A DNA stretch of 40,274 nt from Verrucomicrobiota bacterium (GTDB lineage: Bacteria > Verrucomicrobiota > Verrucomicrobiia > Opitutales > Opitutaceae): contig VHCJ01000026.1 of assembly GCA_016871755.1 (NCBI GenBank), forward strand, positions 1 through 40,274, read 5' to 3'. Positions 1 through 40,274 of this stretch are shown piece by piece. The notes below the pieces were generated by a model, which was not told the DNA's origin, ran no database searches, and saw only the letters and a program-made list of their open reading frames with translations. Within the stretch, counting starts at the first letter, position 1; each line of letters begins with the position of its first letter. The position numbers and the translations under genes are program-made.

Positions 1-89
1 CGAATCTTCGCTGACCATTGCTCCCTGCCAGCACACTTGTGCGTGCAGGAGACCATCCTTTGGCCCATCGTGCAGGAAGTCAGCCCGCT

Positions 90-1550
90 ATGAACACGAG
101 CGCCGGCCACTTTGAACTCGTGGTCGTCGGCGCGGGCAGCGGGGGCTTCGGCGCCGCCCTTGCAGCGGCGCGTCTCGGATGCTCCGTGCTGCTGCTTGAG
201 AAGGGTGACTCGCTCGGCGGAACGGCGGGGCGCGGGGGCGTCAACAACTGGGAGCCTGGTGTCGGCGGCACCGGAATTCCGTTCGACCTCTACAAGCGCC
301 TCAAGCAGGTCCCGGACGCGGTCGGAATCTACTCTTTCGGGCGTCATTTCGCTTGGCAGGGACCAGAGGTGGAGCCGAAGTTTCCCGGTGGCGAACTGGT
401 CATCGACCGCACAAGGCGCTACGTCGACAGTCTCCGCCGGTTCGGAGCGCCGCCTCTCCCCCTCGCCGAACGTTTCCGCCGCCAACACTGGCATGGTGTT
501 CCGTACGAGCCCGAGGCTTACTCCGCCGAAATGGCGCGGCTGCTTTCGGAGACGGGCCAATGCACCGTGCGGCTCGGCACCTGCTTCACTGACGCGAAAG
601 CCCATGCCGGACGCCTAGAAGCACTCGAACTGGACGGTGGGAACGTGGTGACCGCCGACTTCTTCGTTGATGCCACCGCGGATCTACACGTGGCCCGCGC
701 CGTCCAGTGTCGCACCACCCTCGGTCAGGAAGCCCGCACGCTCTACAACGAACCGAGCGCACCGGTGATGCCAACCGACCGGCTCAACGGCGCGACGCTC
801 ATCTACCGGGTGTCCCGCCGCGAGCACGCCGGCATCGACCCTCTCCCGTCCGGAATCCCCTCGCAGTGCTGGTGGTCAGAGACCTTCCCGGTCGCCGCCT
901 TCACTCAGTATCCCAACGGCGACTACAACGTGAATGCGCTCCCGGTCATGGCGGGCCGAGAGGCCCATGACCTCGGTTACGCGGCCGCACGGGCGGAATG
1001 CGAGCGCCGTATCCTCGCCCACTGGCATCACGTGCAGACTGTCTATCCGGAGTTCCAGCGCTACCGGATGACATGGGTCGCCCCGGGCTTCGGCGTGAGG
1101 GAGGGCCCCCGCTTGGTCGGGCGGTACGTGCTCACCGAACATGACCTGATCAGCGGAATCACTCGGCAGGCGCACCCAGACATCATCGCCCTCGCCGATC
1201 ACGCCCGGGACACCCACGGCGCGGACACCGGCCGGGCAGGTACCGGGGAGGTGAGCGAGCCCTACGGGATCCCGTTCCGTTGCCTGCTCCCCAACGAGGT
1301 TGAGAACCTCGCGGTCGCCTGTCGCGGAGCGAGCTTCTCGTCGATTGCGGCGTCCAGCTGCCGACTCTCGCGGACAATGATGCAACTTGGGCAAGCCGCC
1401 GGAACGGCGATCGCCATCGCGAAGCGGGAAAAACTGCGAGCACTCCATTCCGTCCCGTCCGAGAGGCTGCGGGCCGATCTTCAGCGGCAGCACGTCGAGC
1501 TTTCGTGGCCCCGACCGCCGGAGCTCATCGAATACCTCAGCGCAGAGTAG
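90..1550 (+). CDS. FAD-dependent oxidoreductase (FAD_oxidored type)
   Basis: A 486-residue flavoprotein. Residues 11-19 (VVVGAGSGG) form the Rossmann dinucleotide-binding loop, and E37 at the end of the second strand is the usual ribose-binding acid. The stretch SLGGTAGRGGVNNWEPG just after it is typical of the FAD_oxidored (PF12831-like) group. The ATG at 90 is preferred over an in-frame TTG at 18 because AGGAAG lies at 74-79 and the FAD fold begins directly after it. It is the first gene of a tight set: the next start is only 10 bases past its stop. The substrate cannot be read from sequence. The neighbours (a GlpD-type dehydrogenase, an aldolase and a symporter) suggest oxidation of a polyol or sugar derivative. 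The family assignment is firm and the substrate unknown. Bases 1-89 hold no complete gene, so the operon may begin outside the window. Confidence 0.8.
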   Translation: MNTSAGHFELVVVGAGSGGFGAALAAARLGCSVLLLEKGDSLGGTAGRGGVNNWEPGVGGTGIPFDLYKRLKQVPDAVGIYSFGRHFAWQGPEVEPKFPGGELVIDRTRRYVDSLRRFGAPPLPLAERFRRQHWHGVPYEPEAYSAEMARLLSETGQCTVRLGTCFTDAKAHAGRLEALELDGGNVVTADFFVDATADLHVARAVQCRTTLGQEARTLYNEPSAPVMPTDRLNGATLIYRVSRREHAGIDPLPSGIPSQCWWSETFPVAAFTQYPNGDYNVNALPVMAGREAHDLGYAAARAECERRILAHWHHVQTVYPEFQRYRMTWVAPGFGVREGPRLVGRYVLTEHDLISGITRQAHPDIIALADHARDTHGADTGRAGTGEVSEPYGIPFRCLLPNEVENLAVACRGASFSSIAASSCRLSRTMMQLGQAAGTAIAIAKREKLRALHSVPSERLRADLQRQHVELSWPRPPELIEYLSAE

Positions 1551-1560
1551 CCGCAGCCCC

Positions 1561-3102
1561 ATGATCCTCCCGCCTCGCGCCCAAGGGCTGGCTCGCCTCG
1601 CCGAGCCCCGCGATGTCGATGTCCTCGTTCTCGGAGGCGGCATCAACGGCGCCGGCCTGCTGCGCGAACTGGCACTCAACGGGCTGGAGGTCTTGCTCGT
1701 CGACAAGGGCGACTTCGCCTCCGGCGCCACCTCCGCCTCATCGCGAATGATTCACGGGGGCCTGCGCTACCTTGAGAACGGCGAGTTCCGTCTTGTCCGT
1801 GAGTCCCTGCAAGAGCGAGACCGCCTGCTCCGCCTCGCCCCTCACGCGGTTCGTCCCCTCCCTACCACCATCCCCATCTTCTCGCACTGGTCCGGATTCA
1901 GCAACGCGCTGAAGCGGTTCCTCGGACTGAGCACCCCACCCTCCGCGCGCGGAGCCGCGCTGATCAAGATCGGGCTGACGCTGTACGACGTCCTGACAAT
2001 CCGACGCCGATTGCTGCCCACGCATGCGTTCAGTCGCCGGAAGGAGGCGCTCACGCTTCGGCCCGGCCTTCATCCCGGCATCGTGTGCACCGCAACCTAC
2101 CACGACGCGCAGGTTTCGCTGCCCGAGCGACTCTGCCTCGAAGTCATCGCAGACGCATGCGCCGCCAGTCCGCTGGCCTTCGCGCTCAACTATTGCCGAC
2201 TTGCGCGCGCCGACGGTTCCGCAGTGGTTATCGTCGATGAGTTGACCGGAATCGGACACCGAGTCACCCCCAAGGTCGTCGTTAACGCCACCGGAGCATG
2301 GATCGACCTCGCGAACGCCAGCCTCGGGCGACCCTCCCGCTGGATCGGAGGCACCAAGGGCTCACATCTGGTGATTGACCATCCGGAACTGCTCCGAGCC
2401 TGCCGCAGCGAGCAGCTCTTCTACGAGAACGCTGATGGACGCGTTTGTATCTTCTTCCCGGTCAATGGCAGGGTCCTGATCGGTTCCACCGACATCCGGA
2501 TCGACAACCCCGACGACGCGATCTGCGACGAGCGCGAGATCGACTATATGCTCGAAAGTGTCCGAGCCGTATTCCCCGGGATCCGAGTCGGGCGCGAACA
2601 CATCCTCTCCCGCTTTTGCGGCGTCAGGCCCCTGCCTGCCAGCGACGATGGCTTCACCGGCCGGATCAGCCGTGATCACTCCTGCCGGTTCACTCCCGCC
2701 CGCGCGGAGCAACCGTGGCCCGTCTACTCGCTAATTGGAGGCAAGTGGACCACGTTCCGCGCATTCGCCGAGCTGGCCGGTGACCGGATCCTCCGGCACC
2801 TCGGTCGACCGCGCATCGCCTCGTCACGGGACCGGCCGATCTCCGGGGAGCCGCCGTCCGCCCACGACGGCGAAGCGGCGCTCAGGGCGATGCTGCGCCA
2901 CGAAGCCGTGGTGCATCTTGACGACCTCCTCATCCGGCGCACCCCGCTGGGACTCTACACGCGCTGGAGCGAAACGAGGCTCGCCGCTTTCGCCGATCTG
3001 GCCGCGAGCGAGCTCGACTGGAACCACGACCGGCGCGACGCGGAGATCGACCGGACCCGAGATATCCTCGCCCGCGTTCACGGGGTCGCCATCGCACCCT
3101 GA
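1561..3102 (+). CDS. FAD-dependent glycerol-3-phosphate dehydrogenase family (GlpD-like)
   Basis: A 513-residue member of the GlpD family, which oxidises sn-glycerol 3-phosphate or a related polyol phosphate and passes electrons to the quinone pool at the inner membrane. Residues 25-32 (GGGINGAG) are the FAD Rossmann loop. The family signature FASGATSASSRMIHGGLRYL follows at about residues 51-70, and GSTDIRIDNP and GGKWTTFR further on match the later FAD-contacting regions. The ATG at 1561 is chosen because the protein then starts just ahead of the FAD strand; an earlier in-frame start at 1387 would overlap the upstream gene by 164 bases. It lies 10 bases after the oxidoreductase and 15 before the aldolase, so co-transcription is very likely. 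Family relatives such as erythritol-phosphate dehydrogenase act on other polyol phosphates, so glycerol 3-phosphate is not guaranteed. No glycerol kinase is in view. Confidence 0.85.
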   Translation: MILPPRAQGLARLAEPRDVDVLVLGGGINGAGLLRELALNGLEVLLVDKGDFASGATSASSRMIHGGLRYLENGEFRLVRESLQERDRLLRLAPHAVRPLPTTIPIFSHWSGFSNALKRFLGLSTPPSARGAALIKIGLTLYDVLTIRRRLLPTHAFSRRKEALTLRPGLHPGIVCTATYHDAQVSLPERLCLEVIADACAASPLAFALNYCRLARADGSAVVIVDELTGIGHRVTPKVVVNATGAWIDLANASLGRPSRWIGGTKGSHLVIDHPELLRACRSEQLFYENADGRVCIFFPVNGRVLIGSTDIRIDNPDDAICDEREIDYMLESVRAVFPGIRVGREHILSRFCGVRPLPASDDGFTGRISRDHSCRFTPARAEQPWPVYSLIGGKWTTFRAFAELAGDRILRHLGRPRIASSRDRPISGEPPSAHDGEAALRAMLRHEAVVHLDDLLIRRTPLGLYTRWSETRLAAFADLAASELDWNHDRRDAEIDRTRDILARVHGVAIAP

Positions 3103-3117
3103 CCTTTCCCCTCCATC

Positions 3118-3966
3118 ATGTTCAACGCACACAAAGTCCGCCTCAACCGTTTCCTCGGCGCCGACGGCCGCTGCCTCGACGTCGCCGTCGATCATGGCGT
3201 CTTCAATGAGTACTCGTTCCTCGACGGGCTCGAGGACATGCCCGCGGTCATCAAGTCCCTCGCCGCCGCCGGTCCCGACGCCATCCAGATGAACGTCGGC
3301 CAGGCCGACGTGCTCCAGACGATCCCTGGCGCACGCAAACCGGCCTTGGTCCTGCGCACGGACGCCGGCAATCTCTACAACGCGACCACGCACCGGGTCA
3401 TGTTCAATCAACTCGTTCACTGGGACGAGCCGATCCTGGGCGCGCTGAAGCTGGATGCAGCCTGCGTGGTGTGCAACCTGCTCCTGATGCCCGGCGAACC
3501 GGATCTGCACCGGCAGACCGTGCTCAACGCCGCGCGCCTCCGGGTCGCCTGCGACCGCTATGGCATGCCGTTGATGATCGAGCCTCTGGTGTTGAAGACG
3601 AACGAGGCCAAGGGCGGCTATCAGGTGGATGGCAACAAGAAGCTCATCGTCGGACTCGTCCGACAAGCCCGGGAAATCGGTGCGGATGTGATCAAGGCCG
3701 ATCCGACGGAGCACGCGGAGGACTATCACGAGGTGGTCCAGGCCGCGCGCTGCCCGATTCTCGTCCGCGGGGGCGGCAAGAAGCCAATCGAGACCGTGTT
3801 CCGGGAAGCGTCCGCCTTTCTCGCCCAGGGAGCTCACGGCCTCGTCTACGGCCGGAACATTTACCAGCACCCGAACCCGGCACGGATCATCGCCGCCTTC
3901 ATGGCCATGATCCACGGCGGAGCGGATGCGGACCGTGCGCTGAAGATCTACGAGGGAACCAGCTAA
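3118..3966 (+). CDS. Class I aldolase, DeoC/FbaB/LsrF-type TIM barrel
   Basis: A 282-residue (beta/alpha)8 aldolase. The start DVAVDHGVF (residues 21-29) matches the first barrel strand of archaeal-type class I fructose-bisphosphate aldolases and LsrF. ADVIKADP (residues 189-196) contains K193, the expected Schiff-base lysine. ILVRGGGKK (214-222) and VYGRNIYQ (243-250) supply the phosphate-binding loops near the C-terminus. Such enzymes cleave or form a carbon-carbon bond in a phosphorylated sugar without a metal. Here the likely role is to split the ketose phosphate made by the dehydrogenase upstream, giving central-metabolism trioses; this is inference from context. The ATG at 3118 follows a pyrimidine-rich stretch with no purine-rich ribosome site. 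An exact substrate or gene symbol cannot be given. Confidence 0.75.
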   Translation: MFNAHKVRLNRFLGADGRCLDVAVDHGVFNEYSFLDGLEDMPAVIKSLAAAGPDAIQMNVGQADVLQTIPGARKPALVLRTDAGNLYNATTHRVMFNQLVHWDEPILGALKLDAACVVCNLLLMPGEPDLHRQTVLNAARLRVACDRYGMPLMIEPLVLKTNEAKGGYQVDGNKKLIVGLVRQAREIGADVIKADPTEHAEDYHEVVQAARCPILVRGGGKKPIETVFREASAFLAQGAHGLVYGRNIYQHPNPARIIAAFMAMIHGGADADRALKIYEGTS

Positions 3967-4015
3967 AGGCACGGACCGGACCCATTCGGGCCCGCTCCGC
4001 CTACCCCCGACCATC

Positions 4016-5431
4016 ATGGCGAACCCCGCGCCCCCAGATTCAGCCCAACCTCCCCCGGAGAACCTCAGCCAGAAGGAAAAGGTCGTCTTCTCGATCGGGG
4101 GAGGGCTGCAGCAATTCAGCAACACGGCTCCCCAGTACCTCGCGAACCCGATCTTCAACCTAGCACTCGGAATGAATCCGGTGCACATCGGGATCGTCCT
4201 TGCGATCGCCCGCCTCTGGGACGCCGTGTCGGACCCCTTGGTGGGGAACTGGTCCGACAACGCGCGCACCCGCTGGGGGCGCCGCAAGCCATTCATGGTC
4301 ACAGGCGCGATCCTCACCGGAGCAAGCTTCGCGGCCATGTGGTGGCTGCCGCGGGATGCGGACCAGACCTTCTACTTCGGCTACTTTCTTCTGACCATCC
4401 TGCTCTTCTTCACGGGCACCACCTTGTTTGCGGTCCCCTGGACCGCGCTCGGAATCGCCAGCGCCCCCACCTACCAGGAGCGCACGAAGCTGTTCGCCTA
4501 CGTCGGCGTGACCCACAAGGTCGTTGGGTTCACCACCGGCTGGCTCTACCCGCTATGCCAGCTCGCGGTGTTCCAGACCGTGCTCGACGGAGCGCGCATC
4601 GTGGGATGCATCTGCGGCACGCTGATCATCATCGCGTGCCTGATCCCTGCGCTCACCCTCAAGGAACCGCCTGACGCTCCCACTCCGGTGCGACAGAAAC
4701 CGGAGCCGTTCCTTCACGCGATGAAGGCCGTCATCAGCAATCGCGTGCTGCGGCTGTTCTCCCTCGCGTGCCTGGTGACGATGACCTCCCTGTACACGGT
4801 CTCCAGCCTCGGACTCTACATCAACATCTACCACGTCTTCGGCGGCGACAAGGTCGCTGCCGCGACCATGATGGGGATCTGGGGCACGCTGTTCAACGTG
4901 CTCGCGATGGTCTCGATCCCGCCGATGATCTGGCTCTCCAACCGGCTCGGAAAACACCGGGCGATCATGCTCGCCCTTGGAATGGTGTCCGTTTCGGCAG
5001 TCCTCAAGTGGGTGCTCTACACTCCGGCGATGCCCTACCTGCAGCTCGCCACCGCGCTCCTGCACGCCCCAGGGCTCGCCGCCTACCTCATCCTCGTCAC
5101 GTCGATGACGGCCGACATCGTCGACCACGACGAACTCCTCAGCGGGCGCCGTCGCGAGGCGCTGATCTCAGCCGCGAACACGTGGATCACCAAGATGGGT
5201 GTTTCGCTCTCGTTCATCATGGCCGGCTTGGTCCTGAATCTCACCGGGTTCGACGCCACTCTTGGCGGAAATCAAGCCGAGGACACGGTCACCAAGATGC
5301 GGGTATTCTTCTGCGCCGTCCCCGCCCTCGGCACCCTTGCGGCCATCCTGCTGCTCCGGCGCTATCCTCTCACCCGGAGCAAGGTCGAATCGATCCAGGA
5401 AGCCCTGCGCGGGCGCCGACTTTCGGCCTAG
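4016..5431 (+). CDS. GPH-family sugar:cation symporter (MFS)
   Basis: A 471-residue inner-membrane transporter with about 12 hydrophobic segments. The loop between helices 2 and 3, residues 72-94, reads SDPLVGNWSDNARTRWGRRK, the signature of the glycoside-pentoside-hexuronide:cation symporter family (MelB, XylP, YihO relatives). A matching second-half loop occurs near TADIVDHDELLSGRRREA, about residues 365-382, also characteristic. It imports a sugar or glycoside using a cation gradient. It follows the aldolase by 49 bases and is probably the last gene of the operon, since a hairpin lies at 5476-5501. The cargo is unknown; the oxidoreductase, polyol-phosphate dehydrogenase and aldolase in front of it are presumably the pathway for what it carries. 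Confidence 0.9.
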   Translation: MANPAPPDSAQPPPENLSQKEKVVFSIGGGLQQFSNTAPQYLANPIFNLALGMNPVHIGIVLAIARLWDAVSDPLVGNWSDNARTRWGRRKPFMVTGAILTGASFAAMWWLPRDADQTFYFGYFLLTILLFFTGTTLFAVPWTALGIASAPTYQERTKLFAYVGVTHKVVGFTTGWLYPLCQLAVFQTVLDGARIVGCICGTLIIIACLIPALTLKEPPDAPTPVRQKPEPFLHAMKAVISNRVLRLFSLACLVTMTSLYTVSSLGLYINIYHVFGGDKVAAATMMGIWGTLFNVLAMVSIPPMIWLSNRLGKHRAIMLALGMVSVSAVLKWVLYTPAMPYLQLATALLHAPGLAAYLILVTSMTADIVDHDELLSGRRREALISAANTWITKMGVSLSFIMAGLVLNLTGFDATLGGNQAEDTVTKMRVFFCAVPALGTLAAILLLRRYPLTRSKVESIQEALRGRRLSA

Positions 5432-5475
5432 CGGTCGAAGGCGCCGAACCGCGCAAGCCGCCGCCGGCGACCTCG

Positions 5476-5501
5476 CCGGGAGGCCGGCTGACGCCTCCCG
5501 G
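5476..5501. terminator. Hairpin between convergent genes
   Basis: CCGGGAGGC (5476-5484) and GCCTCCCGG (5493-5501) form a perfect 9-bp stem with an 8-base loop. It sits between the stop of the symporter (5431) and the stop of the convergent polyphosphate kinase (5507), so it can serve both strands. There is no T-run on either side, so it is a weak intrinsic terminator at best. Confidence 0.5.
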
Positions 5502-5506
5502 GGGCG

Positions 5507-7012
5507 CTAAGCCCCGGACTCCAGCGCGGCCTCGATGACCTTGCAGCTGGTGCGGAGGATCTCGAGGCGGGCGTGGCGCTTGTTGTTCGCCGGCACGAGG
5601 TGCCAGCGCGCGAACGGGTGGTCGGTCAGCGCGAGCATGTCGCCCACCGCCACCTCGTAGGCCTCCCACTTCCGCCGGTTCCGCCAGTCCTCAGCGTTGA
5701 TCTTGTGCTGCTTGTACGCCGTGTCCTCCCGGGCGCGGAAGCGGCGAAGCTGCTCGTCCCGGGAGATGTGCATCCAGAATTTCAGGACGATGGTGCCGTG
5801 CTCCGCGAGCTGCTCCTCGAAGTCGCTGATCTCGCCGAACGCCCGGCGCCACTCGTCGGGACGAGCGAAGCCCTCGAGCCGCTCGACCAGCACGCGCCCG
5901 TACCACGAGCGATCGAAGATGGTCACATAGCCGTCGCGCGGCACCTGCCGCCAGAACCGCCAGAGGTAGTGGTGCGCCTTCTCCTCATCGGTCGGCTTGG
6001 CGATGGGCACGACGCGGTAGAAACGCACGTCGATGGCCGACGCGAGGCGGCGGATCGCCCCGCCCTTGCCGGCCGCATCCCAGCCTTCGAAGACGAAGAT
6101 CACCGGGCGGCGCGCCTCGTAGGCGATCCGCAGAGACCGGTAGAGGCGCCCGAGCCACTTCTCCCGCTTGCGCTCGTACTCCTCCTCCGTGAGGCGCTGG
6201 TCGAGAGGCGTGGCCCGCAGCCAGCGCACGCCGCTGGGCGCGAGGGCGCGAGGGGATCTCTCCGGGCGACCCGTCGCGGCGCCTTTGCGGCCGGCCTTCC
6301 GGAGGTGGGCGCGGAACTGGCGGAGGATGATCTCGCCCACGCGCAGGTTGCGCGCCCGCTCGTCGAGGGCGTCAATCACCGTCCAGCGCGCTCCCGGACG
6401 GTCCGTCTCGGTGCGGATGCGCTGCGCGGTCCGCTCCAGCGGGGTATAACGCTGGTGCGCCAGCCAGTCCTCCTCAGTCACACGCCAAGCCTTGTCCGGA
6501 TCCGCCTCCAGCGCCTTCAGCCGAGCCCGCTGGTCCTTGCGCGAGAGGTTCAACCAGAGCTTGATGATCAGCGTGCCGTCGTCCGCGAGAAGCTTCTCGA
6601 AGTGCCGGATGCGCCGCAGCTCATGGTCCAGTTCCTCGCGCGCCTTGACGCCGCCGTGGAGCTGCTCGTGGAGGGTCTCGGTGTACCACGACGACGCAAA
6701 CACCCCGATGCGCCCGCGGACCGGGAGGTTGCGCCAGTAGCGCCACATGAGGGGATGCTCCCGCTCCTCCTGCGAGGGCGACTGGATGGCAAAGGTCTCC
6801 ACCCCGCGGGGATCCAGCCACTCACCGAGGGTGTTGAGGAGGTCGCCGCGCCCCGATCCAGCGACACCCGCGACGATCAAAACAACCGTAAAGGGGGCGT
6901 CCTTCAGCTGCACCTGCAATTGGATGAGTTCCGCGCGCAGCGCCGGCAGGCGGGCGGCGTACTGTTTCTTGGACAGGCGGGGAGTCGCCTTGGCCGGGGA
7001 GGAAAGACCCAT
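5507..7012 (-). CDS. pap: Polyphosphate:AMP phosphotransferase (two-domain PPK2)
   Basis: A 501-residue protein made of two PPK2 domains, the arrangement of class II PPK2 enzymes that phosphorylate AMP to ADP using polyphosphate. The C-terminal domain is intact: Walker A GWDAAGKGG at 310-318, AKPTDEEKAHHYLWRFWRQV at 338-357 and FDRSWYGRV at 366-374. The N-terminal domain is degenerate: GVAGSGRG at 49-56 has arginine in place of the Walker lysine, and FASSWY at 105-110 lacks the aspartate-arginine pair. This matches known Pap proteins, in which only the second half is catalytic. It is cytoplasmic and transcribed alone, convergent with the symporter operon and divergent from rpmH. The ATG at 7012 has no clear ribosome-binding site. 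Function is assigned from family knowledge and the visible motifs. Confidence 0.9.
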   Translation of the reverse strand: MGLSSPAKATPRLSKKQYAARLPALRAELIQLQVQLKDAPFTVVLIVAGVAGSGRGDLLNTLGEWLDPRGVETFAIQSPSQEEREHPLMWRYWRNLPVRGRIGVFASSWYTETLHEQLHGGVKAREELDHELRRIRHFEKLLADDGTLIIKLWLNLSRKDQRARLKALEADPDKAWRVTEEDWLAHQRYTPLERTAQRIRTETDRPGARWTVIDALDERARNLRVGEIILRQFRAHLRKAGRKGAATGRPERSPRALAPSGVRWLRATPLDQRLTEEEYERKREKWLGRLYRSLRIAYEARRPVIFVFEGWDAAGKGGAIRRLASAIDVRFYRVVPIAKPTDEEKAHHYLWRFWRQVPRDGYVTIFDRSWYGRVLVERLEGFARPDEWRRAFGEISDFEEQLAEHGTIVLKFWMHISRDEQLRRFRAREDTAYKQHKINAEDWRNRRKWEAYEVAVGDMLALTDHPFARWHLVPANNKRHARLEILRTSCKVIEAALESGA

Positions 7013-7253
7013 GGGGCCAAGGAGATAAGCTGCCCGGGGGGCTGTCGAGTGCGCGCAGCGGCCCTCCGCAATTCGTCACCTCCCTTTCCGGTTCCTCGCC
7101 GGGTCCACGGGCCCGCGGGCGGGGATCTCCAAGCCCGAAGGCGCCACGTTCTCGCCGCAGGCGGGCGCGGGCGACCAGGCTGGGCCGTACAGGGCCTCCC
7201 TGCGGCGACCCACCCCGCGGGGAGCCCGGGGGAGACAACCACCGTTCTGCGGC

Positions 7254-7282
7254 TTGACACCCTCCTGCAACTCCGGCACTTC
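7254..7282 (+). promoter_or_regulatory. Possible promoter of the rpmH operon
   Basis: A perfect TTGACA (-35) lies at 7254-7259, 50 bases before the rpmH ATG. At the usual 17-base spacing the -10 position (7277-7282) reads CACTTC, a poor match to TATAAT. The rest of the 7013-7308 gap shows no gene and no DnaA-box cluster. The call rests mainly on the -35 match and its place ahead of rpmH. Confidence 0.35.
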
Positions 7283-7308
7283 AGTCATCTCTTAATCAAC
7301 TTCCGACC

Positions 7309-7446
7309 ATGCAACCCACCTTTCGCCCGCATCGCAAGAAACGCGCCCGCAAGATCGGTTTCCGCGCCCGCAAGGCCACCAAGGGTGGTCGGAAGGTGCT
7401 GGCCGCGCGCCGCCGTAAGGGTCGCAAGCGTCTGACGGTCGTCTGA
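7309..7446 (+). CDS. rpmH: Large ribosomal subunit protein bL34
   Basis: A 45-residue, very basic protein. It starts [20 protein letters not shown] and ends with [12 protein letters not shown], the standard bL34 layout: a short N-terminus, then an Arg/Lys-rich helix that sits in 23S rRNA. Length and the ATG at 7309 are normal for the family. It is followed after 38 bases by rnpA, the near-universal bacterial pairing, and then by yidD and yidC. Its leader (CTTAATCAACTTCCGACC) is pyrimidine-rich with no Shine-Dalgarno match. Confidence 0.97.
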
Positions 7447-7484
7447 TTCCGTCACCGCCCGGCCCGCCTCCGCCCGAGTCCGCC

Positions 7485-7859
7485 ATGCGTTTCCGCGCCG
7501 AGCAGCACCTGCGGCGCCAGCGCGATATCCGGGCGGTCCGCGAATCTGGGCGGCGACACGATTGCGGGGGCTTCACGCTGTGGTACCGGCTCCGTCCGGC
7601 ACCCCCTCCTCCACCGCTCGACCTGCGCCGGATCTGCACGGTCGCATCGACCGCCGCCGTGGGAGGGGCCGTCGAACGCGCCCGGGCCAAGCGTCGCCTG
7701 CGCGAGGTCTTCCGCCAGCATCAGGAGGCGGTGCCGCCAGGTTACGATCTGCTGCTGGTCGCGAAGCGTTCGCTCAATCAGCTTGAGTATCGGGAAATCG
7801 AACGGAAGTTCATCGAGGCTTGCTCGCGCCTCGCGCCCCGTCCCTCCCCCGCCGCATGA
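7485..7859 (+). CDS. rnpA: Ribonuclease P protein component
   Basis: A 124-residue basic protein, the protein subunit that helps RNase P RNA cleave the 5' leaders of pre-tRNAs. The stretch [16 protein letters not shown] at about residues 64-79 corresponds to the RNR signature helix that contacts the RNA. The N-terminal [16 protein letters not shown] matches the usual start of the family. An uncommon loop of five consecutive prolines ([10 protein letters not shown]) lies at about residues 37-46, before the central strand. Its TGA (7857-7859) overlaps the ATG of yidD (7856-7858), so the two are translationally coupled. Confidence 0.93.
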
Positions 7860-8272
7860 CGCTCCCGGAGTCACCGTCGCCCGCCGCCCGCTTGGCCCGA
7901 GTCGTCGCCGCCACGCCGGTCCACGCCCTCCTCGGGTTGATCCGGGTCTACCAACTCACGGTGTCGCCGATCCTGCCTTGGGTCATGGGCCCGGGCTGCG
8001 GTTGCCGTTTCCATCCGAGTTGCTCCCACTACGCCGCCGACGCCCTTCGCGAGCACGGCTTCGGGCGCGGGAGCTGGCTGGCGGTGCGGCGGCTCGCTCG
8101 CTGTCACCCGTTCCACCCAGGCGGCGTCGACTTCGTCCCGCCACGCCCAGCGCCGCGATGCGCGGCGGTGAAGCGGCCCGACTTCTCGCACGCGCCGGCA
8201 CTTTCCTCCCTTTCCTCCGCGGTTGCCGCCCCAGGCACCGTTCTCTCCCCCGCTTCCGACGTTCATGGATAA
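7856..8272 (+). CDS. yidD: Membrane protein insertion efficiency factor YidD
   Basis: A 138-residue protein of the YidD family, a small membrane-associated factor that helps YidC-dependent protein insertion. The core motif [15 protein letters not shown] holds the two family cysteines, and [10 protein letters not shown] in front of it is also typical. The ATG at 7856 overlaps the rnpA stop as ATGA. The C-terminus (about residues 95-138) is longer and less conserved than in the usual 75-85 residue proteins. It runs through to TAA at 8270-8272, eight bases past the start of yidC, so three genes in a row are coupled by overlap. Confidence 0.9.
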
Positions 8273-10082
8273 GAAGAACACCCTCATCGGCGTGGCCCTC
8301 ATGGCCGCGGCCATTGCCTTCCTGATCTACGGCAACAGCCGCACGCCGCCCCCGTCGACGCTGCCCCCCGTCACCACGACCGCTCCCGCCCCCGGAACGA
8401 CCGCCCCCGGGGCGCCCGCCGCCCCGAGCCTCACCGCCCCCGCAGCCCCCGCCGCCGCGACCTCGACCTTCGCCGCCCTCGTCAGCGACGATGCCGAGGC
8501 CGAGGTCACCACGCTGCGCAACGGCTTCGTCGAGGTCCGCCTCAGCGACTTCGGCGGCGCGGTCCGCGAGGTCGCTTTCCGGCAGTACCCAGCGGTCCAG
8601 AACGAACCCGCCCCGTTCGTGTTCAACGCGCTGCGCGCCGATCCCATTCTGGCCTTTGCCGACTTCCCGGGACTCGACCGCCGGACGCGGTACGAGTTGG
8701 TCTCGTCCTCCGCCACGGAGGCCGTCTACCGCCTCGTGCTCGAGGATCGCATCGAGGTCACGCGCCGCTACTCAATCCAACCCGCCGGAGCCACCGTTCG
8801 CGAGGGCGACGACCCGTACGAGATCCGCCATGAGACGTCGTTCCGCAACCTCACCGACCAGACGATCGCGCTGCCGCGCGCCGCACTGAGCTTGGGCACG
8901 GCCGCCCCGTTCAGCGCGCTGGATTACGGCCAGTACCTGAATGTGGGCTTCTTCGACGGCGAGGACTTCCGCTTCAACGAGCGCAGCGAACTCCAGGGCG
9001 GCGGCTTCTTGGCGGGACTCGGCTTCGGCGACCCGAACCCCAAACCCCAGATCGAACAGCAGGGCTCCGTCCTCTGGGCCACGGTCAAGAATCAGTTCTT
9101 CGCCTCGATCCTGCACCTCGACCAGCCCGGCTCAGGCATCGTCACGCGCCGGGTCGAACTCCCGCCGTTCCCCGGTACGACCACCCCGAACATCGGCGTG
9201 GCCGGCACCGTGCGGGTCGACCTGAAGGCCCTCGCGCCGCAGGCGACGGAAACCTTCGGCGGCGATCTCTACGTCGGCCCGAAGGAGTACAAGCGCCTCG
9301 CGTCCCTGCCCAATCAGCAGGACCGCGTGATGCAGTTCGACCGGTACTTCTTCAACCGGATCCTGCTCTCCGGCTACGTCGGTCCGTTCCTGCTCACGCT
9401 CATGCACAGCGCGCACGACTTCGTGCCGAGCTGGGGCTGGGCGATCGTGCTGATGACGCTCTTCCTCAAGATCATCACGCTGCCCTTCACGCTCGCCGCC
9501 TCCCGCGCCGCCAAGCGCATGCAGAAGCTGCAGCCGCAGCTCCAGGCCGTCCGCGAAAAACACCAGGACAACCCGCAGAAGTTGAACCAAGCGACGATGG
9601 AGATCTTCAAGGAGAACAAGGTCAACCCGCTCGGGGGCTGCCTGCCGATCCTGATCACCATCCCGCTCTTCGTCGGTTTCTTCGCGATGCTTCAGAGCGC
9701 CTCGGAACTGCGCTTCGCCTCGTTCCTATGGGCCCACGACTTGTCCGCGCCCGACACCGTCGCACGCATCTTCGGCCTGCCGCTGAACATCATGCCGCTG
9801 CTCATGGGCGCCACCATGATCGTGCAGATGCGGCTCACGCCGACGCCGACGACCGACAACCTGCAGGTGAAGATGATGCAGTTCATGCCGATCATCTTCA
9901 CGTTGTTCTGCTACAACTTCTCCTGCGCTCTCGCGCTTTACTCCACCGTCAACGGTCTCTTCACGATCATCCAGCAGCTGCTGGTAAACAAGTTCTCGAA
10001 GGACGACCCGGCCCCCACCGCCGCCCCGGCCGCCGCCGGGGGCAATCCGTGGAAGCCGGCCAAGCGCGCAAACAAGAAGTAA
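8265..10082 (+). CDS. yidC: Membrane protein insertase YidC
   Basis: A 605-residue Oxa1/Alb3/YidC insertase of the Gram-negative form. Residues about 7-26 are the first membrane segment ([17 protein letters not shown]). An Ala/Pro/Thr-rich linker follows to about residue 68, then the large periplasmic beta-domain to about 350, then the conserved membrane core. The core contains [20 protein letters not shown], where a lysine takes the place of the groove arginine of E. coli. A cytoplasmic coiled coil ([20 protein letters not shown]) and [20 protein letters not shown] follow. The ATG at 8265 begins MDKKNT, the normal start; an in-frame start at 8223 lies inside yidD and adds only proline-rich residues. 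It inserts inner-membrane proteins alone or with SecYEG. Confidence 0.97.
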
Positions 10083-10178
10083 TCCGCCTCTGGCCTGGCG
10101 AAGTCGGTGGGCACACCGGCCGCCCGCCGGGTCGCGGGCACTCTCGTTTCCCCCGCCTCTCTTCTCCCGTCACCCGCC

Positions 10179-10901
10179 ATGGCAGGCCATAACAAGTGGT
10201 CCAAGGTCAAGCGGCTCAAGGCCGTGACCGACGCCCGCAAGGGCAAGGTGTTCTCCCGGCTTTCGCGCGACATCACGCTGGCCGCCAAGGCTGGCGGGGG
10301 CGACCCGGACGCCAATGCGCGGCTGCGCACGCTGCTGCTCAAGGCCCGGGAATCCAACATGCCCGCCGACAACGTCGATCGGGCGATCAAGAAGGGCACC
10401 GGGGAACTCCCGGGCGTGATCTACGAGGACGTGACGTACGAGGGCTACGGCCCCGGCGGGGTCGCGTTCGTGGTCAAGGTCACGACCGACAACAAGACGC
10501 GCTCGGCCCAGGATGTCCGGAGCATCTTCGCCAAGCACGGGGGAAACCTCGCCGCGACCGGTGCGGTGTCGTTCCAATTCCTGCACGCCGGCCAGTTCCT
10601 CGTCGCCAAGGACCAGGTCGCCGAGGACCGCCTGATGGAGATCGCGCTCGACGCCGGGGCCGACGATGTGATTACGACCGACGAGGGCTTCGAGGTCCGC
10701 TGCGAGGTCACGCGCTTCGACAAGGTGCTGCACGCCCTCGACGCCGCAGGGATCAAGACCGCCAGCGCGGAGCTCGCTTATATCCCGACCAGCACCGTGC
10801 CGGTGAACGCCGCCGGGGCCACCGCGATCGAGCGGCTCCACGACGCGCTCGAGGAGCACGACGACGTGCAGCACGTCTTCTCGAACGAGGAGGCGAGCTA
10901 G
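10179..10901 (+). CDS. yebC: YebC/PmpR family protein
   Basis: A 240-residue protein that begins MAGHNKWSKVKRLKAVTDAR, the hallmark start of the family, and continues through NMPADNVDRAIKKGTGE and VTYEGYGPGGVAFVV. Length is standard. The family was long called a transcriptional regulator, but recent work on bacterial YebC and mitochondrial TACO1 points to a ribosome-associated factor that helps translation through proline runs. It follows yidC by 96 bases with no terminator-like hairpin, so it could be read with the rpmH-yidC group. The ATG at 10179 is preceded by a long C/T-rich leader and no Shine-Dalgarno site. An upstream in-frame GTG (10107) would add residues that look non-coding. Bases 10902-11106, between its stop and the convergent acetyltransferase, show no gene. 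Confidence 0.96.
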   Translation: MAGHNKWSKVKRLKAVTDARKGKVFSRLSRDITLAAKAGGGDPDANARLRTLLLKARESNMPADNVDRAIKKGTGELPGVIYEDVTYEGYGPGGVAFVVKVTTDNKTRSAQDVRSIFAKHGGNLAATGAVSFQFLHAGQFLVAKDQVAEDRLMEIALDAGADDVITTDEGFEVRCEVTRFDKVLHALDAAGIKTASAELAYIPTSTVPVNAAGATAIERLHDALEEHDDVQHVFSNEEAS

Positions 10902-11106
10902 ACTCGCCACGCCGCGTCGGGCCGCGCTCTGCTGCGCCGCCCCACGGACGCAGGGACCGGCGCGCGCCCCGGAAAACCGCAGCGTCGCCAAGGGACGAGC
11001 GTTGCGCCGGGCTTCGTTCCGACCCGCCGACGCATGCCGCCGGGACGCTGGGCGCGTCCGCCAACCCGCGGACAGCGGGAGTCGGGGCCGAACGCCAAAG
11101 GGGCGC

Positions 11107-12306
11107 TCAGGCGCTCTCCGGCAGGAAGGTCGGAAACGCGAACCCCCGCGACGCGATCTGTGGCAACGCCTCTCCCCCGGAGGAAGCGTCCACCCTCGCT
11201 GCGGCATCCGCCGCTCGCACGGAGTCACGCGAACGGACCCATGCCTCGGCTGACCCATCGTTCGACCCGGTCGCCGGAGTGCCGGCGGTCAGTGCGGCCG
11301 CCGGACCGGCGGGCACGGCAGCAGACGCCAAGTCTGCCTCGGAGCCGGAGGCCGACGACGCCATCGGTACGGGCACCGGTCGAGACTGCGCGACGTGCAA
11401 CTCGACGTTGCGACCACCGAGCGCATACAGGAGAGCCACAAGGCCCGCGGCTGCGGCGGGTGCGAGCACCAACACGCTGCCGCCCCGGTACGAATCAAGC
11501 GCCGTGAGCAGCAACGCCTCCGCCGTCGCTTCGTCGTCCACCGCGCCCGGTCCGATGGCCCGGTGGTGCGGGTGCACGCTGGCGACGAGATATCCCGTCA
11601 ATGTCCCGCGGTCGTCCTCCGCAACCCACACCCGCCAGTCCCCAACGCGATTCGCGAGAAAGAGGGCATGGTCCGCCGGACGCGCAATGCCTCGCCGGGC
11701 GCGTTCGTAGGCGGTGATCCTCGCCGCATCGGTCGGCTTCGCCGCACGCACGCGCCGCGCTCCCCCACCCGTGCCCACCGGCCCCTGCTCCTCCGCCGTC
11801 CACGCGCGCAGGCCCGGCGGCAACCGGAGTCCATCGGGCGGCACGGGAACCACGATGTCCTGGTACACTTCCTCCGGCACAAACCCGTGGCGCGTATAAA
11901 GAGAGAATGAATCCAAGTTGAGCAGGCTCGAGACAAGACGAGTCGGGACCCCCCGTGCGTCCGCCTCGGCCAGCGCCCGCGTGAGCAACCCGCGCGCGAC
12001 GCCGAGTCCCTGCGCCTCCGGGGCGACCGCGACGATCCCGAGGGAAACGTGCGTGGGGCGCGGGTGCACGAAGCACACGCCCAAGAGCTGCCCGGTGTCT
12101 GGCGCCCGCGCCGCGAGCGCTTCGTCCGGATCGAGCGCCGCATACACCTCGGGAATCAGGCGGAAGGGCTCCGGCCGATCACCGAACCGAGCCCCCTGCC
12201 CCAGCTTCGACTCGTACCATCCCGCGAGCGAACGGTGGAGCAGCACCGCGACGGCGTCATGTTCCGAAACCGCGAGCGGGGTGAAGACGGGAACAATCGA
12301 GCCCAT
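11107..12306 (-). CDS. Tandem GNAT acetyltransferase with low-complexity tail
   Basis: A 399-residue protein when started at the ATG at 12306. The first GNAT domain (about residues 10-170) has IVAVAPEAQGLGVARGLL, containing the QxxGxG acetyl-CoA loop, and ends with the usual SLYTRHGF strand and helix. A second GNAT-like half (about 190-310) has the right order of strands (DWRVWVAEDDRGTLTGYLVA, then VLVLAPAAAAGLVALLYALG) but no QxxGxG, so it is probably not catalytic. The last 85 residues are Ala/Ser/Gly-rich with no fold visible and end in FAFPTFLPESA. The substrate is unknown. A longer reading from 12390 adds residues that look non-coding. The 203 bases up to the next gene (12307-12509) show no gene and probably hold its promoter. 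Confidence 0.8.
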   Translation of the reverse strand: MGSIVPVFTPLAVSEHDAVAVLLHRSLAGWYESKLGQGARFGDRPEPFRLIPEVYAALDPDEALAARAPDTGQLLGVCFVHPRPTHVSLGIVAVAPEAQGLGVARGLLTRALAEADARGVPTRLVSSLLNLDSFSLYTRHGFVPEEVYQDIVVPVPPDGLRLPPGLRAWTAEEQGPVGTGGGARRVRAAKPTDAARITAYERARRGIARPADHALFLANRVGDWRVWVAEDDRGTLTGYLVASVHPHHRAIGPGAVDDEATAEALLLTALDSYRGGSVLVLAPAAAAGLVALLYALGGRNVELHVAQSRPVPVPMASSASGSEADLASAAVPAGPAAALTAGTPATGSNDGSAEAWVRSRDSVRAADAAARVDASSGGEALPQIASRGFAFPTFLPESA

Positions 12307-12509
12307 GGCGGGACGGTAACGCGGCCCGGAAAAAAGCCAATCCGCGCCCAGTGTTCGCTCGAGGCGGAGGCCCGATACGGGATCGGGCAATCACGCGACG
12401 AGGCAGTCGGGAAAGACGAGGCGCGTCGTCCGGCGACCCAGCATCCACATCCGGGCCACCGTAGGGTCGCACGGCCGACTGCTCGACGGTCGATCCCACC
12501 GCAACCGCC

Positions 12510-13421
12510 TCAGGCTTCTACGCCCAAGATCCAGCCCTCGTAACGCGCCTGCCGGCGCTCCGCGGGAGTCAGCGGCGGCGACCACCACGCCTCCAGTTCC
12601 CCGGATCGGTCGGCGGCGGCCAACGCCGCCGCCACGCACGCCGCATCGTGTTGATCCGGCGTATGGTCCGGCCGCGGCGGGAGGGCGCGGCTCCACCGCG
12701 AGGGGTAAACCTCGGCCAGAACATGACACCCCGGACGCGGCGTCCAACCGTCGAACGGCCACACGTGCAAGCGATGCCAGCCGACGCGCTCGCCAATCAG
12801 GTGGATCCAGGGGAGACCGGCATGGGTGGACTTCGCCACGGAGCCGGGAACGTCGAAGTGGAAGACGGACTTCGCCGGCCCCGAACGCACTTCAGCAAGC
12901 CGTCGCCAGCGCGCCTGGCCGCCGCGGCGCGCCGCCCCAGCAGTACGGGAATGGCGCAGCGCCTCGACGGTCATGCCCGGCGCATCGCTCGGCCAGTGCG
13001 CGCAGAAGTCAGGAAGAAAACGGTGCCAGTCCCGCGGCACGCCGTGTGCGGCGAAGTACGCCTCCGGAAACGAAAACCCATGGTCGATGCCGACCATGAT
13101 CGGCCGCCGCGACGCGGTGAGGGTCGCAGCCAGCCACGCGGCGAGCCCGCGCCGGGTCCAATGCCCCCGACCCGCGCCGGGACGGAGTTCGCGGGTGGTA
13201 ACGGGCGGAGCGTTTCCGGCCGCATCGGGTCGGGGTGGGACGACTGCAACGGTGGGAACAGACGGAGAGTCGCGTTCAGGGCCGGCGCGATGGTCGCGAC
13301 TCGGATCGCCTAGGGCACCGTGGATGGCGGTCGCCTCGAAGAGCCTCAGTCCCGTCAGGGGGGTGTCCGCCGTGCCAGCGCCCGAGTAATCGATTCCCAG
13401 ATGGCGGTCAAAACGCGGCAT
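12510..13421 (-). CDS. Predicted RNase H-fold protein, DUF429-like
   Basis: A 303-residue protein not recognised with certainty. The N-terminus HLGIDYSGAGTADTP, the internal strand IMVGIDHGFSFP (about residues 107-118), LAEVYPSRW (about 239-247) and DQHDAACVAAALAAADRSG (about 260-278) fall in the order of DUF429 proteins. There the aspartates at the ends of strands 1 and 4 and in the last helix form an RNase H-like active site. An insertion rich in Pro/Ala/Arg (about residues 43-85) separates strand 1 from the core. It could be a nuclease or a divergent relative with another role. The gene stands alone between the acetyltransferase and the tRNA gene. The ATG at 13421 gives a protein that starts just before the first strand, so the start is credible. 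Confidence 0.6.
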   Translation of the reverse strand: MPRFDRHLGIDYSGAGTADTPLTGLRLFEATAIHGALGDPSRDHRAGPERDSPSVPTVAVVPPRPDAAGNAPPVTTRELRPGAGRGHWTRRGLAAWLAATLTASRRPIMVGIDHGFSFPEAYFAAHGVPRDWHRFLPDFCAHWPSDAPGMTVEALRHSRTAGAARRGGQARWRRLAEVRSGPAKSVFHFDVPGSVAKSTHAGLPWIHLIGERVGWHRLHVWPFDGWTPRPGCHVLAEVYPSRWSRALPPRPDHTPDQHDAACVAAALAAADRSGELEAWWSPPLTPAERRQARYEGWILGVEA

Positions 13422-13497
13422 GACAGCCGCACCCTCGCCCGACCACAGGGTGCCGGCAAGCCTGGGTGTGCAAGACCCGTCGCCAGACAGGGAAGTC

Positions 13498-13573
13498 TGG
13501 TGGGCCCACTGGGATTCGAACCCAGAACCAAAGGATTATGAGTCCTCTGCTCTGACCGTTGAGCTATGGGCCC
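13498..13573 (-). tRNA. tRNA, anticodon CAT, probably tRNA-Ile2 (lysidine type)
   Basis: Read on the minus strand, a complete cloverleaf of 76 bases with encoded CCA (13498-13500). The acceptor stem GGGCCCA/TGGGCCC is fully paired, D-stem GCTC/GAGC, anticodon stem GAGGA/TCCTT with loop CTCATAA, T-stem CTGGG/CCCAG with loop TTCGAAT, discriminator A73. The anticodon is CAT, which serves elongator Met, initiator Met or Ile2. The first acceptor pair G1-C72 is matched, which argues against an initiator. C4-G69 and C5-G68 are present; these are known recognition elements for TilS, which converts CAU to lysidine-AU, so isoleucine is favoured over methionine. The tRNA call is near certain and the amino acid likely but not proven. 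No clear promoter is seen in 13574-13676. Confidence 0.93.
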
Positions 13574-13676
13574 GGGCCGGGGCGCCCCGGAGCGCGACCA
13601 CGCTGCCCCGATGGACCCGATGGCTCAACAGCAAAGCGGACTTGGCGAGAGGGATGAATCGGGTTAAATTCCACCC

Positions 13677-14165
13677 GTGCCCGCATCGCCCGCATCGCCC
13701 GCATCGCCCGCGGCTCCTGCTGGAGTTGCAGCACCCGCAAGCCCTGCCGGAGGGCGGGTCAATGCTCCGGTCGTACCGCTGGTGCTCTTTGACGGAGTGT
13801 GCGGTCTATGCGATCGCATCGTCCGGGCGATCCTTAGTCGGGATCGGGCGGGGCGGTTTCACTTCGCGGCGCTGCAATCGGGCCTCGGCCAACGGCTACT
13901 GACGGAAGCCGGGCTGGCCACGGGAGACTTTGACACGCTGGTCTTGATCGACGCGACGGGGCAGGTCCGGCTCCGTTCCGATGCCGCGCTGGGCATCCTC
14001 GCGGAGCTTCCGCGCTGGCGCTGGACCCGCGTGGCCCGTTGCCTCCCGCGGGCGGTCCGCGACGCCGCCTATCGTTGGATCGCACGCCGGCGCCACCGGA
14101 TGTTCCCGCCGCCGGCGGCCTGCGCCGTCCCGCCTCCCAAGTGGCGTCGCCGGGTCCTTGAATGA
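13677..14165 (+). CDS. DCC-family thiol-disulfide oxidoreductase (DUF393)
   Basis: A 162-residue protein. LVLFDGVCGLCDRIVRAIL (about residues 36-54) carries the DGxCxxC motif that names the DCC family, a thioredoxin-like group with an active CxxC. DTLVLIDATGQVRLRSDAALGILAEL follows the usual second half (no more than the first 20 residues of that stretch are diagnostic). The GTG at 13677 is the only reasonable start; the first 27 residues are a Pro/Ala/Ser run encoded partly by a 9-base tandem repeat and look dispensable. The motif implies redox chemistry on a partner protein, which is unknown. It is divergent from the tRNA gene. Confidence 0.8.
   Translation: MPASPASPASPAAPAGVAAPASPAGGRVNAPVVPLVLFDGVCGLCDRIVRAILSRDRAGRFHFAALQSGLGQRLLTEAGLATGDFDTLVLIDATGQVRLRSDAALGILAELPRWRWTRVARCLPRAVRDAAYRWIARRRHRMFPPPAACAVPPPKWRRRVLE
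13680..13706 (+). repeat. CCCGCATCG tandem repeat, three copies
   Basis: Three exact 9-base copies at 13680-13688, 13689-13697 and 13698-13706 start one codon after the GTG of the DCC protein. They encode repeated Pro-Ala-Ser triplets. The unit is a multiple of three, so copy-number change would lengthen the N-terminus without a frameshift. Confidence 0.85.
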
Positions 14166-14249
14166 GCGGGTGGCATGCGGTCGGCGCGAGAGGCCGGTTT
14201 GAATCACGCCGGCGGAGGATGAACGCGCGCCGTCGGGGTCGGAAAAGCA

Positions 14250-14296
14250 GAAACCCCGCCCGCGAGGCCGGCGAACCGGCCCGCGAACGGGGTTTC
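14250..14296 (-). terminator. Large hairpin, intrinsic terminator of the Ig-repeat gene
   Basis: GAAACCCCG (14250-14258) pairs with CGGGGTTTC (14288-14296). Inside it, CGCG (14261-14264) pairs with 14282-14285, and GGCCGG (14266-14271) with CCGGCC (14276-14281) around a CGAA loop. On the minus strand the stem is followed by TGCTTTTCC, a short U-rich tail. It starts 22 bases after the stop of the minus-strand gene ending at 14319. The DCC gene (+) ends at 14165, so it may stop transcription from that side too. Confidence 0.75.
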
Positions 14297-14318
14297 GTGC
14301 TGGGTCGATCAGGAGGCT

Positions 14319-17114
14319 TTACGGGACCTCGTAGACCTCGACGAGGCTGATGCCCGTCGTTCCGCCGACGCCGGAAACCTGCGCGCTGTAGCTGCCCGGG
14401 GGCAGGGTCAGCAGCACGGCTGCGTCCTTGCCACCGGCCGGCAGGGCGAAGGCGCCCGACTTCGCGGCAGCATCAAGGAGCAGGGCAAGGTTGTTCCCCG
14501 ACTCCCAGTTGTCATTCTCGCGAATGACACTGGTGCCTTGGAAGATCCGCAGGAATGGATCCGCCAAGGTCCCGGATACGCCCAAGGCGCCGAGGGCAGG
14601 ACCCACCGCGCGGATGAGGACGCGCTTGGCAGAGCTGCCGTTGACGACGAAGCCTGCCACGAGGATCCGGTCACCCGTGCCGACATCGCCGCGCGTCGAG
14701 AGGTTCAGCACCTTCTGCGCGGTGAACGGCTCGGGGACGTCGAGATCGAAGACCTCGGCGAGAGCGACGCCGGAGCTGGCATTCACGCCACCGACCACCG
14801 CCGTGTAGATGCCGGGGTTGAGCGTGACGACCAAAGCGGAGTCGCGACTACCAGCGGGGAGCGGCAACGCGCCCACCTGGGCGGCCGCGGCCTGCGCCTC
14901 GGGGTTGTTGCCCCAGTCATCGTTCTGATTGATGATCGAGGAACCCCGGTAGAGGAGCAGGTTCGGATTCGCCAGCGTACCGGTCACGCCAAGGCCGGCG
15001 AGACCCGGACCGATCGCGCGCACCAGCATCCGCTTCGGCGTGTCGCCGGACACCACAAACCCGGCCACCAAGACGCGTTCGCCGGAGCCGACGGCACCGC
15101 GGGTCGAGACATTGCGCAGCACGCCGTCGCTGAAGGAGGATCCGGTCGAGGAAGCGCCCGTGAAAGCGCCCGCGAGGGATCCGCCGGTGATCGTGCCGGA
15201 GAGGAAGCGGCTCGACATCTGGATGGTGCCGGCGACCCGGGCGCCCGAAGCCAGATTGAAGGCGAAGGCGCCGTTCGCACTTACGCCGCCGGAGCCGGCG
15301 TCACGCGCCGACCCATCCGCCACGTAGAGCGACAACGTGCCGTCCGCGCCCACGATCCCGACGACCGTGCTGGCCGCGCGACCGGTGAGGTTGCCGTTGT
15401 ACAGGCCGGATGGCACCGTCGTCGTGCTCGTGCCGAACGTGACGGGCGAGATGAACGAGGCCCTGCCGCCGTCGAACGTTCCCGTCGCCCCGGTGTCCGA
15501 GAAACGACCGCTGATGAGCGTCGCCCCAGTGGAGTCGGTGAGACTGAAGCCGTTGCCGGAGTCGACCGTGATCCCCTGGTAGAAGATAAACTTCGGGGAG
15601 GGACCGTTGGTCTGGGCGATGGCCACGGCGGTACGACCACCGGTGTTGATCAGCGTGATGCGCCCGGAGTCGCTTCCAGAGGCGAAGTTGCCGCTGTAGG
15701 TTGTCTCGGACGAAGCCGCCGACGCCTCAGCGGTCACAAGCACCGCAGAGGCCGCCGAAACGGTCTGCTGGCCGCTGTTGTCCCTCGCCAGCGCCGTGAT
15801 CCGATAGACGCCGGGGGACGCGGGTACGAAGTTCAGCGTGTACGGTGCGGCGGAGGCGGAGCCGATGGGCGCGCCGTTCGCGAAGAACCGGACGTCAGAG
15901 ATCGTACCATCAACGTCCGAAGCGGAGGCCGCGATGGAGAGCCCGCGACCGATCGGCGACGTGGACCCGCTGGCGGGTGACGTCAGCGAAACCTTCAGCG
16001 GCGAGCCCGCCCGGACGGTGATCCGAGCCGGCGCCGAAACGGTGGTGCGGTTCTCCGAGCGGAGCACGGCGTGGATGTCGTAGGTGCCCGCGCGGGTGAT
16101 GCCCAGATTCGTGGTGAACGGCTCCGCCGTCAGGGTCGTGAAGATCGAGCCGTTGACGTAGAAGTCGATCGCCGGCACGGGGCGGTTGCCCGCGTTGTGC
16201 GACGCAGCGAACACGATTTGGCCGCCTGCGGTGTAGCTTCCACTGGTCAGCGGGCTGTCAAGCTTGACCTCAAGGGGCGCGACCGCGTTCGACGGCTGCG
16301 TCTGGATCGCCAGCGGTGCCGGGGTGGTGACGTTGCCGGCGTTGTCCGTGACCACGACCGAGATGATGGCGTCGCTGAGCGTGTCCAGCGGCAGGACGGT
16401 GTAGAAGGGCTCGGCGTTGACCGACGCGATCCGTCGACCGTTCAGGAAGAAGGTCGCGTTGGTGATGGAGCCGCCCTCATCCACCGCACTGGCGGTCACA
16501 AGCAACTTTGACCCATAGGCCACGGTCACAGGCTTGAGCACGTCCGACGTGGTCGGCGGGTTGCTCACGCCACGACCGGGCTCGTTGAACGCCAGGCTTG
16601 CGACGGGCAGGTTGCCCACGGCCGCGTTGACGGTGACCGTCGCCACGGCCGAGGCCACGCGATTGCCCGCGTTGTCCGTGGCGGTGGCGACGACGGAGTA
16701 GATGCCGGGCGCCGAAGGAACCCACGGCACGACGTAGGGGAAGGACTGGACCGTGCCGATCGACTCTCCGCTGACGGCGAACATCACGGAGGTGATCGTG
16801 CCATCGCTGTCGACGGCGTTGGCGGCGAGGGCGACCGGAGCCCCGACGGTGCCGAGCGCGCCGTCGACCGGCGAGACCAAGGACACCTGGGGGAGGCCGG
16901 CGCTCGGCGCGACCACGTCGACGGGGATCGTGGCGGAGGCCACGTTGCCATCGTTGTCGAGAGCCTTCACCACCAATGCGTAGGCGCCTAGGCTGGTCGG
17001 CGTCCAGGACGCGGTGTACGGAAAGCTCGAATCGGAGCCAACGCCCTGCCCATTGGCGAAGAACTGGACCGACAGGCGGTTGGGGCGCGCTCGTCCGCGC
17101 AACGAAAATACCAT
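14319..17114 (-). pseudogene. 5'-truncated Ig-repeat surface protein with duplicated C-terminal module
   Basis: An open frame of 931 codons with no signal peptide that starts in the middle of a repeat, so the 5' end is missing. About residues 14-460 are four to five bacterial Ig-like repeats of about 90-100 residues with VSLTSPASG-type starts, (I/V)xDVRFFANGxxIG and YxLxAxAxDNxG strands. About 465-660 is a Gly/Ser/Thr-rich beta region. The last 270 residues are two copies (about 665-800 and 801-931) of one module: (V/L)STRGxVGxGxRxLVAGFV, VL(I/V)RA(V/I)GP, NDxW, and a closing LAEVFD or LVEVYE. The full-length form would be exported and cell-surface or secreted, probably binding carbohydrate or protein; that is inference. 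Within the first few codons (about 17085-17105) the frame runs into an unrelated gene start. Whether the frame is ever translated is unclear. A terminator follows at 14250-14296. Confidence 0.75.
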
Positions 17115-17163
17115 TCTCGTTGTAGTCGACGAAGAACCCTTTGGCCTTTTGGGAGAAGAGCAT
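17095..17163 (-). pseudogene. 5' fragment of a possible PilM-like gene
   Basis: On the minus strand an ATG at 17163 opens a frame reading MLFSQKAKGFFVDYNENG and then IFVARTSAPQPP. It is well formed for about 30 codons and then runs into the Ig-repeat DNA in a different frame. The strand-turn-strand pattern FFVDYNENGIFVAR resembles the phosphate-binding start of actin-fold proteins such as PilM. That match is weak and by eye only. The fragment sits directly behind a long leader (17164-17400), so it is the natural first gene of that transcript. The rest of the gene is absent here. The exact junction cannot be fixed; it lies around 17085-17105. Confidence 0.5.
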
Positions 17164-17405
17164 GAAACAGGCTGCCGGACCCCTATTCGGCACGGCTAAC
17201 CCGAAGGTTAGGGACGGTTTTGCCTCCTACCCCAGCCAATTCGGGAAAGACACTCAGGCTCAGACCCCCGAAGCACACCCCAGACATCTGGGTTGTTCCC
17301 CCCATAAAGGATCGAAATCTACACAATTGGCTTTCAATCATGATATTATGAATACCGCACACCTTATGCATAAAATTCCCTACCCCGGCCCGGATCCCGG
17401 CTGTG
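17164..17405 (-). promoter_or_regulatory. AT-richer leader with hairpins; possible structured RNA
   Basis: This stretch is visibly lower in GC than its surroundings. On the minus strand it contains CTAACC-TTCG-GGTTAG (17211-17196), a 6-bp stem closed by a UUCG tetraloop, followed by TGCCG...CGGCA pairing just ahead of the ATG at 17163. GGCAAAACC lies just before the first hairpin and GCCGAAT just after it. The order GCAAA, hairpin, GCCGAA recalls the 3' half of c-di-GMP-I (GEMM) riboswitches, but the 5' half is not visible. A palindrome TTATGCATAA lies at 17364-17373, and CATAAT (minus strand, about 17345-17353) may be a -10 element. No gene is seen in it. Confidence 0.4.
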
Positions 17406-17441
17406 AAAAAAACGAAAAACCCGCCGCGGGGAGCGGCGGGT
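17406..17441 (-). terminator. Strong intrinsic terminator after the bS22-like gene
   Basis: On the minus strand ACCCGCCGC (17441-17433) pairs with GCGGCGGGT (17427-17419), a perfect 9-bp stem with a 5-base loop. It is followed by TTTTCG and a run of seven T (17412-17406). It lies about 50 bases after the stop of the 33-residue gene at 17491. Its strength suggests the addB-addA-bS22 transcript ends here. Confidence 0.9.
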
Positions 17442-17490
17442 CGAAAAAAAAGTCTCCAGCGGAGAGGGCGCGGGCACTGGCGCCGACGCG

Positions 17491-17592
17491 TCACTTCTGC
17501 CACGTGCGCTTCTTGTGACGATTCGACTTCAAGCGCTTCCTGCGCTTGTGCTTGTTCATCTTCAGACGACGCTTCTTCTTCAGGTTGCCCAT
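17491..17592 (-). CDS. bS22/mS38-like small ribosomal protein (AURKAIP1/COX24 domain)
   Basis: A 33-residue, extremely basic peptide that starts [20 protein letters not shown] and ends with HKKRTWQK. It follows the AURKAIP1/COX24 pattern (MG, two to three basic residues, RRxKMxKHKxRKR), the domain of mitochondrial mS38 and of mycobacterial bS22, which is also 33 residues. In those ribosomes it lies as an extended helix in the small-subunit rRNA. Length, start and residue pattern all fit, so it is very likely a ribosome component. It lies 74 bases after the addA stop. On the minus strand TTGACG occurs about 20 bases before its ATG, which may give it its own weak promoter. A strong terminator follows. 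It is short enough to be missed by automatic gene finders. Confidence 0.85.
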
Positions 17593-17666
17593 GGTGTGAG
17601 AGTTGAAACGTCAAGAGGTGCCGGGATGGCACGAGACTGTAAAGCTCATTTTCCCGCAGGACGAAT

Positions 17667-20600
17667 TCAGCCGACCAAAACCCAATCGCGGATCTGGGTG
17701 AAGACGAGGCCGCAGCGGACGTCTTTTTCCGCCAACCCAGTCAACCGCGCGACCACCTGACGGTAGAGGCCGAGTTGATCCACGTAGCGGCCCGCCGCGC
17801 GCTCCGCACCGGCCCGATCCGCCACGCGGTCCGTCTTGAAGTCCCAGATCCAAGCGCTCCGCGCCGCGCGGTCCGGACCGCGCACGATCACCACGCGATC
17901 ACAGATGCCCGTGATCCAGTGGCCATCGAGCACCACCTCAAACGCCCGCTCCCGCCACAGTTCCGGATCGCCTTCGTCGGGGGCGGGCCGCGCAAACACC
18001 GCCGCCAGCGCCGGCTCATCCACGCACGCCTGCGCCTCGGCGCGGATCGCCGGAGCCGCCGCCATCCAGAGTTCCGTCTCCACGCGCCCGTCACCGGGCC
18101 GCCGCCACGCGATCTCCGCCAGCAGCGCGTGCACCGCCGTCCCGCGCTCCGCCCCCGCGGATGCCGACAAAGCGAACACCTGCGACCCGGTCAACACACT
18201 GCGCTCAGTGCCCGAGGGGGTGCGCGCCGGAAGGCGGGCCGGCGCCGCCGGCGCGTCCACTTTCACCGGTGCCATCGCCGGCAACTCGTCGGTACGGACC
18301 CGAAGCGCCTCATACCAGCGTTCATCGCCTTCGACGTACGTCTCTCCCAACACGGTCTGCAGTAGCCACGGGAAGCCGCGCTTCTTCGACTCTGGCTTCA
18401 CCCGCTGGGCGACAAGGTACATCGCGCGCTTCGCCCGGGTCATGGCAACGTACCACTTGCAAAGCGACTCGTAGCCCGACTGCGCCTCCGCCTCGTCCTT
18501 GTACGCGGTCAGGACGGGGTCGCTGTCCGCAAAGACCTTGTTCGGGAGTTCCAGAATCCATGACACGCTGCGGTCCGCGGCCTTGTGCACCGCCAGCGAG
18601 GAGCGGCGGCCCCCGGCGCCCTCAAGCTCGGCGAGGATGACGAGGTCAAAGCCGAGTCCCTTCGCCTTGTGGATCGTGAGCACCCGGACCACCGCCGCCG
18701 TATCCGCGTCGCGCACTTTGGTGCGCTCCGCATACTGCAGGAACTCCGCCACGTCACGGCTGGCCAGTTCGTCGAAGTCCCGCGCCGCTTCCACCAGTTG
18801 CCGCCCCCGCAGGCGACTGAACTCGTCCGCGGGATCCAACCGCGCCGCCGCCGCTTCCACCCAGCGCTCCAGCGTCGCCGCGAATCCGTCCGCATGGATC
18901 TCCCGCAGGAGGCGCCGGGAAAGCATCTCCGACGTGGCGATGCCGCGCTCCGCCAGGACCGATCCCAGAGGCGTCATGCGCACGTGCGCCCACGCGAGGC
19001 TGTCGCCCGGATGCGCCGCCGCCCGGACCATCGCGAGCAGCGCCGCCGTGAAGGGATTGTCCGTGCACACCGCCAAGTCACTCTCCGCCACCGCCGGAAG
19101 CTGGCCGTGGCGGCGCAGGTAATCCGCCAGCGCCGTGCCGGTGTCGTTCTTCTCCACGAGGACCGCCACCGTCAGGCCGCGGGCCAGCGCCTCGGTCTCC
19201 TGCAGGATGCGCAGGGTCTCCGCAAATCGTCCTTCCTGATCGTCCGCCCAGCGCACCGCGACGACGCCGTTGAGGTGGCGCCTCGCCGTCGTGTGCTCGC
19301 GCCATTCCCGGGCCCACGCGTCCGCCGCCGCAGGCGACACGGCCTCGCCCAGCGCGGCGCGAGCGCCGAAGACCCGGTTCACCGCCGCGATCACGGCCGG
19401 TCCCGAGCGCCACGAGGCGTTGAGCTCCTGCTCCTCGATCGCCTCGCGATTCGTCTGGTTGTAATGCTGCAGGATCTCCCGGAAGAGGCGCGAATCACCC
19501 TCCCGCCACGCATAGATCGCCTGCTTCACGTCGCCGACGTAAAAGAACGAACGAGCTCCCTCCGGGTCCTGCACGACTTCATCAATGAGGTTCCGCAGGA
19601 CGAGCCACTGGCCGTGACTGGTGTCCTGAAACTCGTCCAGAAGCCAATGATCGAACTGCGCATCCAGCCGCCAATCGATCGCCAGCCGGCGCTCGCCGGG
19701 AGAGCCCTCCGAGGCATCCTCGCCGGACGCGAGCAGGGGTCCGCCGGCGTCCGGACGCAGCAGGCGCTCGACGTCGGCAAAGGTCATGCGGCCGTTGCGC
19801 CTTACGGCGTCGTGGTAGCGCTGCTCGTACGTCCGCAGCAGCGCGAAGAGTCCCTTCGTGGTCTCCAGCCGACGCCGCAGTTCCGCGGCGATCAGGGCCT
19901 CGGCGAAGGCGACCAGCACCTTCGCGAACGCGGGGTCGGGCGAGAACTTCACGCGTTCGATCGTGAGTTGCCCTCGTCCGGCCCGAAGCTCCGGAAGCTG
20001 ACCCACCACCTTCTTGAGGAGGTCATCCAGCGCCGTGCCCAGGGGGGCGCCCGGGCGCCACTCCGCCGCGTCCGCCAACGCGGTCTCCAACCGGGCGCGC
20101 TGCGTGTCGCGGAGGGCCCCGCCGCTCGCGCGCACTTGCCCCGCCAATCCGGCCACGGCCTCGGCGACGGTCGGCTTGCCGCGGACGGGTGATGTATCCT
20201 TTGTCCAAATACGTTGTTCCTCGCCCCACACCACCCCCAGCGGCGCCGCGAGGTAGACCCCGCCGTACTCGGTCAGGTAGCGCTCGAGCCGTTCCGCAAG
20301 GCCCTTCTCCTCCACGCCGAAGGTCGCGCGCTTGAAGGCCTCGATGAATTCCTTCTGCGCGGCGTCCGGTTCGCCTGCGGCGGTGAAGAGCGTCCGGAGC
20401 ACGCGCCGGCGCTCCCGCTGCGCGGCATGCTCGTGCAGGATCTCCAACTCGCCGCCGAGGCCGAGTTCGAGGGGAAAGTTCCTCACGATGCGCGCGAAGA
20501 AGCTGTCCAGCGTCCCAAGGTTCAACCGGGGCATCGCGTCCACGACGCGCCGGAGCAGTCCGAGGAAATTCCCAGGGCCCAGCGCCGGCTGGCCGATCAT

Positions 20601-20813
20601 CGCCGCCAGCGCCGCCGCCTCCTTCGGATCACCGGCCGCCCGCGCCAGCTTCTTCAGGATCTCGTCAAAGAATTCTCCCGCCGCCTTCCGGGTGAAGGTC
20701 AGCGCCACGATGCGCTCCGGGTCCGCGCCCTGGGCCAGCAACGCCACCACGCGATTCGTGAGCGCGAAGGTCTTGCCCGAGCCCGCCGAAGCGAGGATCG
20801 CGGTGTTCGCCAT
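17667..20813 (-). CDS. addA: AddA-type helicase-nuclease subunit
   Basis: A 1048-residue UvrD/Rep-family protein with a C-terminal nuclease. Residues 8-15 (ASAGSGKT) are the Walker A. LTFTRKAAGEFFDEI is motif Ia, LLDEFQDTSHGQW motif II, YVGDVKQAIYAWREGD motif III, LTIHKAKGLGFDLVILAE motif V and YVAMTRAKRAMYLVAQ motif VI. The last 180 residues hold the RecB-type nuclease (ITGICDRVVIV, then AWIWDFKTDRV with the D...DxK core, then YVDQLGLYRQVV). With AddB it resects double-strand breaks for RecA loading. The ATG at 20813 begins MANTAILASAGSGKT; the longer reading from 21005 overlaps addB and looks non-coding. Only five bases separate it from the addB stop, so the two are coupled. Confidence 0.93.
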   Translation of the reverse strand: MANTAILASAGSGKTFALTNRVVALLAQGADPERIVALTFTRKAAGEFFDEILKKLARAAGDPKEAAALAAMIGQPALGPGNFLGLLRRVVDAMPRLNLGTLDSFFARIVRNFPLELGLGGELEILHEHAAQRERRRVLRTLFTAAGEPDAAQKEFIEAFKRATFGVEEKGLAERLERYLTEYGGVYLAAPLGVVWGEEQRIWTKDTSPVRGKPTVAEAVAGLAGQVRASGGALRDTQRARLETALADAAEWRPGAPLGTALDDLLKKVVGQLPELRAGRGQLTIERVKFSPDPAFAKVLVAFAEALIAAELRRRLETTKGLFALLRTYEQRYHDAVRRNGRMTFADVERLLRPDAGGPLLASGEDASEGSPGERRLAIDWRLDAQFDHWLLDEFQDTSHGQWLVLRNLIDEVVQDPEGARSFFYVGDVKQAIYAWREGDSRLFREILQHYNQTNREAIEEQELNASWRSGPAVIAAVNRVFGARAALGEAVSPAAADAWAREWREHTTARRHLNGVVAVRWADDQEGRFAETLRILQETEALARGLTVAVLVEKNDTGTALADYLRRHGQLPAVAESDLAVCTDNPFTAALLAMVRAAAHPGDSLAWAHVRMTPLGSVLAERGIATSEMLSRRLLREIHADGFAATLERWVEAAAARLDPADEFSRLRGRQLVEAARDFDELASRDVAEFLQYAERTKVRDADTAAVVRVLTIHKAKGLGFDLVILAELEGAGGRRSSLAVHKAADRSVSWILELPNKVFADSDPVLTAYKDEAEAQSGYESLCKWYVAMTRAKRAMYLVAQRVKPESKKRGFPWLLQTVLGETYVEGDERWYEALRVRTDELPAMAPVKVDAPAAPARLPARTPSGTERSVLTGSQVFALSASAGAERGTAVHALLAEIAWRRPGDGRVETELWMAAAPAIRAEAQACVDEPALAAVFARPAPDEGDPELWRERAFEVVLDGHWITGICDRVVIVRGPDRAARSAWIWDFKTDRVADRAGAERAAGRYVDQLGLYRQVVARLTGLAEKDVRCGLVFTQIRDWVLVG

Positions 20814-20818
20814 CGTCC

Positions 20819-23746
20819 TCACGGGTTCACTCCTCCTTCCGAGGCCACGCTCTCCGCGGCTCCGCGATGGAAGAGCGAGGCGAAGTCGTCGTAGTCCGGC
20901 GCCTGCTCCACCACCGGACTGAACCGCCCCGCTTGGACGGCCTCCACCACGCCGACCGCGCAGCGCTCCGCCGCCGCCTGCAGGTCGCTCGTGAGCTCGG
21001 TCCACTCCAGGATCGCGGTGTCTCCCACCGCCTTCGGCAACGTGAAGTACGCGCAGGTGATCTCGGATCCATGGGTCTCCAGCAACGACCGCCGGTAAAG
21101 CGGCAACTGCAGGTCCTTCCAGATCGATTCACCCTTCCCGTTCACGACCCGCTGCCAGTCGTCACGCCACGCGTCGTCCGGACCCGCCGGGCGCAAGTGC
21201 GTGCTGTGCGGCGGGTCGCCCTTGTCGGAGGTCTTGTAGTCGATGACCCGAACGCGCCCGTCGCGTTCGTGGCGTTCGATCCGGTCAATCGAGCCGGTCA
21301 CGGCCATGCCGCCGAGCGTCAGTTTGATCTCACGCTCGGTGTCTTCGATCACCCAGCCTTGTTCACGCTGCTCGGCCTGCTTGGCGGCCACGGCGCGCAG
21401 GCGTTGTCGTGCGGACTCGAACTGGACCATCAGCGGCAGGGTCAGCCGGTCGCCATGCCGGGAGCGCACCGCCGACTCGAAGCGGGCCAGCAAGGCGTCC
21501 TCCAAGCGCTTCGCCTCGCGGCAGTCGCGGCAGTCGGGGTCGCCAAGGACGCGGAGCGCCAGGTGCACGAGATTCCCGAAGCCCGCCGCGTCGAGTTCCG
21601 CCTGGTCGAGCGCCACCGTCCGGAGGCGATGAACGCGTCTCAGGCGGAAGCGGAAGGGACACGCGAGCCAGTCGCGGAAGGCGGTCACCGAGAGGGTCTT
21701 CAGCGGAGTCAACGGGGGCGGTGCGAGGCGCCACGCGCGGGCCCAGGGCAGGCTCGACTGGGGGGCGCGCACTTCATCGAAGAGTTGCGCGATGCGGACC
21801 GGCAACTCCGCATCCGGGCAGCGGAGGAGAAGCCGCGAGGGTCGCTGGGGCTCACCGTCAGCCGAGACCTTGCCGACGAGCACCTCCAGCCGGCCCCGCG
21901 ATCCCGCCCGTGGCGCGGCCAGAGCCTCCAGCAGGTACGCGTCGCGCGCGAAGCGCTGGGCATTCGTGCGGAGGCCGATGCGCTCGCGCAGTTTCTCCGG
22001 CAGGAAGGCGTCGCCCACGATCGTCTCCGGGACGTGTTTCTCGTTCAGCCCCGCCACGACGAGGTGCGGAGCGTCCTCCCACAGCAGCTCGATCCAGCCA
22101 TTGAGCTCCAGCGCCCCGTCACGCTTGGCTTCGAAGCGCGTGCGTTCCGCGAACTGGGCCAGCGCGAACTCCCACGCATCCCCGAGGGTTCGCGCCGCGC
22201 CGTCGAATGCCTCCAGTGCCTGGCCCGCCTCCCGCGCCGTCTCGATCCACGCCGCCGCCGAGGCAAACAGGTCCGAATCCGTCTCGATGCTCCGCCCGAA
22301 AAACAGGCGCTGCAGCACGTCCGTCGCGTTCTGCGGAAACGATCCCGCCACCAACTGCGTGCGCAGGTCGGCGAGAAGGCGGAGCGCCCCAAGGGCCAGG
22401 TCGCGGGGCCTCCGGTGCTCGCCTTCCGGAGGCTCCGCGCTCGCGCACTGCTGCGCCGCCGCCAGATCCGGCGGCAGGTGATCGGCGCCGATCGCGTCGA
22501 TCTGCGTCAGCAGGCCCTCCACCGAAAACGCGGTACCCCCGTCGCCCGGGGCGCTTGCGCCTCGGACCTCCTCCTCAAGCCAAGCGAACACGTCCGGACA
22601 CCGCACCAGCGTCGTGACCGCCTCCCAGTCCGCCCCACGCGCGAAGGCTGCCAGCGCGTCGAGAAGTGCGTAAAGGCCATCCCGGCGCCGGGGGCGACCC
22701 GCAGGATTGTACGCCGAGATCCCCGCCCGAGCCAGCGCGGGCTCGACCACGCCCAGCACGTCGGGATCCGCGATCCCCAGGGCGATGTGGCCCTCCGGCT
22801 TGGGATAGAGGCGGACCCGCTCCACCATCCGCGCCGCCTGCATCGTGTTGTCGGCGCAGAGCTGCACGCGCTGCGCGAAGTCCGGCCAGTCCAGCGGCCG
22901 CCCGGACCATGCGTCCGGTCGCGGGCGTCCCCACGGGTCGAACCACTGCGCCAAGGAGTCGGGTGAGGCATTCGGCGCAAAGACCACATTCTCCACCGGG
23001 ACGCGTTCGCTGAGGCTCGCGAGGAGCCGCGCCGCCACCGGCGTAAGATCGGGTGTCGCAATCACGGCGACCCGCTGCACGCCCGCCGGCGGGTCAACCG
23101 CTGCAGCGGCACCGTGCGCCAGCGCGAGCTCCGGCGCCCGCCGCTGCCGGGCGGCAAGACGGCGGTCGACCGCCGCCTCCAATTCACCCAACTGCTGCCA
23201 GCGCGCCTCCTCCGGAAAACCATTCGCGGCGCCACCGGCCAGCCGCACGACGTCCCCCATGCGCAGCCCGGACTCCGCGAGCGTGGCCTGCAGCCGAAGC
23301 AAGCGGGACGCCAAGCCCCGCGCCCAGCTGAACGAACGCGTCGGAGGCGCCAGCGGAAACACGTCCGGAAACTGCTCCGGATCGAGCTCCAGCAGCGTCT
23401 CGATCCACGCCAGGGTCTGCTCCGCCCGGGTCGCATCCGGGTACACGCCCCGCACGACCGGCAGGACCAACGCAGGGAGCGTCTCCGGCGTCACCACCCG
23501 CGGCGGGAAAACGGCCTGACCATGTTGGTCCGCTCGCCACGCCAGCACCTCGCGCAGGCGACGTCCGGCCTGGCGGGTCGGCACCACCACCAGCCACCCA
23601 GAAAGATCCAACGGTCGGTCCGCCGGCCACCCCGCCGCCAACCAGCCCGCCGCGGCCTGCGTGAGCATGCTGTCCCACGCCAGCAGGCGCGTGTACCGGC
23701 CCGGGGCAGGCACGGCGGACAACGGTGACGCGGAGGCTTCGGGCAC
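20819..23746 (-). CDS. addB: AddB-type PD-(D/E)XK nuclease subunit
   Basis: A 975-residue protein. The N-terminal LSGWLVVVPTRQAGRRLREVL resembles the Walker-less AddB of alphaproteobacteria rather than the Walker-bearing Bacillus form. The C-terminal third has SVTAFRDWLACPFRFRLRRV, FGNLVHLALRVL, then GSIDRIERHERDGRVRVIDY followed by KTS and LQLPLYRR: the order of a RecB-type nuclease (D, then DYK, then QxxxY). No CxxC cluster follows, so the iron-sulfur site of Bacillus AddB appears to be missing. The GTG at 23746 is chosen because GGTGGAGG precedes it by four bases; an upstream start at 23896 adds unconvincing residues. It is first in the addB-addA pair and works with AddA in break resection. 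Bases 23747-23820 show no gene. Confidence 0.88.
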   Translation of the reverse strand: MPEASASPLSAVPAPGRYTRLLAWDSMLTQAAAGWLAAGWPADRPLDLSGWLVVVPTRQAGRRLREVLAWRADQHGQAVFPPRVVTPETLPALVLPVVRGVYPDATRAEQTLAWIETLLELDPEQFPDVFPLAPPTRSFSWARGLASRLLRLQATLAESGLRMGDVVRLAGGAANGFPEEARWQQLGELEAAVDRRLAARQRRAPELALAHGAAAAVDPPAGVQRVAVIATPDLTPVAARLLASLSERVPVENVVFAPNASPDSLAQWFDPWGRPRPDAWSGRPLDWPDFAQRVQLCADNTMQAARMVERVRLYPKPEGHIALGIADPDVLGVVEPALARAGISAYNPAGRPRRRDGLYALLDALAAFARGADWEAVTTLVRCPDVFAWLEEEVRGASAPGDGGTAFSVEGLLTQIDAIGADHLPPDLAAAQQCASAEPPEGEHRRPRDLALGALRLLADLRTQLVAGSFPQNATDVLQRLFFGRSIETDSDLFASAAAWIETAREAGQALEAFDGAARTLGDAWEFALAQFAERTRFEAKRDGALELNGWIELLWEDAPHLVVAGLNEKHVPETIVGDAFLPEKLRERIGLRTNAQRFARDAYLLEALAAPRAGSRGRLEVLVGKVSADGEPQRPSRLLLRCPDAELPVRIAQLFDEVRAPQSSLPWARAWRLAPPPLTPLKTLSVTAFRDWLACPFRFRLRRVHRLRTVALDQAELDAAGFGNLVHLALRVLGDPDCRDCREAKRLEDALLARFESAVRSRHGDRLTLPLMVQFESARQRLRAVAAKQAEQREQGWVIEDTEREIKLTLGGMAVTGSIDRIERHERDGRVRVIDYKTSDKGDPPHSTHLRPAGPDDAWRDDWQRVVNGKGESIWKDLQLPLYRRSLLETHGSEITCAYFTLPKAVGDTAILEWTELTSDLQAAAERCAVGVVEAVQAGRFSPVVEQAPDYDDFASLFHRGAAESVASEGGVNP

Positions 23747-23820
23747 GGCGCCTCCACCGAGTGCCGCAGGCCGCAAAGCGCAAGCGCAGAAAGAGGGAAT
23801 CTGGCCTATGACCGTAGCTG

Positions 23821-24651
23821 TCAGACCCCCCAGGTCCGCGCCGCTTCCAACGCTTCCTCCAAACGAGGAAGATCGGGATGCCAGAGACGCTCCCACTCCA
23901 GACTCACCGCGCCGCGGAATGAGGCGCGGCGCAGGGTCTCAGCCAAAGGGCCCATGGGAAAATCGCCCCGTCCGGGGAGGACGTAGGTGAACGGATGACG
24001 CGCGCTCGGAACCGCGACGCTGTCCTTGACGTGGACATGCACCACGCGGTCGCCGATGGCGGCCCAGGTCACCTGCGGATCCTCACCGCCCTTGCGCCAC
24101 ATGTGGTGCGCGTCCCAGAGGATGCCGAGCCCGGGCAACCGTTCGGCCGCACGCGCCAGCCGCGCCGCGTCGAGAAGCGAGTCGTGCGTCTCCACCATCA
24201 GGTCCACCGTCCAGCCGCAGCGACGACGCTCCTCGCGCCACCACGCCAGGGCGGCCGCCGCCTCGGCCAGTTCACCGGTGTCGGCCTCGCGCCCGCCGTC
24301 GAAAACCCGTAGCCACGGCACCCCCAGCCCATCGGCCCACAGGGCCTGCGCCAGCAATGCATCGCGATCTCCCGGCCCCGCTCCGATCAGTCGGAACGAA
24401 GTCCCCAAGGCGACGATCGATGGATCCCCCCCGGAGCCCGTCCGCGGCGTGCGACGCCGGGCGGCCAGGTGCTCCGACAAGGCCTCCGGCGATCCGTACT
24501 GCGCGGCAAAGTGCGTCGGCAGATCGGTCGTGCCGGCCAGGGACCGGAGTTCGACGGCATCCATCGCGAACCGGCCTCCCAGGTCAAGGACCTCCTCCAG
24601 AGAAAGATCCGGGCAGCCAAGGGTCGAAAAGCCACGTCGCAGGGCGGTCAC
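23821..24651 (-). CDS. Sugar phosphate isomerase/epimerase family (AP endonuclease 2 TIM barrel)
   Basis: A 276-residue TIM barrel of the xylose-isomerase-like superfamily. The four metal ligands are visible in order: E in LMVETHDS, D in ILWDAHHMW, H in VVHVHVKDS and E in SLEWERLW. Substrate type varies widely in this family (keto-sugars, inosose, hydroxypyruvate, 3-keto-glycosides), so only the fold and metal site are certain. The start is GTG at 24651 (MTALRRGFSTLG). It is divergent from a second SIE gene at 24949, sharing a 297-base regulatory gap, and lies beside a Gfo/Idh/MocA dehydrogenase, which suggests one sugar-modification pathway. It lacks a signal peptide, so it is cytoplasmic. 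Confidence 0.82.
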   Translation of the reverse strand: MTALRRGFSTLGCPDLSLEEVLDLGGRFAMDAVELRSLAGTTDLPTHFAAQYGSPEALSEHLAARRRTPRTGSGGDPSIVALGTSFRLIGAGPGDRDALLAQALWADGLGVPWLRVFDGGREADTGELAEAAAALAWWREERRRCGWTVDLMVETHDSLLDAARLARAAERLPGLGILWDAHHMWRKGGEDPQVTWAAIGDRVVHVHVKDSVAVPSARHPFTYVLPGRGDFPMGPLAETLRRASFRGAVSLEWERLWHPDLPRLEEALEAARTWGV

Positions 24652-24948
24652 TTCCGCAGCCTGGGGACCGAACCCGCAGTTGAAAATCCGTTTCCGCTTG
24701 CGGCGTAATTTCCCTCAGGAAAATACTTCCGACCCGAGCCTTCCGGCCCGGTGTTGTCTCCGCTACCCCGGCTCCCGGATCCGATCCCGCCCTCCCCGCT
24801 TCCCGAACCGCTGTCCCAGCGCCCCTCCCCGCGAACCGCTCTTCCCAAGCCGCTTCCTGACAAGCCACCCCTGCCGAGTTCACCGGCTCCACCACGCTCT
24901 CCGCCGCGCCTTTCCTCCCTGCTCAACCCTCCAACCCGTATCAACGCC
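24652..24948. promoter_or_regulatory. Divergent promoter region with a palindrome
   Basis: These 297 bases separate the two divergent SIE genes. TTTCC-CTCA-GGAAA (24709-24722), set in an AT-richer patch, is an inverted repeat that could be an operator for both directions. From about 24770 to the ATG at 24949 the plus strand is almost purine-free and C-rich, like other leaders in this window. No gene, RNA or terminator is recognised. The operator idea is inference. Confidence 0.35.
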
Positions 24949-25992
24949 ATGCCAAGACCCGTCACGCTCTGCAGCGGCCAATGGGCCGACCTGCCCCTCG
25001 AAAAGCTCGCCCCGCTCGTCAAGAGCATGGGCTATGATGGCGTGGAACTCGCCTGCTGGGGCGACCACTTTGACGTCGACGCCGCGCTGTCCTCCAAGAC
25101 GTACATCCGCGACAAGTGGCAGTTGCTGCTGGACCACGGGCTGACCGCCTTCGCGGTCTCGAATCACCTCGTTGGTCAGGCCGTGTGCGACCTCATCGAC
25201 GAACGTCACCAGTCGATCCTCGCTCCGTCCATCTGGGGCGACGGCGATCCCGAGGGCGTGCGCAAGCGCGCCGCCCGGCAGATGATCGCGACGGGCAAGG
25301 CGGCCCGCGCCTTCATGGACGCGAAGCCGGGCCGCAAGGCCGGCGACAAGACGCCCGCCGTGGTCAATGGCTTCACCGGCTCCTCGATCTGGCACACGAT
25401 CTACGCCTTCCCCCCGACCTCCCAGGCGCACTGGGAGAAGGGCTTCGTCGACTTCGCGAAGCGCTGGACCCCGATCCTCGACGCCTACGAGAAGCTCAAC
25501 GTGAACTTCGCCCTCGAGGTGCACCCGACCGAGATCGCCTTCGACATCGCCTCCGCCCAGCGCGCGATCGCCGCCGTGAAGGGCCACCCGCGCTTCGGGT
25601 TCAACTACGACCCGTCGCACCTCGGGTATCAGGGAGTCGACTACGTGAAGTTCATCCGCACGTTCTCGGACCGCATCTACCACGTCCACATGAAGGATGT
25701 GTGGTGGGGCCACGGCGACGGCACGGTTGGCGTCTTCGGCGGCCACACGGACTTCGGCGATGCGCGCCGCTTCTGGGACTTCCGCTCGCTCGGCCACGGA
25801 GACATCCGTTTCGAGGACATCATCGTCGCCCTGAACGACATCAAGTACCAGGGTCCCCTCTCGGTTGAGTGGGAGGACATCCGCATGGATCGCGTGCACG
25901 GTGCGCGCGAAGCCGCGGCGTACGTCCGCAAGGTCGACTTCCCCTCGAGCGCGATCGCGTTCGACGCGGCGTTCGACAAGAAGAACGCCTGA
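24949..25992 (+). CDS. Sugar phosphate isomerase/epimerase family
   Basis: A 347-residue TIM barrel. Metal ligands: E in [13 protein letters not shown] in [11 protein letters not shown] in [10 protein letters not shown] and E in [10 protein letters not shown]. The start [20 protein letters not shown] and the length are typical of the larger SIE members found beside Gfo/Idh/MocA dehydrogenases in sugar-modifying loci of Verrucomicrobiota and Planctomycetes. The ATG at 24949 ([12 protein letters not shown]) is used; the open frame before it (from 24751) is a proline-rich stretch that looks non-coding. It is followed after 45 bases by the dehydrogenase at 26038. The pair suggests oxidation of a sugar followed by isomerisation, epimerisation or cleavage of the keto-sugar. 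The substrate is unknown. Confidence 0.88.
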
Positions 25993-26037
25993 GCGACGGA
26001 CCTCACCCGTTCACCGACTCCAGTCCCTCCCTCACGC

Positions 26038-27195
26038 ATGAATCGCAAACTTCGTTTCGGCATGATCGGCGGCGGTCGCGGCGCCTTCATCGGCGCGGTG
26101 CACCGCATCGCCGCGATCATGGATGGCCGCGCCGAGCTCGTCGCCGGCGCGTTTTCCTCGGACGCCGCCCGCTCGCGGGACTCCGGGGCGGACCTGTTCC
26201 TCGACCCCAGCCGCGTCTACGGCAGCTACCTGGAAATGGCGGCGAAGGAGAAGGCGATGCCGGCCGACCGCCGCCTCGACTTCGTCATCATCGTCACGCC
26301 GAATCACCAGCACTTCCCGCCGGCGAAGGCCTTCCTCGAAACGGGCTTCAACGTCGTCTGCGACAAGCCGGTGACGCTCAACCTCGCCGAGGCGAAGGCG
26401 CTCCGGAAGATCGTCGCGAAGACGAAGAAGGTCTTCGTCCTGACGCACAACTACACCGGCAACGCGATGGTCAAGCAGGCGCGCGCGATGGTGCGGGCCG
26501 GCGAGTTGGGCGACATCCGCAAGGTGGTCGTCGAGTACCCGCAGGGCTGGCTCTTCAACCGCCTCGAAGCGAGCGGCCAGAAGCAGGCGGCGTGGCGCAC
26601 GGATCCGAAGCGCAGCGGTGCCGCCGGTTGCATGGGCGACATCGGCACCCACGCCGAGAACCTCGCGCATTACATCACCGGCCTGGAGATTTCGGAGCTC
26701 TGCGCCGACCTCTCGACGTTCGTGCCGGGACGGGCGCTGGATGACGACGGAAACGTGCTGCTTCGTTTCAAGGGCGGCGCGAAGGGCATCCTCCACGCCT
26801 CGCAGATTTCCGTGGGCGAGGAGAACAACCTGAACATCCGCATTTACGGCACCAAGGCCGGTCTGGAATGGCACCAGGAGCATCCGAATGAGCTCTGGGT
26901 GAAGTTCCCGGACCGCCCGGCCCAGCTCTGGCGCCGCGGCAACGGGTATGTCGGCGACGCCGCCAAGCGCGCCACCCGCATCCCGGCCGGGCATCCGGAA
27001 GGGTACCTGGAGGCCTTCGGCAATCTCTACGCCGAAGCCTTCCGCGCGATCTCCGCCGAGGTGCAAGGCCAGCCCCTGCCGAAGGACCTGGACTTCCCGA
27101 CGATCGACGACGGTGTCTACGGCATGGCCTTCATCGAGACCTTGGTGAAGAGCTCCCACGCCGGGGCCCGCTGGGTGAAGTTCCCGAAGCTCTGA
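26038..27195 (+). CDS. Gfo/Idh/MocA family NAD(P)-dependent oxidoreductase
   Basis: A 385-residue dehydrogenase. The N-terminal [17 protein letters not shown] is the Rossmann loop; [14 protein letters not shown] carries the EKP/DKP-type catalytic lysine; [20 protein letters not shown] contains the DIGTH motif with the active-site histidine. Family members oxidise a sugar or inositol hydroxyl or reduce the ketone. It follows the SIE gene by 45 bases and is probably co-transcribed; the hairpin at 27215 may end the unit. No signal peptide or Tat motif is seen, so it is cytoplasmic. The substrate is unknown. Confidence 0.92.
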
Positions 27196-27214
27196 GTTGG
27201 ACTACGATGACGGG

Positions 27215-27244
27215 AGGCGTGCGCGGGTCCCCGCGCGCACGCCT
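27215..27244 (+). terminator. GC-rich hairpin after the Gfo/Idh/MocA gene
   Basis: AGGCGTGCGCG (27215-27225) and CGCGCACGCCT (27234-27244) form a perfect 11-bp stem with an 8-base loop, 20 bases after the stop at 27195. No T-run follows. It is probably a transcription end or RNA 3' stabiliser for the SIE-dehydrogenase pair. The rest of the gap to msrB at 27352 shows no gene. Confidence 0.6.
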
Positions 27245-27351
27245 ACCCGTGCCTCTGCCGAGCGTGGGCATCGGCGCGCTCACTCTTCGCGGCAGGTTGC
27301 TTTCCGGGGGCACCCGCCTAAACTCCTCGAGTCTAACCGGACTCCCCGATC

Positions 27352-27969
27352 ATGAAATTCCGGCTCCTTCTTCTTTCGGCGGCCACAGGTCTGGCCGCTT
27401 TCCTCGCGATGGGCGCCAAGCCCGCGAAGTCCTCGTCTGACTCCCCTCCCATGGCCAAGGATGCGCTCGAATGTAAGCCCGGTGAAATCTCCGCCTGTGG
27501 ACTCCCCTCCCATGTCGTGATCGACATGGGCAAGGCCCGCGTCCAACGCACCGACGCGGAATGGCGCCAGATGCTCACGCCCGAGCAGTATCATGTCGCG
27601 CGGCAGCAGGGCACCGAACCGCCGTTCCGCAACAAGTACTTCAATCACAAGGGAGACGGCGTCTACTTCTCCGTCTGCTCCGACACGCCGCTCTTCGACA
27701 GTCGCGACAAGTTCGACAGCGGCACGGGTTGGCCGAGCTTCACCAAGCCGATCGAGCGCGCCTTCATTGGCGAGGCGCGGGACACCAGCTACGGCATGGT
27801 CCGCGTCGAGGTCCACTGCAGCGTCGACGGGGCCCATCTTGGGCACGTGTTCGAGGACGGTCCGGCTCCCACCGGCCTGCGCTACTGCATCAACAGCGCC
27901 TCGCTCCGCTTCATGCCGCGCGCCGAGTACGAAGCCTGGCTGGCGAAGAATCGTCCCGCGTCGCCGTAG
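27352..27969 (+). CDS. msrB: Exported peptide-methionine (R)-S-oxide reductase
   Basis: A 205-residue MsrB. Residues 1-20 ([20 protein letters not shown]) form a signal peptide, so it acts in the periplasm. The MsrB fold begins at about residue 66: [19 protein letters not shown], then [32 protein letters not shown] and [11 protein letters not shown], where the cysteine is catalytic. The two CxxC pairs that bind structural zinc in many MsrB proteins are broken: VCSDT and VHCSVDGAH keep one cysteine each. It is therefore a zinc-free form. The Cys in [10 protein letters not shown] and those remaining could act in resolving the disulfide. It stands alone and repairs oxidised methionines in exported proteins. 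Confidence 0.92.
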
Positions 27970-28012
27970 CCGTCCCGCGGCAGCCCGCCTCGCCGCGACG
28001 GTCCGAAGCAAT

Positions 28013-29371
28013 TCAATCGACGGTCAGCGAGGCGCGCCCATCGGCGAACTCCGCCGAGACGCGGGCTCCCGCAGCCAACGCCTGGCGGCGCAGCACCGGT
28101 TGGCCTGCGCCATCGCGCAGGATCACGAAGCCCCGGTTGAGCACGGACGCCGGGCTCGCCGCCTCCAGCCGCTTCCAGAGTCCGAGGAGCCGCTGGGACT
28201 CGAGCCGGATGCGCATCTCCGGCGACACCCGCGCAAAGGCGGCGGCGCGCTGGGTGAGCGCGTGCCTCCGCTCCCGCACGCTCCGGTGCAGCGCTGCTTC
28301 GAGCCGGTTGCGCTGATCATCGACGCGAAGATAGCCGCGCTCCACCAGCGCCGCCGGGGTGAGCAGGCGCAGGCGCGAGCCGGCGTGCTCCAGACGGCGC
28401 CGGGCGGCCTCGGCGCCGGCCTCGACTTCGCGCCCGAGACGTTCAGCGGCACGCGTCACGCGTTCGACGCAGGCGATGAAGCGGCTGGAGATGAGTTCCG
28501 CCGCAGCGCTCGGCGTCTCCGCGCGCAGATCGGCGGCGAAGTCGCAGAGCGTGATGTCAATCTCGTGCCCGACCGCCGAGACGATCGGCACCGTGCACGC
28601 CGCCACGGCCCGCACCAGCGGCTCCTCATTGAAAGCCCACAGATCCTCGAGGCTGCCGCCTCCGCGCCCGATCACCAGCAGGTCGAACATCCCGAGCGCC
28701 TCAGCCGCGCGGAGCATGGCCGCCATCTCCGCAGCGGCTCCCTCCCCCTGCACCTTCGCGGGCAGGATCACGAGCCGGCCGCGCCACGACCGGCGTCGCA
28801 GGATCTGGATGAAGTCCTGCACCGCCGCGCCGGTCGGCGACGTCACGAACCCGATCGTCCGCGGCATCTCCGGCAGCGCCCGCTTGCGTTCCGGGGCGAA
28901 GAGCCCCTCCTCCGCCAGCCGCCGCTTCAGCGCCTCGAATTCCCGCTGCAGGCGGCCCACGCCATCCTCGACCACGGCCCGGACGACGAGTTGGTACTGG
29001 CCGCGCGGCTCGTAGACGCTCACCTGACCGAAGACCACGACCTGCAGACCGTCCCGCAACACCACGCTCTGCCTCGCCGCGTCGCCGCGGAACAGCACCG
29101 CGGAAAGAGTCGCTTCAGCATCCTTCAGCGAAAAATAGACATGACCACTGCCCTGCGTCTTGAGGTTCGAGACCTCCCCGCGGACCCAGCCGGCCGGCAT
29201 GCCGTCCTCCAGCAGCCGCTTCACGCGCCGCGTGAACTCTCCGACGCTGATCACCCCCGCCCCAGGGCCTGCCTCATCGGTCCCGCCGGCCTCGCCGCGC
29301 CCGCTCCGCGACCGGGTCACGCCCCCGCCCGCACGACTGAACTCCCCTTCGCTGCCCGTCGGCGGAGTCAT
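28013..29371 (-). CDS. xseA: Exodeoxyribonuclease VII large subunit
   Basis: A 452-residue XseA. The N-terminal OB domain (VRGEVSNLKTQGSGHVYFSL at about 64-83) and the catalytic core (ITSPTG-type FVTSPTGAAVQDF, then GRGGGSLEDLWAFNEE and VSAVGHEIDITLCDFAAD) are complete. A long helical region and a C-terminal GFVILRDGAGQPV strand follow as usual. It degrades single-stranded DNA with XseB; no xseB is recognised in this window. The ATG at 29371 overlaps the stop of the upstream VTT gene as ATGA. The first 40 residues are Gly/Ser/Arg-rich and not part of the fold, so an internal GTG near VISVGEF (residue 40) is a possible alternative start. Confidence 0.94.
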   Translation of the reverse strand: MTPPTGSEGEFSRAGGGVTRSRSGRGEAGGTDEAGPGAGVISVGEFTRRVKRLLEDGMPAGWVRGEVSNLKTQGSGHVYFSLKDAEATLSAVLFRGDAARQSVVLRDGLQVVVFGQVSVYEPRGQYQLVVRAVVEDGVGRLQREFEALKRRLAEEGLFAPERKRALPEMPRTIGFVTSPTGAAVQDFIQILRRRSWRGRLVILPAKVQGEGAAAEMAAMLRAAEALGMFDLLVIGRGGGSLEDLWAFNEEPLVRAVAACTVPIVSAVGHEIDITLCDFAADLRAETPSAAAELISSRFIACVERVTRAAERLGREVEAGAEAARRRLEHAGSRLRLLTPAALVERGYLRVDDQRNRLEAALHRSVRERRHALTQRAAAFARVSPEMRIRLESQRLLGLWKRLEAASPASVLNRGFVILRDGAGQPVLRRQALAAGARVSAEFADGRASLTVD

Positions 29372-30069
29372 GCGTTCCCGTCCCCGTACGCCTTCGGTCG
29401 CTGCCGCCGGAGGCGAAGATGACGCCGCAGCAGGTGCACGCCGAGAATCGCGGCGATCACGAGACTGATTCCGAGCACGGCGACCTTCGCCTTGCCGTGC
29501 ATCAACGCGTCGCCGAAGATGACCACGCCGCTCAAGTTGATCATCGGGAAGAGCAGCGAGGGCACGAGGTAGATCCGGAACGGGATTTCCGCGAGCCCGA
29601 GCAGGTAGCTCTGGACGAAGAACGGCGGCCCCGGCGTGATCCGCACCAACAACGTCAACTCAAAGTGCTCCGAGGCCGGAACCACCGGGATGCGGTATCC
29701 CAAGCGACCCAGCACCCACGCGAGCAAGGGGCGAAACGCGCGGCGCGCCAGCCAGTAGGTCAGGACCACGTTCACCGTGATCGCGGCGGCCGACCCCAGC
29801 AGCACCCCTCCCAGCCCCAGTTGCGCGCCGAACGCAGGCCCGGCCGTGAGCGCGAAGGCCATCAAGGGAAATCCCACCGCAGGCAGCAGCGCCATGGCCG
29901 TGAAGAATGCCAGCGGTCCGAGCAGCCGGATAAATTCCATGATATTGAATATCATGGCTTTAACATCGAAACCGCGGAGTATGAGCACGGCGGCGACGGC
30001 GAGCACGGCGAGGACCAAGCCCCCCTTGACGAGGAATTCCCGTCGGTCGCGCGGTTCCGCTCCAGCCAT
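29368..30069 (-). CDS. VTT-domain (TVP38/TMEM64) membrane protein
   Basis: A 233-residue inner-membrane protein with about six hydrophobic segments. The core FPLMAFALTAGPAFGAQLG and RITPGPPFFVQSYLLGLAEI match the VTT/SNARE-associated domain shared by DedA and TMEM64-type proteins, some of which scramble or transport lipids. A first membrane segment sits at about residues 17-35 (LVLAVLAVAAVLILRGF). The ATG at 30069 is used; the longer reading from 30414 looks non-coding. It is coupled to xseA by a 4-base overlap. The function is known only at family level. Confidence 0.85.
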   Translation of the reverse strand: MAGAEPRDRREFLVKGGLVLAVLAVAAVLILRGFDVKAMIFNIMEFIRLLGPLAFFTAMALLPAVGFPLMAFALTAGPAFGAQLGLGGVLLGSAAAITVNVVLTYWLARRAFRPLLAWVLGRLGYRIPVVPASEHFELTLLVRITPGPPFFVQSYLLGLAEIPFRIYLVPSLLFPMINLSGVVIFGDALMHGKAKVAVLGISLVIAAILGVHLLRRHLRLRRQRPKAYGDGNA

Positions 30070-30169
30070 GGTGCCACGATGCCGATGTTGGGACGGCGCC
30101 GTCAAGGTCCGCGCAGCCCGTCGCGCCTCCCGCGGCGCGGCGGTCCGGGCGCGCCCGCTTCGCGTTTCC

Positions 30170-30631
30170 ATGGCGCCCGACTCCTCTCCCACACACCCCG
30201 TCCGCCGGGTCGGGCTCGCCGCGCTTGCGCTGGTCGGGCTGGCGTGGCTAGCCCTTTCCATCGTCTCTCCGTCCGCCTCGCTCCCGCAGGTCTGGCCATG
30301 GTCGGGTGTGGCCGTCATTGCCTGGGGTGCGGTCGTGGGGGCGGGGATGTACGGCTGGTGGCGTGGACCCGCGGCGCCGCGCGCCCGCGGCGCACGACAG
30401 GCCGGTGGAACCATCGAAGCAACGCCCGGCGGTGCGGTCCGGACATCCGCCCCCGCGCTAAGGCGCCTTCAGACCCACGGCCTCGGCGGCGAGCGTGCCA
30501 AGCGTGCGGCGCAGGTCGGAGACGTCGCCCTGGCCCTTCGGGTGGAGGCGGCTCGACAGGAAGATGACGAAGGTCGCGGAGCCCGGATCGATCCACACCG
30601 AGGTGCCGGTGAAGCCGGTGTGACCAAATGA
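30170..30631 (+). CDS. Possible small membrane protein, overlapping an antisense gene
   Basis: A 153-codon frame. The first 70 residues contain two clear hydrophobic segments (VGLAALALVGLAWLALSIV and SGVAVIAWGAVVGAGMYGW) with strong G/C at codon third positions, and a pyrimidine-rich leader precedes the ATG at 30170, like other genes here. The last 58 codons lie antisense to the end of the serine-hydrolase gene and look like a shadow of it. A real, shorter protein with a lost stop, or a frameshift near 30450 where TAA occurs in the next frame, is equally possible. No homologue is recognised. Confidence 0.45.
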   Translation: MAPDSSPTHPVRRVGLAALALVGLAWLALSIVSPSASLPQVWPWSGVAVIAWGAVVGAGMYGWWRGPAAPRARGARQAGGTIEATPGGAVRTSAPALRRLQTHGLGGERAKRAAQVGDVALALRVEAARQEDDEGRGARIDPHRGAGEAGVTK

Positions 30632-31654
30632 CCGCCCGGTTGGGAAGAGCGTTCCCCGCGGCGCGGAGAAGCGCGTGTCGATGTCCCAGCCGAGCCCGCG
30701 CCGATCCACGCCGTTGGTCTGCGCGCGGGTCATGTCCGCGACCGAGGCGGACGACAAAACGGCGCGGCCGTCCGGCCCGCGACCGTCCGCGAGGATCATG
30801 CGGCAGAAGCGTGCGAGGTCGGCGGCCGTGGTGAACAACCCGGCATGCCCGGCGACTCCCCCCATGGCACGCGCGGTGGGATCGTGCACGATTCCCCGGA
30901 GCAGCGCCTCGCCGACCCGCTCGGTCGGCGCGATGCGCGGTCGAAGCGCTTCGCCGGGATTGAAGCCGGAGTCGACCATGCCGAGGGGCGCGAAGATGTG
31001 GCGGGCTGCGTAGCGGTCGAGTTCCTCGCCGGACACTGCTCGGACGAGTTCGCCGAGAACGATGAAGTTGATGTCGCTGTAGACGAAGCGCTCATCCGGA
31101 GTCGCTTGCGGACGTTCGGCGCAGGCGAGCGCGAGCGCCGCCGCGCGTCCACTCCAAGCGGGCTGGAGACTGAGGCCGGGGCGGAGGCCGGACCGGTGGG
31201 TGAGCAGGTGACGCACGGTGATCGCACCCTTTCCGTGGGCGGCGAAGTCGGGCAGCCACCGCGCGACCGGCGCGTCGAGCGCGAGTTGGCCGCGCTCGAC
31301 CTGTTGCAGGACGGCGGTGGCGGTGACCACCACCTTGGTGAGCGACGCGGCATCGTAGACCGTGTCGGTCGTCGTCGACTCCGCCGCCGGTTCGACGGCG
31401 CGGAGTCCGTGGGCGCGGACATGATCAACGTCGCTCCGGCCAAGCCACAAGACGCCGCCGGGAACCCGGCCGGCGAGGATGGCGGCATCGATCGCGGCAT
31501 CCATGGCCGCGAGCGCCACCAGCGGGAACACCGGTTCCGCCGCTACGCCGGGTGGAGTGGCGGCGCCAGACGCGGCGACCGTGCCGGGCGCACTGAGGAG
31601 CAGCGCGGCTGCCGATCCCGCGACCGCGCGGAACACGCGCCGGGGCAGGCTCAC
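30458..31654 (-). CDS. Exported serine hydrolase, beta-lactamase/PBP4* family
   Basis: A 398-residue class C-type fold. Residues 1-28 form a signal peptide ending near GTVAASG. S104-L-T-K107 (DAASLTKVV) is the SxxK nucleophile motif, Y192-S-D (FVYSDINF) the second motif, and FGHTGFTGTSVWIDP near residue 337 takes the KTG position as HTG. The HTG and YSD versions are common in esterases and peptidases of this family rather than in antibiotic-hydrolysing enzymes. The start is GTG at 31654, overlapping the SIE stop as GTGA, so the two exported proteins are made together. It may act on peptidoglycan or an esterified sugar. Confidence 0.88.
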   Translation of the reverse strand: MSLPRRVFRAVAGSAAALLLSAPGTVAASGAATPPGVAAEPVFPLVALAAMDAAIDAAILAGRVPGGVLWLGRSDVDHVRAHGLRAVEPAAESTTTDTVYDAASLTKVVVTATAVLQQVERGQLALDAPVARWLPDFAAHGKGAITVRHLLTHRSGLRPGLSLQPAWSGRAAALALACAERPQATPDERFVYSDINFIVLGELVRAVSGEELDRYAARHIFAPLGMVDSGFNPGEALRPRIAPTERVGEALLRGIVHDPTARAMGGVAGHAGLFTTAADLARFCRMILADGRGPDGRAVLSSASVADMTRAQTNGVDRRGLGWDIDTRFSAPRGTLFPTGRSFGHTGFTGTSVWIDPGSATFVIFLSSRLHPKGQGDVSDLRRTLGTLAAEAVGLKAP

Positions 31655-32529
31655 CAGCGGACCTGCTCGAGATAGCGGAGCGACTGGACGATCTGGTGCT
31701 CGGCGTCGGCGGATTCGTCCTCGATGAAGTAGTGCCTCACCCCGTACTTCGCGGCGGCGGCGAGGACGACGGGCCAGTTGACCTGGCCGGAGCCGAGCGC
31801 GACGTCGTCGTTGGGATCGGCCTTACCTGTGTGGATGCCGGTGGGCAGACCCTTGCGATAGTCCTTCAGGTGCATCAGCTCCCAGCGGCCGGGATAGTTG
31901 GCCAGCCACGCCTCGGGGGCCTGACCGGGATGGATGGTCCAGAGCACGTCCATCTGGAAGCACACATGCTTCGGATTGGTCTCCTGCATGAGGATATCCA
32001 TGGCGGTGGTGCCCTCGCCGGCGGCGCCGGGAGCGAACTCGTAGCCGTGGTTGTGGTAGAAGACCTTCATTCCATCCGCGGCCATGATCTCGCCAGCCCG
32101 ATTGAACACGGCGGCTGCATTGCGGGCGTCAGCCGCGTCGAACGACCCCTCATGCGGGATCCATGCGCAGCCCACGTACTTGATGCCCAGTTCCTTGGCC
32201 TCGCGGCGCACGCCCTCGGGATCGTCGCGAAGCCGGTTGAACGGGAAGTGCATGCCGATCGGCTGGAGACCACGGGCGTCCAACTCGCGGCGGAACTCCA
32301 GCGGGGTCTGCTTGTACGTGCTTGCCAGTTCGACCTCGCGGGTGCCGTAGGCCTTGACGATGTCCAGAGTGACCGGGCCGTTCTTGATGAACAGGCCGCG
32401 CAGGCTGTAGAGCTGGATGCCCAGCGGACCCTTGAAACTCGCCCCGGTGCCTGGGGCTGACGTGGCGGCGACGAGCGGAGAAATCATGGACAGGGCAAGG
32501 ATGAACAAGCGGAGCAACGAGGATTTCAT
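31651..32529 (-). CDS. Exported sugar phosphate isomerase/epimerase-like protein
   Basis: A 292-residue TIM barrel with a signal peptide (MKSSLLRLFILALSMISPLV, then AATSAPG), so the barrel works outside the cytoplasm. Positions of metal ligands: FYHNHGYEF takes the first acid/histidine position, CFQMDVLW the Asp, LMHLKDY the His and HYFIEDES the Glu. LGIQLYSLRGLF and MHFPFNRL are typical of exported SIE members in Verrucomicrobiota. It is followed by, and coupled to, the exported serine hydrolase. A role on a keto-sugar or glycoside in the periplasm is suggested by context only. The ATG at 32529 is chosen because the signal peptide starts there; the frame from 32613 adds non-coding residues. 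Confidence 0.85.
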   Translation of the reverse strand: MKSSLLRLFILALSMISPLVAATSAPGTGASFKGPLGIQLYSLRGLFIKNGPVTLDIVKAYGTREVELASTYKQTPLEFRRELDARGLQPIGMHFPFNRLRDDPEGVRREAKELGIKYVGCAWIPHEGSFDAADARNAAAVFNRAGEIMAADGMKVFYHNHGYEFAPGAAGEGTTAMDILMQETNPKHVCFQMDVLWTIHPGQAPEAWLANYPGRWELMHLKDYRKGLPTGIHTGKADPNDDVALGSGQVNWPVVLAAAAKYGVRHYFIEDESADAEHQIVQSLRYLEQVRW

Positions 32530-32667
32530 GGGGAAGAGCGGCGGGGTTGATCGAGAGGCGAAACGAGGGAACGACGAACGCGAAGACGCTACGCACCGAC
32601 CGGACACAGGCAAGCACCGGAGCGGTCCGGACTGCGGACCCCGCGGAGGCGAGGCCGCGGGTGCCGG

Positions 32668-33393
32668 TCACTCAAACGGCGGAGCCTGGCGGCGCTCGCG
32701 CTCCGCCCGGCGCTGGTCCGCGGCGGCGCGAAAGGCGCTGAAGCAACTGGAGAAAAGGAAGATCGCCATGATGCCCATCCAGAGCGACTGACTCCAGACG
32801 GCCAGTCCCACGAGGCCGGCGATGCCGAGCAAGCCGAGCCCGCTGGCGATCCACAGGCTGTTGACCGGGCCAACGCCGAACCACAACAACGACCGCAGCA
32901 TCTGGCCGCCGTCCAGCGGGTAGATCGGCATGAGGTTGAAGATCAGCAGGAGGAGATTGATGCGCTGGAGTTCGAAGAGGAAGGCGTGGAAGTCGGGCGG
33001 GAGCGCCACGGCCTGAACGGACTCCGCCTGCCACTGCACGAGGAACAGCACCGGCGCGAGCACCACGTTCACGAGCGGTCCGGCCGCGATGCTCCAAAGA
33101 TGAGCGCCGGGCCGCGGCGGCGGCGAGACGAAGGCAATGCCTCCGAGGGGCCAGAGGATGATCCGGTCCGCGAAGCCCCCGGTCTGCCGGCAGGCCAGCG
33201 CGTGTCCGAACTCGTGCAGCAGGACGATGCAGAAGAGGCTGAGGTATTCGACGGCGTTCCAGCCGAGGGAACTGTACTGGCCAGCTCGCGACGTCACGAC
33301 GTAGATCGCGACGAGGAACCACGACCAATGGAGCGAGACGCGGATGCCCGCGAAGCGGAAGAGCGGCAGCGAGCCGTCGGTGGACTGAAGCAC
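32668..33393 (-). CDS. Site-2 protease family membrane metalloprotease (M50)
   Basis: A 241-residue integral membrane protease. LLHEFGHALACR holds HExxH with H60, E61 and H64 as zinc ligands and catalytic acid; NLMPIYPLDGGQML supplies D161, the third ligand, in the family NxxPxxPLDGG motif. Five to six hydrophobic segments surround them. It cleaves proteins within the membrane; the substrate is unknown. The start is GTG at 33393. The C-terminal AADQRRAERERRQAP is a short basic cytoplasmic tail. It is read alone; bases 32530-32667 between it and the SIE gene hold nothing recognisable. Confidence 0.93.
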   Translation of the reverse strand: MLQSTDGSLPLFRFAGIRVSLHWSWFLVAIYVVTSRAGQYSSLGWNAVEYLSLFCIVLLHEFGHALACRQTGGFADRIILWPLGGIAFVSPPPRPGAHLWSIAAGPLVNVVLAPVLFLVQWQAESVQAVALPPDFHAFLFELQRINLLLLIFNLMPIYPLDGGQMLRSLLWFGVGPVNSLWIASGLGLLGIAGLVGLAVWSQSLWMGIMAIFLFSSCFSAFRAAADQRRAERERRQAPPFE

Positions 33394-33485
33394 GAGACGG
33401 TGCTACGCCCCGGACGGGGGAGTGCCAAGGGGAAAGCACGTCGCCAGCGGCGCGCCCGGCGCGCCGGACCAACCCGCGCATCCGC

Positions 33486-33884
33486 CTACGGCTTTCGGGT
33501 CGGGAGTTTCTCCGCTTCCCAGTCCTTGAAACCCCCGGCATTGGCGACCGTGACACCCTGCTTGGCAAGGGCCTCGCCCACGTTGCCGGCCCGGCCGCCG
33601 GAGCGGCAGTAAAGGATCACTTCCCTTCCTTTCACGGTTTCGAGGAACGGCTTCCACAGGGCCTGATCGCCGCGGAAGTCGCTCATCGGCAGCAGCACCG
33701 CCGGAGCCGCCACGCCGGACTCGGCGCACTCCGCCGGCTCGCGCACATCCACCAGCACCGCCTTGCCGTCGGCCACGCGGCGCGCGGCTTCCGCCGCCGT
33801 GATCCGCGGCACCTCCGCCGCTGCCAGAACCGGAACCGCCAGACCGACCAAACCAAGAACGATGCGTTTGAAGGAGGATGTCAT
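33486..33884 (-). CDS. Exported single-domain rhodanese
   Basis: A 132-residue protein. Residues 1-22 (MTSSFKRIVLGLVGLAVPVL, then AA) form a signal peptide. The rhodanese domain follows: VLVDVREPAE, then REVILYCRSGGRAGNVGEAL with the catalytic cysteine in the six-residue loop CRSGGR, then VANAGGFKDWEAEKLP. It probably transfers sulfur or acts on thiols in the periplasm. The ATG at 33884 begins the signal peptide; the longer frame to 34244 is not coding. It is divergent from the Tat-exported protein at 34000. Bases 33885-33999 hold no gene. Confidence 0.92.
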   Translation of the reverse strand: MTSSFKRIVLGLVGLAVPVLAAAEVPRITAAEAARRVADGKAVLVDVREPAECAESGVAAPAVLLPMSDFRGDQALWKPFLETVKGREVILYCRSGGRAGNVGEALAKQGVTVANAGGFKDWEAEKLPTRKP

Positions 33885-33999
33885 GCCGACACCGTTTCCT
33901 ACGTGGGGGGCGACGGCAAGTCCAAGCACCGCGCTTTTTTCCCGGGGCCGCGGACTCGACAGGCGGGAGTGATTCGCCTCCCTTCTTCCTCTCTCAGAT

Positions 34000-35829
34000 A
34001 TGACTCCCGCTACCCCCGCCGTTTCGCCGCCCGCCCCGCTCGCCTCCCCCATCACCGCGGCTGCGGTCCCGCTCCCGGCGGAGGCGGCTTCACCGGGGCG
34101 CCGCGCCTTCCTTGCGGCCGGGGCCGCGGCGGGGGCCCTTGCTCTGGCTGGCCCCTTGGCCGCGGCCGGCGGTGTCGCCAGCCGCGACGAGGAGGATCCC
34201 TTGGTCGCGCGGTTGATCCGCCAGAACGACGCCCTTGTCCTCAACCAACTGCCCCTGCAAGACCTCCGGCCCGGCGTGCGCGGCCGCGGGGGCGTTCCCG
34301 ACGCTTATGGCATCCCCAACGCCAACGCCACGGGCGCCTTCCTCGCCGTGCTCGCCAGCGCTTTCGCCACCCCGGCGTCGGAGCACTACCGCTCGCCGCG
34401 CCTCCGCGAGGCCATGCTCCTCGCGGCCCAGGCCCTGCTCGACCTGCAGTACGAGGACGGGACCATCGACCTTGCCATCACCAACTTCCGCTCCCCTCCG
34501 GACACCGCGTTCGTGACCGAATCCGTGGCGCCCGCCTACGAGATTCTCCGGTCAGATGCCGGATCCGACGCCGCCCCGATCCGTAAACGACTGGAACGTT
34601 TCCTGCGCCGGGTCGGGGACGCGCTCGCCACCGGAGGCGTGCACACGCCAAACCACCGCTGGGTCGTCTGCGCCGCCCTCGCCACGCTCCACGACCTGTT
34701 CCCCGACCCCCGCTATCCCGCGCGGATCGCGCAATGGCTGGCCGAGGGCATCGATCTCGACCCAGACGGCCAGTACACCGAACGCAGCACCACGATCTAC
34801 TCGGCGGTGGTCAACCGGGCATTCCTCACGCTCGCCCACCGGATGGACCGCCCGGAGCTGCGCGAGGCGGTGCGCCGCAACCTTGAGATGACCCTCTACT
34901 ACCTGCACCCCGACGGGGAGGTGGTCACGGAGGGCTCGCGCCGGCAGGACCGCCAGCAACGCGGTACGCTGGTGCGGTACTACGCGGCTTACCGCGAGAT
35001 GGCGATCCGCGACGGCAATGGCGCGTTCGCCGCCGTCGTCGCCCAGATCGAGGCCGATGCACCCGCCTCCGTCGTGCGCGAACTACCCTCGTTCCTCACG
35101 GAGCCGATCCTCCGCCGCCGCCCGCCCGCCGCCGCCCCGCTGCCCACGAACTATCGGAAGCACTTCACTTACTCGCAGCTCGTCCGCCTCCGCCGCGGCT
35201 CGCTCAGCGCCACGCTGCTCGGAGGTTCGACCACGTTCTTTTCCCTCCGTCGGGGATCGGCGGCGCTGGAGGCGGTGCGGCTCTCCACCGCGTTCTTCGG
35301 CAAGGGCCACTTCCAGTCCGAACGGGTCGAGGAAAGCAACGGCCGCTTCCGTCTCCATCAGTCCCTGCGCGGCCCCTACTTCCAGCCGCTCACCCCCGAG
35401 AAGATCGCCGAGCTGCGCACCTACGGGGGCATGGAGAGCAACGGGCTCCTACGGCAGGACCACCGGGCCAGCCGCGCCCAGAGCAACATCCAGTCCCTCG
35501 AGTCAGTCGTGGAACTCGAAGAACACCCCGACCGCCTGGAACTGCATTTTCAGATCGACGGCACCGACCACGTACCAGTCGCGCTCGAACTCGCCTTCCG
35601 TCGCGAGGGCCGCCTGGAGGGAGTGGAGCCGGTGCAGGGCCTCGCCGAATCTTACCTGCTCCGCGCCGCCGAGGGTCGCTACCGGCTGGGCGAGGACGTG
35701 ATCACGTTCGGTCCCGGGCGCGTGGAGCACACGTGGACGCAGCTGCGCGGCGCACTCGGGAAGTGGGACGGACAGAGCGTGTACCTGACCGGGTTCACGC
35801 CCTTCCGATTCACGCTGGCGCTGCGCTGA
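34000..35829 (+). CDS. Tat-exported protein, possible polysaccharide lyase-like enzyme
   Basis: A 609-residue protein of unknown function. R34-R35 in GRRAFLAAGAAAGALALAGP is a twin-arginine signal. About residues 65-370 are helical, with DLQYEDGTIDLAITNFRSPP, THTPNHRWVVC-like NHRWVVCAALATLHD and DGQYTERSTTIYSAVVNRAF, reminiscent of the alpha/alpha toroid in heparinase and alginate-lyase type proteins. About 375-609 are beta-rich (SATLLGGSTTFFSLRRGS, VALELAFRREGRLEGV), like the beta-sandwich that follows such toroids. The Asn-His-Arg-Trp and Tyr/Glu/Arg positions are candidate active-site residues. The architecture is inferred and the activity not proven. The leader is pyrimidine-rich. Confidence 0.7.
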   Translation: MTPATPAVSPPAPLASPITAAAVPLPAEAASPGRRAFLAAGAAAGALALAGPLAAAGGVASRDEEDPLVARLIRQNDALVLNQLPLQDLRPGVRGRGGVPDAYGIPNANATGAFLAVLASAFATPASEHYRSPRLREAMLLAAQALLDLQYEDGTIDLAITNFRSPPDTAFVTESVAPAYEILRSDAGSDAAPIRKRLERFLRRVGDALATGGVHTPNHRWVVCAALATLHDLFPDPRYPARIAQWLAEGIDLDPDGQYTERSTTIYSAVVNRAFLTLAHRMDRPELREAVRRNLEMTLYYLHPDGEVVTEGSRRQDRQQRGTLVRYYAAYREMAIRDGNGAFAAVVAQIEADAPASVVRELPSFLTEPILRRRPPAAAPLPTNYRKHFTYSQLVRLRRGSLSATLLGGSTTFFSLRRGSAALEAVRLSTAFFGKGHFQSERVEESNGRFRLHQSLRGPYFQPLTPEKIAELRTYGGMESNGLLRQDHRASRAQSNIQSLESVVELEEHPDRLELHFQIDGTDHVPVALELAFRREGRLEGVEPVQGLAESYLLRAAEGRYRLGEDVITFGPGRVEHTWTQLRGALGKWDGQSVYLTGFTPFRFTLALR

Positions 35830-35851
35830 CCCGCCCGGCCGCCGCCGCCGT

Positions 35852-35867
35852 CGCGGGCCGGCCCGCG
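35852..35867. repeat. 16-base perfect palindrome
   Basis: CGCGGGCC-GGCCCGCG (35852-35867) lies between the stops of two convergent genes (35829 and 35968). With no loop it is a poor terminator on its own, but it could fold in either transcript. The remaining bases of the gap show no gene. Confidence 0.6.
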
Positions 35868-35967
35868 CCGGTCTGGGACGGCCCGATCCGGTCGCTGAGT
35901 GAGCCGGACGCTCGCTCGATGCGCCAGGAGCGCGGCCAGGCCGCGAGGCGGCACCCGTCGCCCGGTC

Positions 35968-36750
35968 TCAGAGACGGAAGAATCCGAAACCGCCGTCGAC
36001 GTCGAAGGCCGCGCCGGTGGAGAACGGGAAACGGTCCTCGGCCAGCGCCCGCACCGCCAGCGCCACGTCCTCGGGCGTGCCCCAGCGCCGGATCGGCGTG
36101 ATGCCCCGCTCGTCCTGAATGATGAGCTTGTCGTACTTCGCCTTCACCCCGGCGGTCAGGTCGGTGGCGATCACGCCGGGCCGGACCTCGTTCACGTTGA
36201 TCCCGTGCGGGGCGAGCCGCTCGGCGAACAACTTCGTCATCATGGAGAGACCCGCCTTCACCATGCAGTAGTCGCCGCGGTTGATGGAAGCGGTGTACGC
36301 GGAGATCGAGGTGATGTTCACGATGCGCCCACGAAAGCCGCGCGCATCCGGCTCCTGCGCGATCATGCCCCGCGCCACCTGCTGCGTGAGGAAGAACGGT
36401 CCCTTCAGGTTGATCCCAAACAGGCGGTCGAAGCTCTCCTCGCCGGAGTCAAGCAGGTCCGCCCGCACCTTCGGCCCGACACCGGCGTTGTTGACGAGCA
36501 GGTCAATCCGGCCGAACTGGGCCTGCGTCTCCGCGACAAGCCGGTCGCGATCCGCCGCGACGGCCACGTCGCCTTGGACGACGAACCCGTCGCCGCCCGC
36601 GGCACGGACGAGGCGAAGGGCCTCGTTGGCGGCCTCAAGGTTGCCGGCGTAGTTGATCGCCACGCGGTAGCCCGCGCGGGCGAGTTCCACGGCGATGCCG
36701 CGGCCGATGCCGCGCGAAGCGCCCGTGACCAAGGCGGAGGGAGTTGCCAT
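35968..36750 (-). CDS. Short-chain dehydrogenase/reductase
   Basis: A 260-residue classical [18 protein letters not shown] (residues 9-23) is the cofactor loop, [12 protein letters not shown] the NNAG motif, [20 protein letters not shown] followed by K the catalytic Ser, Tyr and Lys, and [11 protein letters not shown] the usual PG loop. INYAGN after strand 2 suggests NADP preference, but this is uncertain. It resembles 3-ketoacyl-ACP reductase and sugar-alcohol dehydrogenases; the substrate cannot be named. GGGAG lies just before the ATG at 36750, one of the few start regions here with a purine-rich site. It is cytoplasmic. Confidence 0.92.
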
Positions 36751-37042
36751 GCTCCCGAGCAAAACCCTCCCTTGCAGCCCGGCAAAACAAAACGCCGGCC
36801 CCGCCCGCGCCACCGGGGCACTGCGGGGGCGCGGGCCACCCACTGCAGGCGCCGATCCTCCTGCGCGGATCGAGCGTGGCGGAGCACCACCCCACGCCGC
36901 CTGGACCGCGCCTCGGAATCGGTGCGTCGCGGACGCGGGTCCGTTCACCGGCGCCGTCACCTAGGTTTTTTACGATCCTTTCCGGGTTAATCCGGCGCGA
37001 AACGCTGGCCCGCCCCACTCGGAGAGATACAGTAACGCCGTC
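36751..37042. other. Divergent intergenic region
   Basis: These 292 bases lie between the divergent SDR and GH13 genes. A T-run (TTTTTT) at about 36965-36970 and a lower-GC patch to 37030 probably hold the GH13 promoter. GGAGAG at 37021-37026 is too far from the ATG at 37043 to be a normal ribosome site. A tRNA-like appearance at 36849-36960 was considered and rejected. Confidence 0.4.
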
Positions 37043-38446
37043 ATGGTCACGCCTCGCCGCCTCCTTTGTTCCGTCCGACTCCTGCTTTGCGGCGCACTGC
37101 TTGCCCCGGTACTCATGGTGGCGGCACCGGCCCCGGAGCGGGAGAAGCCCTTGCCCAGCGCCCACCTGCCGGCGATCGGCGTGCCGGAGTGGGCGCGCGG
37201 CTCCACGATCTACGAGATCAACGTCCGGCAATACTCCGCCTCCGGGAAATTCCCTGCCGTCACCGCGGACCTGCCACGGTTGCAGGCCCTTGGCGTCGAT
37301 CTTCTCTGGCTGATGCCGATCCACCCCATCGGTGAACTCAACCGCAAGGGCACCCTTGGCTCCTACTACGCCGTGAAGGACTACCTCGCGGTCAACCCGG
37401 AGTTCGGCACCGAGCAGGACTTCCGCGACTTCGTCCGCGCCGCCCACGCCCGCGGCATGCGCGTCATCCTCGACTGGGTCCCGAACCACGTCTCGCCCGA
37501 CAACCCGCTCACCCGGACCCACCCGCACTTCTTCTGGCGCGACGCGGCGGGCAACCTCACGCCTCCGCACGGCTTTGACTGGACCGATGTGGTGCAGTTC
37601 GACTTCGACGCACCGGGGCTCCTTGATTACCAGGCCGACGTTCTCCTCCACTGGGTGCGGACCTTCGGCGTCGACGGTTTCCGCTGTGATGTGGCGTGGG
37701 GCCTGCCCACGCCCTTCTGGAACGAGGTGACGAAGCGCGTCCGGGCCGCCCGGCCGGATGTTTTCTTCCTCGCCGAGGCCGAATTGCCCCAGCAGCAGGT
37801 CGCCGCCTTCAATCTCTCGTACGGCTTCGACCTCCATCATGCGATGAACCAAGTCGCGCAGGGCCGGAAGACCGCTGGCGGGATCGACGACGCCCTGGCG
37901 AAGATCCGCGCGACCTTCCCGCGCGGCGCGGCGCTGATGATCTTCACGAGTTCCCACGACGAGAACAGCTGGGCCGGCACGGAATTCGACCGGATGGGCG
38001 CCGGCTACGCGCCGTTCGCCGTCCTCACCTTCCTGCTCGACGGCATGCCCATGATCTACAACGGCCAGGAGATCGGGCTCGACCGACGGCTGGAGTTCTT
38101 CGAGCGCGACCCGATCGTCTGGCCCGCCGGGATCCATCCCGCCACCACGCGGTACCAGGTCCTGACGCGGCTCCGCCGCGAGCACCCGGCCCTTCACACC
38201 GGTGCCGCGATGCGCCGCCTCGACACCACTGACAACGCCACCTTTTACGCCGTCGAACGCTCCGCCAGCGCCCGCAAGGTCGTGGGGCTCTTCAACCTCA
38301 CGGCGCGCGACGCGAAGGCCGACCTCTACGATGCGGCGCTGGTGGGACGGTGGCGCGACGCCTTTACCGGCGAAAAGGTCGAACTTGGGGCCCACGTGCC
38401 GCTCGACCTGAAGGGCTGGCGCTACCGGGTGCTGGTTTCGGAATGA
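37043..38446 (+). CDS. Exported alpha-amylase family glycoside hydrolase (GH13)
   Basis: A 467-residue GH13 enzyme. Residues 1-28 form a signal peptide (LLLCGALLAPVLMVAAPAP). The barrel has VDLLWLMPIHPIG, VILDWVPNHVSPD (region I), GVDGFRCDVAWGLP (region II with the Asp nucleophile), VFFLAEAELP (region III with the general acid Glu) and FTSSHDENSW (region IV). It breaks alpha-glucosidic links in starch-like glucans outside the cytoplasm. A short C-terminal beta domain ends near the stop. Its TGA overlaps an ATG at 38443, so the NTF2-like gene behind it is coupled. Confidence 0.95.
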   Translation: MVTPRRLLCSVRLLLCGALLAPVLMVAAPAPEREKPLPSAHLPAIGVPEWARGSTIYEINVRQYSASGKFPAVTADLPRLQALGVDLLWLMPIHPIGELNRKGTLGSYYAVKDYLAVNPEFGTEQDFRDFVRAAHARGMRVILDWVPNHVSPDNPLTRTHPHFFWRDAAGNLTPPHGFDWTDVVQFDFDAPGLLDYQADVLLHWVRTFGVDGFRCDVAWGLPTPFWNEVTKRVRAARPDVFFLAEAELPQQQVAAFNLSYGFDLHHAMNQVAQGRKTAGGIDDALAKIRATFPRGAALMIFTSSHDENSWAGTEFDRMGAGYAPFAVLTFLLDGMPMIYNGQEIGLDRRLEFFERDPIVWPAGIHPATTRYQVLTRLRREHPALHTGAAMRRLDTTDNATFYAVERSASARKVVGLFNLTARDAKADLYDAALVGRWRDAFTGEKVELGAHVPLDLKGWRYRVLVSE

Positions 38447-38463
38447 ACGCAGGAGTCCGCGCC

Positions 38464-38940
38464 ATGCACCCGAACGCCGCCCTGATCCACAATTTCTACG
38501 ACGCGTTCGCGGCGCGCGATGCCGAGGCGATGGCCGCGTGCTACGCGACGGACATCCGCTTCTCCGACCCCGTCTTCCCGCATCTCCGGGGACGGGACGC
38601 CGCCGACCTGTGGCGCATGCTCTGCGAAGCGGGCAGGGACCTCTCCATCGAGTTCGATGGCATCGAGGCCGACGACGAACGCGGGCGGGCCCGCTGGATC
38701 GCTCGGTACACCTTCGGCGCCACCGGGCGACCGGTCGTGAACGAGATCCATGCCTCCTTCCGGTTCGAGGGTGGACTTATCGTTGAACACGACGACGCCT
38801 TCGACTTCCGGCAATGGGCCCGGCAGGCCCTCGGCACTCCCGGACGCCTCCTCGGCTGGTCGGGTTGGATGCAGCGGCGGGTGCAGGCGCGGGCGGCCCG
38901 CCGTCTCCGCGCGTTCCAGCTGCAGAAGCGCCGCCGCTAA
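38464..38940 (+). CDS. NTF2-like (SnoaL-type) protein
   Basis: A 158-residue cone-shaped alpha+beta protein. NAALIHNFYDAFAARDAEAM and CYATDIRFSDPVFPHLRGRD are the classic start of NTF2-like/SnoaL proteins, and FGATGRPVVNEIHASFRFEG and LIVEHDDAFDF follow. AGGAG at 38451-38455 is eight bases before the ATG at 38464, so this start is chosen; an in-frame ATG at 38443 overlaps the amylase stop as ATGA and would add seven residues. The basic C-terminus (VQARAARRLRAFQLQKRRR) is unusual for the family. The role is unknown. Confidence 0.85.
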   Translation: MHPNAALIHNFYDAFAARDAEAMAACYATDIRFSDPVFPHLRGRDAADLWRMLCEAGRDLSIEFDGIEADDERGRARWIARYTFGATGRPVVNEIHASFRFEGGLIVEHDDAFDFRQWARQALGTPGRLLGWSGWMQRRVQARAARRLRAFQLQKRRR

Positions 38941-38981
38941 CCGCCAGACGGAACGCGCGGCCGGCACGCCCGCGCCCGCCT

Positions 38982-39101
38982 TCGGATTTGCCTCCGAACG
39001 GTCGCTACGTGGTCTCGGTCGACGGAAACGAGGTCGCACGCGAGGATCTGCTCACCTTCATGGGGGCGATCGACTTCGCGAAGCTGGCCAAGGTCAAGTG
39101 A
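38982..39101 (+). pseudogene. Orphan C-terminal fragment of an unknown protein
   Basis: From about 38982 the frame reads LPPNGRYVVSVDGNEVARED and then LLTFMGAIDFAKLAKVK, which looks like genuine protein: balanced composition, a beta-strand then an amphipathic helix. The codons before it in the same frame are a shadow of the NTF2-like gene. A GTG at 39009 could give a 30-residue peptide, but a lost 5' end is more likely. Its last eight bases overlap the stop of the convergent AraC gene. No homologue is recognised. Confidence 0.4.
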
Positions 39102-40074
39102 GCACCGGCCCGGCACCGGCGCGGATCCGCCCGGTCCGGAGTCGCTGCGGCGGCACTCCGTGCACCGCCCGGAAGCACCGGGAGAAGTGATCCGGGTCGG
39201 CGAAGCCGACCCGGGCAGCGGCTTCCTTGACGAGGCAATCCGAGCCAAGCAGGAACTCGGCCGCCAGATTCATCTTCCGGCGGAGGAGGTACTGGTACGG
39301 ACTCGTCCCTTGGTGGGTGCGGAACCAGCGGCCGAGCGTTGCCGGCTCGACGCGCACCCCGGCCGCGATCTGCTTCAGCGAGCGCAGTTGCTCCGCCCGG
39401 GCGTCGATGAACGCCTTGCTGCGCAGGAACGCCGCGTACACGGAGTCGCCCGGCCGCCCCGCGCGGCCGGAACCCGACTCCTCAAGGCGGAGGAGCCAGA
39501 CCTCGAGCAGGGCGTGGGCCAGCCGCGAAGCGAGCGGTCCACCCGGCACGGCGGCGCGCAGGAGATCCTCGGCCACACTGGTCGCCTCCGGGGTGACCGG
39601 CAGCGAACGTGCCGCGCCCACCGCCACGCCGCATCGGCGCAACCGCGCCGCCACGCCATGGCCCGCGAGGGCGAAGAAATACTTCTCCAGCGGCTCCGCC
39701 GGATCGCAGCGCAACTCCACCGCCGTCGCCGGTCCGTAGGCGAAGGCTTCGCCCGGACCCACCGCACGGCGCGCGCCATCGAGGGCCACCCAGCCCCGGC
39801 CGCCCACGATGTACTCGACCACGAAGTACGGAAAGCGCCTCCGCACCAGGGCATAGTCCGGCCGGCACTGCTCCCATCCCCCCATCGCGAGCGTCACGCC
39901 CCGCCCACCTCCGCTTCGCTGCCCGCGCCCGCGTCCGCGCTCGCGCTCCCGCTCCTCCCCGTCCGCCCGGCCACCGCCGCCGCCCGGCCCGAGGAAGAAC
40001 GTCCGCGACGCCGCCACTTGGGGAGACAGCAGCGGGCCGGACGGCGACGGCGGACGCGGACGGCGCGTGTTCAT
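39094..40074 (-). CDS. AraC-family transcriptional regulator
   Basis: A 326-residue regulator. A Gly/Arg/Glu-rich stretch fills about residues 30-60. The AraC-type sensing domain follows at about 65-180 (YFVVEYIVGGRGWVALDG, AVGPGEAFAYGP). Two helix-turn-helix units make up the C-terminal third (LKQIAAGVRVEPATLGRWFR, then VKEAAARVGFADPDHFSRCF and FRAVHGVPPQRLR). It probably senses a sugar or small ligand and controls nearby genes; the target is not in view. The ATG at 40074 has no ribosome site and GATAAA immediately precedes it. Bases 40075-40274 hold no recognised gene. Confidence 0.92.
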   Translation of the reverse strand: MNTRRPRPPSPSGPLLSPQVAASRTFFLGPGGGGGRADGEERERERGRGRGQRSGGGRGVTLAMGGWEQCRPDYALVRRRFPYFVVEYIVGGRGWVALDGARRAVGPGEAFAYGPATAVELRCDPAEPLEKYFFALAGHGVAARLRRCGVAVGAARSLPVTPEATSVAEDLLRAAVPGGPLASRLAHALLEVWLLRLEESGSGRAGRPGDSVYAAFLRSKAFIDARAEQLRSLKQIAAGVRVEPATLGRWFRTHQGTSPYQYLLRRKMNLAAEFLLGSDCLVKEAAARVGFADPDHFSRCFRAVHGVPPQRLRTGRIRAGAGPVLT

Positions 40075-40162
40075 TTTATCCAGTCTTGTGCGCGAATTTT
40101 CCGGGATTGTCGATTCGCGGGCGCATCATCGTCCCCCTAGGCTATGCGGAGATTATCCAGCT

Positions 40163-40230
40163 GGGGGGGGGGAAGACTCCTCCCTGATCCTCTCCTTCCA
40201 CCCCGCCACCCCGCCACCCCGCCACCCCGC
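40163..40230 (+). repeat. Ten-G tract followed by an 8-base tandem repeat
   Basis: A run of ten G (40163-40172) is followed after 26 bases by four exact copies of CACCCCGC (40199-40230). Both lie in the leader area between the AraC gene and the window edge. Such tracts are prone to slippage. No coding frame is supported across them. Confidence 0.8.
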
Positions 40231-40274
40231 CCGCCCAGCCTGCCTCGTCCCGCCTCTCCCGCTCCAACGTCCCT

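Follow-up and report, generated by a model that had tools for sequence, protein, structure and literature searches.

The proteins PilM, PilN, PilO, PilP and PilQ form a trans-envelope complex that is required for type IV pili in Pseudomonas and Myxococcus. In the verrucomicrobium Akkermansia, a PilQ secretin has been assigned to the outer membrane (PMC4960237). Loss of type IV pilus genes has been described in phage-resistant isolates, where the pil changes reported were nonsense or frameshift mutations, one sequenced variant carrying a frameshift in pilM, while the large deletions described there (214-486 kb) removed galU (PMC5492357); in addition, two resistant strains were described as having no mutation in pilM, N, O, P or T (PMC4687649). 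In the genus of Opitutaceae analyzed here, the gene order PilM-like protein, three small proteins and secretin is that of the pilMNOPQ alignment-complex operon, and differs from it in that an Ig-repeat gene follows the secretin gene. One genome has probably lost nearly all of this block. In contrast to the phage-resistant laboratory isolates, its probable loss of pilus genes is read from a contig sequence.

Results

Genomes compared

The window, i.e., the whole stretch of DNA analyzed (40,274 nucleotides), is the entire contig 26 of a draft assembly of 144 contigs and 3.67 Mb (GCA_016871755.1, hereafter G000; completeness 97.4%, contamination 1.8%), which is the one genome of its species in the comparison, and the junction described below is known here from this assembled contig alone. 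The relatives compared were the nine other genomes of the genus (G001-G009). Breakpoints were placed mainly by comparison with G005 and also with G003, both about 75% identical to the window at the DNA level. A search with the Ig fragment retrieved 15 named loci, 14 of them titled as metagenome-assembled genomes (MAGs); 13 bear Opitutus-type names (Opitutaceae, Opitutae, Opitutia or Opitutus) and two are named Verrucomicrobia. Kinship places the organism of the window in the same group. The 15 include G003, G005 and the G009 contig that carries the tail of the secretin gene (L068), which leaves 12 further loci.

Junction and reading frames

The preliminary description of the locus reported a well-formed gene start at the ATG at 17163 that runs for a short series of codons before it meets the Ig gene out of frame, and both observations were confirmed. 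The PilM-like gene starts at this ATG on the minus strand, opening MLFSQKAKGFFVDYNENG, and is followed for 29 codons and two bases (Table 1). The interval originally given, 17085-17170, points to the right junction and ends some 10 bases before the join is reached: compared with G005, PilM-side homology stops at 17075 and Ig-side homology begins at 17076, with an overlap of two bases, while compared with G003 the Ig-side match extends a few bases more, with mismatches. Residues 1-37 of the PilM remnant showed 81% identity in a protein search, the last few of these residues lying beyond the join. As DNA, the 5' piece matched eight of the nine genus genomes at E ≤ 0.001, and in the ninth (G007), which also has a full PilM-like gene, it was matched by direct blastn; because the piece is thus matched in all nine, the PilM match is not due to chance.

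The distance from 17163 to the Ig-frame ATG at 17114 is 49, which is not a multiple of three. Past the join, the pilM frame is out of register with the Ig gene and reaches a stop after 228 codons, while the Ig frame stays open up to its natural stop at 14319. A structured RNA at the junction was rejected, the sole match in the window at the Rfam gathering score being a distant tRNA.

Table 1. Coordinates of features at and beside the junction, in positions of the window.
Feature	Position	Strand	Remark
3' remnant, Ig-repeat protein gene	14319..17076	-	Equivalent to G005 protein residues 458-1373; uninterrupted down to its own stop
ATG-started ORF, 931 aa	14319..17114	-	Chance ORF; begins within the pilM remnant and follows the Ig frame
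5' remnant, PilM-like gene (29 codons and 2 bases)	17075..17163	-	Collinear with the genes of G005 and G003 as far as 17075
Junction of the probable deletion	17075..17076	.	Ambiguous by a shared 2-base CC (judged from G005)
COX24_C-like ORF, 33 aa	17494..17592	-	Conserved neighbor upstream of pilM
AddA/RecB-like helicase-nuclease gene	17667..21005	-	Conserved neighbor upstream of pilM; rate control

Organization of the locus in relatives

In G005, the order of genes is AddA-like, the 33-aa COX24_C-like ORF, PilM-like (347 aa), three small proteins (210, 187, and 188 aa), secretin (578 aa) and an Ig protein of 1373 aa from its likely start. The secretin passed the Pfam Secretin profile (PF00263; 158.5 bits, cut-off 27.5), and the PilQ-like protein scored 253.8 bits against NCBIfam TIGR02515, below the cut-off of 284.35. 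The PilM-like protein scored 25.7 bits (E = 5e-06) against TIGR01175, and since this is below the curated cut-off of 133 it is called here PilM-like. The three small proteins matched no Pil family, giving weak matches such as GspM for the first of them (16.8 bits, cut-off 60), and the labels PilN, PilO and PilP were given by position and size only.

All nine genus relatives gave matches to the PilM-like protein, the three small proteins and the secretin, and in seven of them a single contig carries the block on one strand as far as the end of the Ig gene. The G001 contig terminates within the Ig gene, the block of G009 lies on two contigs and is broken within the secretin gene, and in G002 the PilM, PilO and Ig matches are broken across frames. 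The PilM-like and Ig genes are separate genes in a conserved order on the same strand in the relatives, as the preliminary description had proposed to check, and in none of the nine relatives are the two fragments joined in frame. Two close copies of the secretin were found in G008 on separate contigs (C41:1504-3189 and C36:5337-7034), perhaps because of a mixed bin.

Among the 12 further Ig loci, a secretin match lies upstream in seven (L070, L072, L074, L076, L077, L078, and L079; only the tail of the secretin in L076), five of which have a PilM-like match as well (L070, L072, L077, L078, and L079), and in several of the further loci the Ig match lies some kilobases past the secretin. No PilM-like or secretin match was found on the stretch fetched in L069, L071, L073, L075, and L080, where some contigs start close by. 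The link between the pilus block and the Ig gene is thus constant within the genus and common, not universal, outside it. Since the Ig gene follows the secretin gene, its product may be a surface protein that is tied to the pilus or exported nearby.

The missing segment

With both flanks collinear, the window is 5834 bases shorter than G005 at the junction, and the six relatives from which the size was determined (G003-G008) carry 5.8-6.1 kb extra at this point; G002 was left out for its patchy flank match, and G001 and G009 because their contigs end inside the block. A single base error that would restore one frame, a possibility raised at the outset, is thus impossible. As DNA, the missing segment had no match in G000, where 40 of the 110 candidates from the first look were scored. 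That query matched all three relatives tried, covering 5831 of 5834 bases in G003 and parts of the segment in G001 and G009, which makes the empty result for G000 informative. A secretin orthologue of at least 68% identity was present in each of the nine relatives, whereas the best secretin match by E-value in G000 was a 34% paralogue, and this genome holds only distant secretins of kinds that are found in the relatives also. The remainder of PilM was not found in the G000 assembly either, and the presence of either gene elsewhere in the genome was rejected.

Both flanks are therefore collinear with the relatives, in the same strand and order, and the internal segment is absent, as in a gene-truncating deletion. 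The preliminary description had left a choice between a deletion, an inversion and a misjoined contig. The conserved gene order beside the junction supports a simple deletion, while an inversion or a fusion of distant loci is ruled out, because strand and order match those of the relatives and the two genes lie only about 6 kb apart there.

The longest word common to the 100-base surroundings of both breakpoints was of 6 bases in G005 and 7 in G003, and among 485 random pairs from the same locus the commonest longest shared word was 8. Within the window, 15-mers from up to 60 bases around the junction did not recur. With an assembler word length taken from general knowledge as about 21 bases, the shared word of 6-7 bases in G005 and G003 is too short for a repeat-mediated misassembly, and recombination or misjoining through a repeat was rejected for lack of a long shared word at the relatives' breakpoints. 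A short-read misjoin via a shared repeat is unlikely, since the breakpoints share only about two bases and the relatives show no repeat there, although the window's own lost DNA could share a longer word than that of the relatives.

The Ig gene and its remnant

The Ig remnant lacks residues 1-457 of the 1373 of the G005 protein. It had been described as missing its signal peptide and first repeat, and both are indeed gone, the signal peptide being a putative one recognized by eye in G005, but the loss covers four of the seven Big_7 stretches of the whole protein rather than one. The remnant retains Big_7 repeats and a C-terminal region of the DVUA0089 family.

No stop was found in its 916 codons, and compared with G005 dN was 0.130 and dS 1.152. 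With G009 as outgroup, polarised amino-acid changes numbered 56 on the window side and 59 on the G005 side, and 45 against 61 in the comparison with G003; with G004 as outgroup, the counts were 46 and 48 (window, G005) and 43 and 51 (window, G003). For the AddA-like control, 1049 codons remained once those with gaps or stops had been excluded (the aligned part of G005 has a single stop close to its start), and they gave 45 changes on the window side and 60 on the G005 side, a ratio that does not differ from that of the remnant (Fisher p = 0.42). No excess of amino-acid change was thus seen in the remnant compared with relatives that have the whole gene. Because the remnant has neither stops nor such an excess, the sequence indicates that the event is young relative to the species split or is an artefact. 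Decay of the remnant was rejected as a clock: as none is seen, it cannot tell a recent event from an artefact.

The C-terminal 266 residues (window 14322-15119) comprise two repeats and recur across many proteins. All 10 aligned rows matched NCBIfam DVUA0089 at E ≤ 1, the row of the window with 38.7 bits (cut-off 29). Searches with the Ig query gave 24 to 75 matches per genus genome, many of the matches listed being to this part, and in 10 of 11 loci checked the region lies at the very C-terminus, while it is internal in one; it may be a C-terminal sorting or anchoring region. Its predicted fold (mean pLDDT 83.6) gave weak PDB matches, the best by E-value being a tandem collagen-binding domain (3.1e-07, TM 0.29 of query) and a lower one a single pre-peptidase C-terminal domain (2.2e-03), and a sequence-profile search of PDB chains with the region returned none at E ≤ 1. 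The predicted fold adds nothing on the junction.

Pilus motor genes elsewhere in the genome

Contig 24 of G000 encodes a PilT retraction ATPase of 360 aa (TIGR01420, 457.4 bits, cut-off 319.1), with dN 0.021, dS 0.841 and nine changes on the window side versus three. The same contig carries two whole PilB/GspE-like ATPases, which pass the Pfam T2SSE profile and fall below the NCBIfam cut-offs for PilB and GspE; these are less constrained than PilT (dN 0.301 and 0.249; changes 35 to 31 and 13 to 9). Intact motors and strong constraint on PilT are as expected if pili still worked, and they count against a loss of the pilus.

Other differences along the contig

At window positions 30334-30447, about 114 bases stand where G005 and G003 carry about 5.2 kb. 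In G005 this segment encodes a WbaP-like sugar transferase, an O-antigen-ligase-like protein and glycosyltransferases, names that come from inspecting the translations by eye. A search of G000 with the WbaP-like protein, run without a positive control, gave no match. The ORFs at 29371-30414 and 30461-31654, which flank this shortfall, look whole, and at the same place G009 has about 17 kb and G001 about 15 kb. A tRNA-Met lies at 13498-13573, adjoining which G005 has about 11 kb extra. Since G003 is collinear with the window there, the comparison suggests that an element was inserted near the tRNA in G005.

Discussion

The data are best explained by one deletion, probably real and recent, that fused the start of a PilM-like gene to the final two thirds of an Ig-repeat gene. 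It would have removed about 5.8 kb within the conserved PilM-N-O-P-Q-Ig block, with end joining over about two shared bases linking PilM-like codon 30 to roughly codon 457 in the Ig gene. Lost with it would be most of PilM, the genes in the PilN, PilO and PilP positions, the secretin gene and the start of the Ig gene. In this genome the deletion would be present in the organism's DNA and of recent date, the fused gene would be dead, and no type IV pilus would be made via this machine, though the PilT and PilB-like motor genes are whole. Such a deletion is an ordinary kind of event, and its product an ordinary loss allele.

The main rival is an assembly artefact, which is rather unlikely: the block would be whole in the organism, and the contig would skip 5.8 kb, left unassembled or unbinned, through a chimeric read, gap closing or strain collapse. 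The assembly is a draft of 144 contigs, nearly all of the named relatives are MAGs, the break within the secretin gene of G009 suggests that the region may be hard to assemble, and the undecayed Ig remnant and intact motor genes would look the same in an artefact. The second shortfall of about 5.2 kb on the same contig points in this direction too, although the genes on either side of it look whole and the polysaccharide region in which it lies varies in length in G009 and G001 as well. The relatives' breakpoints, however, have no shared word, and the 5.8 kb segment was found nowhere in the 97.4%-complete assembly; a misjoin that also lost this segment would presumably need two coincidences. 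A strain mixture, in which a real deletion is present in part of the population and the contig represents the commoner or better-assembled allele, is unlikely; being a special case of the deletion, it overlaps with it in probability. The undecayed remnant and intact motors fit such a mixture, but no piece of an intact allele was found in the assembly.

It is highly improbable that the junction created a functional new fusion, expressed from the pilM promoter as the 931-aa ORF that starts with the 17114 ATG and kept by selection. The 931 codons are open and the Ig part is under purifying constraint (the dN and dS against G005 given above), but this constraint equals that of the relatives and need not postdate the junction, the ATG is a chance start in another frame of pilM, and no signal peptide was seen by eye, though the protein is of a secreted kind. 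Phage pressure in a wild population could be considered as a cause, since type IV pilus and polysaccharide genes are of kinds known as phage receptors; a recent loss of the pilus alignment complex together with the polysaccharide genes 13 kb away, with motors intact, is quite improbable as an account of this contig.

What follows concerns mainly annotation hygiene. The two pieces should be labeled as remnants of PilM-like and Ig-repeat genes, and the genome should not be recorded as being without this pilus machine before the junction is checked in the reads. If the deletion is real, it would represent a fresh loss of the pilus platform in a genus in which all nine relatives compared retain it.
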